The notes beneath the pieces are model-generated. The model saw nothing but the letters and a program-made list of their open reading frames with translations. It was not told the DNA's origin and made no database searches. A stretch of 64,000 nt of DNA, taken from an uncultured Clostridium sp. (GTDB lineage Bacteria; Bacillota; Clostridia; TANB77; CAG-508). Each line of letters begins with the position of its first letter. Position 1 is the stretch's first letter. The DNA is taken from NCBI GenBank assembly GCA_930980855.1, contig CAKNIZ010000001.1, forward strand, positions 186,615 to 250,614, in the 5' to 3' direction. This document shows, one piece after another, positions 1 to 64,000 of the stretch. Position numbers and translations under genes: made by a program.

Positions 1-40
1 TTGAATGAAAGTTAACGAAGCTAGACGAAGGCTATAATTT

Positions 41-388
41 TTAGGCTCCCATGAATTCATCAATAGAATCCTTATATTTCTTAGAAACTTTTGTAACTTT
101 TCCGCCTTTTGCCATATATGATACATCTCCTGGATTTGTATCTATAGTAACAATAGCCTTTTTCCAGTCAGAAGTTTTTCCTACACTTCTTCCTACTCTT
201 TTTTCTTTTCCTTTTACAGTCATTGTATTAACTTTTAATACTTTAACTTCAAATAATTTTTCTACTGCTCTTGCAATATCTACCTTTGTAGCGTTCTTAT
301 TTACTTTAAAGGTATACTTACCAAGATTTATTCCATCATTGCTCTTTTCTGTAACTACAGGAGCAATTATTATATCTTCTGGTCTCAT
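41..388 (-). CDS. rplW: 50S ribosomal protein L23
   Basis: Protein [16 protein letters not shown]...; downstream of rplD in S10-operon order. Confidence 0.96.
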
Positions 389-1011
389 TATGCGTACACC
401 TCCTCTAATTTTTTAACAGTATCTTCTGTTACTACTAATTTACTATATTTTAATAAATCGTAAGCATTTATTGTATTTACTGTTAATGTTTTTACACCTT
501 CTATATTTCTAGCTGATTTTTGTACATTTTCATTGTTTTCTGGTAATAATACTAATGCTTTTCCTTCAACTTTTAGGTTAGCAAATATTTTAACCATTTC
601 AGCTGTTTTGATTTCTTTTAATTGTAGTTTATCTACAACTACTAATTCGTTTGAAGAAACTTTAGAACTTAATATAGATTTAATTGCTAGTCTCTTCTCT
701 TTTTTGTTTACTTTATATGTGTAAGAACGAGATCTTGGTCCTAATGCTATACCACCTTTTATCCATTGTGGAGCTCTTATAGATCCTTGTCTTGCACGTC
801 CTGTTCCTTTTTGTCTCCATGGCTTTCTTCCACCACCAGATACTTCTGCTCTTGTTTTTGTGTTTTGAGTTCCTTGTCTTTGATTTGCTAAGTAATTTAC
901 AACTACACTATGAACTACATTTTCATTTGGTTCTATTCCAAATACATTTTCATTTAGTTCAAGTTCTTTAACTTTCTTTCCATCTATACTTAATACGTCT
1001 ACTTTAGGCAT
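388..1011 (-). CDS. rplD: 50S ribosomal protein L4
   Basis: [29 protein letters not shown] signature; S10-operon context. Confidence 0.97.
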
Positions 1012-1027
1012 CTTCTTTCCTCCTTCC

Positions 1028-1657
1028 TTAAGCTTTTACACTTGATTTTATTTTTAATATTGATCCTTTAGCTCCAGGAACACTTCCTTTTACTAAAATT
1101 ACGTTTTTATCTAAATCCACTTTTATAACTTCTAAGTTTTGGATTGTTACTGTTACAGTTCCCATATGTCCTGGTAATTTTTTACCTGGGAATACTCTAC
1201 CTGGTGTTGATGTTGGTCCCATTGAACCAGGTCTTCTATGATACATAGAACCATGTCCCATAGGTCCTCTTGATTGTCCATGACGTTTGATAACACCTTG
1301 GAATCCTTTTCCTTTTGAAGTCCCTTGAATGTCTACTCTATCTCCAACTGAAAATACATCAGCTTTTAATTCATCTCCAACATTCATTCCTTCTATTGAA
1401 TCTAATCTAAATTCTCTTAAATATTTTTTTGGAGCTAATTTATTTTTGCTTAAATGTCCTAATCTTGGTTTATTAAGCTTACTTTCTTTAACATCTCCAA
1501 ATCCTAATTGAACTGCTTGATATCCATCTTGTTCTACAGTTTTTATTTGTGTAACTGTACATGGAGTAGCTTCAATTACTGTTACTGGAATAACTTTTCC
1601 TTCTTCATCAAATATTTGTGTCATTCCAACTTTTTTTCCTATTAATGCTTTCTTCAT
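1028..1657 (-). CDS. rplC: 50S ribosomal protein L3
   Basis: [58 protein letters not shown]. Confidence 0.97.
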
Positions 1658-1713
1658 ATTTTCCCTCCTATTGGCTGACTTTTATAGCCAGCATAGCTAT
1701 TTTAATTTTATTA

Positions 1714-2067
1714 TTATAATTTTATTTCTATATCAACACCTGCTGGTAATTCAATTTTCATTAAACTATCAACTGTTTTTTGTGTTGGATAAAGAATGTC
1801 GATAACTCTTTTATGAGTTCTTAATTCGAATTGTTCTCTTGAATCTTTGTGTTTGTGTGGAGAACGTATAACTGTTACAACTTCCTTTTCTGTTGGAAGT
1901 GGAATAGGTCCTGAAACTTTTGCTCCTGTCTTTTTAGCAGTATCTACTATTTTCTCAGCAGACTGTTCTAAAACTACATGATCATAAGCCTTTAGTCTTA
2001 TTCTGATTTTTTCGCTTTTTGCAGCATTTGTTTTTGTAACTGTTTTTTCTGCATCCTTCTTTGCCAT
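1714..2067 (-). CDS. rpsJ: 30S ribosomal protein S10 with about 15-aa N-terminal extension
   Basis: [62 protein letters not shown]. Confidence 0.97.
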
Positions 2068-2303
2068 TGTTTTTCCCTCCTTAAAATTTTAAATTTAAGC
2101 CGGAAGTTATAAACGCGCCCTTGTGTTTCTTTTTTCTTCAACACAAAATCCCAAGTTTGCATGAAAAATCTTGGGATAAGTGCTTAATTTTATAAAACTT
2201 ACCGCCTTGGTCTTAGCCATGACATACTCCATAGAAGTTCCCTCCATCGCCTACTACTCTAGGCGTGTAGCCACATTCTACTTCAACGCATCTCTTTACA
2301 TGC
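2068..2303 (-). ncRNA. Long structured 5' leader of the S10 operon (candidate cis-regulatory RNA)
   Basis: About 235 nt between the predicted TSS and rpsJ; minus-strand hairpins CGCCTA-gagtag-TAGGCG, ATCCCAAG-...-CTTGGGAT, TTGTGTT-...-AACACAA. Confidence 0.6.
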
Positions 2304-2309
2304 TTTTTT

Positions 2310-2338
2310 ATTATATAACATAAAGCTAGTAAAGTCAA
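2310..2338 (-). promoter_or_regulatory. Sigma-A type promoter of the S10 operon
   Basis: Minus strand TTGACT-17 nt-TATAAT. Confidence 0.75.
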
Positions 2339-2375
2339 TAGTTTTGGTGATTTTATTTTGTATGAATCTTAAAAG

Positions 2376-3323
2376 CTATCTTTCCTTTTCATCTTTATTC
2401 ACTATTTTCTTCTTCTGTTTATTTTTCCAACCATTTTCGAAAAGTGCTTCTATGTCATCTTCAGAAGCTTGTTTCATTTCTTCATCTGGAAGTTTTATAT
2501 AATAAATTGATTGATTACCATCATCAATTTTTATGCAATTAGCAAACTCTACATTAAATTCATCAATAGTATTCCTAACTAAATCGTATTGCTTTACATA
2601 CATACTTTCTTCATTAGTTAAGCATTTGCCCAAAGCCTCCAATAATAAATTTCTACTTTCTACATATCCTAAATCAGAAGGCAATACATGTTTTTGTAAG
2701 AAATTTATTTTTCTTGAGATTATTTCTGCCTGAGCAAAGCTTGAGCTTTCTTTTCCATTTAGCAAATATCTTTTTACTTTTTCTTCGTTTTTTAGCTCTC
2801 CTGATACAAAATCTATAAAATCATCTAAATATACACCTTTAAAAGTATAACCTAATTTATTGTCTATTTCTCTTAATTCTTTTCTTGATATTATGTCATA
2901 ATCATCTCCAGGTGATGTATAAGCGAAATTTTGAGTTCTCATTCCTGTTTGTATTCTATATAAATCTAACGTTAAATCAGCAAATGTAATTAATCCATCA
3001 CTGAATTTTATTTTTGTTCCGACATGATTAAATTTATAATCTTTGCTAACTTCTACAAGTTCTGACTCTATTCCTAATTCATTAAGTAAATCAATATAAA
3101 TTTCACTTATAGATTTGCAAACCAAATGACTACTTTCATAATCTCTAATATTTACTTTCTGATTATACTTCTTGCCCAATAGTTCGTCTCTTAAATAAAA
3201 AACATTCATATCATAGGTCATTGTTTTTCCAAGTTTTAAATATAACCATCTCGCTTTTTCTAGTTCACTTAATCCTTCTGGTATTTCTTTTAATAAATCA
3301 ATATATTTTATTTTACGCTCCAT
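2376..3323 (-). CDS. Transglutaminase-like / papain-fold hypothetical protein
   Basis: Ordered Cys (HLVCKSISEIYIDLLNELGIESELV), His (HVGTKIKF), Asp (FADLTLD) resembling a transglutaminase-like triad. Confidence 0.45.
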   Translation of the reverse strand: MERKIKYIDLLKEIPEGLSELEKARWLYLKLGKTMTYDMNVFYLRDELLGKKYNQKVNIRDYESSHLVCKSISEIYIDLLNELGIESELVEVSKDYKFNHVGTKIKFSDGLITFADLTLDLYRIQTGMRTQNFAYTSPGDDYDIISRKELREIDNKLGYTFKGVYLDDFIDFVSGELKNEEKVKRYLLNGKESSSFAQAEIISRKINFLQKHVLPSDLGYVESRNLLLEALGKCLTNEESMYVKQYDLVRNTIDEFNVEFANCIKIDDGNQSIYYIKLPDEEMKQASEDDIEALFENGWKNKQKKKIVNKDEKER

Positions 3324-3346
3324 TTTTTACTCCTTTTTTATTTTAA

Positions 3347-3459
3347 TTGTATATTTAAATTTTGCAGTTCCGTGCAAGCGTTCAAACAAGCTGGAAGGCT
3401 TCCAGCGAAGTGCGTTTGGAGCGCAGCTCCCGCAAGGAACAAGAAATTTAAATATACAA
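3347..3459 (+). repeat. Structured repeat family copy A (long form, 113 bp)
   Basis: TTGTATATTTAAATTT ... AAATTTAAATATACAA terminal inverted repeats; inner GTTCC/GGAAC and GCTGGAAG/CTTCCAGC stems. Confidence 0.9.
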
Positions 3460-3464
3460 TTCTA

Positions 3465-4739
3465 TTATATAATAAAATTTAATATATCTTCTTCTATATT
3501 TAATAATCTATTATATTTTGCTACTCTATCTGTTCTGCATGGAGCTCCTGTTTTTATTTGCATCGCATTTACTCCAACGGCTAAATCTGCTATAAAAGTA
3601 TCTTCCGTTTCTCCTGAGCGATGAGAAATTATTGTTTTATAATTATTTTTCTTCGCTAACCTGATTGTTTCTAAAGTTTCTGTTAGTGTTCCTATCTGAT
3701 TTGGTTTTATCAAAATTGCATTTGCAACTTCTTCTTTAACTCCCTTTATTAGTCTTTCAGGATTAGTAACAAAAAGGTCATCTCCTACTAATTGTACTTT
3801 ATTTCCTATTTTCTTCGTTAGTTCTTTCCATACTTTCCAATCTTCTTCTGCTAGTCCATCTTCAACAGAATAAATAGGATATTTGTTTACCAAATCAACT
3901 ATATAATCTATCATTTCTGCTTTTGTTTTATATTCATCTGTTTTCCAGAAATAATATCCTTCTTTATTAATCTTCTTTGCTTCTAAATGCATTTCTGTAC
4001 TAGCTACATCTAACGCTAATTCAAAATCCTTTTTTTCTTTAAATCCAGCTTTATTGATTGCTTCTAATAATAGTTCTATGGCTTCTTCATCATTTTCTAA
4101 ATTAGGAGCAAATCCACCTTCATCTCCAACAGAAGTTACTAAATTTTTCTTCTTTAGTATTTCTTTCAGTACCTTATATACCTCTACTCCCATTTGCATT
4201 ATTTCTCTATAATTCTTTCCACCAACTGGTACTATCATAAATTCTTGTATATTTAGATTGTTATTCGCATGTTTTCCACCATTTAATACATTCATCATTG
4301 GCATAGGCATTACTTTTCCATTAATTCCGCCTATATATTTATATAAAGGAATATTTAAACTATTAGCTGCTGCTCTAGCAACTGCTAATGATACTCCCAA
4401 TATACTATTTGCGCCCAATTTAGATTTATTAACTGTTCCATCAAGTTTTATCATTTTTTCATCTATTTCTAATTGATTAAACACATTACAACCTATTAAA
4501 GCTTTAGAAATCTTTTTGTTTACATTTTCAATAGCTTTATACACACTTAGCCCATTATATGACTGCATGTCTCCATCTCTTAGCTCAACAGCCTCAAAAC
4601 TTCCTGTTGAAGCTCCAGATGGCACCATTGCCATTCCTTCTATTCCACTCTCCAATCTAACAGTTACTTGAACTGTTGGATTTCCTCTTGAGTCTAGCAC
4701 CTGAATTGCATTTAAATCATCAATAATTTCTTTTTTCAT
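3465..4739 (-). CDS. eno: Enolase
   Basis: [50 protein letters not shown]. Confidence 0.98.
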
Positions 4740-4809
4740 TATATAGCCTCCTATAAAATCTTTTTATGAAATTATTGACATTTTAGAGCTTATTATTCAC
4801 TATATGTAA

Positions 4810-5610
4810 TTATTTTTCTATTTGCAATGATATTCTTCCACTTTTAGTATTACCTAAAATTTTATCTATTCTAAATCTACCTTTTCCTCTTATTGTTATA
4901 TAATCACCTTCATTTACTATCTTAGAAGCACGCATTTCTTCTTTAAAATTCACAAATACTCTTTCTTCTTCTAAGTATTTATTTGCATCATTTCTTGAAC
5001 ATCGTGCAAGTTCACCAACAATACAATCTAACCTCATTGATGGTATATTTATTTTAATATATTCTTTTTCATTAGGTACATATATTAGCTCACTGATTTC
5101 TTTAATAGATACTTTTGATTTTTGAAATCTAGTTAACCCTACAATATTTGAACTGATATAATTTGCAATTTCCTTTTTGACTATAATATCTGCTCCGTCG
5201 TCTCTTACTATTATATCACCTATCTTTTCTCTTTTTATTCCTAGTTTCATCAGTCCACCTAAATAATTTCTATGTTCATATTTTTCTTTAAGTTCATTTG
5301 GTAATTTTATACTTATTATATTTAAAAATTGTTCTATTAATTTTTCTTTTACATATTCTTTATCTATATTATCTGGATAAAATATAACTATTTTTCTTTC
5401 TGCTTCTTCATATCCTCCAACAAATACGTTACAGTCATTCTTTCTTTTATCTAGAATTTCTTTTACTATTCCTTGCTGTCTTAAATCTAGAAAATCTGTA
5501 GATTCAAATCTATTTCTGCTTTCTACAAATTTTATTTTATCTATTACTTTTGCTATCAATATTTTATCCTCATCATTTTGCATTTTTGTTAATTCTATTT
5601 GCTTATTCAT
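4810..5610 (-). CDS. ylmH: S4-domain RNA-binding protein, YlmH-like
   Basis: C-terminal S4 domain (MRLDCIVGELARCSRNDANKYLEEERVFVNFKEEMRASKIVNEGDYITIRGKGRFRI) with YlmH-like N-terminus. Confidence 0.8.
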   Translation of the reverse strand: MNKQIELTKMQNDEDKILIAKVIDKIKFVESRNRFESTDFLDLRQQGIVKEILDKRKNDCNVFVGGYEEAERKIVIFYPDNIDKEYVKEKLIEQFLNIISIKLPNELKEKYEHRNYLGGLMKLGIKREKIGDIIVRDDGADIIVKKEIANYISSNIVGLTRFQKSKVSIKEISELIYVPNEKEYIKINIPSMRLDCIVGELARCSRNDANKYLEEERVFVNFKEEMRASKIVNEGDYITIRGKGRFRIDKILGNTKSGRISLQIEK

Positions 5611-5693
5611 AATTCTCCTTTATTTTTTATATAGTTAAAATTCTAAAGCATTTTATACGTTACAATTTACAGCCTATTATTAAATTCATATAA

Positions 5694-5778
5694 TTGTATA
5701 TTCAAAATTTTGCAGTTTCGCGCAGCTTGGAGGACTTTATGTCCGACAGCAAGAAACCAAAAATTTTTGAATATACAA
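5694..5778 (+). repeat. Structured repeat family copy B (short form, 85 bp)
   Basis: TTGTATATTCAAAATTTTGCAGTTTCGCGCAGCTTGGAGGACTTTATGTCCGACAGCAAGAAACCAAAAATTTTTGAATATACAA. Confidence 0.92.
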
Positions 5779-5871
5779 TTCTAAAGTATTTTATACCACT
5801 TGAATTGTAACTTATTAATTGCCCTATTGCATTTGCTATATTTTTGTGCTATATTATTTAAGTATTAACAT

Positions 5872-5946
5872 TGGGGTATCGCCAAGTGGTAAGGCATCGG
5901 ACTCTGACTCCGACATTCCTAAGTTCGAATCTTAGTACCCCAACCA
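5872..5946 (+). tRNA. tRNA-Gln (anticodon CTG), CCA encoded
   Basis: Cloverleaf by eye: TGGGGTAT acceptor, anticodon loop CTCTGAC, T arm CTAAGTTCGAATCTTAG, GTACCCCAACCA end; closely resembles bacterial glnV. Confidence 0.95.
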
Positions 5947-6014
5947 ATTAAGTATTATGCGAACTTTAACATTTTATATTTTAGTCTTTTTCTAAATTAT
6001 ACTAAAGTTACAAA

Positions 6015-6040
6015 GCGGAGGGATGTCCCTCCGCCTTTTT
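6015..6040 (+). terminator. Rho-independent terminator downstream of tRNA-Gln
   Basis: GCGGAGGGATGTCCCTCCGC followed by CTTTTT. Confidence 0.8.
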
Positions 6041-6045
6041 AGAGT

Positions 6046-6711
6046 TTATTTGTTGTTGCACCTTGTATGAATCGGTCCGTCCTTAGACAATTCAAATTCC
6101 CACTTTACACATTCTTTAATAGAAAATTTTTCTCCGCATACCGGACATTTCCAGTACCTCAAAACAGTCGAGATATCCAGAGCTCTTATTGATTTAACAT
6201 CCTTTTTAAAAACATCGTAACTTTTTAATTCTGCATATGGAGTTTTTGGATATTTTTCTAAGCCTTCAATTACTAAAAGCTTTGCGTCAGGAGTTATTAC
6301 ATAACGTTCCCATACGACAACCTCACGAGAATCTAATAACCAATAATATCCCCCTCTTTTCTCGTTGTAAGCATATTTCTGATGCCAAAGAGCTAAATCT
6401 CGCAGTGAATAATTTTCCATGAACGTTTTGACGCTATTTTCCGTCAAGCTTGGAGGCGTTTCAATATTAGCCTCTTCGTACTGAACTATGATTTCAGGTC
6501 CCACTATATCAGAATAGTGTAAATAGTCCTCCAACATAGTTCCGTTGAGTATCGGCATTCCTAATGCCGAAAATTCCATAGGAGCAAAAACTTTCTTTCC
6601 GTGCTTGATTTTAATGCTTTCTTTGATTGGAATTTTTTCTAAGTTTATTAACCCCAATCTGTCTGTTCCGTCCTCAAGTACGTTTACCCGGTTCACCTGT
6701 GTTTTCAACAT
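6046..6711 (-). CDS. Hypothetical protein with C-terminal zinc-ribbon-like Cys cluster; compositionally atypical
   Basis: CPVCGEKFSIKECVKWEF...C; strong RBS (AGGAGGAA), own promoter; codon use visibly more G+C-rich than neighbours. Confidence 0.75.
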   Translation of the reverse strand: MLKTQVNRVNVLEDGTDRLGLINLEKIPIKESIKIKHGKKVFAPMEFSALGMPILNGTMLEDYLHYSDIVGPEIIVQYEEANIETPPSLTENSVKTFMENYSLRDLALWHQKYAYNEKRGGYYWLLDSREVVVWERYVITPDAKLLVIEGLEKYPKTPYAELKSYDVFKKDVKSIRALDISTVLRYWKCPVCGEKFSIKECVKWEFELSKDGPIHTRCNNK

Positions 6712-6785
6712 GCAAATTCCTCCTCTACTACAAAATTTTTAGTGCCATTGCACTAAATTAAAATATGGATTTTTGCATACATTAC

Positions 6786-6814
6786 ATTATACACCATTTT
6801 ACATAAAAAAGCAA
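6786..6814 (-). promoter_or_regulatory. Promoter of the 6046..6711 ORFan
   Basis: Minus strand TTGCTT-17 nt-TATAAT. Confidence 0.65.
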
Positions 6815-6854
6815 ATTGATTGCGAACAATTACTTTTTTTGTTCGCAATCAATT
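6814..6854 (-). terminator. Terminator of the ABC transporter gene
   Basis: AATTGATTGCGAAC...GTTCGCAATCAATT followed on the minus strand by TGCTTTTTT. Confidence 0.8.
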
Positions 6855-6857
6855 CAT

Positions 6858-9452
6858 TTATTCGGTTCTCAAGGCCCTAACTGGATCTCTTTTACTTGCC
6901 ATCTTTGATGGAATTAATCCAGCAATTATTGTTAAGAACATACTTATTAATACTAATATTATTCCAGCTTGCCAAGGTAAGAACGCTTTTACATTTACTC
7001 CTGTAACAGACATGATTATACTATTAATTGGTATAGTAAGAAGTACTGTTACCCCTATTCCTATTAATCCAGATACTAAGCCTGTTATAAATGTTTCTGC
7101 ATTGAATACTCTTGAAATATCCCTTTTTGAAGCACCAATTGCTCTTAGAATTCCTATTTCTTTTGTTCTTTCTAATACAGATATATATGTTATAATTCCT
7201 ATCATTATAGATGAAACAATTAATGATATAGCAACAAATGCAATTAATACATAACTTATCGTATCTACAATTGTTGATACAGAACTCATCATAATTCCTA
7301 TTGTATCTGTATAATTTATTTTATCATTTTCTATTTCTTGATTGTTATTATATTCTGTTATGCTATTAGATATTGCTTCTTTTGAGTCAAAATCTTTTGG
7401 ATAAATATTTATTGCACTTGGAGAATTTAAGTCAATAACTCCTAACTTTTCTAAGTTATTTTCATAAGAGGCCTCACTATTTTCTGCGTATGCTTCCATT
7501 AATTTACTTAAATCTTCAGCATTCATTGATGCTAGTGCCATTTTTTGTTCTGTAGACAGACTATCTAAACTAAAGTCCTCTTCTTCTCCATCCTTTGGAA
7601 ATTCTAATCCTGTAAATACATTTATTTCTGGATTATCTTTCTGCTCTTTTACTATATCTGTTTCATTTGCTTTATTGGCTACATATTCAACTAAAGATTT
7701 TGTATACCCTATACCGCCTTGAGTATTACTACTTACACTTTCTTCTTTTTGTTTTATTATTCCAACTACTTTTAATTCTTCTGCACTTTTTAATTTTTCC
7801 TTTAGATATTCTTCATTTTCACTTTTATCTACCCATGCACCATTTTCTTTATTGTATAATTCCGCATTTAGCAATATTTTAAAAGATAAATTCAATAAAT
7901 CATCATAAGTATACGAACTTCCCTCATTTTCATCAACTTGTTCTCCGTTTTGTATTTTTGTCATTTTATCTTTTAATTCATCTTGATTTTTTAGTCCTAA
8001 TGAATACAATGTGTAATCACTTATTTCATTATCTTTATCTACAATTACAACTACTTCATTATAATTTTCTGGCCATTTACCTTGTAATAGTTCATATTGC
8101 ATATCTAACATATCCCTATTATCAAAAAGTTCACTAAATACATTTACATCACTCATCATCATAGTAGAGCCATACATTTGATTTCCCGCTTCTACCATGC
8201 TTTCCATTCCAATAGTATTCATTACTTGACTTGGATTAACTTTTACTACTCCATTTGATGTATCTGACTTATATATGTTTAAATCTAAATCATAACTATA
8301 TTTAATAGCATTTGCATAAGGCTTTATTTTATCAGTTGTTTCTATATATTCTTTAAACTTAGCAAGGTTATTAGTTTTTACTTCACTTGACATAGTGGTT
8401 AGCATTGAATCCATTATGTCTCTTGAATATATTTTATTTTCTTCTTTTGTCTCCTCTTGATTTCCTTCAGCTGTATCCATAAGACCTGCCATCAAACCAC
8501 CTAAATCAATTGTAGATTCCTGCAAAGTTACCGGATAAGAAGCAAGTGTATCTTCTTCTATACTTGATATATAATTTTGCACTCCTGCTGAAAGTGATAA
8601 TATAAGAGCTATTCCTATAATACCAATACTTCCTGCAAATGCAGTAAGTATCGTTCTTCCTTTTTTGGTCATCAAGTTATTCAAGCTTAATGATAATGCA
8701 GTTAAGAAACTCATTGAAGGCTTCTTCTTTTTATTATCTTCTTTTTCTTCTTTTTCTTTTCCGTCATATGGATTACTATCATCTATAATATTTCCGTCAA
8801 GTATTTTGACTGTTCTTGTAGCATATTTTTCCGCTAAATCCGGATTATGTGTTACCATTATAATTAAATGTTCTTTTGATATTTCTTTTAAAATATCCAT
8901 AACCTGGACACTAGTTTTTGTGTCCAATGCTCCAGTTGGTTCATCTGCAAGTATAATATCTGGGTTATTTACAATTGCTCTTGCAATAGCAACTCTTTGC
9001 ATTTGTCCACCAGATAATTCGTTTGGCCTTTTATGTAGTTTATCTCCTAAACCAACTTTTTCTAATGCTTCTATTGCTCTTTTCTTTCTTTCTTTTTTTG
9101 AAACACCTGATATTGTAAGTGCAAGCTCAACATTTGACAATATACTTTGATGTGGTATTAAGTTATAACTTTGAAATACAAATCCTATACTATGATTTCT
9201 ATAAGTGTCCCAATCTTTGTCTTTAAATTCCTTTGTTGATTTTCCATTAATTATTAGATCCCCACTTGTATAATGATCCAACCCCCCTATTATGTTTAAT
9301 AGAGTGGTTTTACCACATCCACTCTGACCTAAAATAGCCACAAATTCATTTTCTCTAAATTTTATACTTATTCCTTTTAATGCCTGGACAGTTTCATTTG
9401 ATGTAATATAATCTTTTTTAATATTTTTTAATTCTAACATACTAACCTCCAT
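6858..9452 (-). CDS. MacB-like ABC transporter, fused ATPase and FtsX-type permease
   Basis: Walker A GQSGCGKTTLLNIIGG, LSGGQMQRVAIARAI, DEPTGALD; C-terminal FtsX domain SVLERTKEIGILRAIGASKRDI. Confidence 0.9.
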   Translation of the reverse strand: MEVSMLELKNIKKDYITSNETVQALKGISIKFRENEFVAILGQSGCGKTTLLNIIGGLDHYTSGDLIINGKSTKEFKDKDWDTYRNHSIGFVFQSYNLIPHQSILSNVELALTISGVSKKERKKRAIEALEKVGLGDKLHKRPNELSGGQMQRVAIARAIVNNPDIILADEPTGALDTKTSVQVMDILKEISKEHLIIMVTHNPDLAEKYATRTVKILDGNIIDDSNPYDGKEKEEKEDNKKKKPSMSFLTALSLSLNNLMTKKGRTILTAFAGSIGIIGIALILSLSAGVQNYISSIEEDTLASYPVTLQESTIDLGGLMAGLMDTAEGNQEETKEENKIYSRDIMDSMLTTMSSEVKTNNLAKFKEYIETTDKIKPYANAIKYSYDLDLNIYKSDTSNGVVKVNPSQVMNTIGMESMVEAGNQMYGSTMMMSDVNVFSELFDNRDMLDMQYELLQGKWPENYNEVVVIVDKDNEISDYTLYSLGLKNQDELKDKMTKIQNGEQVDENEGSSYTYDDLLNLSFKILLNAELYNKENGAWVDKSENEEYLKEKLKSAEELKVVGIIKQKEESVSSNTQGGIGYTKSLVEYVANKANETDIVKEQKDNPEINVFTGLEFPKDGEEEDFSLDSLSTEQKMALASMNAEDLSKLMEAYAENSEASYENNLEKLGVIDLNSPSAINIYPKDFDSKEAISNSITEYNNNQEIENDKINYTDTIGIMMSSVSTIVDTISYVLIAFVAISLIVSSIMIGIITYISVLERTKEIGILRAIGASKRDISRVFNAETFITGLVSGLIGIGVTVLLTIPINSIIMSVTGVNVKAFLPWQAGIILVLISMFLTIIAGLIPSKMASKRDPVRALRTE

Positions 9453-9454
9453 TA

Positions 9455-10378
9455 CTATATTCCACTTAAGTCAAACTTTGGAACATACTCTTCTTCATGT
9501 TTTCCCAAGTCTTGCATATATCCGTTCTCTATACCTAATATATATAAGTAATTTTCTACTTTTTTATACTCTTTTATATTAATTTTTCTATTTATCTTTT
9601 CCATTTCTTTTGCCTTATATGCCGGAAAATATTGTGCCATTACACTTACATAAATACCTTCTGGCATATTTTCTTTTATCCATTTTAGTATTCTTTTAGT
9701 ATTTTGGACATAATTAGGAAGTATTAAGTGTCTAATGATTACTCCTTTTTTTATTATTCCATTTTCATCAAACTTGGGATTTCCGACTTGCCTATACATT
9801 TCCTTTATTGCCTCTGTAGCAATTTTAAAATAATTTGGAGCAGATGAGTATTTTATTGCTATTTCATCAGAATAATATTTCAAATCTGGCAAATATACAT
9901 CTATATAACCTTCTAGCATTTTTAGTGCTTCTACATTTTCATATCCATTTGAATTATATATTATTGGAATATTTAAACCTTTTCTTTTTGCTATTTCTAT
10001 TGCTTGTATAATCTGAGGAATATACATTGTTGGAGTTACCAAATTAATATTATTTACTTTTCTATTTTGTTGTTCTATAAAAATTTCTGCAAGTCTTTGA
10101 ACTGTAATTTCCTTTCCTTTACCGCTACTGCTTATTTCATGGTTTTGGCAAAATACACATCTTAAATTACAATTACTAAAAAATATAGTTCCAGATGATT
10201 TTGTATTTTTGCTAATCCCACTAATACAAGGTTCCTCAAAATCATGGCATGACACTAATGCTAACTTCACTTTATCTCCCGCATTGCAAAAACCTTTTTC
10301 CCCATTTAATCTATTTACTTCACATTTTCTTGGACAAATTTCACATTTTTCTAACATAATAAAAATATTATAGCACAT
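9455..10378 (-). CDS. Radical SAM protein, PflX/PflA-like (COG1313-type)
   Basis: CEICPRKCEVNR, GTIFFSNCNLRCVFCQNHEIS CxxxCxxC motif; true start may be the internal MLEKCEIC. Confidence 0.82.
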   Translation of the reverse strand: MCYNIFIMLEKCEICPRKCEVNRLNGEKGFCNAGDKVKLALVSCHDFEEPCISGISKNTKSSGTIFFSNCNLRCVFCQNHEISSSGKGKEITVQRLAEIFIEQQNRKVNNINLVTPTMYIPQIIQAIEIAKRKGLNIPIIYNSNGYENVEALKMLEGYIDVYLPDLKYYSDEIAIKYSSAPNYFKIATEAIKEMYRQVGNPKFDENGIIKKGVIIRHLILPNYVQNTKRILKWIKENMPEGIYVSVMAQYFPAYKAKEMEKINRKINIKEYKKVENYLYILGIENGYMQDLGKHEEEYVPKFDLSGI

Positions 10379-10440
10379 TTTTATAATTTATGATATAATA
10401 TTTTGTGTGAATTTTTTGCAACTATTTTAAGTATTTTTTA

Positions 10441-10576
10441 TTGTATATTTGAATTCTTGTTCCTTGCGGTCGCTGCTAAAATTCTTCGAATTTTACAGCT
10501 CCAAACGCACTTCGCTTAAAATCCTTTTAAGCTCGTTTGAACGCTCACGCGGAACCGCGAATTTTCAAATATACAA
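10441..10576 (-). repeat. Structured repeat family copy C (long form, 136 bp, reversed)
   Basis: TTGTATATTTGAATTC ... TTTTCAAATATACAA; reverse complement aligns with copies A and F. Confidence 0.9.
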
Positions 10577-10638
10577 TAAAAAATACTTTATATAGTATGC
10601 AAATATAACAAATACATAGCATTATAAAGGAGGAAATT

Positions 10639-11394
10639 ATGCTAAACGAACCTACATTAGATAACGGAATTTTTGAAGATATTTACAGGACCAGTTTTTC
10701 TCAAACTGGAATTCATGATGTACTTACTAATAAGTCTATATTGTCTATATTAGAAAATGTGGCAGGAGCTCATAGTGCTTATGTTCACTATACTTTCGAG
10801 GATTTAGCTAAGGAAAACTTAACTTGGGTACTTTTAAACTGGAAACTTAAAATTATAAAAAGAATTAAAGCTGACAAGAATATAAAGGTTCAAACTTGGG
10901 GAAATTTCTCAAGTAAAATTTTTGTAATTAGAGATTTTAAAATATTTGATGAAGATGGAACTTTATGTGCTATTGCAACTTCTAAGTGGTGTTTAGTTGA
11001 TACAATAAGGGGTAAGATTGCAAAAATGCCTGATAACATAAGTGAAATTTATCATGGATTTTACTATGAGTCAGTTTTTGGAATTAATGATGTTCCTAAA
11101 CTTTCTGAACCAAATTCTACCCCTATAAATGTAGATACTTATAAAATTCGTAGATTTGATTTAGATTTAAATAAACACGTTCACAATTTGAATTATTTGA
11201 ATATTGCTTATGAATTGCTACCAGATGAGGTATATGATGGCGATGAATTAAATAATGTTGAAATCTTATATAAAAGAGAACTAAAATATGGAGATACTGT
11301 AAAGTCTTATCTTTACAAAGAAGATAATTCTTATATTATTGTAATGAAAAGTGAAGATGATTCTATATTGCATGCTATTATCAAATTGTTTTAG
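10639..11394 (+). CDS. Acyl-ACP thioesterase (FatA/FatB-like)
   Basis: Hotdog-type thioesterase pattern; NKHVHNLNYLNIAYELLP second half. Confidence 0.8.
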   Translation: MLNEPTLDNGIFEDIYRTSFSQTGIHDVLTNKSILSILENVAGAHSAYVHYTFEDLAKENLTWVLLNWKLKIIKRIKADKNIKVQTWGNFSSKIFVIRDFKIFDEDGTLCAIATSKWCLVDTIRGKIAKMPDNISEIYHGFYYESVFGINDVPKLSEPNSTPINVDTYKIRRFDLDLNKHVHNLNYLNIAYELLPDEVYDGDELNNVEILYKRELKYGDTVKSYLYKEDNSYIIVMKSEDDSILHAIIKLF

Positions 11395-11402
11395 CTCTTA
11401 AT

Positions 11403-11431
11403 TTGACTCCTTCCTCCTTTTGTGGTATAAT
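11403..11431 (+). promoter_or_regulatory. Promoter of the 11478..11861 ORFan
   Basis: TTGACT-17 nt-TATAAT. Confidence 0.8.
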
Positions 11432-11477
11432 GGAGTGTACTAACCACTTTATTGTGGAGTAAGAAAGGATTGATTTG

Positions 11478-11861
11478 ATGGGAATGTTTATGAACACCCA
11501 CGACGTTCAGGCTCACCTGACGTACAAGTTCAAGGACGGTAGTCAAAGTCTCATGATGTTTAGCGCATTGCGGACACCTCGCTTCAAAATGAGCGTTACA
11601 CCATTTACACCTCTTTTGGACGAACAGTTTGAGGACGTGTATGATGAGTTGTCATCCTTCATCTTTGAAGACTCAGGAGTCAGGATTCCCCAATATTCCG
11701 ACGAGAAAAAGGTATCCTTTTTCTTAAACACCTTTTACGGAAATCTTAAGATTTCGCTTTCACCCAGTGGCCTTCACATTGTTGGAGAACACTACAACGA
11801 CAAGAATGAAGCACTTTTCTGGGAAGCCATCAAGATTTTCACCGAACTTGGTAGCGAATAA
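11478..11861 (+). CDS. Hypothetical ORFan protein, compositionally atypical
   Basis: ATG at 11478 with upstream AAGAAAGGA; G+C-richer codons; own promoter and terminator. Confidence 0.75.
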   Translation: MGMFMNTHDVQAHLTYKFKDGSQSLMMFSALRTPRFKMSVTPFTPLLDEQFEDVYDELSSFIFEDSGVRIPQYSDEKKVSFFLNTFYGNLKISLSPSGLHIVGEHYNDKNEALFWEAIKIFTELGSE

Positions 11862-11867
11862 TCCTTA

Positions 11868-11903
11868 TCCCCCACCTGGCAATAGCTAGGCGGGGGATTT
11901 TAT
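11868..11903 (+). terminator. Terminator of the 11478..11861 ORFan
   Basis: TCCCCCACCTGGCAATAGCTAGGCGGGGGATTTT. Confidence 0.85.
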
Positions 11904-11946
11904 ATTACACGGGAAAATCGAGTTTTTCCTATACGCTAAAAGTATT

Positions 11947-12690
11947 TCATTCTTTTTTAAATTTTTCTAATAATTGTTCTCTACATTTTTCTTCAAATGT
12001 ATCATCTAATTTTTCTAGTTCTATATTTTCTTTATATTTCCTTTGCAAACAGTATGAAATAATATGGTCTGCAATCACAGGATTTTTTGAAAGTAATGGT
12101 CCATGTAAATATGTAGCTATTACATTTTCTTTCATAAATCCTTCTATACTATCTTCAAATTTATTACCATTTCCATAAACTACTTTTCCAAAAGGACTAT
12201 TTACATTGTATGTTTGTCCACCGTGGTTTTCAAATCCTATTACTTTAGTTTGAATATTTCCTATATTTACATCTATAACTATATTTCCAATACATCTTTT
12301 CTTTCTATCTGGTTCAGCTTCTGTATAATAACCAAATACTTCTAATCCAGGAATGACATTTCCTTCTACACCTTTATAATATTTTCCAAATAACTGATAT
12401 GCTCCACATATTAATAAAAAGAATGTTCCTGAATCTATAGCTTTTCTTATATTATCTTTATACTTTATTAAGTCATCAGATAATATTGTTTGTTCATTAT
12501 CTGCTCCACCACCTGCAAATATTATATCATAGGCAGAAAAGTCTGGCTCTTCATCTTCTATACTATATTTATCTACAATTAGTGCAATTCCTCTTTTCTC
12601 CATTCTATATTTTAGTACTTGAATATTTCCATAATCACCATATAATTCTAACATATCTGGATAAAGATATAATAATTTTAATTCCTTCAT
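11947..12690 (-). CDS. gatD: Lipid II isoglutaminyl synthase, glutamine amidotransferase subunit
   Basis: Class I amidotransferase LLICGAYQLFG, ATYLHGPLLSKNP; adjacent to murT. Confidence 0.88.
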   Translation of the reverse strand: MKELKLLYLYPDMLELYGDYGNIQVLKYRMEKRGIALIVDKYSIEDEEPDFSAYDIIFAGGGADNEQTILSDDLIKYKDNIRKAIDSGTFFLLICGAYQLFGKYYKGVEGNVIPGLEVFGYYTEAEPDRKKRCIGNIVIDVNIGNIQTKVIGFENHGGQTYNVNSPFGKVVYGNGNKFEDSIEGFMKENVIATYLHGPLLSKNPVIADHIISYCLQRKYKENIELEKLDDTFEEKCREQLLEKFKKE

Positions 12691-14021
12691 TTATTACCTT
12701 CCTTTGCATTAAATTCTTGTAATTCACGTCTAGTAGGCTGAAGTGCTGTGTAATTAGCAATCACATATTTTTTTATATTTGTTTTGTACAATGCCTCTAT
12801 TGCATCTTTTAAATCTGGATATGCTTCTATTTTATTCTCATCTATTCCACTTGTTTTTATTCTTATTGCAATATCATAGGCTCTTTTTCCTGAAGTTACA
12901 ATTCTTTTTACATTATTAAGTTCAAAATTTATATCCCATATCCAAGAAACATCTAATCCATCTGCTGGATTATCATTAAGAACAAATAGAAGTTCTTTTT
13001 CCTCGTTATCTTCATTAAGCATTCTAAGTGTTACATTAGCCCCAGTTGGGTTTTTAGCTAAATTAATTAAAGTATCTACTCCTTTTATTTTTATATTTTC
13101 ACTTCTACCATTGTTAAGTTCAAATGTTTTTAATGCTTGTTTAGGATTTATATTATATAATTTTGAAACAGCTATTACTGCTGCAAAATTGTATATTGTG
13201 TAGATATTATTAGCTTTTGTTTCATATGTGATATCATTTTCCTTAAAAGTTCTATTTTCTAAATCAATGTCTGTTATTTCAGCAAATATTTTTTCTTTTC
13301 CATATCCACACTTAGGACATTTAAATTTTCCAATATGAGAATACTGATAATATTCATATTCTAGTCTTGTTTTATCAAATGGGCAGAATTTTCCTTCTCC
13401 CGCTTCCTTTTGCTCATTACTTGCATATTTATACTTTTGAACACTAAAATAATATACATTTTCATTTTCTTTATTGGCTTTTCCAAGTCTTACTACATTT
13501 GGGTCATCACCATTTAATACTAAATTTCCTTTATATGTTTTTAAGAATTCATTTATTTTTAAAATTAATGTTTCTACTTCTCCATTTCTGTCTAGTTGGT
13601 CTCTAAAGAAATTTAATATTACTAATGTATTTAATGGTATTTTCTTAAATACTATTGGCACATAACTTTCATCTACTTCTAAAGTTATATAATCTGCCTT
13701 AACTTTTCCTGTTATTGTGCAATTTTTTATTAAAGTGGTAATAATACCTGTTTCCATATTATTGCCTTCTTTATTGCTTACAACTTTTTTTCCATTTTGC
13801 TCTAACACATATCTAATACAATTATTTGTTGTAGTTTTGCCATTTGTAGCAGTCACGGCAATTACTGGACAATTTATTTTTAAATATTCTAATATATTAG
13901 GACTTAACTTTTTTACTATTCTTCCTAACATATTTCCATTATCTTTTTTTAGTATTCTGCACAATACTTTTGCTACTTGATTTAAAACTTTCGCTATTAT
14001 AATTACAATTGAATTATACAT
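12687..14021 (-). CDS. murT: Lipid II isoglutaminyl synthase, Mur ligase-like subunit
   Basis: Mur ligase P-loop AVTATNGKTTTNNCIRY; 4-Cys zinc insertion CPFDKTRL...CPKCGYG; overlaps gatD. Confidence 0.88.
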   Translation of the reverse strand: MYNSIVIIIAKVLNQVAKVLCRILKKDNGNMLGRIVKKLSPNILEYLKINCPVIAVTATNGKTTTNNCIRYVLEQNGKKVVSNKEGNNMETGIITTLIKNCTITGKVKADYITLEVDESYVPIVFKKIPLNTLVILNFFRDQLDRNGEVETLILKINEFLKTYKGNLVLNGDDPNVVRLGKANKENENVYYFSVQKYKYASNEQKEAGEGKFCPFDKTRLEYEYYQYSHIGKFKCPKCGYGKEKIFAEITDIDLENRTFKENDITYETKANNIYTIYNFAAVIAVSKLYNINPKQALKTFELNNGRSENIKIKGVDTLINLAKNPTGANVTLRMLNEDNEEKELLFVLNDNPADGLDVSWIWDINFELNNVKRIVTSGKRAYDIAIRIKTSGIDENKIEAYPDLKDAIEALYKTNIKKYVIANYTALQPTRRELQEFNAKEGNK

Positions 14022-14025
14022 TGAT

Positions 14026-15318
14026 TTATCCTTTCAAAATAGAAGTTATCGTATTAATATCTTCAAGATTTACTTCCTTTTCTTCTCCTGTTTTCATATT
14101 TTTCATCATGGCTTTTTTATTCTCTATTTCATTATCTCCAATTGTTAAAACAAATTTTGCTTGTTTTTTATCTGCATATTTGAATTGAGCTTTTATACTT
14201 CTTTCCATAATGTCTTTTTCTGCAAATATTCCAATATCTCTTAAATTTCTAACTAATTTCGTTGCATAACTATTTGCATTCTCTCCAATATATGCAATAA
14301 ATATATCCATGTTTTTTTGTAACTTTAAATCCTTATTATTTTCTTTGAAAATTTCAATTAGTCTTTCCATTCCAGATGCAAAGCCTATTGCAGGGGTTTT
14401 TGCTCCACCTAATTCTTCTATTAAGCCATCATATCTTCCACCACCTAAAACGGTTAATCCATCTATTTTTGAAACAAATTCAAAAACTGTTTTAGTATAA
14501 TAGTCTAGCCCTCTTACTATATTGGCATCTATTTTATATGGAATTTCTAGTTCATTTAGCATTCTTTTTACATTTTCAAAATGTGTTTTACATTCATCAC
14601 ACAAATAATCCAATATTACTGGTGCATTTTTATTTAATTCTTTGCACTTTTCTTCTTTACAATCCAATATTCTCATAGGATTTTTTTCAAATCTGGATTT
14701 ACATGTATCACAATATTTATCTAAATTTGGTTTTATATATTCTTTTAAAGCTTTTACGTAGTTTTTTCTACACTCCATGCAACCTATACTATTTATATTT
14801 AACTCAATATCTTTTATATTTAATCTTTCAAATAATCTAAAGCACATTTCAATTGTTTCTACATCTGCCATATATGAGCCAGAGCCTAAAAGTTCAACTC
14901 CTAATTGATTAAATTCCCTTTGTCTTCCTTTTTGAACATTCTCATATCTATACATTGGCATTCTATACCAAAATTTCATTGGTGATGGCATACTTGAAAG
15001 TCCATTTTCTATATATGCTCTTACCACTCCCGCAGTTCCTTCTGGTCTTAAGGCAATTTTTCTTCCGCCCTTATCTTCAAAAGCATACATTTCTTTTTGA
15101 ACAACATCTGTCTCTTCTCCTACACCTCTTTGAAATAGTTCTAAACTCTCTATTACAGGTACTCTTATTTCATTATATCCATAATTTTCAAATATATCTT
15201 TCGCTACTTTTTCAATATACTGCCAAATTTCTATTTCATTTGGCAATATATCTCTTGTACCTTTTAATTTTTGTATCATATTTTCTCTCCTTTCGATTAT
15301 ATAGTGTAATAAATCCAA
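14026..15318 (-). CDS. hisS: Histidyl-tRNA synthetase
   Basis: KLKGTRDILPNE, RPEGTAGVVRAYIE, VRGLDYYTKTVFEF. Confidence 0.96.
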   Translation of the reverse strand: MDLLHYIIERRENMIQKLKGTRDILPNEIEIWQYIEKVAKDIFENYGYNEIRVPVIESLELFQRGVGEETDVVQKEMYAFEDKGGRKIALRPEGTAGVVRAYIENGLSSMPSPMKFWYRMPMYRYENVQKGRQREFNQLGVELLGSGSYMADVETIEMCFRLFERLNIKDIELNINSIGCMECRKNYVKALKEYIKPNLDKYCDTCKSRFEKNPMRILDCKEEKCKELNKNAPVILDYLCDECKTHFENVKRMLNELEIPYKIDANIVRGLDYYTKTVFEFVSKIDGLTVLGGGRYDGLIEELGGAKTPAIGFASGMERLIEIFKENNKDLKLQKNMDIFIAYIGENANSYATKLVRNLRDIGIFAEKDIMERSIKAQFKYADKKQAKFVLTIGDNEIENKKAMMKNMKTGEEKEVNLEDINTITSILKG

Positions 15319-15329
15319 AAGTGTAATAT

Positions 15330-17522
15330 TTATTTATTACGCTTTACATCATATACACTGTCTATTTTTCCAAGCTCTCTTTGCGCCTTTATTAAATCGT
15401 TTACATCTTTTACTTCTAAAGTTAATTCAACTATCGCAATTTTTTCTTTACTTGCTTTTGCTGAAACAGCAATTAATTTTGCATCAGTATTACCTATAAC
15501 TCTAATAACATCTGCAAGTAAACCTTCTCTATCATTTGCAAAAATTGTAATTTCTACATTGTATGAACTTGATTTTTGTTCATCCCAATAAACATCAATA
15601 ATTCTTCCTTCATCTTGAAGTAAATCTTTTACATTTTTACAATCTTTTCTATGTATTGTAACGCCTCTACCTCTAGTGATATATCCTATTATTTCATCTC
15701 CTGGAACGGGATTACAACATTTAGATATTCTTACTAGGCAATTATCTATTCCTTTTACTATAATTCCTGTTTTTGAATGTTTTATTTTTGGTGCAGTTTG
15801 TAATTCTTCTATTTTCTTTTCAACATTTTCTTCATTATGGTATTTTCTATACTCTTCTAATGTTCTTGCAATTATTTTATTAGCAGTAATTGACCCAAAT
15901 CCAACTGCTGCATACATATCATCCAAAGATTTAAATGCATATCTTTGAAGAGCTTGAGAATAGTACTTCTGAATAAAAAGCTCTTCTTCTGTCATTCCGA
16001 TTCTTTTTATTTCTTTTTCAATTAATTCTTTTCCTCTTGAAATATTTTGTTGTTTTTCATTTTTCTTAAACCATTGCTGAATTTTTGTTTTTGCTGAAGT
16101 ACTTTGTACAAATTTTAGCCAGTCCCTACTTGGACCTTTGCTATTATCATTTGTAATTATTTCTACAATATCTCCGCTTTTCAGTTTTGTGATAATTGGC
16201 ATCATTTTACTGTTTATTTTACATCCAACCATTTTGTTTCCAACTTCTGCATGTATCATATATGCAAAGTCTATTGGAGTACTTCCTTTTGGTAATGTTT
16301 TTATTTCACCTTTTGGTGTAAACACATATACCTCATCTTCAAATAATTCTGTTTTAAGTGTTTTTAGGAATTCTTGAGGGTCTTGCATATCTTTTTGCCA
16401 CTCCAAGCTTTCTCTAAGCCATGCAAGTTTATCTTCTGTAACTACAACATTTGCTTTTTTGCCTTTTAAAAAGCTGGATTCTTTATATGCCCAATGTGCT
16501 GCTATACCAAATTCCGCAACTCTATGCATATTATATGTTCTTATTTGTACTTCAAATGGAGTTCCATTTGGTCCAATTAATGTTGTATGTAATGATTGGT
16601 ACATATTAGGTTTTGGTACTGAAATATAATCCTTAAATCTTCCCGGCATAGGTGTATATAATTCATGCACAACTCCTAATGCAGCATAGCAATCTTTAAC
16701 TGAATTTACTAAAATTCTTAATGCAAAAAGGTCATATATTTGGTCAAGAGTTTTATTATCTCTTTGCATTTTTCTATAGATTGAATATAGGTGCTTTGCT
16801 CTTCCTGTTATTTCCCCTTCTATTCTTTCTTTTTTTAAATTTAGTTTTATTTCATCTTTTATTTCATCTATGAATTTTAATCTTTCTTCTCTTTTCTTAT
16901 CTATTCCTTCTACTAATTCTCTAAACTCTTCTGGGTAAAGATATTTAAAAGCTAAATCTTCTAACTCCCATTTTAAAGAGTACACACCTAATCTGTTTGC
17001 AAGCGGTGCATAAAGTTCCATAGTTTCTTTTGCATTAGCAATTTGTCTATCTCTTGATAAAAACTTTAGTGTTCGCATATTATGAAGTCTATCTGCTAAT
17101 TTTATTAGTATTACTCTTATATCTTTTCCCATTGCAAGAAACATTTTTCTATAATTTTCTACTTGCTCTTCTTCTGCACTTACATAATTAATTTTTCCAA
17201 GCTTCGTAACCCCATTTACCATATCTGCAATTTCTGGGCTAAATTCTTTCGATATATCTTGAATTGTAACGTCTGTATCTTCTGCCAAATCATGCATTAA
17301 CGCTGCACAAATTGTTGCATCATCTAGACCTAGTGTAGATAATATATATGCCACTTGTAATGGATGAATTATATATGGTTCCCCTGACTTACGTTTTTGA
17401 TCTCCATGATGAGAAACAGCATAATTAAACGCTTTTGTAACAAGCTTTGTATCTGTTTTTCTATTATGCTTCTTCATTTCTGTTATAATATCTTTTATCG
17501 TCATTTCTTTTATTTCTGACAT
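15330..17522 (-). CDS. relA: RelA/SpoT bifunctional (p)ppGpp synthetase/hydrolase
   Basis: HD domain HHGDQKRKSGEPYIIHPLQVA, synthetase YQSLHTTLIGPNG, TGS and ACT domains. Confidence 0.95.
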   Translation of the reverse strand: MSEIKEMTIKDIITEMKKHNRKTDTKLVTKAFNYAVSHHGDQKRKSGEPYIIHPLQVAYILSTLGLDDATICAALMHDLAEDTDVTIQDISKEFSPEIADMVNGVTKLGKINYVSAEEEQVENYRKMFLAMGKDIRVILIKLADRLHNMRTLKFLSRDRQIANAKETMELYAPLANRLGVYSLKWELEDLAFKYLYPEEFRELVEGIDKKREERLKFIDEIKDEIKLNLKKERIEGEITGRAKHLYSIYRKMQRDNKTLDQIYDLFALRILVNSVKDCYAALGVVHELYTPMPGRFKDYISVPKPNMYQSLHTTLIGPNGTPFEVQIRTYNMHRVAEFGIAAHWAYKESSFLKGKKANVVVTEDKLAWLRESLEWQKDMQDPQEFLKTLKTELFEDEVYVFTPKGEIKTLPKGSTPIDFAYMIHAEVGNKMVGCKINSKMMPIITKLKSGDIVEIITNDNSKGPSRDWLKFVQSTSAKTKIQQWFKKNEKQQNISRGKELIEKEIKRIGMTEEELFIQKYYSQALQRYAFKSLDDMYAAVGFGSITANKIIARTLEEYRKYHNEENVEKKIEELQTAPKIKHSKTGIIVKGIDNCLVRISKCCNPVPGDEIIGYITRGRGVTIHRKDCKNVKDLLQDEGRIIDVYWDEQKSSSYNVEITIFANDREGLLADVIRVIGNTDAKLIAVSAKASKEKIAIVELTLEVKDVNDLIKAQRELGKIDSVYDVKRNK

Positions 17523-17552
17523 ATATATCCCCTCCTATTTTTTATATCTATA

Positions 17553-19238
17553 TCATATACTGCTCCTTATATCTTTTAAAGTTATTTGTATATTTTCTAT
17601 ATTTCTAAATTGATTAATTCCAATATTTCCAACAATATCTACTCTATCTCCAATTTGATAAATTGATGTTAAATTTCCCATATTGAAGCCAATTGCATCT
17701 ACTAAAATATTCCCATCTGCTAATAATAATTTTAGATGCTTTCCATCTGATAATGCTCTTATTGAATCTATTTTAAGATTTTTATATAGTACAACAGGTA
17801 ATGTATTGCCTTCTCCAAATGGCTCTAACAACTCTATTTTTTTAATTTCATCTATATTCATGTCTTTTGAAGTAATTACAGTATCTATCAATAATTCTGG
17901 AGCCAACTCTTCGATATTCTTCTCTTTTGCATATTCTTCAATTTTTTCCTTAAATTTAGAAAAGTTTTCTTTTTTTAAACTAAGGCCTATTGCCATGCTA
18001 TGGCCCCCAGAAGCTGTTAAATATTCCTTGCAATTATATACTGCTTCATGTAAATCAAATCCTGGTATACTTCTTCCTGAACCTTTTCCATCTTCTCCTT
18101 CAAAACAGACTAAAATACTTGGTTTATATGTTAAATCCGTAATTTTCGATGCTACGATTCCTATAACTCCATGATGCCAGTTTTCTTTTCCTATAACAAC
18201 ACATGGGTCCTTCTCATTTTTGATAGCTATCTCTAAGGCTTCATTATATATATTCTTCTCTATTTCTTGCCTTTGCCTATTATAGTCTTCTAAATTTTGT
18301 GCTAACTTCCTTGCTTCGATTGGATCATCTGTTAAAAAAAGATTCAAAGCGTCTTCCTGATGTCCCATTCTACCAGATGCATTTATTCTTGGAGATATTC
18401 CAAAAGAAATAGCTGTTGAATCTATTTTCCTTATTCCTGCCATTTCAATCAATGTTCTAAGTCCTATATTTCTAGTAACTTGGGTTAGTTTAAGCCCTAA
18501 TTTAGCTATAACTCTATTTTCATCCATTAAAGTTACTATATCTGAAATAGTTCCAACACAAGCAATATCTATATATTTTAACCATTCATTTTCTGGTAAA
18601 TTGAGTTTTATACTTATTGCTTGAATCAGTTTAAAAGCCACTCCACAACCTGCAAGTTGTGTAAATGGATATTTGCTGTCCTTTCTTTTTGCATCAATTA
18701 CCGCTATAGTATCAGGTATTTCCTCTGGTACTTCATGATGGTCAGTAACAATCACATCTATTCCTAAACTCTTTGCAAGTTCAACCTCATTTTTCGCCGT
18801 AATTCCGCAATCTACTGTTATCATCAAATTATATCCTTCACTTGCTATTTCTCTAATAGCATCCTCATTTAGTCCATATCCTTCATCTAATCGATTCGGA
18901 ATATATGTACCAACATTAATTCCTCTATCCTGCATAAATCTTTTAATAATTGTTGTGCTTGTTATACCATCAGCATCATAATCACCATATACAACTATTT
19001 TTTCTTCATCTTGCATTGCTTTTAAGATTCTCTCTATAGCCTTGTCCATATCAGGTAAAAGGAATGGGTCATGAAAATTCTTTCTAGTAGGATTTAAAAA
19101 AATAGTTATCTCTTCATCATTCAAATCATATTCTGCTAATTTCTGTGCTACTAAATTACTTACATTGTATTTATTTTTTATTTCTTCTATTCTTTTAAAA
19201 TCATTTTCTTTAATTCTCCATTTCTTATTCATACTCAT
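17553..19238 (-). CDS. recJ: Single-stranded-DNA-specific exonuclease RecJ
   Basis: DYDADGITSTTI, VTDHHEVP, SGRSIPGFDLHEA. Confidence 0.95.
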   Translation of the reverse strand: MSMNKKWRIKENDFKRIEEIKNKYNVSNLVAQKLAEYDLNDEEITIFLNPTRKNFHDPFLLPDMDKAIERILKAMQDEEKIVVYGDYDADGITSTTIIKRFMQDRGINVGTYIPNRLDEGYGLNEDAIREIASEGYNLMITVDCGITAKNEVELAKSLGIDVIVTDHHEVPEEIPDTIAVIDAKRKDSKYPFTQLAGCGVAFKLIQAISIKLNLPENEWLKYIDIACVGTISDIVTLMDENRVIAKLGLKLTQVTRNIGLRTLIEMAGIRKIDSTAISFGISPRINASGRMGHQEDALNLFLTDDPIEARKLAQNLEDYNRQRQEIEKNIYNEALEIAIKNEKDPCVVIGKENWHHGVIGIVASKITDLTYKPSILVCFEGEDGKGSGRSIPGFDLHEAVYNCKEYLTASGGHSMAIGLSLKKENFSKFKEKIEEYAKEKNIEELAPELLIDTVITSKDMNIDEIKKIELLEPFGEGNTLPVVLYKNLKIDSIRALSDGKHLKLLLADGNILVDAIGFNMGNLTSIYQIGDRVDIVGNIGINQFRNIENIQITLKDIRSSI

Positions 19239-19318
19239 ACTTTATTATACACTTCTCCTAATTTTACTTTGTACTATTTTATCTCATTTTAATAGTTTTT
19301 TCAATAGTTTTGTTTCAA

Positions 19319-19374
19319 CCAAAGGGTACGCCCCTTTTTGTCGATGTTCAATCAAAAAGAGGCGTACCCTTTGG
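19319..19374. repeat. Long REP-like palindrome between recJ and recO
   Basis: CCAAAGGGTACGCC-(C)CTTTTTG ... CAAAAAG(A)-GGCGTACCCTTTGG. Confidence 0.9.
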
Positions 19375-19381
19375 TCTCCTT

Positions 19382-20092
19382 TTAATATTCTTTTTCTAAA
19401 CACTCGTTTAAGTATATCTTGCTTACTAATTGAAGCTCTTTTTTATTTTCTTCTGACAATTCAAATGAATATATTTTTTTTGGATCTGATAATATGATAT
19501 ATCTTATTGCTTTTATTGTTGTATCACTAATTTCCATTGCTCCTTTATCTTGTCTTCCACATGCTTCACATTTAAAGCCACTATTCTTAAAACTAAAGTA
19601 TCTTAGCTTTTCTTTTGTTTTACAGTTTACGCATTTATCTATTACTGGTCTAAATCCTAATATACTTAACAAACGTATTTTAAATATTGATAGTATGAAT
19701 TCCATGTCTTTTTCTGTTTCAGATAACATATATATTGTGTTTAATGTAAGTTGCAATATTCTATATGTGTTTTGGTTTTCGTCTGTTACATCATTTACTA
19801 TTTTTGCAACTTTTGATGCATATGTTAGTTTATCTATATCTAGTCTTAAGTTATAAAATATTTCTATTGGTTCGCATGAGTTTATATGATATGAGCTTGC
19901 TCCTTTATATATTAAAAAATCGCCGAAACATAAAAATTGAGTACCTGCCATCAGTGTACTCTTTGGTTTTCTTGCTCCCTTTGCACTACATCCTATTTTT
20001 CCCAAATCAGGAGTAAGAAGGGTGCACATTTTATCATAGTCACCCATATTATTTTGAGCTAGAATAATTCCTTTTGTTTTTATAATTCCCAT
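19382..20092 (-). CDS. recO: DNA repair protein RecO
   Basis: KTKGIILAQNNMGDYDKMCTLLTPDLGKIGCSAKGARKPKS; CVNCKTKE...CEACG zinc site. Confidence 0.93.
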   Translation of the reverse strand: MGIIKTKGIILAQNNMGDYDKMCTLLTPDLGKIGCSAKGARKPKSTLMAGTQFLCFGDFLIYKGASSYHINSCEPIEIFYNLRLDIDKLTYASKVAKIVNDVTDENQNTYRILQLTLNTIYMLSETEKDMEFILSIFKIRLLSILGFRPVIDKCVNCKTKEKLRYFSFKNSGFKCEACGRQDKGAMEISDTTIKAIRYIILSDPKKIYSFELSEENKKELQLVSKIYLNECLEKEY

Positions 20093-20274
20093 TTTATATC
20101 TTCTTTTTCTACATCCTTTATACTTTTTTCATTATTTCCTATTATTTCATTTGTTACTTCGATGTTATTGGTATTTCCAATATTTTTCATAGTTTTGTCT
20201 ACTTCTAAAAGTTCTAACATTGTATTAATGTTTCCCGTTGTTTTAAAAGTATTCCAAGCAATTTGTTTTAACAT
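20080..20274 (-). CDS. YqzL-like small protein
   Basis: N-terminus MLKQIAWNTFKTTGNINTMLELLEVDK resembles YqzL; lies between era and recO. Confidence 0.6.
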   Translation of the reverse strand: MLKQIAWNTFKTTGNINTMLELLEVDKTMKNIGNTNNIEVTNEIIGNNEKSIKDVEKEDIKWEL

Positions 20275-20283
20275 AGCACTCTC

Positions 20284-21183
20284 CTATTCTTCTGCTTTAA
20301 ATTTTTTCACTATGCTCATATCATTAATCCAATCTTCTTTAACTTTTACCCAAAGTTTCAAATTTACTTTTGTATCTAGCATTTTTTCTAAATCTTCACG
20401 AGCATATGTACCTATCTTTTTAAGCATGTTTCCATTCTTCCCTATTATTATGCCCTTATGTGATTCTCTTAAACAGAAAATTGTTGCTTCTACATCGTAA
20501 ATTTTTTCCATCTCTTTTGTTTTTCTTGTTTTCATTTTTGTAACTTCTACTAAAATGCCATGAGGAACTTCATCTTGCAATAGTTTTAAGGCTTTTTCCC
20601 TAATTGTTTCTTCTGCAATTTGTCTTAGAGTTTGATTTGTATATTCCTCTACACTATAATATGCTGGACCTTCTTTTAAGTTACTTTCTATTTCATCAAT
20701 AATTTCTTCTATATTTTTATCTTTTTTTACTGACACTGGTATTATTGCTACAAAGTCGTATAAATTTTTATACTTATCAATTAAATCTGCTATCTTTTTA
20801 GCATCTACTAAATCTATTTTGTTAATTATTAAAATAGTTTTCTTTTTACTTTCTTTTATTTTTTCCAATATTTTTTCATCTATACTTTTTTCTGTAGCTT
20901 CTATAACATAAAGTACAACATCTACATCTGGAATTGAACTTATCGCATTTTCATTCATCATATTTCCCAATTTTGATTTTGATTTATGAAGACCAGGTGT
21001 ATCCATTATTACTATTTGTGAATTGGGTCTATTTATTATTCCTCTAATTATGGTTCTTGTTGTTTGTGGTTTATTTGCTATAGCTGATATCTTTTCTCCT
21101 ACTAATCTATTTATAATACTTGATTTTCCAACATTTGTTTTACCAACTACTGTTACAAAACCAGATTTAAAACAATCCATCAT
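20284..21183 (-). CDS. era: GTPase Era
   Basis: GKTNVGKSSIINRLVGEKISAIANKPQTTR, DTPGLH, NKIDLVD; C-terminal KH domain. Confidence 0.97.
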   Translation of the reverse strand: MMDCFKSGFVTVVGKTNVGKSSIINRLVGEKISAIANKPQTTRTIIRGIINRPNSQIVIMDTPGLHKSKSKLGNMMNENAISSIPDVDVVLYVIEATEKSIDEKILEKIKESKKKTILIINKIDLVDAKKIADLIDKYKNLYDFVAIIPVSVKKDKNIEEIIDEIESNLKEGPAYYSVEEYTNQTLRQIAEETIREKALKLLQDEVPHGILVEVTKMKTRKTKEMEKIYDVEATIFCLRESHKGIIIGKNGNMLKKIGTYAREDLEKMLDTKVNLKLWVKVKEDWINDMSIVKKFKAEE

Positions 21184-21208
21184 TATATCCTTTCTAAATT
21201 ATATTATA

Positions 21209-21293
21209 TTGTATATTCAAGTTCTTGCAGTTTCTCGCAGCTTGGAGGACTTTACGTCCGACAGCAAGAAACAAAAGAACTTTGAATATACAA
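21209..21293 (+). repeat. Structured repeat family copy D1 (short form)
   Basis: TTGTATATTCAAGTTCTTGCAGTTTCTCGCAGCTTGGAGGACTTTACGTCC...GAATATACAA. Confidence 0.92.
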
Positions 21294-21321
21294 TTTTCAG
21301 CTTATTATAAAATTACTATAA

Positions 21322-21406
21322 ATGTATATTCAAGTTCTTGCAGTTTCGCGCAGCTTGGAGGACTTTATGTCCGACAGCAAGAAACAAAAGAACTTTGAAT
21401 ATACAA
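21322..21406 (+). repeat. Structured repeat family copy D2 (short form)
   Basis: ATGTATATTCAAGTTCTTGCAGTTTCGCGCAGCTTGGAGGACTTTATGTCC...GAATATACAA. Confidence 0.92.
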
Positions 21407-21451
21407 TTTAAAATTATTTATAACTGCTATAAATTGTATCAACTCACATTA

Positions 21452-22510
21452 TTACGCATTTGCCTCAATCTTCACATTCGCATTTATTGGACAAATTTGC
21501 ATAAATGTATTTCCATCATTTACATCTATTTCATTCCCATCTAAATCTTTATATACTGTTTTTGAACTTCTTGAAACTTTTTCACATTTTATTGGTATAG
21601 CCTTTCCATTTGTAATATAGTATCCATCTTTAGTTCCAGTTGTATTCATAGTTTGTCTACCTTTATTTTCTCCATCATTCAATGTGCTATTTGCAATAAA
21701 TTCTATTATTATATTTTTTGCTGTTACATCTTCTCCTGTTGTCCAATCTGTTTGTTTTTTGTTTCTTGAATATCTAGTATATCTTTTTGTTTCACTATTA
21801 TATTCCCATTTAACTACATTTGATTGTGAATATGGAATTGTTACTGTGTCTGCTACAGTTCCATTTTCTAAATCCACTTCCTCTGTAACATAATTTAAAA
21901 CACTTTCAGATGATGAAGTAGTTCTATATCCTTTATCATTTGCTATTTCTAAGATTTTTTCTGTTGAGGTTGCAACATTATGAGGAGATTTCTTTTCTTT
22001 TACTCTCCAAAATTCTTTTGTAGTTTCAGATATACCATTTATATTGTTTACACCTAAGGTTCTTATATCTGATTGAGCTTGAGGACTCCAACCATAGTGC
22101 ACATATATAGCATCATTTTCTAAAGCATAATCCAGAAAATAATGTCTTGAACTTCTTACTGGCCCTATTCTTTCCAAATTAGCTCCTTTAAATAAAGCCA
22201 TTAATCTAGATTCTCCACCTTCTACAATTATTTCATATACCATATATGCATCATTTAATCCTGCTTGTGGAAGTGCATCTATGTTATTGTCTATCATTAC
22301 TGCTATAGGTCTTTGTTCCCCTTTATATATTTGAACAGTTGGCATTTCTGCAACAATTGTATTTTGATTTTGTTCTTCGTTTACAACTTCTGTTCCTAAA
22401 AATGTTGGATTATTTCCTTCTATTCCTTTAATGTACAATATTGCACAGCAAACCGCTATTGCAATAACACATAATATAATAACTATTGTTAAAATGACTT
22501 TTTTCTTCAT
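21452..22510 (-). CDS. DUF3048 domain-containing (YerB-like) lipoprotein/membrane protein
   Basis: RPIAVMIDNNIDALPQAGLNDAYMVYEIIVEGGESRLMALFKG, GPVRSSRHYFLDYALENDAIYVHYGWSPQA. Confidence 0.85.
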   Translation of the reverse strand: MKKKVILTIVIILCVIAIAVCCAILYIKGIEGNNPTFLGTEVVNEEQNQNTIVAEMPTVQIYKGEQRPIAVMIDNNIDALPQAGLNDAYMVYEIIVEGGESRLMALFKGANLERIGPVRSSRHYFLDYALENDAIYVHYGWSPQAQSDIRTLGVNNINGISETTKEFWRVKEKKSPHNVATSTEKILEIANDKGYRTTSSSESVLNYVTEEVDLENGTVADTVTIPYSQSNVVKWEYNSETKRYTRYSRNKKQTDWTTGEDVTAKNIIIEFIANSTLNDGENKGRQTMNTTGTKDGYYITNGKAIPIKCEKVSRSSKTVYKDLDGNEIDVNDGNTFMQICPINANVKIEANA

Positions 22511-22524
22511 ACGTTTCTCCCATT

Positions 22525-23268
22525 TTATATTCTAAAAATTGTTAACCCATATATTAATATTACTATTAATGGTCCCATAAATGCTCCAAATACCACTTCA
22601 CCTAAGTTTCTTGTATCATTTAATCTATTTCCTGCAATTAATATCGATAGTGCTAAACTTAAACAAAATACTACTGGGTCTTGAGTGTTTATCCAAATTG
22701 CAGTTAAAATTGCAAATGCAATAGCCGTTTGCCCACTTGGGATAAATACATCCTTATTTGGATTTTTTTGTTTTCTATAATTAGAAGCAGCTTTAACAGC
22801 AATTATTCCAATTACTGTTAGTATAATCCCTACGAATGCTAAATGTGTTGGTGAAGCAATCATTTGACTAAATAAGCTCTGTCCCATTTGTGTAAGTTCT
22901 GTTTCTCTAAAAAACAGAAAATATGCTACTACTATATCATTGCAAGCAGCAAGAACTACTGCTCCTGCTGCCACATCTTTTGCTATTTTAGCTTTAGGAT
23001 GATATGTATCAACATACAAATCTACAACTGTTTCTATAGCAGTATTTATCATTTCAGCAAATATTACAAAAAATACAGCAAAAGTAAGGCATAGAAATTC
23101 GGCTGTAGTAAAATTATAAAATAGGCTTAGTATCATTACTATTACACCTATAATTAACTGCTTTTTAATATTACTTTGTGTTGTTGCAGCATATACTATA
23201 CCATTTACTGCATTATTACATGCTTCTATAAAATTATGATTATAGAGTCTTTCATCCTTTTTTTTCAT
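22525..23268 (-). CDS. dgkA: Diacylglycerol/undecaprenol kinase fused to PAP2-like domain
   Basis: DagK motif FAEMINTAIETVVDLYVDTYHPKAKIAKDVAAGAVVLAA; C-terminal PSGQTAIAF PAP2-like motif. Confidence 0.85.
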   Translation of the reverse strand: MKKKDERLYNHNFIEACNNAVNGIVYAATTQSNIKKQLIIGVIVMILSLFYNFTTAEFLCLTFAVFFVIFAEMINTAIETVVDLYVDTYHPKAKIAKDVAAGAVVLAACNDIVVAYFLFFRETELTQMGQSLFSQMIASPTHLAFVGIILTVIGIIAVKAASNYRKQKNPNKDVFIPSGQTAIAFAILTAIWINTQDPVVFCLSLALSILIAGNRLNDTRNLGEVVFGAFMGPLIVILIYGLTIFRI

Positions 23269-23272
23269 ATAC

Positions 23273-23758
23273 CTATTCTCCCCTTGTTATATGCAATTTA
23301 TTTAGGATTTCGTCCTCCTTCTTTCTCATTTCTTTTTTTTCATTATCGCTTATATGGTCATATCCCATTAGATGATAAAATCCATGTACAGTCATATATG
23401 CCAGCTCTCTTTCAAAACTATGTCCATATTCGGCTGCTTGTTCTTCTACTTTAGGAATTGAGATTATTATATCACCTAAAACATCTTCTACAGGATAATC
23501 ACTTTGCATTAATTTTTCTAATTCTTCTTTTTGGAACATAGGAAAAGATAATACATCTGTTGGCTTATCTATGTTTCTATATTGTTTATTAATTTTTTGT
23601 ATTTCTTCTGGAACAGTTAAAGTTATACTTATGTATAACTTTAACTTTGTTAATCCTTCATTTTTGAAACATTCATTTAATACTTTATTTATTATTTCTT
23701 CATATTCCTTATTTTCAGATATTCCATTATACTGAATCTCAGCATGCTGCTCCATCAA
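23273..23758 (-). CDS. ybeY: Endoribonuclease YbeY
   Basis: NKQYRNIDKPTDVLSFP, HGFYHLMGYDH zinc motif. Confidence 0.95.
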   Translation of the reverse strand: MMEQHAEIQYNGISENKEYEEIINKVLNECFKNEGLTKLKLYISITLTVPEEIQKINKQYRNIDKPTDVLSFPMFQKEELEKLMQSDYPVEDVLGDIIISIPKVEEQAAEYGHSFERELAYMTVHGFYHLMGYDHISDNEKKEMRKKEDEILNKLHITRGE

Positions 23759-24965
23759 TTATTCCCTTCCTTACTCTATCTTTCATGACTTTATATTTTC
23801 CTGTTTTACATGAATTTTTTACAGCTCTCATGTCTCCTAAATTTACTAATCTATTTCTATAGTATTGTAATATTCTAAAATATTTGTCATTATATTTTTC
23901 AAGTTTTCGCATATCTTCTCTAATGTAAAGAATTTGTTTATTTATTTCATAATTTTTAAGTCCATTTTCTCTAGTTGCTTCTAATGCCTTACATTTTTCT
24001 GAGAATTTCATGTATTCATTCTTTTGTTCTGGCTTGTCCCAATATATTTTTACTGCTAAAAGCTTATTATTATATTGTTCAAACATTCTTAATAATAATT
24101 GATATGCATTTTCTCTTTTTCTTGGAACTTTAGTGTCTACTATTAAGTTTCTAGTATCTTTTAATAATTTTATATAACATTTTTCTGCTACAATTAAAGG
24201 TAAGCTGTGAACAAATATTTTTCTGCTTATTCCTAAAAGAATCATTCTTTTATCTAACATATCTACTTGATCAAGTTTTCCCACTTCATATGTTTCAAAT
24301 AAGCTACATTGTTTTATAAGTTCTGGGTCTGTAACTTCTTTTAATGGTAAAATATTTGTTATGTAATCCTCTAATGTATCAAATATTTTATCATACATTT
24401 CTTCTTTTTGAATTGGTGTTAATCTTTCAGATAACTTCATTGAATAATGTTTTAAAAGTCTTTTAAAGATTTGTTCCATTTCATATAAATAAAGTTCATT
24501 ATATGAATCTTGTAATTTTTGCTTTTTCATTTCTTTTACATTGTTGTAATCTAATTCTAACAAGTATTTTTGTTTTCTAAGTTTATATTCTAATTCATCA
24601 TTTTCTTTTAAATGAATTACATTATAATATTTAGAAAGAGCATCTTTTTCAAAATCTGTTGCCGCATTTGATTTTACTCTTTTATATATTGTATCTATTA
24701 CTAGTTGATCTATTGATTCTAAATATAAAGAGTAACTTTCTTCAAACTTTTTATTAAATATTTCTTTTTTTTCTTCTTCCTTGCAATTTATACTTTGTGT
24801 ATAACTTTTTAGCACAGAATTCCTTTTCATGCTTATTAATAAATTATTTATTCCTGCTTTTGTAGGAGTTAATATTTTTGTAAATGTACTACTTAATTTT
24901 GAAAAAAATGTTCTTTTTGTATCATAAATTCTTAAACTTTTTTCTCTTGCTTCCATATATACCAC
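23739..24965 (-). CDS. Hypothetical protein, helical, 408 aa
   Basis: Intact ORF in the minus-strand operon between yqfD and ybeY; family not recognised. Confidence 0.75.
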   Translation of the reverse strand: MVYMEAREKSLRIYDTKRTFFSKLSSTFTKILTPTKAGINNLLISMKRNSVLKSYTQSINCKEEEKKEIFNKKFEESYSLYLESIDQLVIDTIYKRVKSNAATDFEKDALSKYYNVIHLKENDELEYKLRKQKYLLELDYNNVKEMKKQKLQDSYNELYLYEMEQIFKRLLKHYSMKLSERLTPIQKEEMYDKIFDTLEDYITNILPLKEVTDPELIKQCSLFETYEVGKLDQVDMLDKRMILLGISRKIFVHSLPLIVAEKCYIKLLKDTRNLIVDTKVPRKRENAYQLLLRMFEQYNNKLLAVKIYWDKPEQKNEYMKFSEKCKALEATRENGLKNYEINKQILYIREDMRKLEKYNDKYFRILQYYRNRLVNLGDMRAVKNSCKTGKYKVMKDRVRKGIIDGAAC

Positions 24966-24968
24966 CTT

Positions 24969-26147
24969 TCAAAATCCTATTTTCTCTTTGGTTCCTATTT
25001 GCTCTATGACTTCGTAAGTAACTTTTACATCGTAATATGTTTCAAATTCTGTAATATTTACGTCTTTTTTAGAAATTTCTCCTTCTATTAGTTTGTTTAA
25101 TTTTTCTTCTGCTCTTTTTTGTCCTTCGATTTTAGCTTCCTCTTTTCCGTAAGAAATTTCTGTTTCAGTTACTTCATAATTGGTATATTTTATCACTTCA
25201 ATTGGTAAATAAAAATTAGAAAATAGTTTTATTTTTTTATTTGTATACATTGTATCATAAATTTCGTATTTTGAAAGAGTTTTATAGAAATTTATTTTAA
25301 AATTATTAAATTTAATTGCATATTTATTTTCATTTTTTCCTGTTTGTTCCCTTTTTATTTCTTTTTTCCCTATTTTTTCACTTTGTGAGTATATAACTTT
25401 AGCTTTTACCTCTCCATTTGCATTTACATAATTTTTACCTGTATACTTTCCTTCCATCCACCCAGCAATTAAAACATCACCTTTTTTTACTGTATCTCCT
25501 TCTTTAACCATTAAAGTTCCATTCTGCGCGCTAATTTTTTCTATTACAGCATCTTTTGTTGCAACTATATTACAATAATCATTTTCATCTATAATTTCTG
25601 GCTTACTGTCGGCTTCTACTATTTTTACAATTGCATTAGTTCCATCTAGTTCAATACCTATCCATGCAATATCTTCCCTTTGATAACGTATTTTGTTAAT
25701 TATTTCATCTGTATCAACTTTACTTTTAAGCACACCAACTTTTAGTCCATCTTCTTCTAAAGCACTTAATATTTCATTAGAATCCACTTTTGTATTTCCT
25801 GTAATTTCTATATTCCATACAAATTTTGAAAGAGTATAAATTCCAATTATAACTAGAAATAGTAAAATGAAAAATATTTTTCTTTTCTTATATTTTTTTA
25901 TTATAAAAGGTAAGCCACTTTTGCTTTTTATCTTTATTCTGCAACCATGTTTTTTTGCTATTTTTACCGCTTGTTTAAAATCTCCTGCTCCTATGTTTGC
26001 AAATAATATTGTTGACTTCGTCCTCTTAATTCCCCATAAAAATATATTTTTACTAATACATGTATTAATAAATCTTTCTATGTAGTATCCTTCTAGTTCA
26101 ATATTCAAATAGCCAAATAAAAAATTAATTAGTATTTTAAATAGCAC
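24969..26147 (-). CDS. yqfD: Sporulation protein YqfD
   Basis: YqfD-like membrane protein with FVWNIEITGNTKVDSNEILSALEEDGLKVGVLKSKVDTDEI; adjacent to yqfC. Confidence 0.87.
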   Translation of the reverse strand: MLFKILINFLFGYLNIELEGYYIERFINTCISKNIFLWGIKRTKSTILFANIGAGDFKQAVKIAKKHGCRIKIKSKSGLPFIIKKYKKRKIFFILLFLVIIGIYTLSKFVWNIEITGNTKVDSNEILSALEEDGLKVGVLKSKVDTDEIINKIRYQREDIAWIGIELDGTNAIVKIVEADSKPEIIDENDYCNIVATKDAVIEKISAQNGTLMVKEGDTVKKGDVLIAGWMEGKYTGKNYVNANGEVKAKVIYSQSEKIGKKEIKREQTGKNENKYAIKFNNFKINFYKTLSKYEIYDTMYTNKKIKLFSNFYLPIEVIKYTNYEVTETEISYGKEEAKIEGQKRAEEKLNKLIEGEISKKDVNITEFETYYDVKVTYEVIEQIGTKEKIGF

Positions 26148-26161
26148 TTTAATTTTCCTTT

Positions 26162-26422
26162 CTATTCGTATTTTTCAAAATCTACACTCTCTATATTTCC
26201 TGTAATTATTAAATCATCTTTTGTCATTTCATTCATAAGTAATTCAAATCCATTTATATTTATAAGTCCTGTGCTCATTTTTATTCTTATAAAAAAATCT
26301 TGGTATTCTAAAACTGATTTATAATTTTCAATAAGCATTCTATTAAATCCTAAAATTGTTACCTTTGGAATGTCTGAAGTTAATTCTTCTGGAATATCAA
26401 ATAATTTATCGAACTTTCCCAT
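26162..26422 (-). CDS. yqfC: Sporulation protein YqfC-like
   Basis: MGKFDKLFDIPEELTSDIPKVTILGFNRMLIENYKSVLEYQDFFIRI; adjacent to yqfD. Confidence 0.82.
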   Translation of the reverse strand: MGKFDKLFDIPEELTSDIPKVTILGFNRMLIENYKSVLEYQDFFIRIKMSTGLININGFELLMNEMTKDDLIITGNIESVDFEKYE

Positions 26423-26424
26423 AT

Positions 26425-27258
26425 CTACCTCTCAAATTCATCTAAACTTTTAAACTCATATCCCTGTTTTTTTATTTCCTTAATCATTTCATCTAATATA
26501 TTGCAATTGTCTTTTGAAGTTGCATGAAGTAGCATAATCTCTCCGCTATGAAGATTATCTAATATTTTTTTCTTTCCATATTCTTCTCTTCCCTGCTCTT
26601 CTTCTACCCAGTCATCATATGCAAATGACCACATAACTGTTGTATATCCTAATGTATTTGTATATGCGACTGACGCTTCACTGTATTCTCCTTTTGGGGG
26701 TCTTAAATACTTCATTTCGTAGTTAAATTGTTCATACAAATCTTTATGTAAACTCATAACTTCTTCTTTTATTACTTCATTAGAAGATTCAGGCATGCAT
26801 ATATGGTTAGTAGTGTGATTTCCTACTATATGTCCCTCATCTATCATTCTTTTTATTATATCTCCACTTGTTTTTACATATTGTCCTGTTATAAAGAATG
26901 TAGCTGGAACTTTATTTTCCTTTAATACATCTAGTATTTTTTCTGTATACCCTGCTTCGTAACCTAAATCAAATGTTAAATATATTTTCTTTGATTCTGC
27001 ATTTCCCATTGCCATTCCATTAAATTCATTTATTATTCTTATATTCTCTGCTCCTAAGTCTGGCTGAGCATGATTTTTTCCTCTTTTTATTCCCCATTCA
27101 ATCTTTTTCGTACTTAACGCTTCACTATTTGTAACTACAGTTTGAAAATTGTTACTAATTCCTGCTACGAAAATAACAAATAACACAAACATTAACAATG
27201 CAATTACAATTATAATTTTAAGTATTGCATCATTACACCAAGAGCAAAAATTCCTCAT
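26425..27258 (-). CDS. Polysaccharide deacetylase (PdaA/NodB-like)
   Basis: KKIYLTFDLGYEAGYTEKILDVLKENKVPATFFITGQYV, GHIVGNHTTNH, LRPPKGEYSE. Confidence 0.9.
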   Translation of the reverse strand: MRNFCSWCNDAILKIIIVIALLMFVLFVIFVAGISNNFQTVVTNSEALSTKKIEWGIKRGKNHAQPDLGAENIRIINEFNGMAMGNAESKKIYLTFDLGYEAGYTEKILDVLKENKVPATFFITGQYVKTSGDIIKRMIDEGHIVGNHTTNHICMPESSNEVIKEEVMSLHKDLYEQFNYEMKYLRPPKGEYSEASVAYTNTLGYTTVMWSFAYDDWVEEEQGREEYGKKKILDNLHSGEIMLLHATSKDNCNILDEMIKEIKKQGYEFKSLDEFER

Positions 27259-27330
27259 ATATCTCTCCTCCTGTGTAATTATATGATAAGTTTTTATTTA
27301 TATGATTTTTTGTTTTGGGACGGACAATAA

Positions 27331-27372
27331 TCAAAAAAAAATAACAAAAGTAGATATTCTACTCTTGTTATT
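27331..27372 (-). terminator. Terminator downstream of the DUF4160 locus
   Basis: Minus strand AATAACAAGAGTAG-aatat-CTACTTTTGTTATT followed by TTTTTTGA. Confidence 0.75.
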
Positions 27373-27394
27373 TTGTAATTATAACTTTTCAATA

Positions 27395-27674
27395 TTAGCA
27401 ATAAAATGTAATTTCTTGCTCTGGAAAATGTTTTTTCCATTCTGATATTATATAAAAATAATTATTAACTATTGTCTCTAATAATTCTGTCAATTCTTTA
27501 CTTGGAATTTGACTTTTATTATTTGCTAAAATACAACCTCCACTTTTAGTTAACCATACTTTTGTAGAATTCGGTGTTGGTTTTCCTTTTGAAATATGGA
27601 TGTGAATTGGTTCATTATTTTCGTTTGACCAAAAATAGATTTTATATCCGCAATATCTCTAGTATATTAGGCAC
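27395..27674 (-). pseudogene. DUF4160-like gene with 1-nt frameshift near codon 5
   Basis: GTG start (MPNIL) after AAGGAGG, then frame change to RYCGYKIYFWSNENNEPIHIHISKGKPTPNSTKVWLTKSGGCILANNKSQIPSKELTELLETIVNNYFYIISEWKKHFPEQEITFYC*. Confidence 0.7.
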
Positions 27675-27951
27675 TAAGAATCCCTCCTTGTCTTGCCCAT
27701 CTATAAAAAGATGGCAAACCTCTTTCCACTATTGTTCTAAATGTTTCTATTTCTTCATCTGTATAGTTTCCGTCTTTGTATAATATTTTGCAACTTGGAA
27801 GTTCAAATCTCACACTATCAAATCCATTTTCAGTAGGTCTTTCAAAATGAACGTGTATTATTTCTTCTCCATCTTCATTTTTCATAATATGTGAAAAAAC
27901 AACTTCTGTTTCATCAGCATATTTACAATAAGGATACATCATTTTTATCAC
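27667..27951 (-). CDS. Hypothetical protein translationally coupled to the DUF4160 gene
   Basis: Intact 94-aa ORF; stop overlaps the GTG start of the DUF4160 reading frame. Confidence 0.65.
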   Translation of the reverse strand: MIKMMYPYCKYADETEVVFSHIMKNEDGEEIIHVHFERPTENGFDSVRFELPSCKILYKDGNYTDEEIETFRTIVERGLPSFYRWARQGGILSA

Positions 27952-28186
27952 TCTCCATTCTTTCTAACTTTATTATTAATTAGTCAAATTTATTTAAATT
28001 ACTTGTCCGTTGTTTTATTAAAATCCATCTTTCTTATACGCTATTATTAGTATAGCATAATTTTCCTAAAATTACTACATTTTTATATCACTTTCAAATT
28101 TTTTACTGTTTTAGAAATTTTAAAGTGTCAATTAAAGTGTCAGTAAAGTGCCAATTAAAGTTCCATTTAAAGTATTATTCTTAATA

Positions 28187-28678
28187 TTATTTTTCAATAT
28201 ATTCCTGAATTTTCTCTGTTTCTATAGTTGCGATTTCAGTTTCTAAGCTTTCTAATTTGAATAATAAATCTCTTTCCTCTTTATTAGTATTTGTTAATAT
28301 TTGAAATAGCTCATTATGAATTTTTATTTTTTCTTTATATTCACTATCTTCTATAATTTTATTAAATTGCTCACTGTATTTATCTACAGTGTCATTTTTT
28401 TTGCATTTATTCTTTTTATTTTTCTGTTTGTTCATTGTTTTATCCATAGAAATTTTAAATGCCATTTGAAATTCAATTTCTTTTATATCATTTCCTATTT
28501 TTTCGTATTCTTTTATTTGTTCCTTCTTCTTTTCATTTTCCTGTATAGTTATTAGATAATTTAATATTTGTTCCTTTCTAGTTATTAATCTTTCGTATTT
28601 TTGGTTCTCTTTTAAAATTCTTTTGATTGCATTCTTAATTTTTACTAGTTTTTCTAGTTCTTCTTGGGTCATTTCCAT
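28187..28678 (-). CDS. Hypothetical coiled-coil protein
   Basis: Lys/Glu-rich heptad-like sequence, ORF of 163 aa. Confidence 0.6.
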   Translation of the reverse strand: MEMTQEELEKLVKIKNAIKRILKENQKYERLITRKEQILNYLITIQENEKKKEQIKEYEKIGNDIKEIEFQMAFKISMDKTMNKQKNKKNKCKKNDTVDKYSEQFNKIIEDSEYKEKIKIHNELFQILTNTNKEERDLLFKLESLETEIATIETEKIQEYIEK

Positions 28679-28776
28679 ATTATACGCCCCCTTTCATTTT
28701 AACCACCTGCCTTTAATTATAGTGTATAAAAAAATGTTAGAATTTTCATAATATTCATAAGGGGTGGTGATAATTA

Positions 28777-29064
28777 TTGAAAAATATTCCTAACAAACGA
28801 AAGTATTGTAAAGAGCTTAAAAATAGACTTAATACTGTTGGAACAAATATTTACCTTAAGCGTAAAGAATTAAATTACTCGAGACAAAAATTATCTGACC
28901 AGCTAATGCTTAAAGGTATAGATATATCAACACAATCTATTTACGATATAGAAATCGGAAAAAGAACAGTATTAGATTTTGAACTATGTGCATTTGCTAA
29001 AGTACTTAATACCTCAGCTGATGAACTTCTGAAAGATTTTAAAGCTTCTTTAGATAGGCCATAA
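28777..29064 (+). CDS. XRE-family HTH transcriptional regulator
   Basis: LKRKELNYSRQKLSDQLMLKGIDISTQSIYDIEIGKRTVLDFELCAFAKVLNTSADELL; TTG start after GGGGTGG. Confidence 0.85.
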   Translation: MKNIPNKRKYCKELKNRLNTVGTNIYLKRKELNYSRQKLSDQLMLKGIDISTQSIYDIEIGKRTVLDFELCAFAKVLNTSADELLKDFKASLDRP

Positions 29065-29305
29065 ATTTAACAGTTTTTTCCATTTATTATTTTATCTATA
29101 AGTTTACCTTTGATTGACGATATTTCATCGTTTTTATTTTTATCATTAGCTTTCCAATATTTAGCATTATTATATTATATATATTTACTTATGTCAATTG
29201 TTTTTTACAAATATTTCCAAAATTAAAATTAAATTGATATGTTTTTAGTTTAGTAAGCTATAATTTGTAATAATTTAGTATTATTATTTCTGACATTCCT
29301 TATAA

Positions 29306-29337
29306 AAAAATAAAGACTAGTCTATTACAACTAGTCC
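29306..29337 (-). terminator. Terminator downstream of adhE
   Basis: Minus strand GACTAGTtgtaatagACTAGTCTTTATTTTTTT. Confidence 0.75.
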
Positions 29338-29405
29338 GGTAGGAACGACCTTTAGCTCACACTATTGGCTAGTTCCTACCTATTTCTCTATAAACTTTAC
29401 ACTCT

Positions 29406-29456
29406 CGGAGGACTTTATGTCCGACAGCAAGAAACAAAAAATCTTTGAATATACAA
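29406..29456 (+). repeat. Structured repeat family copy E (3' half only)
   Basis: CGGAGGACTTTATGTCCGACAGCAAGAAACAAAAAATCTTTGAATATACAA; 5' TIR absent. Confidence 0.85.
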
Positions 29457-29492
29457 TTTACTTAAACAAATAGTAATTTTGAATAATAGCAA

Positions 29493-32090
29493 TTAATTCC
29501 CATAATAACTATCTACTAGCATTTGCTTTATCTCATTAACAAGCGGAACTCTAGGGTTTGCAGATGTGCATTGGTCTTCGAAAGCTCTATCTGCTAAAAT
29601 ATCTACTTTTGCCATAAATTCTTTTTCATCTATTCCCGCTTCCTTGAATGACTTTGGTATTCCAACATCTTCTCTTAATTTATTAACTTCATTAATTAAA
29701 GATTCTACACCTTCATCATCTGTATATGCAGGGAAGTTCATTCTCCTTGATATTTCTGCGTATTTATGTTTTGCAACATAGTATTCATATTTAGGGAATG
29801 ATACAAATTTAGTTGGTGCATCTACACCATTGTATTTTATAACATAAGGTAAAAGTATTGCATTTATTCTACCATGTGGAAGGTGGAATTCTGCTCCTAT
29901 CTTATGTGCCATTGAGTGGCAAACTCCTAAAAATGCATTTGTAAATGCCATTCCTGCAATTGTACTGCTATTGTGCATTTTTTCCCTTGCATATCTATTT
30001 GCCCCATTGTTATATGAATCTCTCAAATTTTTAAATACTAATTCAGCTGCTTTTTCAGCTAAGCCATCTGTATAATCTGATGCCATATTAGATACATAAG
30101 CTTCTAGTGCATGTGTTAGAACGTCCATTCCTGTATCCGCTGTTACACTCTTTGGAAGGCTCATAACTAAATCAGTATCAACTATTGCTACATTTGGAGT
30201 TAATTCATAATCTGCTAAAGGATATTTTTTATTTTTCTCTTTATCTGTAATTACTGCAAAAGATGTTACTTCTGAACCTGTTCCTGATGTTGTTGGTATT
30301 GCTACCATTTGAGCTTTTACACCAAGTTTAGGGAACTTATATGTTCTTTTTCTAATATCCATGAATTTTAGTTTCATACCTTCTATATCTGCTTCTGGAT
30401 GCTCATAGAAAAGCCACATTCCTTTTGCTGCATCTATTGGGCTTCCTCCTCCTATTGCTATTATTACGTCTGGTCCAAAGTTATTCATCATTTCTACACC
30501 TTTTTTTATTGTATCAAATGATGGGTCTGATTCTACATCAGAGAAAATTTCTGAATGTACATATTTTTCTCTTTTTCTTAGGTAGTATAAAACTTTATCT
30601 ACATATCCTAAGCTTACCATTGCCTTATCTGTTACAATAAATGCTCTTGAAATATCTGGCATTTTTTCTAAATATCCTAGTGAACCTGCTTCAAAATATA
30701 TTTTATTTGGAACTTTAAACCATTGCATATTAACTCTCCTTTTTGCTAGTCTTTTTACATTTATTAAATTTACACTAGACACATTTGAGGTTGTAGAATT
30801 TCCTCCAAATGTTCCGCAACCAAGTGTAAGAGATGGCATATTTGTATTATATATATCTCCTATCGCTCCATGTGATGATGGTGAATTTACAATGATTCTT
30901 CCTACTTTTACTCTATTTGAAAATTCTTTTATAACCTCTTCATTTTCAGAATGTATAACTGCTGAATGTCCCATTCCTCCAAATTCAATAAGTTTTTCTG
31001 CTAGGTCAATTCCTTCTTTTGAATCTTTGACTATATAATATGCTAAAACTGGACTTAATTTTTCTTTAGAAAACGGATATTCTATTCCTACACCATTTTC
31101 TTTTAAAACTAATACTTTTGTATTTTCTGGAACTTCTATATCTGCCATTTTTGCTATGTTATATGGAGATTTCCCAACTACAAAGCTATTAAGTTTATCT
31201 TCATCAAACATTTTCTCTCTTAATCTTTTTGTTTCTTCTTCATTTAAGAAATAACATCCTGCTTTTCTCATTAAATTTTCAAATTCTTCATGTATTTCTT
31301 CATCTACAATTACTGATTGCTCAGAAGCACATATCATTCCATTATCAAAAGATTTTGACATTACTAAATCATTTACAGATGTTTTTATTTTTGCTGATTT
31401 TTCTATATAGCAAGGTACATTTCCCGGACCCACACCTAAAGCTGGCTTTCCACAAGAGTATGCTGCTTTAACCATACTTGTTCCACCTGTTGCTAATATT
31501 AAATTTACGTCTGGATGATTCATAAGCATATTAGTTGCTGTTATTGATGGTTTTTCAATCCATAAAATACAATCTTCAGGTGCTCCTGCTTTTATTGCTG
31601 CATCTCTAACTATTTCTGCTGCTTTAGCACTACACTTTTGAGCTCCTGGATGGAATCCAAATATAATAACATTTCTTGTTTTTGCAGAAATAAGAGACTT
31701 AAACATTACTGTTGATGTTGGATTTGTGACAGGTGTAACTCCTGCTATAATTCCAACAGGTTCTGCTATTTCTTCATATCCTTCTTCTTCATTTTCAGAA
31801 ATTGTTCCAACAGTTTTATCATATTTTATACTATGGTAAATGTATTCTGTTGCAAACATATTCTTAGTTATTTTATCTTCATATATTCCTCTTCCAGTTT
31901 CTTCAACTGCAAGTTTTGCAAGTTCCATGTGATGCTCTTCTCCAGCCATTGACATTGCTTTTATAATTCTATCAACATCTACTTGAGATAATTTCATGTA
32001 TTCTTTTGATGCTTTTTTCGCTCTTTGTACTAAGTCATCAATCATTATTTTTATCTCTTGCTTTTCTTCCTCAGTAATTTCCTTAGCCAT
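29493..32090 (-). CDS. adhE: Bifunctional aldehyde-alcohol dehydrogenase
   Basis: N-terminal ALDH ([17 protein letters not shown]) and C-terminal Fe-ADH ([36 protein letters not shown]). Confidence 0.97.
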
Positions 32091-32183
32091 GCTTTTCCTC
32101 CTTGTATCTTAAAATTTTCTTCTTTAAGTTTATGCACTAATTATATAAATAATTATATAAAAAGGCAATAGTAGATTATAATA

Positions 32184-32567
32184 TTATCTTTCTTGGCTAT
32201 CATCTTCTCTATTTCGTTCTTCTAATTTTGCTTCTGCTTCTTTAAGCCATGTAATATATAAATCTATTTTGTCACAACTACTCATTGCTGCTTCCATCAA
32301 TTCTCTTTTTTTCCTTCTTAAAGCCTCTTGCACTTCTCTTGCCTTTTGTGGTTTTTGCAACACTTCTACAAGTTCTTCTTCTAATTCTTCAAACCTTACT
32401 CTTTTTTCGGCCTTTTCAGATTCTAGTTCTTCGTCATCCTTTTCTTCTTCAGCAGTATACGCCCTATTTCTTACTCTTTCATCTATTGCACTAATTTGAT
32501 GGTCTAAGTAAGTCATCTCATCTAGCGTTTTTTGTTTTTCTTTTAATATTTCTTCTATTCTTCCCAT
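32184..32567 (-). CDS. Hypothetical coiled-coil protein
   Basis: 127-aa Glu/Lys/Arg-rich ORF adjacent to a pseudouridine synthase gene. Confidence 0.55.
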   Translation of the reverse strand: MGRIEEILKEKQKTLDEMTYLDHQISAIDERVRNRAYTAEEEKDDEELESEKAEKRVRFEELEEELVEVLQKPQKAREVQEALRRKKRELMEAAMSSCDKIDLYITWLKEAEAKLEERNREDDSQER

Positions 32568-32568
32568 A

Positions 32569-33279
32569 TCATTTTATTCCTTCCATTAATCTCCACATAC
32601 CTTTTTTCTCTGGAAAATCTACAAATGTCATCTCTTGTTTAGTAATTGGATGTTCTAAAGTTAATTTATATGCCCATAAGCAAATACCAGTTCCTGCACC
32701 TCTTCCGTGGTATTTATTATCTCCATATATTGCATGCATTCTACTAGATAACTGAACTCTTATTTGATGATGTCTTCCTGTGTGTAGATTCATTTTTAAT
32801 AATGAAAGGTTTTGAGCTTTATCATATTTTAATACTTCATAGTCTAAAATTGCTTGTTTTGCATTTTTCTTGGTAGGTTTTACTACATAGCTTGTGTTTT
32901 TCTTTTCATCTTTCCACAAATAATCGACAAGTGTATCTTTTTCTTTCTCCATTTTTCCATTGCAAATTACCAAATATTCTTTTTTGAAAGTTTTATTTCT
33001 TACTTGTTCACTGAGTCTTGATGCAGCCTTTGATGTTTTTGCAAATACCATAACTCCACCAACAGGCCTATCTAATCTATGTACTAATCCTAAATATACA
33101 TTTCCTGGTTTGTTGTATTTTTCTTTTAAATAACTTTTTATAATGCTAAGCATGTCCACATCTTCAGTTTTATCTGCTTGTGATGGAATATTCACCATTT
33201 TTTCTACTACTATTATGTGATTATCTTCATATATTACTTTCATGGGATTTTTATTCCTCCCATCTTCCATAAATACCAC
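32569..33279 (-). CDS. RluA/RluD-family pseudouridine synthase
   Basis: VHRLDRPVGGVMVFAKTSKAASRLSEQVRN, LHTGRHHQIRVQLS. Confidence 0.93.
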   Translation of the reverse strand: MVFMEDGRNKNPMKVIYEDNHIIVVEKMVNIPSQADKTEDVDMLSIIKSYLKEKYNKPGNVYLGLVHRLDRPVGGVMVFAKTSKAASRLSEQVRNKTFKKEYLVICNGKMEKEKDTLVDYLWKDEKKNTSYVVKPTKKNAKQAILDYEVLKYDKAQNLSLLKMNLHTGRHHQIRVQLSSRMHAIYGDNKYHGRGAGTGICLWAYKLTLEHPITKQEMTFVDFPEKKGMWRLMEGIK

Positions 33280-34114
33280 ATGGTAATATTAGTTTTGAAT
33301 TTGTCATTGGAAGTCCAATTTCTCCATTACTAAATTTTCCATTTACTCTTTTAGGAATATTTATTCTCAATAAATTTTCTAATACCTGACTAGAAATTCC
33401 AGTTGTATATGAATTAATTAAAAAGAATAATGGTTTATCTGATAATACATTCATGCAAAGTTCTATTAAAGGTGCAATATTTTCTTCAAATTTCCAAACC
33501 TCTCCATTTGCACCTCTTCCATAAGAAGGTGGATCCATTATTATTCCATCATATTTATTGCCTCTTCTTATTTCTCTATTTACAAATTTTACAACATCAT
33601 CTATTAAAAATCTTACTGGTCTATCTTTTAAACCTGATGTAGCAACATTTTCTTTCGCCCATTCACACATTCCTTTTGAACTATCAACATGGCAAACAGA
33701 AGCTCCTGCTTTTAAACATGCAACAGTAGCTCCTCCTGTGTAAGCAAATAAATTTAATACTTTTATTTCTCTTTTACTTCCTTTTATTTTATTCATCATC
33801 CAGTCCCAGTTAACGGCCTGTTCTGGGAAAATGCCAGTATGTTTAAATCCCATTGGTTTTATATTAAATGTTAAGTCTTTATATGTAATTTTCCATGATT
33901 TTGGAACCTGATTTTTATATGTCCAACTTCCACCTCCTGTAGAACTTCTCACATATCTGGCATCTGCTTTTTTCCATTTTTCTGAAAATGTTTTTTCTTT
34001 CCAAATAATTTGTGGGTCTGGTCTAATTAAGGTTATATTTCCCCATCTTTCTAGTTTTTCTCCATTTGCCATATCTAATATTTCGTAATCTTGCCATTTA
34101 TTTGCTACTTCCAT
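33251..34114 (-). CDS. Class I SAM-dependent rRNA methyltransferase (RlmI-like)
   Basis: LNLFAYTGGATVACLKAGASVCHVDSSKGMCEWAKEN, IIMDPPSYGRG. Confidence 0.88.
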   Translation of the reverse strand: MEVANKWQDYEILDMANGEKLERWGNITLIRPDPQIIWKEKTFSEKWKKADARYVRSSTGGGSWTYKNQVPKSWKITYKDLTFNIKPMGFKHTGIFPEQAVNWDWMMNKIKGSKREIKVLNLFAYTGGATVACLKAGASVCHVDSSKGMCEWAKENVATSGLKDRPVRFLIDDVVKFVNREIRRGNKYDGIIMDPPSYGRGANGEVWKFEENIAPLIELCMNVLSDKPLFFLINSYTTGISSQVLENLLRINIPKRVNGKFSNGEIGLPMTNSKLILPCGIYGRWEE

Positions 34115-34124
34115 TTTGCCTCCA

Positions 34125-34229
34125 TCATAAGGTTCCTAATAGTTGTATAAATTGATAAAGTAAAGCAAAAAGTATTGCTTGTACAATAACTGAACATACT
34201 ACTAAACCTGTTATAATTTTTTTACTCAT
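34125..34229 (-). CDS. Small predicted membrane protein (34 aa)
   Basis: MSKKIITGLVVCSVIVQAILFALLYQFIQLLGTL*, RBS AAGGGGG; below the ORF-track cutoff. Confidence 0.55.
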   Translation of the reverse strand: MSKKIITGLVVCSVIVQAILFALLYQFIQLLGTL

Positions 34230-34280
34230 AATTTTCCCCCTTGTAATTAGTTTCAATACTAATTATATTCTGGGAGCTTA

Positions 34281-36092
34281 TTAAATATTACTTAAATCGT
34301 CTTTTATTTTTCGTGCTAATTCTTCATTTATACCTTTAACTTTTGTAATTTCATCTATATCTGCTTCTTTTATTTTTTGCACACTTCCAAATTTTTTTAA
34401 TAAAAGTGCTTTTTTAGTAGTTCCTATTCCTTTTATATCGTCTAATGCAGATTTACTCATAGATTTGTCTCTTAAAAATTTATGATATCCTATTGCTGTA
34501 TCATGAACAGTGTCTTGGAATTGAGTTATTAAATTAAACATATCTTCTGAAATTTCTATTTCATTTCTATTTTCATCTATTAGTGCTCTAGTTCTATGTT
34601 TATCATTTTTTACCATTCCAAATACTCTTATGTCAAGGCTTTTTTCACTTTCTATTTCCAAATTGTGAATAGCTTTTAAAATTGCTCTTATTTGTGTAAT
34701 ACCTCCATCTGCAAATATAACATCTGGAAGTTTTCCAAATCCATCATCTTCTTTATCTATTGAATGTCTTAGTCTTCTAGTTACTACTTCCTCCATACAT
34801 CTTGGGTCATCTTGTTCAAATACTGTTTTTATTTTGAATCTCCTAGACAAATTCTTTTTAATAACTCCATCTATCATTACACACATTCCAGCAACCATAT
34901 ATGTTCCTGAGATATTTGAAATATCAAAACATTCTATTCTTCTAGGTAATCTATCTAATTTTAGTGCTTCTTTCATATCTACGATGATATGCTGATTACC
35001 TTTTTGTTTATTCTTTAATGTGATCTCGGCATTGTTTTCAGCCATTTCAACTAATCTTAATTTTTCACCTTTTTGTGGAACTTTTATTTCAACTTTTCTT
35101 TCTGCCATTTGTGTTAACCATATTTCTAAAAGTTCTCTATCTTCAATATCTTCTTTTATCATGATTTTATTAGGTAAAAAACTTCTTCCAACATAGTATT
35201 GTTTAATAAAATCAGATATTATTTCCTTGTCTTCTTCATCATTTAATCCTTTTAGGAAGAAATGGTCTCTTCCTACCATTTTACTATTTCTTACATAAAA
35301 TATTTCTATGCAAATTTCATATTCATCTCTATATAATCCTATAACATCAATATCATTTTCAGATATATTTGAAACTTTTTGTTTTTGTGAAATTCTTTCT
35401 ACTGCATTTATTTGGTCTCTTATTTCTGCTGCTTTTTCATATTCCATATTTTTAGCTGCTATTTCCATTTTTTCTTGTAATTCTTTTTTTACATTATCTG
35501 TTTTTCCTTCTAATATGGATATGATTTGGTCAATTTGCTTGTGATACTCTTCCTTTGTAATATATCCCATACATGGTGCAGAGCATCTTTTTATATGATA
35601 ATTTAAACAAGCTCTATCTTTATATTTAAAACTTTTGCATTGCCTAATCTTAAATTTTGATTTTATGAATTCACACATTTCTTTTGCAGCTCCGGAGTTC
35701 GGATATGGTCCAAAATACTTCGCTCCATCATTTAATATTTTTCTAGTAATATATACATCTGGAAAATCTGCTTTTACATTTATTTTTATATATGGATATG
35801 TTTTATCATCTTTAAGAAGGACGTTAAATTTAGGCATATTCTTTTTTATTAGATTACATTCTAATACTAAAGCTTCTGCCTCATTGTCACAAACTATATA
35901 TTCAAAATGGTCTATTAACGCTACCATGTTTTGTATTCTTTGAGTTTTCTTATTTTTTCTAAAATATTGAGTCACTCTTCGTTTTAATGATATAGCTTTA
36001 CCAACATATATTATCTTGTCATTTTTATCATGCATTATATATACGCCAGGCTTATTTGGTAGCTTTTTTAGCTCTTCTTCTATATTAAACAT
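34281..36092 (-). CDS. uvrC: Excinuclease ABC subunit C
   Basis: LPNKPGVYIMHDKNDKIIYVGKAISLKRRV, DISNISGTYMVAGMCVMIDG. Confidence 0.97.
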   Translation of the reverse strand: MFNIEEELKKLPNKPGVYIMHDKNDKIIYVGKAISLKRRVTQYFRKNKKTQRIQNMVALIDHFEYIVCDNEAEALVLECNLIKKNMPKFNVLLKDDKTYPYIKINVKADFPDVYITRKILNDGAKYFGPYPNSGAAKEMCEFIKSKFKIRQCKSFKYKDRACLNYHIKRCSAPCMGYITKEEYHKQIDQIISILEGKTDNVKKELQEKMEIAAKNMEYEKAAEIRDQINAVERISQKQKVSNISENDIDVIGLYRDEYEICIEIFYVRNSKMVGRDHFFLKGLNDEEDKEIISDFIKQYYVGRSFLPNKIMIKEDIEDRELLEIWLTQMAERKVEIKVPQKGEKLRLVEMAENNAEITLKNKQKGNQHIIVDMKEALKLDRLPRRIECFDISNISGTYMVAGMCVMIDGVIKKNLSRRFKIKTVFEQDDPRCMEEVVTRRLRHSIDKEDDGFGKLPDVIFADGGITQIRAILKAIHNLEIESEKSLDIRVFGMVKNDKHRTRALIDENRNEIEISEDMFNLITQFQDTVHDTAIGYHKFLRDKSMSKSALDDIKGIGTTKKALLLKKFGSVQKIKEADIDEITKVKGINEELARKIKDDLSNI

Positions 36093-36228
36093 TTCTCTTT
36101 CCTTCCAATAAAATTATACCATATGAGCGGAGTAAAAACAAGGTATGTTTGAGTTTCCAAAATATTGCTAATAATTTTTCTTTACTTTTTATAGCATATC
36201 CCATTTTATTTCCGAATATATTTATATC

Positions 36229-37248
36229 ATGAGAAATTTTAAGTTTTATTGCATTTCCTTAAAGAGAAATATTTTACCAATTTTATTTTTATTATTTATA
36301 GTTTTCCTATTAATATTTTCTAACAGTAATTTAGTAGCTACTAAATCCGGACTTAGTTTATGGGCTAATTCTGTAGTCCCATCATTATTTCCTTTCTTAG
36401 TAGCAACTGAGCTTTTGAGCTATACCAACATAGTTAATTTTATAGGTAGAAAATTGGACAGATTTATGAAACCTATTTTTAATGTCCCAGGAATTAGTGC
36501 ATATCCGTTTGTTCTTGGAATGATTAGTGGATATCCAGTTGGAGCTAAAACTGTCTGTCAGATTTATAAAGAAGGACTTTGTACAAAAAAAGAAGCAGAA
36601 TTTATGCTAGCTTATACTAATAATTCTGGTCCATTATTTATTGTTGGAACTGTTGGTATATCTATGTTTGGAAGTACTACAATTGGTTTAATTTTACTAC
36701 TTACTCATATTCTAGCTTCTATTTCAGTTGGAATTATTTTAGGTAAGTTTTTTAAAAAAGATAGTGTTTCTATTCAAAATAGAATTATAAAAAATAATAG
36801 AAAAACTATTACCTTCTCTTCTTTAGGCGAAGTTTTAGGTAATAGCATTATGAGTAGTATAAAAACAATTCTAATGATTGGCGGTTTCGTAGTTATATTT
36901 TCAGTAATTATTTCTATACTTAAAAATTCAGGATTACTAAATTTTATATCTCACATTTTTGGTGACTCTGAATTCGTATCTGGTATTATAACAGGAATCA
37001 TTGAGCTTACAAATGGTCTAAATGTTGTTAGTAACATTCATGTAAAACAAATTTCAATAAATATATTAATATGCGCTTTTCTATTAGGTTTTGCTGGTCT
37101 TTCTATTATGCTTCAAATATTAAGTGTAGTGTCCAAAGAAAAACTTTCTATAAAGCCATATGTTATTGGAAAGATTATGCAAGCAATACTTGCGACTTTA
37201 TATACTTTTGTAGTTTTGCAGTTACCAATATTTGGTTTTAATTTATAA
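36229..37248 (+). CDS. ylbJ: Sporulation integral membrane protein YlbJ
   Basis: LWANSVVPSLFPFLVATELL, GMISGYPVGAKTVCQIYKEGLCTKKEAEFMLAYTNNSGPLFI. Confidence 0.9.
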   Translation: MRNFKFYCISLKRNILPILFLLFIVFLLIFSNSNLVATKSGLSLWANSVVPSLFPFLVATELLSYTNIVNFIGRKLDRFMKPIFNVPGISAYPFVLGMISGYPVGAKTVCQIYKEGLCTKKEAEFMLAYTNNSGPLFIVGTVGISMFGSTTIGLILLLTHILASISVGIILGKFFKKDSVSIQNRIIKNNRKTITFSSLGEVLGNSIMSSIKTILMIGGFVVIFSVIISILKNSGLLNFISHIFGDSEFVSGIITGIIELTNGLNVVSNIHVKQISINILICAFLLGFAGLSIMLQILSVVSKEKLSIKPYVIGKIMQAILATLYTFVVLQLPIFGFNL

Positions 37249-37260
37249 AAGTTGTATATT

Positions 37261-37920
37261 TTAAACAGATTTCATATTTTTAATAGTATATTTATAATCT
37301 TTAGAATTTATAATTGATGTACCAGCTACAGCTATAGTAGTTCCAACTTCTTTTACTTGTTTTGCATTTTCTAAATTAATTCCACCATCAACTTCTATTT
37401 CTGTCTCTAATTCTAATTCATCTATTATTTTTTTTGCTTCCTCTATTTTTGAAATTGTACTTTCTATAAATTTCTGTCCACCTTTTCCAGGTTCAACAGA
37501 CATTATAAGAAGCATATTTATTCTTGGCAAAAATGTTTTTATTTCTTCTATACTAGTATTTGGTTTTATAGCAAGGCCTACTTTACAATCATATTCTTTA
37601 ATATAATTTATAAATTGATTAACTTCTTCCTTATTTTTGCAAGCTTCATAATGAAATGTTAGAATATGAGGATTAAATATAACATAACTATCTATATATT
37701 CTTTTATATTTGATACCATAAAGTGCACATCAATTGGAATATTTGTAATTTGATTTAGGTATTCGCAATATTTTCTCATTTTTTCAGATGTATCATTTTC
37801 TACAAATCTTCCATCCATTACGTCTATATGAAAATAATCTGTATGGGCTACTTCTAAATCGTATATTGTTTGAACTATCTTATTTTCTTCTACATTCAAA
37901 AGTGATGTTGATATTTCCAT
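37261..37920 (-). CDS. rpe: Ribulose-phosphate 3-epimerase
   Basis: DYFHIDVMDGRFV, IDVHFMVSN, MSVEPGKGGQKFI, EVDGGINLENAKQV. Confidence 0.92.
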   Translation of the reverse strand: MEISTSLLNVEENKIVQTIYDLEVAHTDYFHIDVMDGRFVENDTSEKMRKYCEYLNQITNIPIDVHFMVSNIKEYIDSYVIFNPHILTFHYEACKNKEEVNQFINYIKEYDCKVGLAIKPNTSIEEIKTFLPRINMLLIMSVEPGKGGQKFIESTISKIEEAKKIIDELELETEIEVDGGINLENAKQVKEVGTTIAVAGTSIINSKDYKYTIKNMKSV

Positions 37921-38783
37921 TAATCATATCTCCTTTTATACTTTTCTTTTAATTCTTCATATATTTTTTTATAATTGATATATCTTGTTTCTGATATTTT
38001 TCCATCTTCTACTGCTTTTTTTACCCCGCATTCTTTCGCATCTTCAAATACGTGGCTACATCCTACATATTTACAATCTGAAATATATTTTTTAAACTCT
38101 TTAAATTTTTTGTCTAAATTTGTATATTCTATCTCAGTAATATCAAAAGTTGAAAATCCTGGTGTATCTGCTATAAATGTATTTTTTTCTAATTCATATA
38201 ATGTTACTGCTGTTGTTGTATTTTTACCTCTTTTATTTTTGCTACTTATTAGCCCCTCTTCAGTTATATCTTTTTCAAACAACGCATTTATGATAGTAGA
38301 TTTTCCTACTCCTGAATTTCCTGAAAACACAGATTCTTTATTTTTCAAATATTTTTTTAGTTCATCAAGTCCAATTCTATTTTTTGCCTGCATTTGTACA
38401 GTTTTATATCCTACTTTTTTGTATAATTTTGCAAGATTTTCTCCGCTTTCTAAATCACACTTATTAAAAACAATTATACTTTCTACTCCTAGATTTTCTG
38501 CGAATGCAAGTTGTTTATCTAATAGTAAAATGTCTGGTTTTGGATCCTTCATTGAAAGAACAAAAACAATTTGCTCTATGTTAGCAATTCTAGGTCTTTT
38601 TATATAGTTTTTTCTTTTTTTAATATTTATTATTACATCATTTTCTATTTCTACTCTATCTCCAACCACTGGAGTTATTTCATCCTTTTTGAATTTTCCT
38701 CTAGCAGTACATATTTTAATATTATCATTTTCATCAACTATTTTATATTGGTTAGAAATATTCTGTATTATTATTCCATTCAT
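37920..38783 (-). CDS. rsgA: Ribosome small-subunit-dependent GTPase A (start trimmed to MNGIII)
   Basis: NKCDL, SGNSGVGKSTIINAL, ADTPGFSTF, CKYVGCSHVFEDAKECGVKKAVEDG; ATG at 38783 with AGGAG upstream. Confidence 0.95.
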   Translation of the reverse strand: MNGIIIQNISNQYKIVDENDNIKICTARGKFKKDEITPVVGDRVEIENDVIINIKKRKNYIKRPRIANIEQIVFVLSMKDPKPDILLLDKQLAFAENLGVESIIVFNKCDLESGENLAKLYKKVGYKTVQMQAKNRIGLDELKKYLKNKESVFSGNSGVGKSTIINALFEKDITEEGLISSKNKRGKNTTTAVTLYELEKNTFIADTPGFSTFDITEIEYTNLDKKFKEFKKYISDCKYVGCSHVFEDAKECGVKKAVEDGKISETRYINYKKIYEELKEKYKRRYD

Positions 38784-38805
38784 TATTACTCCTATTATAA
38801 ATAAA

Positions 38806-38940
38806 ATGTATATTTGAAACTTCGCAGTTCCACGCAAGCGTCCAAACAAGCTGGAAGGATTCCAGCGAAGTACGTTTGGAGCTGGCAAATTCGTAGAATT
38901 TGAGCAGCGACCGCAAGGAACCAGAAGTTCAAATATACAT
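38806..38940 (+). repeat. Structured repeat family copy F (long form, 135 bp)
   Basis: ATGTATATTTGAAAC ... GTTCAAATATACAT; inner GCTGGAAGGATTCCAGC and AAATTCGTAGAATTT hairpins. Confidence 0.9.
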
Positions 38941-38980
38941 TTTTTATTAAATTAATAAGCTATAAATTCTAACACAAATC

Positions 38981-40978
38981 CTAGTCACTAGTTGTATTTC
39001 TATCAAAAATTACTTGTCTATTATTGTCTGATTCGTCAAAGTTTATTCTTCTTGTTCTAGTATATGAAGAGCCAACCTTTACAGTAATTTCATGTGTTCC
39101 TGTTGATTTATATGTGTACACATAAGCATTATTTGTTACATCTACATTTTCTTGTGTTCTTTCTACACCATCTATTAATATAGTAACATTCACAGTATCT
39201 TCTTGATTTGTTCCTGCTGTATTTGTTGTGTTGCTATTTTGTGAACCACTTCCTACTATTGAATTTACATTTACTGATATTCTAATAGTCTTTTCTTCTT
39301 TTTCAATTTTATTTACTACTATTTCAATCGCTGAATTTTTAGCAACTTCTGTATTTTCTTCAATAGTTTGAGATATTACTTTTCCTTCTTCTTTATCTTC
39401 ATGACTTTCATATTTTACTGTTGGATTTAATCCGGCATTTTTTAGTGTTGCTACTGCTGTTCCTTCATCCATTCCAACTACTGTTGGTACTCTAACTTTT
39501 TCTGCCCCAGCGCTTACATGTACTGTAACTGTATCTCCTGATTTTACTAATGTTCCTACAGCTGTATCTTGTTTAATTATAACTCCTTGTTCTACTTTGT
39601 CACTATTTTCTGTTTCTTCTACTAAAGTTATTCCTAAACTTTCTGCTGTAACTCTTGCATCTTCTATTTTCATACCTTCTAGTTTTGGTAATTCAGCAGT
39701 TTCAGGTCCTTTACTTACTTTTAATTTTATAGTAGTTCCTACTTCTATTTTTGTTTCACTATATTCTGGATCTTGTGAAATTATTTTACCTTCTTCAACA
39801 TCACTACTTGCAACTTCTTCAGCTTCTATAGTTAAATCTAAATCATCTGCCATCGTTTGAGCCTCTTCAAGTGTTTTTCCCACAAAGTTTGGCATGTCTA
39901 CTTTTTTAGTTATTCCACCATCTATAGCAATCTTTGTAATTAAGAATACTACTACAAACAGTAAAATTAATCCTAAAATTATAGTTGCTATTTTAGCTTT
40001 TGGATGTTCTATAAAGAAATTAGTTTTTGTCTTTGTTTTTACTTCTTCTTTCTTTCCTTCATTTATTTGATCATCCTTTATAGCTTGCATTACTCTTGTA
40101 TATCCACCATCTTTGTTTTCTATTATAACAAAGTCTCCGTCTGGGTCTTTTAAAGCTTTGCTTAAATCATGTAGCATTTCTGTAGCATTTTGATATCTTG
40201 CTGTTGGTTCTTTTTGCATAGCTTTTACTACAATTTGATTTACTGCTGTTGGAATATCTGAATTTAATTCCACTGGTTCTTTTGGATCTTCTTGCATATG
40301 TTTTAATGCTACTGATACTGGTGTATCTGCATCAAAAGGTACTTTTCCAGTAAGCATTTCAAACATTACGACACCTAGTGAATACAAATCAGATTTTGCA
40401 TCTGTAAATCCACCTTTGGCCTGCTCTGGTGAAAAATAATGCACTGACCCGATTGTTGTTCCAAAAGCTGTTATTGTAGAATTTGAAACTGCTTTTGCTA
40501 TTCCAAAGTCTGTTACTTTTGCTATTCCATCTTCAGTTATAATTATATTGTGTGGTTTAATATCTCTATGTACTATTCCTCTTTTATGCGCCATTTCTAA
40601 TGCTGAAGCAATTTGCATAGCAATATTTACTGCCCATTTCCAAGTAAGTACTCCTTCACTATTAATTATTTCTTTTAATGTTTTTCCCTGGACTAGTTCC
40701 ATAACTATATAATAAAGATTATTTTCTTCTTCATGTCCTACATCATATATTGATACAATGTTTGGATGCGAAAGACTAGCTGCTGCTTGAGCTTCTGTAT
40801 TAAATCTTTTTACAAATTCCGCATCTGTTGTAAATTCATCCTTTAGAACTTTAACAGCCACAAGTCTATTTAATACATGGTCTTTTGCTTTATATACAGT
40901 AGCCATTCCTCCAAGGCCTACTTCTTCTAAAATCTCATACCTATTTCCTATTATTTTCCCTATTAAATTCATAATCAC
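38981..40978 (-). CDS. prkC: Ser/Thr protein kinase with PASTA repeats (PrkC/Stk1)
   Basis: YEILEEVGLGGMATVYKAKDH, HRDIKPHNIIITEDG, DFGIAKA; PASTA repeats in the C-terminal half. Confidence 0.96.
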   Translation of the reverse strand: MIMNLIGKIIGNRYEILEEVGLGGMATVYKAKDHVLNRLVAVKVLKDEFTTDAEFVKRFNTEAQAAASLSHPNIVSIYDVGHEEENNLYYIVMELVQGKTLKEIINSEGVLTWKWAVNIAMQIASALEMAHKRGIVHRDIKPHNIIITEDGIAKVTDFGIAKAVSNSTITAFGTTIGSVHYFSPEQAKGGFTDAKSDLYSLGVVMFEMLTGKVPFDADTPVSVALKHMQEDPKEPVELNSDIPTAVNQIVVKAMQKEPTARYQNATEMLHDLSKALKDPDGDFVIIENKDGGYTRVMQAIKDDQINEGKKEEVKTKTKTNFFIEHPKAKIATIILGLILLFVVVFLITKIAIDGGITKKVDMPNFVGKTLEEAQTMADDLDLTIEAEEVASSDVEEGKIISQDPEYSETKIEVGTTIKLKVSKGPETAELPKLEGMKIEDARVTAESLGITLVEETENSDKVEQGVIIKQDTAVGTLVKSGDTVTVHVSAGAEKVRVPTVVGMDEGTAVATLKNAGLNPTVKYESHEDKEEGKVISQTIEENTEVAKNSAIEIVVNKIEKEEKTIRISVNVNSIVGSGSQNSNTTNTAGTNQEDTVNVTILIDGVERTQENVDVTNNAYVYTYKSTGTHEITVKVGSSYTRTRRINFDESDNNRQVIFDRNTTSD

Positions 40979-40988
40979 ATATTCTCCC

Positions 40989-41714
40989 TTACTTTATGAT
41001 TACAGTTGTAATGTTATCTAATCCACCTAATTCATTTGCTTTATCCACTAATACTTTTGATGGATTATCTAAGTTTTCTTTTAATATCTTTAATATTTCA
41101 TTTTCTGGAATCATATTGGTTAATCCGTCTGTGCACATAAGCATTATATCACCTTTTATGAATCCTTTAACCGTAACGTCTGGTTCTATATATTCTGTAC
41201 AACCTAAAGCTTTTATTAGCATATTTTTTTTAGGATGATTTACACTTTCTTCTTTTGTAATTTTTCCTTCATCAACTAGTTGTTGAACATAACTATGGTC
41301 CTTTGTTAGCCTTCTCATAAAATCTTTTCTAATTCTATATACTCTACTATCTCCTATATGTGATATAAAAGCTTTATTTTCGTAAATTAAGCATATATCC
41401 AATGTTGTTCCCATATTTTTTAGTTCTTCGTTTTTCATAGCCTTTTCATATACTATCATGTTTGCATACATTGAACTATTTTTTACTAAATTAAGTAAGC
41501 TTTCTTTATCATTCTTTGCACTTTCAAAATTACTCTGAATATATCTACGTGCAGATTCAACTGCTAATTTACTTGCAATTTCTCCTCCGTTATATCCACC
41601 CATTCCGTCTGCTACAATGAATAATTTTATTGGCTCATATTCGCTAGAAATATAATAAAAGTCTTCATTTATTTGTCTAGTTTTGCCAACATCAGAAGTC
41701 GCAAAAGCCCTCAT
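40989..41714 (-). CDS. prpC: PP2C-family Ser/Thr phosphatase
   Basis: TSDVGKTRQINEDFYYI, VADGMGGYNGGEIAS, HIGDSRVYRI, CTDGLTNM. Confidence 0.95.
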   Translation of the reverse strand: MRAFATSDVGKTRQINEDFYYISSEYEPIKLFIVADGMGGYNGGEIASKLAVESARRYIQSNFESAKNDKESLLNLVKNSSMYANMIVYEKAMKNEELKNMGTTLDICLIYENKAFISHIGDSRVYRIRKDFMRRLTKDHSYVQQLVDEGKITKEESVNHPKKNMLIKALGCTEYIEPDVTVKGFIKGDIMLMCTDGLTNMIPENEILKILKENLDNPSKVLVDKANELGGLDNITTVIIK

Positions 41715-41725
41715 TAATTTTCCTC

Positions 41726-42760
41726 CTATTTCTTTCCCTTGTCTAAATTTTTTCTTCTAAGTTGTCCACATGCAGCTTCTATGTCAGAGCCTAATTCTCT
41801 TCTTATAGTTGCTGTAATTCCTTTGCTATTTAGATAATCTCTGAATTTTATTATGTTTTCATTTGAGCTTTTTATGTATTTTCCATTTTCTATTTTATTT
41901 ATTGGAATCAAATTAACATGGCATAACATTCCTTGCAATAATTCTACCAATTCATCTGCATCTTTTTGATTATCATTATTATCTTTAGCTAATGCATACT
42001 CAAATGAAATTCTTTTATTTGTTTTTTCTATATAATATTTGCAAGCTTTTATCAACTCTTGTATATTATATGCATTGTTAATTGGCATCATACTACTTCT
42101 TGTCTTATTATTTGCGCTATGAAGTGAAATAGATAACGTGCATTGTACTTTCTCGTCTGCAAACCTATATATTTTAGGTACTACTCCACTTGTTGATATA
42201 CTTATATGTCTTGCTCCAATATTTAATCCTTTTTGGTTATTTAAAATTTTTATTGCATTTATTACATTGTCATAATTATCAAAAGGTTCTCCTATTCCCA
42301 TGAAAACTACATTTGATATTTTATTCCCTATATCTTGCTCTATCGCTAATATTTGTTCCACAATTTCTCCACTTGTTAAATTTCTTACAAATGGTATTCC
42401 CGTAGAAGCACAAAATTTGCACCCCATTTTACATCCTATTTGAGAAGAAACACATACTGTTTTTCCAAAATGATATTCCATAAGTACTGATTCAATAGCA
42501 TTTCCGTCACTTAAACCAAATAAGTATTTTTTTGTACCATCTTTTGATTCTAGTTTTCTCACTATTTCAAAATTACAAATATCATAGTTTTGTTTTAGTT
42601 TTTCTCTCAAATTCAATGACAAATTTGTCATTTCATCAAAGCTTTTTACTTTATCTACAAACAGCCATTTAAAAATTTGTTCAGCTCTAAATGGTTTTTC
42701 TTCTAATTTTGTAAGCTCTTCTTTTAGTTCTTCTAAATTATAGTCTTTTATATTTTTCAT
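41726..42760 (-). CDS. rlmN: 23S rRNA (adenine2503-C2)-methyltransferase
   Basis: Radical SAM QIGCKMGCKFCASTGIPFVRNLTSGEIVEQI, VFMGIGEPFDNYDNV, FRDYLNSKGITATIRRELGSDIEAACGQL. Confidence 0.97.
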   Translation of the reverse strand: MKNIKDYNLEELKEELTKLEEKPFRAEQIFKWLFVDKVKSFDEMTNLSLNLREKLKQNYDICNFEIVRKLESKDGTKKYLFGLSDGNAIESVLMEYHFGKTVCVSSQIGCKMGCKFCASTGIPFVRNLTSGEIVEQILAIEQDIGNKISNVVFMGIGEPFDNYDNVINAIKILNNQKGLNIGARHISISTSGVVPKIYRFADEKVQCTLSISLHSANNKTRSSMMPINNAYNIQELIKACKYYIEKTNKRISFEYALAKDNNDNQKDADELVELLQGMLCHVNLIPINKIENGKYIKSSNENIIKFRDYLNSKGITATIRRELGSDIEAACGQLRRKNLDKGKK

Positions 42761-42880
42761 ATATTTCTCCTATTATTTTATACCACAAACTTAGTCGTTT
42801 TTCAAGATGCTTACTATAAAAAAGTACGATTAGTAAATTTAATAAGTTATTATTCACAGCCTCTTATTAAGTTAATAAAA

Positions 42881-42965
42881 TTGCATATTCAAGATTTTGC
42901 AGTTTCGCGCAGTTTGGAGGACTTTACGTCCGACAGCAAGAAACAAAAAATCTTTGAATATACAA
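42881..42965 (+). repeat. Structured repeat family copy G (short form)
   Basis: TTGCATATTCAAGATTTTGCAGTTTCGCGCAGTTTGGAGGACTTTACGTCC...TTTGAATATACAA. Confidence 0.92.
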
Positions 42966-43013
42966 TTCTAAAACATTTTATACCACTGTGAATTGTAACT
43001 TTAATAAAATTTA

Positions 43014-44762
43014 TTAATCTTCTTTTCTTATTTCTATATGTACATCTTTTAATTGTTCTTCAGTTACTTTACTTGGTGCATTCATCATAACATCTCTTGC
43101 TTTTTTATTTTTTGGAAATGCTATAACTTCTCTAATATTAGTTGAATCAGCAATAAGCATAATCATTCTATCAAGTCCAGGTGCTGCTCCTGCATGAGGT
43201 GGTGTTCCATATTGAAAAGCTGTATATAAAGCACCAAATTTTTGTATAATATCTTTTTCTTCATAACCAGCTATTTCAAATGCTTTAAGCATTATTTCTG
43301 GGTCATGATTTCTAACAGCCCCTGATGCCATTTCATATCCATTACATACTAAGTCAAATTGATATGCTAATATATCTAATGGTTCTTTCGTATTTAATGC
43401 TTCCATTCCACCTTGTGGCATTGAGAAAGGATTATGATTAAAGTCTATTTTTCCTTCATCTTCATTATATTCATACATTGGAAAATCTACAATAAAGCAG
43501 AATTTATATACATCTTTTTCTAATAAATCTAATCTTTTTCCAAGCTCTATTCTAACTAATCCAGCTATTTTTTGTGCATTTTCTAGTTCGTCTGCAATAA
43601 AGAATATACTGTCTCCTGCTTTTGCTCCCAATTCTGTTTTTATCTCATCAGTTATAAATTTTGCAATTCCTCCTGTTAAGTTGTTTTCTTCATCTACTTT
43701 AACCCATGCTAAACCTTTTGCTCCAGCTTCATTTATAGCAAATTCTGTCATACTATCAAAGAACTTTCTTCCTTGATTACCACCTTTTGGAACTATAATT
43801 ACTTTTATAGTTTTATTTTTGAATGCATTGAATTCTGTGTTTTTAAATAAATTTGTTGCATCTTGAATAATAAGTGGATTTCTTAAATCAGGCTTATCAA
43901 TTCCATATTTATCCATTGCTTCTTTGTAAGGAAGTCTTACAAATGGTCCTTCATCAACTTTCCAATTTGTATGTTCTTTAAATACTGCTGGTACTACAGT
44001 TTCTATAACTTTGAAAACATCTTCTTGTGTTGCAAATGACATTTCAAAATCTAGTTGATAAAATTCACCTGGTGCTCTATCTGCTCTAGGATCTTCATCT
44101 CTAAAACATGGTGCTATTTGATAATATTTATCAAATCCTGAGACCATTAAAAGTTGTTTAAATTGTTGTGGTGCTTGTGGAAGAGCATAAAATTCTCCAC
44201 TATGTAATCTACTTGGTACTAAATAGTCTCTTGCACCTTCTGGTGATGAATTAGCCAAAATTGGAGTTTGTACTTCAGTAAATCCTAATTCATCCATTTT
44301 ATTTCTAAGAGATTTCATGACTTTTGAACGCAATAAAATATTGTTATGAATTCTTTCATTTCTTAAATCTAAATATCTGTATTGCAATCTTAAATCTTCT
44401 CTAACATTTTCTATATCAATTTTTTCAGAGTTGATTTCAAAAGGTAATATACTTTTACATTTCCCTAATACTTCTATTTTCTTTGCTTCTATTTCTATTT
44501 CTCCTGTTGGCATTTTAGGATTTTTATTAGAGCGCTCAACAACAGTACCTGTTACACTTATTACAGATTCCGGATTCACATTTTCCATTTGCTCTTTTAG
44601 TTCTTCTGTTGTTATTACAATTTGTGTAATACCTTTTTCATCTCTTAAGTCCACAAATTGCATAGAGCCAAGATTTCTTATTCTTTGTACCCATCCTGCA
44701 AGCATTACTTCTTCATTTACATTTTTTATATTTAATTCTCCGCAATTATGATTTCTATACAT
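43014..44762 (-). CDS. aspS: Aspartyl-tRNA synthetase
   Basis: RTHNCGELN-like start, FTEVQTPILANSSPEGARDYLVPSR, FRDEDPRADRAPGEFYQLDFEMSF, GLDRMIML. Confidence 0.97.
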   Translation of the reverse strand: MYRNHNCGELNIKNVNEEVMLAGWVQRIRNLGSMQFVDLRDEKGITQIVITTEELKEQMENVNPESVISVTGTVVERSNKNPKMPTGEIEIEAKKIEVLGKCKSILPFEINSEKIDIENVREDLRLQYRYLDLRNERIHNNILLRSKVMKSLRNKMDELGFTEVQTPILANSSPEGARDYLVPSRLHSGEFYALPQAPQQFKQLLMVSGFDKYYQIAPCFRDEDPRADRAPGEFYQLDFEMSFATQEDVFKVIETVVPAVFKEHTNWKVDEGPFVRLPYKEAMDKYGIDKPDLRNPLIIQDATNLFKNTEFNAFKNKTIKVIIVPKGGNQGRKFFDSMTEFAINEAGAKGLAWVKVDEENNLTGGIAKFITDEIKTELGAKAGDSIFFIADELENAQKIAGLVRIELGKRLDLLEKDVYKFCFIVDFPMYEYNEDEGKIDFNHNPFSMPQGGMEALNTKEPLDILAYQFDLVCNGYEMASGAVRNHDPEIMLKAFEIAGYEEKDIIQKFGALYTAFQYGTPPHAGAAPGLDRMIMLIADSTNIREVIAFPKNKKARDVMMNAPSKVTEEQLKDVHIEIRKED

Positions 44763-44847
44763 AGCTATCTTCCTTCTTCTTTATTTTGCTTTATTTATTA
44801 TACTTATTTTTTACCAGTTTTTCAATAGTTTTAGCTTAATTAGGTAT

Positions 44848-45282
44848 TTATCTTTCTAACAAAATGGTAACTGGACCACTATTTTGAAGACTTACTTCCA
44901 TATGTGCACCAAATACTCCTTTTTCTACATGTATTTCTTTTCCACATTCTTTGCAAAAATATTCATAAATCTTATTTGCTTTATCTGGTTTTGCAGCATT
45001 TATAAAAGATGGTCTATTTCCTGATGAGCAATCTGCATATAAAGTAAACTGAGATATCAAAAGAAGTTCGCCTTTTACATCTTTTATATTTAAATTCATT
45101 TTTCCATTTTCATCTTCAAAAACTCTAAGATTTAATAACTTTTTTGCTAAATATTCCGCTTCTTTTTCCGTATCATTTAGTCCTATTCCAACTAAAACCA
45201 TAAAACCTTTATCTATTTTTCCTACAACTTTATTATCAACTTCAACTTTTGAATTATTTACTCTTTGAACTACTAATCTCAT
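44848..45282 (-). CDS. dtd: D-aminoacyl-tRNA deacylase
   Basis: [55 protein letters not shown]. Confidence 0.96.
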
Positions 45283-46055
45283 ATTATTCCCTCAATCTTT
45301 TCTCTTACATACTCATATATCATTATTGATGCTGCAACAGAAGCATTTAAACTTTCTGTTTTCCCCAACATTGGAATTTTTACTTTATAGCTTGATATGT
45401 CTTGTATTTCTTTTGAAACACCATTGGCTTCATTTCCGATTATAACTATTTTTTTATTATAGTCGATATCATATATATTTTTGTCAGTTTGTAAAGATGT
45501 GCTAACCAGTTCAAATCCATTTTGTTTTAATGATTTCAAAGTTTCTAGCAAATTTTCTACTTCTATTATTTGAATTCTAAATATTGCTCCCATTGTTGAC
45601 CTTACAACCTTTGGACTATATGCATCTACTGTTCCCTTTGAAACTATTAATTGTTTTATATTAGCACTATCTAATGTTCTAATTATAGTTCCAATATTTC
45701 CTGGGTCTTGCACATCATCAAGTGCCATAATATAATCAGCATTTTTATCAATTTTTCTTTTTTCATTCTTATATACAACAGCTAAAATTCCTTGTGGAGT
45801 TTTTACATCTGTGAGTTCTTTAAATACATTTTCAGTAACAAGAATAAATTTATAATTATCTATTTTTTCTACATATTTTTGATTATGATTAGCAAATTCT
45901 TCTGTCATTACAATTATGTCTATTTTTACAGATTCTTGAATTGCTTCATCTATCATTTTAGGTCCTTCAATTATATATTTCTCATTTCTATATTTCTTTT
46001 CTTTTAGTCTTTTTACTTCTTTAATTATATTATTTTCTTTACTTGAAATTACCAT
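45279..46055 (-). CDS. SpoU/TrmH-family RNA methyltransferase
   Basis: [51 protein letters not shown]. Confidence 0.93.
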
Positions 46056-46074
46056 ATCTCATTTACCTCTTTTA

Positions 46075-46103
46075 TTGCAAATTTATATCCAATATGCTAT
46101 AAT
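46075..46103 (+). promoter_or_regulatory. Promoter of the 52-aa ORFan
   Basis: TTGCAA-17 nt-TATAAT. Confidence 0.7.
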
Positions 46104-46147
46104 TATATTACTTCGCTTTAGAAGAAAACTTAAAAGGAGGCTATTTT

Positions 46148-46306
46148 ATGGCCAAAAGGATTAACTTTCCGTATTTACAGAAAGAAGATCGTAAGAAGCC
46201 CTCTTTGTTTTCCTCTTTACGTGGAAAAATAATTGGTAAGTGGTATTCTGACGATTGGCTCATACTTGGCCCACCCCCTGCCCCTAAGCAAAAACGAAGG
46301 GGTTAA
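46148..46306 (+). CDS. Small ORFan protein, 52 aa, basic
   Basis: MAKRINFPYLQKEDRKKPSLFSSLRGKIIGKWYSDDWLILGPPPAPKQKRRG*; RBS AAGGAGG; own promoter and terminator; absent from the ORF track because of its size. Confidence 0.75.
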   Translation: MAKRINFPYLQKEDRKKPSLFSSLRGKIIGKWYSDDWLILGPPPAPKQKRRG

Positions 46307-46310
46307 TTCC

Positions 46311-46350
46311 AGCAGGTTCTGACTACTTTTAGCCAGAGCCTGCTTTTATT
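46311..46350 (+). terminator. Terminator of the 52-aa ORFan
   Basis: AGCAGGTTCTGACTACTTTTAGCCAGAGCCTGCTTTTATT. Confidence 0.8.
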
Positions 46351-49300
46351 TTATTTTTTCTAGGAACTCTTTTATTTCTTTCATAGTATCTTTTTCTATT
46401 TTTAATGTTATGTAAGGCTTTTCACCAGGTGAAAATCTTACTTTTGAGCCATAATTTTCAATTATTTTTTCTAGCATTTCATCAGGTATGTTTTTAAAAA
46501 ACGCTACTACTCCATTTTGTTTTTGTTGAAGTTTTATAATATTTGTTTTTCTACACAGATTTTTAATTCTTGCAATTTCTATTAAATTATTTACCTCTGT
46601 AGGCATCTCTCCATACCTATCTATTATTTCATCAATGATATTTTGAATATCTTCCTCAGTTCTTGAATTCGCTATATCTTGGTATATTTCTATTTTTTGA
46701 CTAGCATTTTCTATATATTCCTCCGGTATATATGAAGAAACATTTAGGTCTATTGATATTTCTGGCTCCTCTTCTACTTTTTCGCCTTTCATTTCTTTTA
46801 CAACTTCATCTAATAATCTATTATACATATCATAACCAACTTGCTCAATATGTCCATGTTGCATTTCTCCAAATATACTTCCTGCCCCTCTTATTTGTAA
46901 ATCCCTTGTTGCAATTTTAAATCCAGAACCAAATTCCGTAAATTCTTTTATTGCTTTTAATCTTTGAGATGCATCTTCTGATAGCATTTTGTCTCTTCTA
47001 TAAGTAATATATGCATAAGCTTGTCTATTACTTCTTCCAACTCTTCCTCTTATCTGATAAAGTTGTGCTAATCCAAATCTATCTGCATTTTCAACTATTA
47101 TTGTATTTGCGTTGGGAATATCTATTCCTGATTCAAGAATTGTCGTACAAACTAATACATTGGTTTTCCCATCAACAAAATCCTGCATTATCTCTTCTAT
47201 TTCTTTTCCAGACATTTTTCCGTGCGCATAAGCTATTCTGGCTTCTGGTACTAAATTCTGAAGTTCTAATGCTTTTACACTTATTGTATCAACTATATTA
47301 TATATGTAAAATACCTGTCCTCCTCTTTCTAGCTCTTTAGTGATAGCTTCTTTTATTACTTCCTTATCATATTCTAATACATAAGTCTGAATTGGTTTTC
47401 TATTTTGAGGTGGTTCGTAAATGACTGACATATCTCTTATACCTACAATTGACATTTGAAGTGTTCTTGGAATTGGAGTTGCTGTCATTGTTAATACATC
47501 TACAGTATTTTTATAATGCTTAATTTTTTCTTTATCTTTTACACCAAATCTATGCTCTTCATCAATTATAAGTAAACCTAAATCTTTAAATTCCACATCT
47601 TTGCTTAATATTCTGTGTGTACCTAAAACGATATCTACTTCCCCAGTTTTTAATTTTTCTACAACATCTTTTTGCTCTTTTTTAGTTCTAAATCTATTTA
47701 ACAGTTCTACTTTTATAGGATATTCTTCCATTCTTTCTTTAAATTCTTGATATTGCTGACTGGCTAAAATTGTTGTTGGAGCTAAATATGCAACTTGCTT
47801 ACTATCCATGACGGCTTTAAATGCTGCTCTTATGGCAACTTCTGTTTTACCATATCCTACATCTCCACACAAAAGTCTATCCATTGGTCTTGAATTTTCC
47901 ATATCTTTTTTTACTTCTTCGATACATCTTAATTGGTCATTTGTTTCTTTATATGGAAAACTATCTTCAAACTGTCTTTGGAAAACATTATCTTTAGAAA
48001 AAGCGAAACCCTTAGTATGTTCTCTTTTTGCATATAAATTTATTAATTCTTTTGCAACTGCTCTTAAATTACCTTTTACTTTTGCCTTAGTATTTTCCCA
48101 ATCTTTTGTTCCTAATTTATTAAGCCTTAATGTACCTTCTGAGCCAACATATTTTCGTACATTATCTAATGCATCTGTTGGTACATATAGCACATCTCCG
48201 TCCTTATATTTAAGTTGAATGTAATCTTTTGTTACTCCATCTTCCTTAATTGTATTTACTCCTGTGAAAATACCTATACCATGATTTCTATGTACTATGT
48301 AATCTCCAACTTTAAGGTCTGCAAATACTATTTTTTCTCCACTTTTAAATGTATCTGAAACTTTCTTAGTTTTTTTAGTTTTTGCAAAAAATTCATCACT
48401 ACTAATAACTAAAAGTTTTGTATCCTCATCTTGAAATCCATTTGTAAGTGCACCTTCTGAAATAACTACTTCTCCTGGTTTTAATATAATATCATCTATA
48501 TTAGGTGTTATAACAACATCTTCTTCAAGTGCCTTTTTTATTTTTTCAGCATTATCACTATTTCCTGCTAAAATTACCACTTTCTTTTTGCTTTTTATTG
48601 CCTCTTTTATACCAATCTCAAGATTTTTTACGTCTCCTTTAAATAAGTTTACTTCTTTTGTGTGAAAGTCATTTTTTAAAGTGTCTCCCTCTTTTAACTC
48701 TATTGTTTTATCTAGGTTATATACATATTGATTAATATTTTCTAATGCTTCAGGAACATCTCTTTCTTTTTCAATTAATGATTTTATTAAGCTTTCATTT
48801 TCCTTTTGTATAGCATTTATTCTTTGATTAATTTTTTCTGGTTCATCTGTAAAAATTTCATAATCTTTTATATAGTCAATAAAAGTATTTTGCCTTGTGT
48901 AAAATTCATTAAAATACTTATCTATTTTTGAGGCATATTCACCTTCTCTTATTATTTCAATATCTTCTAAATCATATTTTTTCTTATTCTTTTCTATTCT
49001 TTCACATACTTTTTCTACTGAATCTTCTAATATGTTTTCAAAAGCGGGATATATAACGACGTTTTTTATCATTTCATTTGACCTTTGTGAAGATATTCTG
49101 AAAGTTCTAATAGAATCTACATCATCTCCCCAAAATTCTATTCTAATACCTTCATTTTCAGCAATTCCGATATCTACAATGTCTCCCCTTACACTGAACT
49201 CTCCTCTATTTTCTATAAGGTCAACTCTTTTATATCCATTTTGTACTAATTTATTTTTCAAACTATCATGATTTATTGTATCTCCAATTTTTAGTTTTAG

Positions 49301-49702
49301 TATATTTTGATACAACACGTCTTTTGATATCATTTTTTGCATAACAGCTTCTATTGTAGTAACTATTATTTTTGCCTTCTTGTTATAAATATTATTTAGT
49401 ATTTCAATTCTGTCATATTCAATATCATTGCTTTCTGCATCATAATCATATGCTGCAATTTCTCTTTTTGGAAAGTATTTTACATCATTTAAAAAATAGC
49501 TTAAGTTTTTTACTATTTGTTTTGCTTGTATTTCATTATATGTGATTAAACATATTGGTTTTCTTTTTTCCTCATAAGTTGCTGCAATTAGTTGTGCTTT
49601 TGCCACGAAAGCAAGACCCGATATTTTTATCGGATAGGTCTTTTCATTAATATATTTTTTAAATTTTTCTGATGAAGCCAAATCTCTTAATATATAGTTC
49701 AT
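46346..49702 (-). CDS. mfd: Transcription-repair coupling factor
   Basis: KVGDYIVHRNHGIGIFTGV, MDRLLCGDVGYGKTEVAIRAAFKA, IDEEHRFGVKDKE, RGRVGRSNRQAYAY. Confidence 0.97.
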   Translation of the reverse strand: MNYILRDLASSEKFKKYINEKTYPIKISGLAFVAKAQLIAATYEEKRKPICLITYNEIQAKQIVKNLSYFLNDVKYFPKREIAAYDYDAESNDIEYDRIEILNNIYNKKAKIIVTTIEAVMQKMISKDVLYQNILKLKIGDTINHDSLKNKLVQNGYKRVDLIENRGEFSVRGDIVDIGIAENEGIRIEFWGDDVDSIRTFRISSQRSNEMIKNVVIYPAFENILEDSVEKVCERIEKNKKKYDLEDIEIIREGEYASKIDKYFNEFYTRQNTFIDYIKDYEIFTDEPEKINQRINAIQKENESLIKSLIEKERDVPEALENINQYVYNLDKTIELKEGDTLKNDFHTKEVNLFKGDVKNLEIGIKEAIKSKKKVVILAGNSDNAEKIKKALEEDVVITPNIDDIILKPGEVVISEGALTNGFQDEDTKLLVISSDEFFAKTKKTKKVSDTFKSGEKIVFADLKVGDYIVHRNHGIGIFTGVNTIKEDGVTKDYIQLKYKDGDVLYVPTDALDNVRKYVGSEGTLRLNKLGTKDWENTKAKVKGNLRAVAKELINLYAKREHTKGFAFSKDNVFQRQFEDSFPYKETNDQLRCIEEVKKDMENSRPMDRLLCGDVGYGKTEVAIRAAFKAVMDSKQVAYLAPTTILASQQYQEFKERMEEYPIKVELLNRFRTKKEQKDVVEKLKTGEVDIVLGTHRILSKDVEFKDLGLLIIDEEHRFGVKDKEKIKHYKNTVDVLTMTATPIPRTLQMSIVGIRDMSVIYEPPQNRKPIQTYVLEYDKEVIKEAITKELERGGQVFYIYNIVDTISVKALELQNLVPEARIAYAHGKMSGKEIEEIMQDFVDGKTNVLVCTTILESGIDIPNANTIIVENADRFGLAQLYQIRGRVGRSNRQAYAYITYRRDKMLSEDASQRLKAIKEFTEFGSGFKIATRDLQIRGAGSIFGEMQHGHIEQVGYDMYNRLLDEVVKEMKGEKVEEEPEISIDLNVSSYIPEEYIENASQKIEIYQDIANSRTEEDIQNIIDEIIDRYGEMPTEVNNLIEIARIKNLCRKTNIIKLQQKQNGVVAFFKNIPDEMLEKIIENYGSKVRFSPGEKPYITLKIEKDTMKEIKEFLEKIK

Positions 49703-49717
49703 TATATTTTACTCCTC

Positions 49718-49969
49718 TTACTTGGCTTTTTGATATTTTTCTAATGCTAATGAAATTTGGTCTGGACAAGATGTTCCTTTCATTCCACATTTTATACCTT
49801 TTAATTTTTCTTTTACTTGTTCTATTGGCATTCCTTTTATAAGTGAAGCAACCCCTTTTATATTTCCATCACATCCACCTATAACCTTTAAGTCTTTAAC
49901 TATTCCATTTTCAATATCGAAAATCATTTCTTTGGAACAAACTCCGGTTGGTTTATATCTATATTCCAC
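49718..49969 (-). CDS. TSCPD domain protein (TIGR03905-like)
   Basis: YKPTGVCSKEMIFDIENGIVKDLKVIGGCDGNIKGVASLIKGM...CGMKGTSCPDQISLAL. Confidence 0.85.
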   Translation of the reverse strand: MEYRYKPTGVCSKEMIFDIENGIVKDLKVIGGCDGNIKGVASLIKGMPIEQVKEKLKGIKCGMKGTSCPDQISLALEKYQKAK

Positions 49970-50139
49970 TTTTGAATACCTCCTATAATTCTATATTTAT
50001 TCTTAATCTATTTTTCTATAACTATATTTTAGCAAAAATTCAAGAATAAATCAATAATTGCATAATAATAAAGCCAATGAAATTGGGATATTATCAGCTA
50101 AATAATTACAATTCATAGACTCTTATTAAATTCATATGA

Positions 50140-50224
50140 TTGTATATTCAAGATTTTGCAGTTTCGCGCAGTTTGGAGGACTTTATGTCCGACAGCAAGA
50201 AACAAAAAAACTTGGAATATACAA
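50140..50224 (+). repeat. Structured repeat family copy H (short form)
   Basis: TTGTATATTCAAGATTTTGCAGTTTCGCGCAGTTTGGAGGACTTTATGTCC...GGAATATACAA. Confidence 0.92.
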
Positions 50225-50458
50225 TTTTAAAGAAATATGATATCTGTAAATTGTAATAACAAAGATTTTATGATTTAAAATTTTGAATTAAATTTTATTG
50301 AATTAAAATTATATGATTAGATATTATGTTTCCATTTTATACCATGATATTCAAAATTGCAAGTTAAATCGTACGCCAAATTATTGCATATTTCGACATA
50401 AAAATAAAGCCAACGTGCAAATTATTTTTTAATTTACATGTGTCTTTATTGTCAGTTT

Positions 50459-50935
50459 TTAATTACAATTTTGTTCTAATTTCAATAACTTTTCTTTTAC
50501 GTCTAACCCTCCAGCATACCCAACTAATTTTTTATTACTACCTATAACTCTATGACATGGAATTATAATGATTATTTTATTATTATGGTTCGCCATTCCA
50601 ACAGCTCTTGATGCTTTAGGATTACCTACTCTTTTCGCTATATCTAAATAGCTTCTTGTTTCACCATATGGTATTTCTAAAAGTGCATTCCAAACTTTTT
50701 TCTGGAATTCCGTTCCTTCTATTTTTAATGGAATATCAAATTTTTTTCTTTTACTATTAAAATATTCATCCAATTCTTTATATGTTTTATTTATAAGTTC
50801 TGTTTCTTTCTCTTCTTTTCCTTCAAACTTTTCTGTTCCATTTACTATTTCTATTCTTGAAATTTTTTCTTCACTTTCTTCTATAATTATTTTTCCTATT
50901 ACTGTATCGTATATTTTAAAATACATAAAGACCAC
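50459..50935 (-). CDS. ogt: Methylated-DNA-[protein]-cysteine S-methyltransferase
   Basis: FQKKVWNALLEIPYGETRSYLDIAKRVGNPKASRAVGMANHNNKIIIIIPCHRVIGSNKKLVGYAGGLDVKEKLLKLE. Confidence 0.95.
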   Translation of the reverse strand: MVFMYFKIYDTVIGKIIIEESEEKISRIEIVNGTEKFEGKEEKETELINKTYKELDEYFNSKRKKFDIPLKIEGTEFQKKVWNALLEIPYGETRSYLDIAKRVGNPKASRAVGMANHNNKIIIIIPCHRVIGSNKKLVGYAGGLDVKEKLLKLEQNCN

Positions 50936-51087
50936 CTTATTATTTTTTATATTATTAGAATAATAAATATTTTGTTTTTTGTCAATTAGATAAAAAAATC
51001 TAAATTTTCTTGCAACTTTTTCAAATATAGTATATATTATATACTATGTTCACATAGAAACAAAAAATAAAATATATAAATAATATA

Positions 51088-51231
51088 TTAGCGCCTGGGC
51101 AGTTTTGCTGTTGACGAGGATAGAGGTTATCGAAATATTCGGCGGATACTCTATGGCATGCTATTGTCAGAAATATTGTAAAAAAATATTAGCAATAATA
51201 TAACAAAGCAATATTATTAGCCTTTGTGGAC
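51088..51231 (+). ncRNA. glmS ribozyme (GlcN6P-activated self-cleaving riboswitch)
   Basis: AGCGCC...GTTGACGAGGATAGAGGTTATCGAAATATTCGGCGGATACTCT core 27-170 nt upstream of glmS; predicted cleavage between A51090 and G51091. Confidence 0.95.
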
Positions 51232-51257
51232 AAAATACATTATAGGAGGTCCATAAT

Positions 51258-53072
51258 ATGTGTGGAATAGTAGGATACATTGGTACTAAGAAAGCTGTAC
51301 CAGTGCTTATTAAAGGATTGCTTTCATTAGAATACAGAGGTTACGACTCTGCCGGTATTTGCGTTTTGAATAAAAATGTTTTAGATGTAGTTAAGGATAA
51401 AGGTCGAGTTAAAAATTTAGAAGATAATCCTAAACTTTCTAATCTAGTTGGTAATATAGGAATTGCTCATACCAGATGGGCAACTCATGGAATACCATCA
51501 AAAGAAAATTCGCATCCACATTTAGACAATACAAAGCAATTTGCTGTAGTTCATAATGGAATTATTGAAAATTATACAGAACTTCGTAATATGTTAGAAA
51601 AAAATGGTTATACTTTCCAATCTCAAACAGATACAGAAGTCATACCAAATTTAATTTCATATTATTATAAAACTGAAAAAGATGTATTAAAAGCTGTTTC
51701 TTTAGCTATAAAAGATTTAAAAGGAAGTTATGCAATAGAAGTTATATCACCTTTATTAACTGATACTATTATAGTTGCAAGAAAAGATAGTCCATTAGTT
51801 ATTGGAATTGGAGATAATGAAAACTATATTGCATCAGATATACCAGCAGTTTTAAATTATACCACAAAATTTTATTTCTTAGATGATAAAGAAATAGCTA
51901 CTATAAAAAAAGACAAAATAACTTTTTATGATAGTACTTTAAAAACTATAACTAAAGATATTAAAGATATTGAATGGGATGCTACAAGTAGTGAAAAAGG
52001 CGTATTTGAAGATTACATGCTTAAGGAGATTTATGAACAACCTCAAGTTGTTATGGAAACAATAGGTTCAAGATTAAAGCCTAATGAAAAATGTTATTTT
52101 GAAGATATTGATATAGATTTAAAAAATATTAATAAAATATACATTGTAGCTTGTGGTACTGCAATGCATGCAGGTTTAGCAACAAAATATACTTTTGAAC
52201 ATTTTTGCAAAATTCCAGTTGAAGTAGATATGGCTTCAGAATTTAGATATAGAAATCCTCTACTTAATGAACATACTTTATGTATATTTATAAGCCAATC
52301 TGGTGAAACTGCAGATACAATAGCTGCTCTAAAACTTGCCAAAGATGCTGGCTGCAAAACTCTTGCTGTTGTAAATGTTATAGGTAGTTCAATAACTAGA
52401 ATTGCTGATTACACAATTTATACACATGCTGGTCCTGAAATCGCAGTTGCTTCAACAAAAGCCTACACTTGCCAAGTAGTTTTATTAAATATTTTAGCCA
52501 TATACTTTGCAGAGTGTTTAGAATACTCTTCTAAAGAATTAGAAGATTTTAAAACTGAAATATTAGAACTTCCAGCAAAACTAAAGTTAATTTTAGATGA
52601 TACTGATACAATACAAGAATTTGCAAAAAAAGTTTATACTCAACCTGATTTATATTTTATAGGAAGAAATACTGATTATGCGGTTTCAATGGAGGGGTCT
52701 TTAAAATTAAAAGAAATCTCTTACATTCATTCAGAAGCATATGCAGCTGGTGAATTAAAACATGGACCAATTGCATTAATTGAAAATGGTGTAACAGTAA
52801 TAGGAATTGCTACAAATCCTAATTTGGTTGAGAAAACAATGAGTAATTTAGAAGAAGTAATTACTAGAGGGGCAAATGTAATGGTTGTAAGCAATCAAAC
52901 TTTGCCTGATATAAAAATAAGTTGTAATATTCAAATACCAGAATGCTCACCAATGCTTTCTCCTATACTTTCTGTTGTTCCACTTCAGCTATTTGCTTAT
53001 TACATTGCTAAAAATAAAAAATTAGATGTTGATAAGCCTAGAAACTTAGCAAAATCTGTTACAGTTGAATAA
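51258..53072 (+). CDS. glmS: Glutamine-fructose-6-phosphate aminotransferase
   Basis: MCGIVGYIGTKKAVPVLIKGLLSLEYRGYDSAG, ISQSGETADTIAAL, PRNLAKSVTVE C-terminus. Confidence 0.98.
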   Translation: MCGIVGYIGTKKAVPVLIKGLLSLEYRGYDSAGICVLNKNVLDVVKDKGRVKNLEDNPKLSNLVGNIGIAHTRWATHGIPSKENSHPHLDNTKQFAVVHNGIIENYTELRNMLEKNGYTFQSQTDTEVIPNLISYYYKTEKDVLKAVSLAIKDLKGSYAIEVISPLLTDTIIVARKDSPLVIGIGDNENYIASDIPAVLNYTTKFYFLDDKEIATIKKDKITFYDSTLKTITKDIKDIEWDATSSEKGVFEDYMLKEIYEQPQVVMETIGSRLKPNEKCYFEDIDIDLKNINKIYIVACGTAMHAGLATKYTFEHFCKIPVEVDMASEFRYRNPLLNEHTLCIFISQSGETADTIAALKLAKDAGCKTLAVVNVIGSSITRIADYTIYTHAGPEIAVASTKAYTCQVVLLNILAIYFAECLEYSSKELEDFKTEILELPAKLKLILDDTDTIQEFAKKVYTQPDLYFIGRNTDYAVSMEGSLKLKEISYIHSEAYAAGELKHGPIALIENGVTVIGIATNPNLVEKTMSNLEEVITRGANVMVVSNQTLPDIKISCNIQIPECSPMLSPILSVVPLQLFAYYIAKNKKLDVDKPRNLAKSVTVE

Positions 53073-53162
53073 ATAAAATTTTAACTTATAAACAAAACGA
53101 TTTTGTAACTATAAGTTAGTGTTCAAACACTTTATTTACAACAGTTATGAGATACTTTAAAA

Positions 53163-53247
53163 TTGTATATTCAAAGATTTTTTGTTTCTTGCTGTCGGAC
53201 GTAAAGTCCTCCAAACTGCGCGAAACTGCAAAATCTTGAATATACAA
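53163..53247 (-). repeat. Structured repeat family copy I (short form, reversed)
   Basis: TTGTATATTCAAAGATTTTTTGTTTCTTGCTGTCGGACGTAAAGTCC...CTTGAATATACAA. Confidence 0.92.
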
Positions 53248-53329
53248 TATTTAAGTTCTATAATGAGTTGTGAATTGAAATACGTTTAGAGCGTATCGAC
53301 ACACAAAGAATTACAAAATCGTTTTTATT

Positions 53330-54166
53330 TTATGGTCTAACATTTGATTTATAATTTAATATATTACTTACTGTTTCAGGTCTTACAGGAGCCATTAATA
53401 CTTTTCCTGTTCCTCTATAAACATTTACAAATCCTTCTCCTGCAACTGCTGAACCGATCAAACTTCTTGTTGATTTTTCAACAGTAAAATTCAAAGCGCC
53501 AGACCAAGCAATTGCCATATTTCCATCAATCTTTATCTGATCATTATCTAATTCTACTTCAATTAATTCTTCTCTAGGAACTGGACTTTCTAATACTACT
53601 AATCCTCTTCCATCTAGTCTTAGGTTAAATAATCCTTCTCCTCCTAAAACTGCTGAAGAAATGTTTGACCTCATTGCAACATTTGTATTTATATTACCGT
53701 CACATGCTAAAAACATACCATCTTCAAGTACCATACCATTATTCCATGAACCAACATCTTCAATTAATATGTAATTATATGTAGGTTCTAAAGCCAAAAG
53801 CCCTGTTCCAAAGTATTTAGGCTTTGCAGCTGATTCTTTAGTTACACTTCCTTTAATAGCTTTTCCTAGAAAGTCTCCTACCCCTTTTACATCTGTTTTG
53901 CTTTCTATATTTCCAACTAGCCATTGCATAGCACCTGCACTAGTCACAAATTCGCTATTATTTAATTCTATTAAAACTTGTCTTCTTCTTACATTCATTT
54001 TTGCTGCATAATATTCATTAATTGCAGTAAGCTTATTTACACTTACATCCCTTTGAAATTCTATTACTGAGATATTATCTCTTTTTTCAATTGTTCTTAC
54101 ATCATCATTTTCAAATAAATTTTTAATTGATACCATATATTTTCCTCCATTTCTGGAATTATACAT
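53330..54166 (-). CDS. AIM24 family protein
   Basis: GEGLFNLRLDGRGLVVLESP, LIGSAVAGEGFVNVYRGTGKVLMAP. Confidence 0.85.
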   Translation of the reverse strand: MYNSRNGGKYMVSIKNLFENDDVRTIEKRDNISVIEFQRDVSVNKLTAINEYYAAKMNVRRRQVLIELNNSEFVTSAGAMQWLVGNIESKTDVKGVGDFLGKAIKGSVTKESAAKPKYFGTGLLALEPTYNYILIEDVGSWNNGMVLEDGMFLACDGNINTNVAMRSNISSAVLGGEGLFNLRLDGRGLVVLESPVPREELIEVELDNDQIKIDGNMAIAWSGALNFTVEKSTRSLIGSAVAGEGFVNVYRGTGKVLMAPVRPETVSNILNYKSNVRP

Positions 54167-54191
54167 TAGTTATTTTATTATTGTCAATGAT

Positions 54192-54470
54192 TTAGCCTAT
54201 TCCACAAAAGATCTTTAATAGTACTAGTAATACTGCCCCTGGTATTCCTAATATTCCAACAATTACAGCAGAAATTACATTAAGTCCTATATGAAAGCCA
54301 AAAGAAGTTCCTACTATATTTATAATCCAAATTAATACTCCTCCTAAAATTGAATGAAGTATTAATGCTGTAATTTTTTTCATTGGAAGCAATAAGACTT
54401 TTCCAAATATCAATAAAAATATTATACATGTAATAAAAGAAACTATAAAAGTAACATCCATCATCATCAC
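54192..54470 (-). CDS. bofA: Pro-sigma-K processing inhibitor BofA family protein
   Basis: Small membrane protein with IGLNVISAVIVGILGIPGAVLLVLLKIF; next to a YaaL-like ORF. Confidence 0.82.
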   Translation of the reverse strand: MMMMDVTFIVSFITCIIFLLIFGKVLLLPMKKITALILHSILGGVLIWIINIVGTSFGFHIGLNVISAVIVGILGIPGAVLLVLLKIFCGIG

Positions 54471-54500
54471 CTAATCAAATGTATGATGGACAAATTAAAA

Positions 54501-54749
54501 TTATGCCAATTTTTCTACTTCAATTCCTTTTTCCTTTGCAAGCTTTATTAAACTATCTAATTGAGCTTGCATAGATTTAATTTTATATACATAATAGTCT
54601 ATAAGCTCATTTGTGTTTGCGAACTCAAAATTTTTATTTGCATTTGTAAGTTCTGCTTTTGTATGAAAAATATTTCTTAAAATATCTTTCTTCTCTTCCT
54701 CCTCTGTAATTTCAATCAAAACTTTATCCTTTAAAAATCTTTCCTCCAT
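54501..54749 (-). CDS. YaaL-like (DUF2508) small protein
   Basis: 82-aa helical protein upstream of bofA, as in the yaaL-bofA arrangement; ELIDYYVYKIKSMQAQLDSLIKLAKEKG. Confidence 0.65.
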   Translation of the reverse strand: MEERFLKDKVLIEITEEEEKKDILRNIFHTKAELTNANKNFEFANTNELIDYYVYKIKSMQAQLDSLIKLAKEKGIEVEKLA

Positions 54750-54889
54750 AAATCCTCCTTTTCCCTCTTTCTATTATATTCAGTAGAATTTCCAAATATG
54801 CAAAAAAATCCCAAAAAATATTGTAAAAATGTATATTTGATGATAAAATAGTTACATAATATAAAAAATAATTAAGTGAAGGTGTTATA

Positions 54890-56170
54890 ATGATAGACAT
54901 TAAATTTTTAAGAGAAAATCCTGATATAGTAAAGGAAAATATAAAGAAAAAATTTCAAGATTACAAATTACCACTTGTAGATGAAGTAATTGAATTTGAT
55001 AAGAAATTTAGAGAATCAACTTTAAAAGGCGACGAACTTAGAAGTCAGCGTAATTCTTTAAGTAGCCAAATTGGTATGCTTATGAAAAATGGAAAAAAAG
55101 ATGAAGCTGAAAACATAAAAAAACAAGTTCAAGAGATTAATAAAAAACTAGAAGAAAATGAAAAATTGGAAGCTGAATATTCTAATGAAATCAAAGAAAG
55201 AATGATGAAAATTCCTAACATCATTGATGACAGTGTTCCAATTGGAGAAGATGATTCTCATAATGTCGAGATAGAGAAATTTGGTAAGCCAATTGTTCCA
55301 GATTATGAAATTCCATATCATACAGATATTATGGAAAGATTAAGCGGAATAGATTTAGATGCTGCTCGTAGAGTTGCTGGAAATGGATTTTATTATTTAA
55401 TGGGCAACATTGCTAGACTTCATTCAGCAGTAATCACATATGCTAGAGATTTTATGATAAATAAAGGATTCACATATTGCATTCCTCCATTTATGATACA
55501 TGGAGATGTTGTAAATGGTGTTATGTCATTTGAAGAAATGGATGCAATGATGTACAAAATAGAAGGAGAAGACTTATATTTAATTGGAACTAGTGAGCAT
55601 TCTATGATTGGAAAATTCAAAGGTCAAATATTAGATAAAAAAAATATTCCATATACAATGACCTCATATTCTCCATGCTTTAGAAAAGAAAAAGGCGCAC
55701 ATGGAATAGAAGAACGTGGAATTTATCGTATACATCAATTTGAAAAACAAGAAATGATAGTTGTTTGTGAACCCGAAGATAGTTGGAATTGGTATGACAA
55801 ATTATGGTCATATACTGTGGAACTATTTAGAAGTATGGATATACCTGTAAGAACTTTAGAATGTTGTAGTGGTGACTTAGCTGATCTAAAAGCTAAATCT
55901 TGTGACGTAGAAGCTTGGAGTCCTAGACAAAAAAAATATTTTGAAGTAGGAAGCTGTTCAAATCTAACAGACGCTCAAGCTAGGCGTTTAGGAATTCGTA
56001 TAAAAGGCGAAAAAGGCAACTATTTTGCTCATACTTTAAACAATACTGTAGTTGCACCACCAAGAATGTTAATTGCTTTATTAGAAAACCATTATAATCC
56101 TGATGGAAGTGTAGATATTCCTGAAGTTTTGTGGCCTTATATGGGTGGAATAAAAAAATTGGAGAAATAA
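54890..56170 (+). CDS. serS: Seryl-tRNA synthetase
   Basis: MIDIKFLRENPDIVKENIKKK, YSPCFRKEKGAHGIEERGIYRIHQFEKQEM, NNTVVAPPRMLIALLENH. Confidence 0.97.
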   Translation: MIDIKFLRENPDIVKENIKKKFQDYKLPLVDEVIEFDKKFRESTLKGDELRSQRNSLSSQIGMLMKNGKKDEAENIKKQVQEINKKLEENEKLEAEYSNEIKERMMKIPNIIDDSVPIGEDDSHNVEIEKFGKPIVPDYEIPYHTDIMERLSGIDLDAARRVAGNGFYYLMGNIARLHSAVITYARDFMINKGFTYCIPPFMIHGDVVNGVMSFEEMDAMMYKIEGEDLYLIGTSEHSMIGKFKGQILDKKNIPYTMTSYSPCFRKEKGAHGIEERGIYRIHQFEKQEMIVVCEPEDSWNWYDKLWSYTVELFRSMDIPVRTLECCSGDLADLKAKSCDVEAWSPRQKKYFEVGSCSNLTDAQARRLGIRIKGEKGNYFAHTLNNTVVAPPRMLIALLENHYNPDGSVDIPEVLWPYMGGIKKLEK

Positions 56171-56175
56171 TTTTT

Positions 56176-56229
56176 AATTAGGGACGGTCCTTTTTTGAAA
56201 AAATTTTTGTTTAAAGACCGTCCCTAATT
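56176..56229. repeat. RAYT-associated-type palindrome (GGGACGGTCC)
   Basis: AATTAGGGACGGTCCTTTTTTGAAAAAATTTTTGTTTAAAGACCGTCCCTAATT. Confidence 0.85.
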
Positions 56230-56231
56230 GA

Positions 56232-56828
56232 ATGAAAGGACTTATTATGATAATAAAAAACGCTGAATTTGTAATTTCTGCTACATCCCCTAAACAATAT
56301 CCAAATGATAATTTACCTCAAATAGTACTGGTAGGAAAGTCTAATGTTGGTAAATCATCTTTTATTAATACAATGCTTAATAGAAAAAAATTAGCTAGGA
56401 CTAGCAGTGAACCGGGAAAAACTAGACAAATTAATTTTTATAGTGTTAATAACGATTTTTATTTTGTTGACCTTCCTGGTTATGGTTTTAGCAAAATGTC
56501 TAAAGCTCAGCAAGTAGAAGTTGGCAATTTTATTGAGGAATATTTATCTAAATCTAAAAACATTTCTTTAATTGTATTTCTAATAGACATTAGACATGCA
56601 CCTACTGAAAATGATAGATTAATGTACAATTATATTATTAGTCAAAATATTCCGTGTATTATTATTACTAATAAAGCTGATAAAATTGCTATAACTAAAG
56701 TTGATAAAGCTTGTGAAGATTTACAAAATTCTTTAAATCCATTACATGATTTAGTATTTCTACCTTTCTCTTCTGAAAGAAAGATCTATACTGAAAAAGT
56801 TTGGGAAGAAATTGAAAAAAGATTGTAA
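56232..56828 (+). CDS. engB: Ribosome biogenesis GTP-binding protein YsxC/EngB
   Basis: VLVGKSNVGKSSFINTMLNRKKLARTSSEPGKTRQINFY, DLPGYGFSKMS; start may be the internal MIIKNAEF. Confidence 0.95.
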   Translation: MKGLIMIIKNAEFVISATSPKQYPNDNLPQIVLVGKSNVGKSSFINTMLNRKKLARTSSEPGKTRQINFYSVNNDFYFVDLPGYGFSKMSKAQQVEVGNFIEEYLSKSKNISLIVFLIDIRHAPTENDRLMYNYIISQNIPCIIITNKADKIAITKVDKACEDLQNSLNPLHDLVFLPFSSERKIYTEKVWEEIEKRL

Positions 56829-56863
56829 AATTTTATAAAAATTAATATATTAATAATAATAAA

Positions 56864-56963
56864 ATGATATATTTTAAATTCTTTGTTCCTTACTGTCGCT
56901 AATAAAATTCAAAGAATTTTATAGCTCCAAACTGCGCGGAACTTCAAAATTTAAATATACCAT
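56864..56963 (-). repeat. Structured repeat family copy J (intermediate form, about 100 bp, reversed)
   Basis: ATGATATATTTTAAATTCTTTGTTCC...GGAACTTCAAAATTTAAATATACCAT. Confidence 0.8.
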
Positions 56964-56989
56964 TTTTATATTTCTTTAATTAAATAAAA

Positions 56990-57736
56990 TTATATAATAT
57001 TTTCCATTGTATAATATCCAGGCTTTTGTCTTACTAGAAATTCTGCACCTTTTAGTGCACCTTCTGCAAATACTCCTCTTGAATATGCCCTATGAGTTAT
57101 TTCAAATGTTTCATTTTCTCCAAAGAAACTAACTGTGTGCTCTCCTACTATATTTCCTCCTCTAATAGATGAAAATCCGATTTGATTTTTGTTTCTCTTT
57201 TCTCTTTTTGCAAATCTATTAAATTCATATTCTTTGCTATTACCTAATGCTTCATTTATACTACCTGCAAGAGCTAAAGCAGTTCCACTAGGAGCATCTA
57301 TTTTTCTATTATGATGAGTTTCTATTATTTCAATATCAGTATCTGATAACATTTTTGCAACTTCTGCAACAATTTTTTTCATTAAATTTATATCATATGA
57401 CATATTAGCTGATTGAAATATTGGTATTTCTTTGCTACATTCTTTTATATACTCATTTTCTTCTTTTGAAAGTCCCGTAGTAGCTATTACTATTGGAATT
57501 TTTTGCTCCATAGCATATTTTAAAATATTCATTGTAGCCTTAGGTACTGAAAAATCTATTATCGCATCTGGCTTTTCTCTAATATCTTCCAGTTTACTAT
57601 ATACTGGAAAAATATATTTTCCGTTATCAGCCATATCTACACCACATAGTACTTCAAACTTTTCATTATTATTTATTGCATTTACTACTTCTTGTCCCAT
57701 TTTTCCATTGCAACCATTTACCAATATTTTTATCAT
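56990..57736 (-). CDS. dapB: 4-hydroxy-tetrahydrodipicolinate reductase
   Basis: ILVNGCNGKMGQEVV, ETHHNRKIDAPSGTAL, SIRGGNIVGEHTVSF. Confidence 0.96.
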   Translation of the reverse strand: MIKILVNGCNGKMGQEVVNAINNNEKFEVLCGVDMADNGKYIFPVYSKLEDIREKPDAIIDFSVPKATMNILKYAMEQKIPIVIATTGLSKEENEYIKECSKEIPIFQSANMSYDINLMKKIVAEVAKMLSDTDIEIIETHHNRKIDAPSGTALALAGSINEALGNSKEYEFNRFAKREKRNKNQIGFSSIRGGNIVGEHTVSFFGENETFEITHRAYSRGVFAEGALKGAEFLVRQKPGYYTMENII

Positions 57737-57748
57737 AAAACTCTCCTT

Positions 57749-58312
57749 CTATATAATTTTGCCTAGGAATATCAAGCATAGAAATATGTACGCGTATCTA
57801 TATAGTCTTTTTGCTTCCATTTGCTTTTTATAATATCCAATCGACTCTTGAATAGCACTATATTTATCCACAAATGTTATTAAATAACTTTCTTTATATT
57901 TAGGTAAAGAAAATGTAACTGGCCACATATGTTTCAATATTATATCTTTTTCTTTTTTATTTAGTTCAAAAGTCTCTTCTGCATTCTTTAATGCTATTTT
58001 TGGATGAACAAATGCATGATATCCTTCTAAATTTAATTTTTTCTTACTTTCTCTCCAGTCATATAAGAATAAGTCATGTAGCATTGCTGCTCTTGCCATT
58101 GATTTATAATCCCATTTTAGTAATTTGCATATTTTATAACTAATATATGATACATTTAGACAATGCTCAAATGTTGATATATCATAATGTTGTCTATAAT
58201 TTTCCATTTCCTTTACTTTGTCATTATTGATTAGTTCATTTATAATATCTATAAATTCAGTATCTTGTAATGCTTTTGTTACTGTTTTTAATCTTTCATT
58301 CATAATTTTCAC
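57749..58312 (-). CDS. HD domain protein
   Basis: HCLNVSYISYKICKLLKWDYKSMARAAMLHDLFLYDW. Confidence 0.85.
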   Translation of the reverse strand: MKIMNERLKTVTKALQDTEFIDIINELINNDKVKEMENYRQHYDISTFEHCLNVSYISYKICKLLKWDYKSMARAAMLHDLFLYDWRESKKKLNLEGYHAFVHPKIALKNAEETFELNKKEKDIILKHMWPVTFSLPKYKESYLITFVDKYSAIQESIGYYKKQMEAKRLYRYAYIFLCLIFLGKII

Positions 58313-58448
58313 TCCGATTAAATTTTCCCCTTATTAATATTATATGACGCCTTTTCTATTAATGTCAATAATTACTGACCAATTAATAGAATCTTAAGAT
58401 TTCAACATTTTTTGCTTTATATATAGATTTTATTTTTCATATTAAAAA

Positions 58449-58530
58449 TTGCATATTTAAATTTTGCAGTTCCACGCAGCTTGGAGAACTTGTTTCGACA
58501 ACAAGGAAAAAATAAATTTAAAATATGCAA
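58449..58530 (+). repeat. Structured repeat family copy K (diverged short form, 82 bp)
   Basis: TTGCATATTTAAATTTTGCAGTTCCACGCAGCTTGGAGAACTTGTTTCGACAACAAGGAAAAAATAAATTTAAAATATGCAA. Confidence 0.88.
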
Positions 58531-58556
58531 TTTTATATAAACTATATATTAAAGAA

Positions 58557-58748
58557 TTATTGTATATCTATTTTTTTAACAATTGCTTTTAACGCTTTTT
58601 CTCTAGGTAAAATCACAACTCTTCCACATTTCAAGCATTTTAGCTTATAGTCCACTCCTACTCTCACTATCTCCCATTCTTTATTCCCGCATGGGTGAGC
58701 TTTTTTGGTTCTAACTAAGTCTCCTAAATTGTATTCCATATTCATCAC
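58557..58748 (-). CDS. DUF951 family protein
   Basis: YNLGDLVRTKKAHPCGNKEWEIVRVGVDYKLKCLKCGRVVILPREK. Confidence 0.9.
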   Translation of the reverse strand: MMNMEYNLGDLVRTKKAHPCGNKEWEIVRVGVDYKLKCLKCGRVVILPREKALKAIVKKIDIQ

Positions 58749-59423
58749 CTATTTTTCTATACTATATTTTCTAGATATGCCAATATAACTTTTTAGTTCT
58801 TCTTTCTCTTCATCAGACAAACTATCATCTTTTATTTTGCCATCCACTAATCTTCTTGCTCTAATAATTCTTTGTCCTAGTGGAAAATCATGTTCATAAC
58901 CCATTTCCTTTAATAAATCTCGAGTGTGACTTGATATAAAAGAGTCATAATATAATTGTCCTAAAGTTATAGCTTTTCCGTTAGTTCTTAATACTAAATC
59001 CTTTATACTTTCTGCTTTCGCGGTAAAATCTGGTGAAATAATCCTTAAAACCTGCAAAAGCTCTTTATTAGCAGATTTCTTTCTTTCAAAAAGTTTTTGT
59101 AATTTTACCATCTCTTCATCAGAAACTTTATATCCACTATTATTGCCTTTTAAAATTTTTGATATTTCATTTATCTTTCTTCCTATTGGATAGTCTAATT
59201 TCAAATTTGGATATTTAATACTCATCTGCCTACAGGTAAATTCGTCTGGCCACACATCACTTAAAACAGTCCATCTTTGATCATTTCTGCCTCCTTTTTT
59301 CTGTTTTACTCTAGAAATGTCTATACCTTCTTTTTTTAGTATTTCTGCTATTTGTAAAAATTCTTGTACTGCTGATAAAGGTTTAATATCTACTTTCAAA
59401 CTATTAAAAAAAGCGTTATCCAT
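58749..59423 (-). CDS. Hypothetical protein with duplicated helical module
   Basis: Internal similarity YPIGRKINEISKILKGNNSGYKVSDEEMVKLQKL vs FPLGQRIIRARRLVDGKIKDDSLSDEEKEELKSY. Confidence 0.6.
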   Translation of the reverse strand: MDNAFFNSLKVDIKPLSAVQEFLQIAEILKKEGIDISRVKQKKGGRNDQRWTVLSDVWPDEFTCRQMSIKYPNLKLDYPIGRKINEISKILKGNNSGYKVSDEEMVKLQKLFERKKSANKELLQVLRIISPDFTAKAESIKDLVLRTNGKAITLGQLYYDSFISSHTRDLLKEMGYEHDFPLGQRIIRARRLVDGKIKDDSLSDEEKEELKSYIGISRKYSIEK

Positions 59424-59437
59424 TTTTATTTTCCTTT

Positions 59438-61066
59438 CTATACAAGTTTTTTAAGTCTTTCTTGTACTTCTTCATTTCCTAAAACTTGCATAATTTCATA
59501 CATATCTGGAGTATTTCTTCTTCCTGTTAATGCAATCCTTATAACAGTACTTACATCACCTACATGTCCTGGCCAATTTTCAGGATTTTGTTTATATTCT
59601 TTTACTTCTCTAGCATATCCTAATTTTTCAGCAACATCTTTTATTTTATCAAACCAAGTTTGTTTATCATCATCATAATTATAGACTTTCAAATATTCTG
59701 TGATGACTTTCTTAGCATCTTCGCCAGAAATTTTGTCAAAATCATAAAATTCTGGTCTTTCAAACATATAAATAATGTTGTTTTTTACTTCTGACCATTT
59801 TGATAAATCTTTTCTAGGTTTCTTTGAATTTTCTCTTTCTATTCCAAATACTTTTAACGAATATTCTTCATCTTCCAATAATTTAGCAAGTTTATCATCA
59901 TATTGTTTTGCCCAAGCATTCGCAAAATTGTAAACTTCTTTTGCAGAATATTTAGCAATAATATTTTTAGATACATCTAAAAGTTTTACCATATCAAATA
60001 CGGCTCCACTAACTCCCATTTTAGATAATTCTAGCTTAAATTCAGACATTTTTTTATCTGGATTAGCTCTTCTCCATCCTTCGAAACCTGAATTAATAAT
60101 ATTCATTAAATATTCATTAACAGCATCACTTGGGATACCCTCTTTATGATAATAATCAACTGCTGCTTCTGGATCTTTTCTTTTACTAATTTTTCTTTTC
60201 TTTCCATCTTCCTCTTTCAAAATGCTTGGAACTTGAGCATATTTAGGTACTTTAAATCCAAAAGCATTAAATAACTCAATATGAAGAGGAGTTGAAGAAA
60301 TCCATTCTTCTCCACGAACAACAGTAGTAGTTTTCATCAAATGGTCATCTACAACATGGGCAAAATGATATACTGGTAATCCATCAGCTTTTATTAAAAC
60401 GGCATCTTGGTCGTTTTCAGGAAACTCAATTTGTCCTCTTACTCCATCTTTAACCTTAATTTTTCTGTCTTCTCTACCATTTGAACGAAGTCTAATAACA
60501 AAACTTTCACCATTTTTTATTCTTTCAATAGCTTCATCAACTGGCAAATTTCTGTACTTAGCCCATACTCCATAAAATCCTGTCCTTAATCCAGCCGCTT
60601 CCTGCCTTTTACGAATATCTTCAATCTCTTCCGGAGTTGCAAAACAAGGATATGCCTTACCTTGAGCGATTAAATACTTGGCGTAAGAATGATAAATTTC
60701 TCTTCTTGCACTTTGTTTGTATGGTCCATAATTACCTTTCTCCTCATTTTCAGAAATCATACCTTCATCTGGAATAAAGTCAAACTTCGCAAGAGCTTCA
60801 ATAATTTGAGCTACACCATTTTCTATTTTTCTTTTTTGGTCAGTATCCTCAATTCTTAAATAAAAAACACCATTTGATTGCTTTGCTATAGCACCATTTA
60901 TTATGCATTGATAAAGTCCTCCGATGTGAACAAAACCTGTTGGACTAGGTGCAAATCTAGTAACTTCCGCTCCTTGAGGTAAATCTCTTGGTCCATATTT
61001 TTCTTCATAATATTCAATTGGCTTTGCATTTGGATAAATAACTTCCGCTAAATCTTTATAATCCAT
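59438..61066 (-). CDS. gltX: Glutamyl-tRNA synthetase
   Basis: TRFAPSPTGFVHIGGLYQCIING, FYLRIEDTDQKR, KKRKISKRKDPEA. Confidence 0.95.
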   Translation of the reverse strand: MDYKDLAEVIYPNAKPIEYYEEKYGPRDLPQGAEVTRFAPSPTGFVHIGGLYQCIINGAIAKQSNGVFYLRIEDTDQKRKIENGVAQIIEALAKFDFIPDEGMISENEEKGNYGPYKQSARREIYHSYAKYLIAQGKAYPCFATPEEIEDIRKRQEAAGLRTGFYGVWAKYRNLPVDEAIERIKNGESFVIRLRSNGREDRKIKVKDGVRGQIEFPENDQDAVLIKADGLPVYHFAHVVDDHLMKTTTVVRGEEWISSTPLHIELFNAFGFKVPKYAQVPSILKEEDGKKRKISKRKDPEAAVDYYHKEGIPSDAVNEYLMNIINSGFEGWRRANPDKKMSEFKLELSKMGVSGAVFDMVKLLDVSKNIIAKYSAKEVYNFANAWAKQYDDKLAKLLEDEEYSLKVFGIERENSKKPRKDLSKWSEVKNNIIYMFERPEFYDFDKISGEDAKKVITEYLKVYNYDDDKQTWFDKIKDVAEKLGYAREVKEYKQNPENWPGHVGDVSTVIRIALTGRRNTPDMYEIMQVLGNEEVQERLKKLV

Positions 61067-61084
61067 TTTAACCTCCTTATTTTT

Positions 61085-61930
61085 AATTTGGGACGGACCT
61101 TTTTCAAAAAATTATTTTTTTACAATTTTATTTATATCGTATACCGTTGTTTTCATGAATTCGGCAACTTTTTGTTTTGAGCAATTAAATTGTTTTAATA
61201 ATTTTTCAATTATTTCTCTATCAGTATAATATTTTTTATAATCACTTATTAGTTCTTGATAGTTTATTTTCTCATCAAATTCATATTCTATTAAATTCCT
61301 TTTCAAATGATATTCCCTGAATTTTTTCCAATCCGCCTCATCATATTGCGCACATATTAGTCTAATAATATCATCTTTTGAAATAATTACATTTTTATTT
61401 TTATAAAAATATTCATTATAGCTCGAAAATGAATATGCATTCATGTTTTTTACAATATTAGCTTTTACAGGATTTCTGTGAATATATGTAATACAAGATA
61501 ATAAATGTTTTCTATCTATTATTGATTGTGAGTAAAATCTATTTTTAAATACATATCCTTCTCTATCATATTTTTTATTATAAAAAATTGCATAAGCTGT
61601 ATTAACTTTTTTCATAAATTCGGATATTTCACTAATTTCTTCACATTTCAATAAAATATGAGCATGATTATTCATAATGCAATATGCTAAAATTTTAATA
61701 TTTATATTTATCTTTTTTTCATGTAATAATTTTAAATATTCTGTCTTATCTTCATTGTTATCAAAAATATATTCACTATTTATTCCTTTTACTGTTATAT
61801 GAAAAATTTTTCCATTATATTGATTTCTTGCTATACGGGGCATAATACTTCCTTTCTAATTAATTGCCCCCAAATTAATTTTTTATTTTATATTTATTTA
61901 TAAATTTTTGATTAAGGACCGTCCCTAATT
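61085..61930. mobile_element. RAYT-type element bounded by GGGACGGWCC palindrome halves
   Basis: AATTTGGGACGGACC at 61085 and GGACCGTCCCTAATT ending at 61930 bracket a Y1-type transposase gene. Confidence 0.75.
61112..61843 (-). CDS. REP-associated tyrosine transposase (RAYT, Y1_Tnp family)
   Basis: MPRIARNQYNGKIFHITVKG, ILAYCIMNNHAHILLKCE (HUH motif HAH), YIHRNPVKANIV. Confidence 0.92.
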   Translation of the reverse strand: MPRIARNQYNGKIFHITVKGINSEYIFDNNEDKTEYLKLLHEKKININIKILAYCIMNNHAHILLKCEEISEISEFMKKVNTAYAIFYNKKYDREGYVFKNRFYSQSIIDRKHLLSCITYIHRNPVKANIVKNMNAYSFSSYNEYFYKNKNVIISKDDIIRLICAQYDEADWKKFREYHLKRNLIEYEFDEKINYQELISDYKKYYTDREIIEKLLKQFNCSKQKVAEFMKTTVYDINKIVKK

Positions 61931-61935
61931 AAAAA

Positions 61936-63708
61936 TTATACTTCCATAATAATTGGTAAAATCATCGGATTTCTTTTTGTTCTATCAAATATGAAGTCTC
62001 TTAAATCATCTTTTAATGTAGATTTTATTGTTGACCAGTCTCTTACATGTCTATTTTCTAAGTCGTGGATTTCTTCTCGAATGAATGCTTTTACATCTTC
62101 CATTAAGTTTTCTGATTCTCTTACATATACAAATCCTCTTGAGATTACGTCAGGACCGGATACTATTTCTCCGGTTTGGTTATCCATTGTCATTACTATA
62201 ACAATTAAACCATCTTGAGATAAATGTTGTCTATCTCTTAATACTATATTTCCTACATCTCCAACGCCTAGTCCATCTACCATTACTCTTCCGGCAGGAA
62301 CTGTTCCTGTGAATTTCGCTTCTTCTTCATTTAATTCTAGCACTCTTCCATTATTCGTAAGGAATATATTTTCTTTTGGTATTCCCATTTCTATTGCAGT
62401 ATCTCTATGTGCCATTAATTGTCTATATTCTCCATGGACTGGTATGAAGTATTTTGGTCTAACTAATGCCATGATTAGTTTTTGTTCTTCTTGGCAAGCG
62501 TGTCCTGAAACGTGTACGTCTGCTAAAGCACTATATACTACTTCTGATCCTATTTTCATTAATTGGTCTATTACTTTTGATACTGATTTTTCATTTCCTG
62601 GTATTGGATTTGCTGATATTATTACTAAGTCATTACTTGTTATCGTTACTTTTTTATGTTCCCCATTTGCCATTCTTGTTAAGGCTGACATTGTCTCACC
62701 TTGGCTTCCAGTTGTCATTATAACTAATTGTTCATCAGTAAAGTTTTTTATCATATCAATATCAATAAATAAATCATCTGGTGCATCTATATAATTTAGT
62801 TCTCTTGCAGCTTCTATCATATTTATCATGCTTCTTCCTGAAACTGCTATTTTTCTGCCAAATTTAACTGCAGAGTTTACTATTTGTTGAACTCTATGAA
62901 CATTTGATGCAAATGTTGCAACTACTATTCTTTTTTTACATCCTTCGAACAAGTTATCAAATACTGGTCCAATAGATTTTTCAGACATTGTGTATCCTTT
63001 TCTTTCTGAGTTCGTACTATCTGAAAGAAGTGCCAATACTCCATTGTTTCCAATTTCGGCAAGACGTCCTAAGTCCATTTCTTGTCCATCTATTGGTGTA
63101 TAATCCACTTTAAAGTCTCCTGTGTGGATAACTGTTCCTACTGGTGTATGAATAGCAAACATTACAGCATCTGGTATACTATGAGAGCTTCTAATAAATT
63201 CTACTTTTATTTTTCCGAAGTTAACTGTATCTCCTTGGTTTACAACATTTAATTTTACGCTATTTCTTAAGTGGTGTTCTTCTAATTTATGCTCTATTAA
63301 TTTAGCTGTAAGTCTTGTTGCAAATATTGGCATATTTACTTGTTTTAATACATAAGGAATAGCTCCAATATGGTCTTCGTGACCGTGCGTTATAACTAAT
63401 CCTTTTATTTTTTCTTTATTCTTTATTAAATATGTTACATCTGGTATTACTAAGTCTACCCCTAACATATCGTCTTCTGGGAATTCTAGCCCACAGTCAA
63501 CTAATACAATTTCATCTTCATATTCAAAAACAGTTATGTTTTTTCCAATTTCGTCTAAACCACCTAATGCTATTATTTTTAAATTACTCTTTTTAAATGA
63601 AAAATCTAATTTGTTTTTATTGTTTTTTCTATAATTGGTTTTATATCCTTTCTTTCTATCTCTACTTTTAGTATCTACATTAGTAGACATTTCCTTTGTG
63701 TTATTCAT
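61936..63708 (-). CDS. rnjA: Ribonuclease J
   Basis: LGGLDEIGKNITVFEYEDEIVLVDCGLEFPED, THGHEDHIGAIPYVLK, SDSTNSERKGYTMSEKSIG. Confidence 0.95.
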   Translation of the reverse strand: MNNTKEMSTNVDTKSRDRKKGYKTNYRKNNKNKLDFSFKKSNLKIIALGGLDEIGKNITVFEYEDEIVLVDCGLEFPEDDMLGVDLVIPDVTYLIKNKEKIKGLVITHGHEDHIGAIPYVLKQVNMPIFATRLTAKLIEHKLEEHHLRNSVKLNVVNQGDTVNFGKIKVEFIRSSHSIPDAVMFAIHTPVGTVIHTGDFKVDYTPIDGQEMDLGRLAEIGNNGVLALLSDSTNSERKGYTMSEKSIGPVFDNLFEGCKKRIVVATFASNVHRVQQIVNSAVKFGRKIAVSGRSMINMIEAARELNYIDAPDDLFIDIDMIKNFTDEQLVIMTTGSQGETMSALTRMANGEHKKVTITSNDLVIISANPIPGNEKSVSKVIDQLMKIGSEVVYSALADVHVSGHACQEEQKLIMALVRPKYFIPVHGEYRQLMAHRDTAIEMGIPKENIFLTNNGRVLELNEEEAKFTGTVPAGRVMVDGLGVGDVGNIVLRDRQHLSQDGLIVIVMTMDNQTGEIVSGPDVISRGFVYVRESENLMEDVKAFIREEIHDLENRHVRDWSTIKSTLKDDLRDFIFDRTKRNPMILPIIMEV

Positions 63709-63900
63709 AAATTTCTATTTTCCCCCATTCTGCAAATTTTTTCTCACCAAAATTTGCGTATATTATTTGTATTTAATTATACGTTCAAAAAAGATAGTCT
63801 TTAGCGTCCAAACTACCTAAAATTATTCAATTAATCTCTTTTCTTTAAACATTATAAATAAATCTCTTCTTTATCGCTTATTGGATAACAACTGTTTATT

Positions 63901-63929
63901 ATTATAAAGGAAAATAGTGAAATTGTCAA
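63901..63929 (-). promoter_or_regulatory. Consensus sigma-A promoter for rnjA
   Basis: Minus strand TTGACA-17 nt-TATAAT. Confidence 0.75.
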
Positions 63930-64000
63930 GATAGCTTTTCTTACATGATAGCATAAATTTTTTGTAGGATTTTCATTCATTGAATTTCAAAAATTTCTTG

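Follow-up and report, generated by a model that had tools for sequence, protein, structure and literature searches.

A modular hairpin repeat with IS66-type ends in its young copies is inverted and exchanged at its sites in gut Clostridia

The 64,000-nt window analysed here, the whole stretch of DNA presented above, holds 12 copies of a palindromic repeat, all of them intergenic although intergenic sequence makes up only 12% of the window. The window belongs to a 1.545-Mb draft genome (G000) whose nearest named relatives are uncultured gut Clostridia and which carries about 121 copies in all, 48 of them with an additional hairpin arm. A first-pass annotation of copy F, which is flanked by the genes of a PASTA-domain serine/threonine kinase and of RsgA, described the repeat as an assembly of exchangeable hairpin modules. 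What kind of element is this, and how do its copies come to differ by whole arms?

Long and short forms of one folded core

The core folds into a long base stem, P1, followed by a short internal loop and a second stem, P2, which opens into a junction with two arms: arm 1, made up of P3 and the P4 hairpin, and arm 2 (Table 1). As first annotated, copies A, C and F carry an added arm relative to the short form; this is arm 1, inserted between GCGCA and GTTTGGAG and accounting for 37 nt in copy F. The short form lacks these 37 nt, yet it retains the 3' strand of arm 1 (TTTGGAG) and both junction strands. Because both forms have the P2 stem and both junction strands, we can exclude that they are unrelated sequences with only AT-rich ends in common; the long and short forms are homologous versions of one mobile element. 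Arm 2 ranges from GC-GAA-GC, via GGAC-loop-GTCC, up to GCTGTAAAATTC-GAA-GAATTTTAGCAGC, and its long version is seen both with and without arm 1. The variability ascribed earlier to this second arm holds over that range, but copy A turned out to have only a minimal one. The core measures 72-140 nt, and none of the 121 copies is longer than 140 nt. The element had also been placed at 38806-38940; these 135 nt of copy F are only the inner part of the full element, which reaches beyond them.

Table 1. Copies of the repeat and their parts in the 64,000-nt window.
Feature	Position	Strand	Description
Copy A	3347-3459	+	arm 1 present, minimal arm 2
Copy B	5694-5778	+	short form
Copy C	10441-10576	-	long form with arm 1
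Copy D1	21209-21293	+	short form, in tandem with D2
Copy D2	21322-21406	+	short form
Copy E	29404-29456	+	left part absent
Copy F	38806-38940	+	long form: structured core, arm 1 and full arm 2
Copy F, base stem P1	38806-38823 (5' strand), 38924-38940 (3' strand)	+	
Copy F, stem P2	38827-38831 (5' strand), 38917-38921 (3' strand)	+	
Copy F, arm 1	38837-38873	+	the 37 nt missing from the short form
Copy F, P4	38850-38866	+	covarying hairpin (GCTGGAAGGATTCCAGC)
Copy F, arm 2	38881-38908	+	hairpin
Copy G	42846-42999 (core 42881-42965)	+	includes outer terminal repeats
Copy G, 8-bp duplication	42838-42845 and 43000-43007		TTTAATAA on both sides, perfect
Copy H	50140-50224	+	short form
Copy I	53163-53247	-	short form, lying inside an older long copy (about 53088-53330)
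Copy J	56863-56962	-	lacks arm 1, has a long arm 2; core turned round compared with this site in G026
Copy K	58449-58530	+	short, folds weakly

The fold is well supported by comparison with shuffled sequence, with folding z-scores of -4.8 to -8.2 for the window copies other than copy K (z -2.3). In an alignment of 35 sequences, 92.8% of cells are paired and 21 pairs show changes on both sides; shuffles of the alignment give 11.0 +/- 1.7 such pairs, none of 500 reaches 21, and sliding the partner by 1-3 columns leaves only 30-49% paired. Indeed, the covariation noticed in the arm hairpin of three copies extends to 24 P4 variants among the 70 arm-bearing copies of two genomes, almost all of which keep 7-8 paired bases. 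P2 and arm 2 likewise take many sequences across the 121 copies here and 70 in the sister genome G026, and are nearly always paired. Among long copies, diversity is 0.03-0.07 in the P3 strands and the GAAGTG junction, compared with 0.17-0.30 in P1, P2 and P4. On the modelled strand G-U pairs outnumber A-C mismatches by 122 to 45, 44 of them at one P3 pair; this excess suggests that the better-folding strand is mostly the one outside the mRNA, although the alignment leans to the model.

Two ready identities were rejected. Rfam scans at gathering thresholds left the element unmatched and relaxed thresholds gave nothing credible, which argues against a known Rfam family. An intrinsic terminator with a U-tract does not fit either, since the T content 3' of the element is about equal on both strands (0.48 and 0.48 in the main context).

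We compared the presence of arm 1 with gene context and with phylogeny, the two checks proposed in the first-pass annotation. The presence of arm 1 does not follow context: copies with the arm are distributed 9, 8, 6 and 23 over same, convergent, divergent and opposite settings, and copies without it 10, 12, 8 and 35. It also differs between sister genomes at some orthologous sites and is thus not fixed by descent.

Several other observations concern the window and its genome. The older long copy at 53088-53330 has copy I in its arm region and appears inverted relative to G026. At 9417-9455 and 37228-37268 a copy is present in G026 and none here, the second site retaining a short remnant that resembles one arm. 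Miniature copies of ~42-58 nt, with outer repeats and almost no core, lie elsewhere in this genome (C13:34244-34301 and C24:3157-3198) and are possibly core deletions. A glmS ribozyme (51079-51225) lies upstream of a 604-aa ORF (51258-53072).

Transposon ends, an IS66 relative and a changing shell

Young copies are ~150-nt MITEs, small elements with no transposase gene inside, that have outer terminal repeats GTTACWATTYACAGC and 8-bp target duplications; their flanks are similar as far out as GTTACAATTCACAGC...GCTGTGAATTGTAAC. The site of copy G, with its perfect duplication, holds the same copy in G026 and other sequence in G017. Among the 40 copies with both ends visible, the flanking 8-mers match at 7 or 8 positions in 13, five of them perfectly; 2000 shuffles gave a mean of 0.4 and a maximum of 4. 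At the spacer of copy F (38784-38980), G017, G001 and G020 have a plain terminator-like hairpin in place of the element, and G023 has an element with outer repeats and a P1 that is paired but of different sequence.

The terminal inverted repeats of young copies are also those of an autonomous IS66 element. This insertion sequence, found in the congener G017, is 1952 bp long, has the same GTTACWATTYACAGC ends and contains one 547-aa transposase ORF of the IS66 family (PF03050, E 1.2e-17; NF033517, 186.7 bits against a cutoff of 180). No 8-bp target duplication surrounds this single intact copy. The IS is intact only in G017, with a decayed relative in G004, and we found no intact transposase in the genome studied here. 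The left 134 nt of the G017 IS nevertheless occur in this genome at 100% identity (C4:10869-11002, L228), and its first 54 nt and its last 55 nt form the ends of two contigs, C30 and C6, again 100% identical, so the IS is or was here. The identity of these fragments suggests that the element may have moved recently between species. Our searches of open-licence literature found no paper on IS66 MITEs.

These ends are present in 23 of 30 congeners, often enclosing other cores. A second, different structured core lies inside the same GTTAC...GTAAC ends at two sites of this genome (C1:172355-172526, L232; C15:37886-38068, L236), cores similar to it are present in G003, G008, G018 and G023, and C7:58037-58284 (L229) is a chimera with the second core type as its left half and the short form as its right half. 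The outer repeat is unrecognisable in 55 of the 121 copies, and in genus g17 the core is framed by GGGGTCGGTCC arms instead, so the IS66 shell is not universal. Judged from these sequences, the assignment as a putative IS66-type MITE applies to the young copies of this genus and not to the core as a whole; the conserved part is the junction core, and the shell changes. Small palindromic repeats GGGACGGTCC / GGGACGGAC, akin to the sequences framing the core in g17, occur in the window at 27317, 56181, 61090 and 61916.

BLAST placed the core in 4 genomes of the 31-genome genus set, its own included; a covariance model added weaker copies in G006, G018 and G021. Across the order, the model placed the core in 74 of 290 genomes and 15 of 45 genera, the listed matches all belonging to a single family; a class sample of 341 genomes yielded it from that family alone. 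Copy counts per genome in these two scans are lower bounds, as few candidates were scored. A regular-expression scan of 80 loci from relatives returned no copies, consistent with a patchy distribution. In other genera P1 and the outer arms differ. In a genome of another genus, GTTACAATTCACAG is found immediately outside a core copy as well (L398, left flank). The first-pass annotation missed the terminal repeats at the outer ends and the target duplications; the link to IS66, the occurrence across the family and the in-place inversion described below are likewise additions to it.

Inversion and exchange at orthologous sites

To compare sites, we paired each G026 copy with its best partner in G000 by their flanks, which are about 90-100% identical. 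The two genomes share 53 sites that carry a copy in both, in draft assemblies of which G026 is 79% complete and with orthology taken from the flanks: 28 have the same core (90% or more identity in the same orientation), 6 an inverted core and 19 a different core, 10 with the orientation shared and 9 with it reversed. At the six inverted sites the same core is turned round between flanks that are still in order. In the clearest case, C51:699 and C2:13175, 132 of 134 positions are identical when one core is inverted and the outer arms are collinear; C98 and C2:28095 agree at 79 of 80, and the remaining pairs (C43:5666/window copy J, C70/C21, C29/C13:39304 and C139/C13:3659) all do so at 94% or more. 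Two more inverted cores were found in another genus (L406/L414 and L405/L416). The breakpoints vary, falling within P1 in C51/C2 and in the outer repeat in C98/C2:28095, which is evidence against one fixed recombinase site.

Modules are exchanged as well. At C22:6613/C8:31650 the outer stem is kept and both arms are replaced, and the difference between C133 and C20 is one clustered patch. Thus the modular reading in the first-pass annotation holds insofar as each module can be there, be missing or be replaced independently of the others, with exchange taking place at fixed sites; its likeness to BOX elements is an analogy. At some of the 19 different-core sites a new element may have landed in the same spacer: at C1:65907 an older pair of ends encloses a short copy that has its own duplication, and window copy I lies within an older long copy. 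In near-identical ortholog pairs we saw several changes that break pairs and no double change.

The orientation of the core is linked to that of genes. Between co-directional genes it faces against the genes 58:19 here (p about 1e-5), with gene context taken from ORFs only and orientation from the covariance model, under which the two strands of a copy score very differently (e.g. 59.7 vs 34.4 bits). The same bias appears in G026 (26:9) and in a small collection drawn mostly from other genera and including orthologous pairs (20:3). Scored against the majority gene strand, which was estimated for each contig only from genes adjoining copies, orientation in convergent spacers is 10:10 here and 7:10 in G026. 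We therefore rejected replication strand as an explanation; the bias accompanies co-directional context. Frequent inversion together with this orientation bias suggests selection or a transcription-dependent mutational bias.

How the core may be remodelled

The arms of one copy match each other better than the arms of other copies. Over the 30 nt outside P1, the mutual match exceeds the between-copy 95th percentile in 24 of the 48 long copies (2.4 expected), and at one site in two species (L393/L394) two compensated double changes separate the P1 stems. Template switching between inverted repeats is known both to make arms alike and to turn spacers round (PMC8604942, PMC8794818); these being its published signs, it is the likeliest agent here. 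We consider it probable that this is an IS66-type MITE in this genus, with copy F as the structured core of such a non-autonomous transposon, and that the core is remodelled in place by switching or recombination between its inverted arms. An IS66-family transposase would act in trans on the MITE through the GTTACWATTYACAGC ends, presumably leaving the 8-bp duplications, and the DNA of the element would go on changing at its site after insertion. The inverted arms would allow a switch from arm to arm or from copy to copy, made by DNA polymerase or by recombination; such switching would homogenise the two arms of a copy, visible as compensatory changes, turn the core around, and delete or swap hairpin modules.

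Conversion or recombination between dispersed copies, with palindromic arms pairing with a donor in either orientation, is a close rival to within-copy template switching. It accounts for the changes of core type, for the patches and for sites both inverted and swapped, such as C141/C17, and about 121 donors are at hand in each genome. Several inverted cores, however, are unusual sequences 95-99% identical to the same site, which makes an outside donor unlikely; the arms are copy-specific, and the perfect boundary arms, mostly 13-23 bp, are short for homologous recombination. As the sole process we find conversion possible but somewhat doubtful, with template switching the most likely agent, although conversion may act as well. 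Neither accounts for the conservation of the junction strands or for the orientation bias: the low diversity of P3 and the GAAGTG junction, together with that bias, points to a constraint that neutral switching leaves unexplained, and selection may lie behind the transcription-linked bias. These same features speak for a functional structured RNA, whose copies would be selected as a transcript-end structure (a terminator, a 3' stabiliser or a new RNA with a binding junction) and whose covariation would be ordinary compensatory evolution. Junction strands are conserved over 15 genera while the stems vary, G-U exceeds A-C on the modelled strand, orientation is biased, and in co-directional spacers copies lie a median of 42-49 nt past the stop codon of the upstream gene. 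But the modelled strand is mostly antisense to the adjacent genes, Rfam holds no match, the T content 3' of the element has no strand bias, near-identical orthologs show broken pairs and zero double changes, and cores are swapped or inverted at one site within sister species; we regard such a function as unlikely to explain the family. A broader version seems to us improbable: a functional RNA or single-stranded DNA structure, common to the family, would sit as the core in different transposon shells, and selection acting by way of frequent flipping would set its orientation, making the elements many dispersed transcript-end switches.

The inversions themselves could be misleading. All the genomes are drafts, the named relatives being metagenome assemblies with short contigs, copies form the ends of several contigs and the arms in the G085/G137 pair are long, as expected if palindromic repeats had been misassembled. 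In the G000/G026 inverted pairs, however, perfect boundary arms reach at most 23 bp and are mostly 13-18 bp, lengths close to or under the k-mers in common use; the outer arms and the flanks stay collinear, and independent genome pairs show inversion, so that an artefact is very unlikely. We give hardly any credence to an inverton, that is, programmed inversion by a site-specific recombinase: the inversions are clean, in place, frequent and bounded by inverted repeats, but their breakpoints vary by site and arm sequences differ among genera.

Our preferred reading, an IS66-type MITE whose core is remodelled by switching between its arms, can be set beside known systems. The element seems to behave like BOX of Streptococcus pneumoniae (PMC3049150), with which we compared it by description: both are numerous intergenic MITE-like repeats with a hairpin fold, ends resembling an IS and an optional middle module (here arm 1, in 48 of 121 copies), and orientation-dependent effects have been reported for BOX. 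Unlike boxB, which multiplies in BOX, the module here is absent or single, and here the core inverts in place. The bcr1 repeat of the Bacillus cereus group (in PMC2267715), 147-167 nt long, similarly combines a conserved fold with mobile-element traits; compared likewise by description, it is specific to another group. Prokaryotic MITEs such as QMITE2 of Coxiella burnetii share terminal repeats, a stable stem-loop core and AT-rich intergenic sites, and MITEs have 7-9 bp direct repeats (PMC10969869); the terms IS66 and modular are absent from that review, and the element described here adds a conserved three-way junction and a core that inverts in place. Template-switch mutation at inverted repeats (PMC8604942, PMC8794818) matches in arm homogenisation, in several compensatory changes per event and in inversion of the spacer or loop, but the spacers inverted there are only a few bases, far shorter than the cores of about 80-135 nt here. 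As in gut-bacterial invertons (PMC11892184, PMC10939037), DNA between inverted repeats occurs in both orientations, in six cases in one genome pair and two in another; unlike them, this family has varying breakpoints in place of a fixed crossover site, about 120 dispersed copies and no recombinase linked to it so far.

Covariation is usually taken as proof of a selected RNA. In this one family covariation occurs alongside inverted cores, arms particular to each copy and modules exchanged at fixed sites, and this combination makes it a natural test of template switching versus selection as the source of hairpin covariation. With 25 of 53 shared sites inverted or different in core, our comparison suggests that the remodelling of small non-autonomous elements once they have inserted is quick enough to be visible between sister species, and it adds to gut Clostridia a structured repeat family absent from Rfam.
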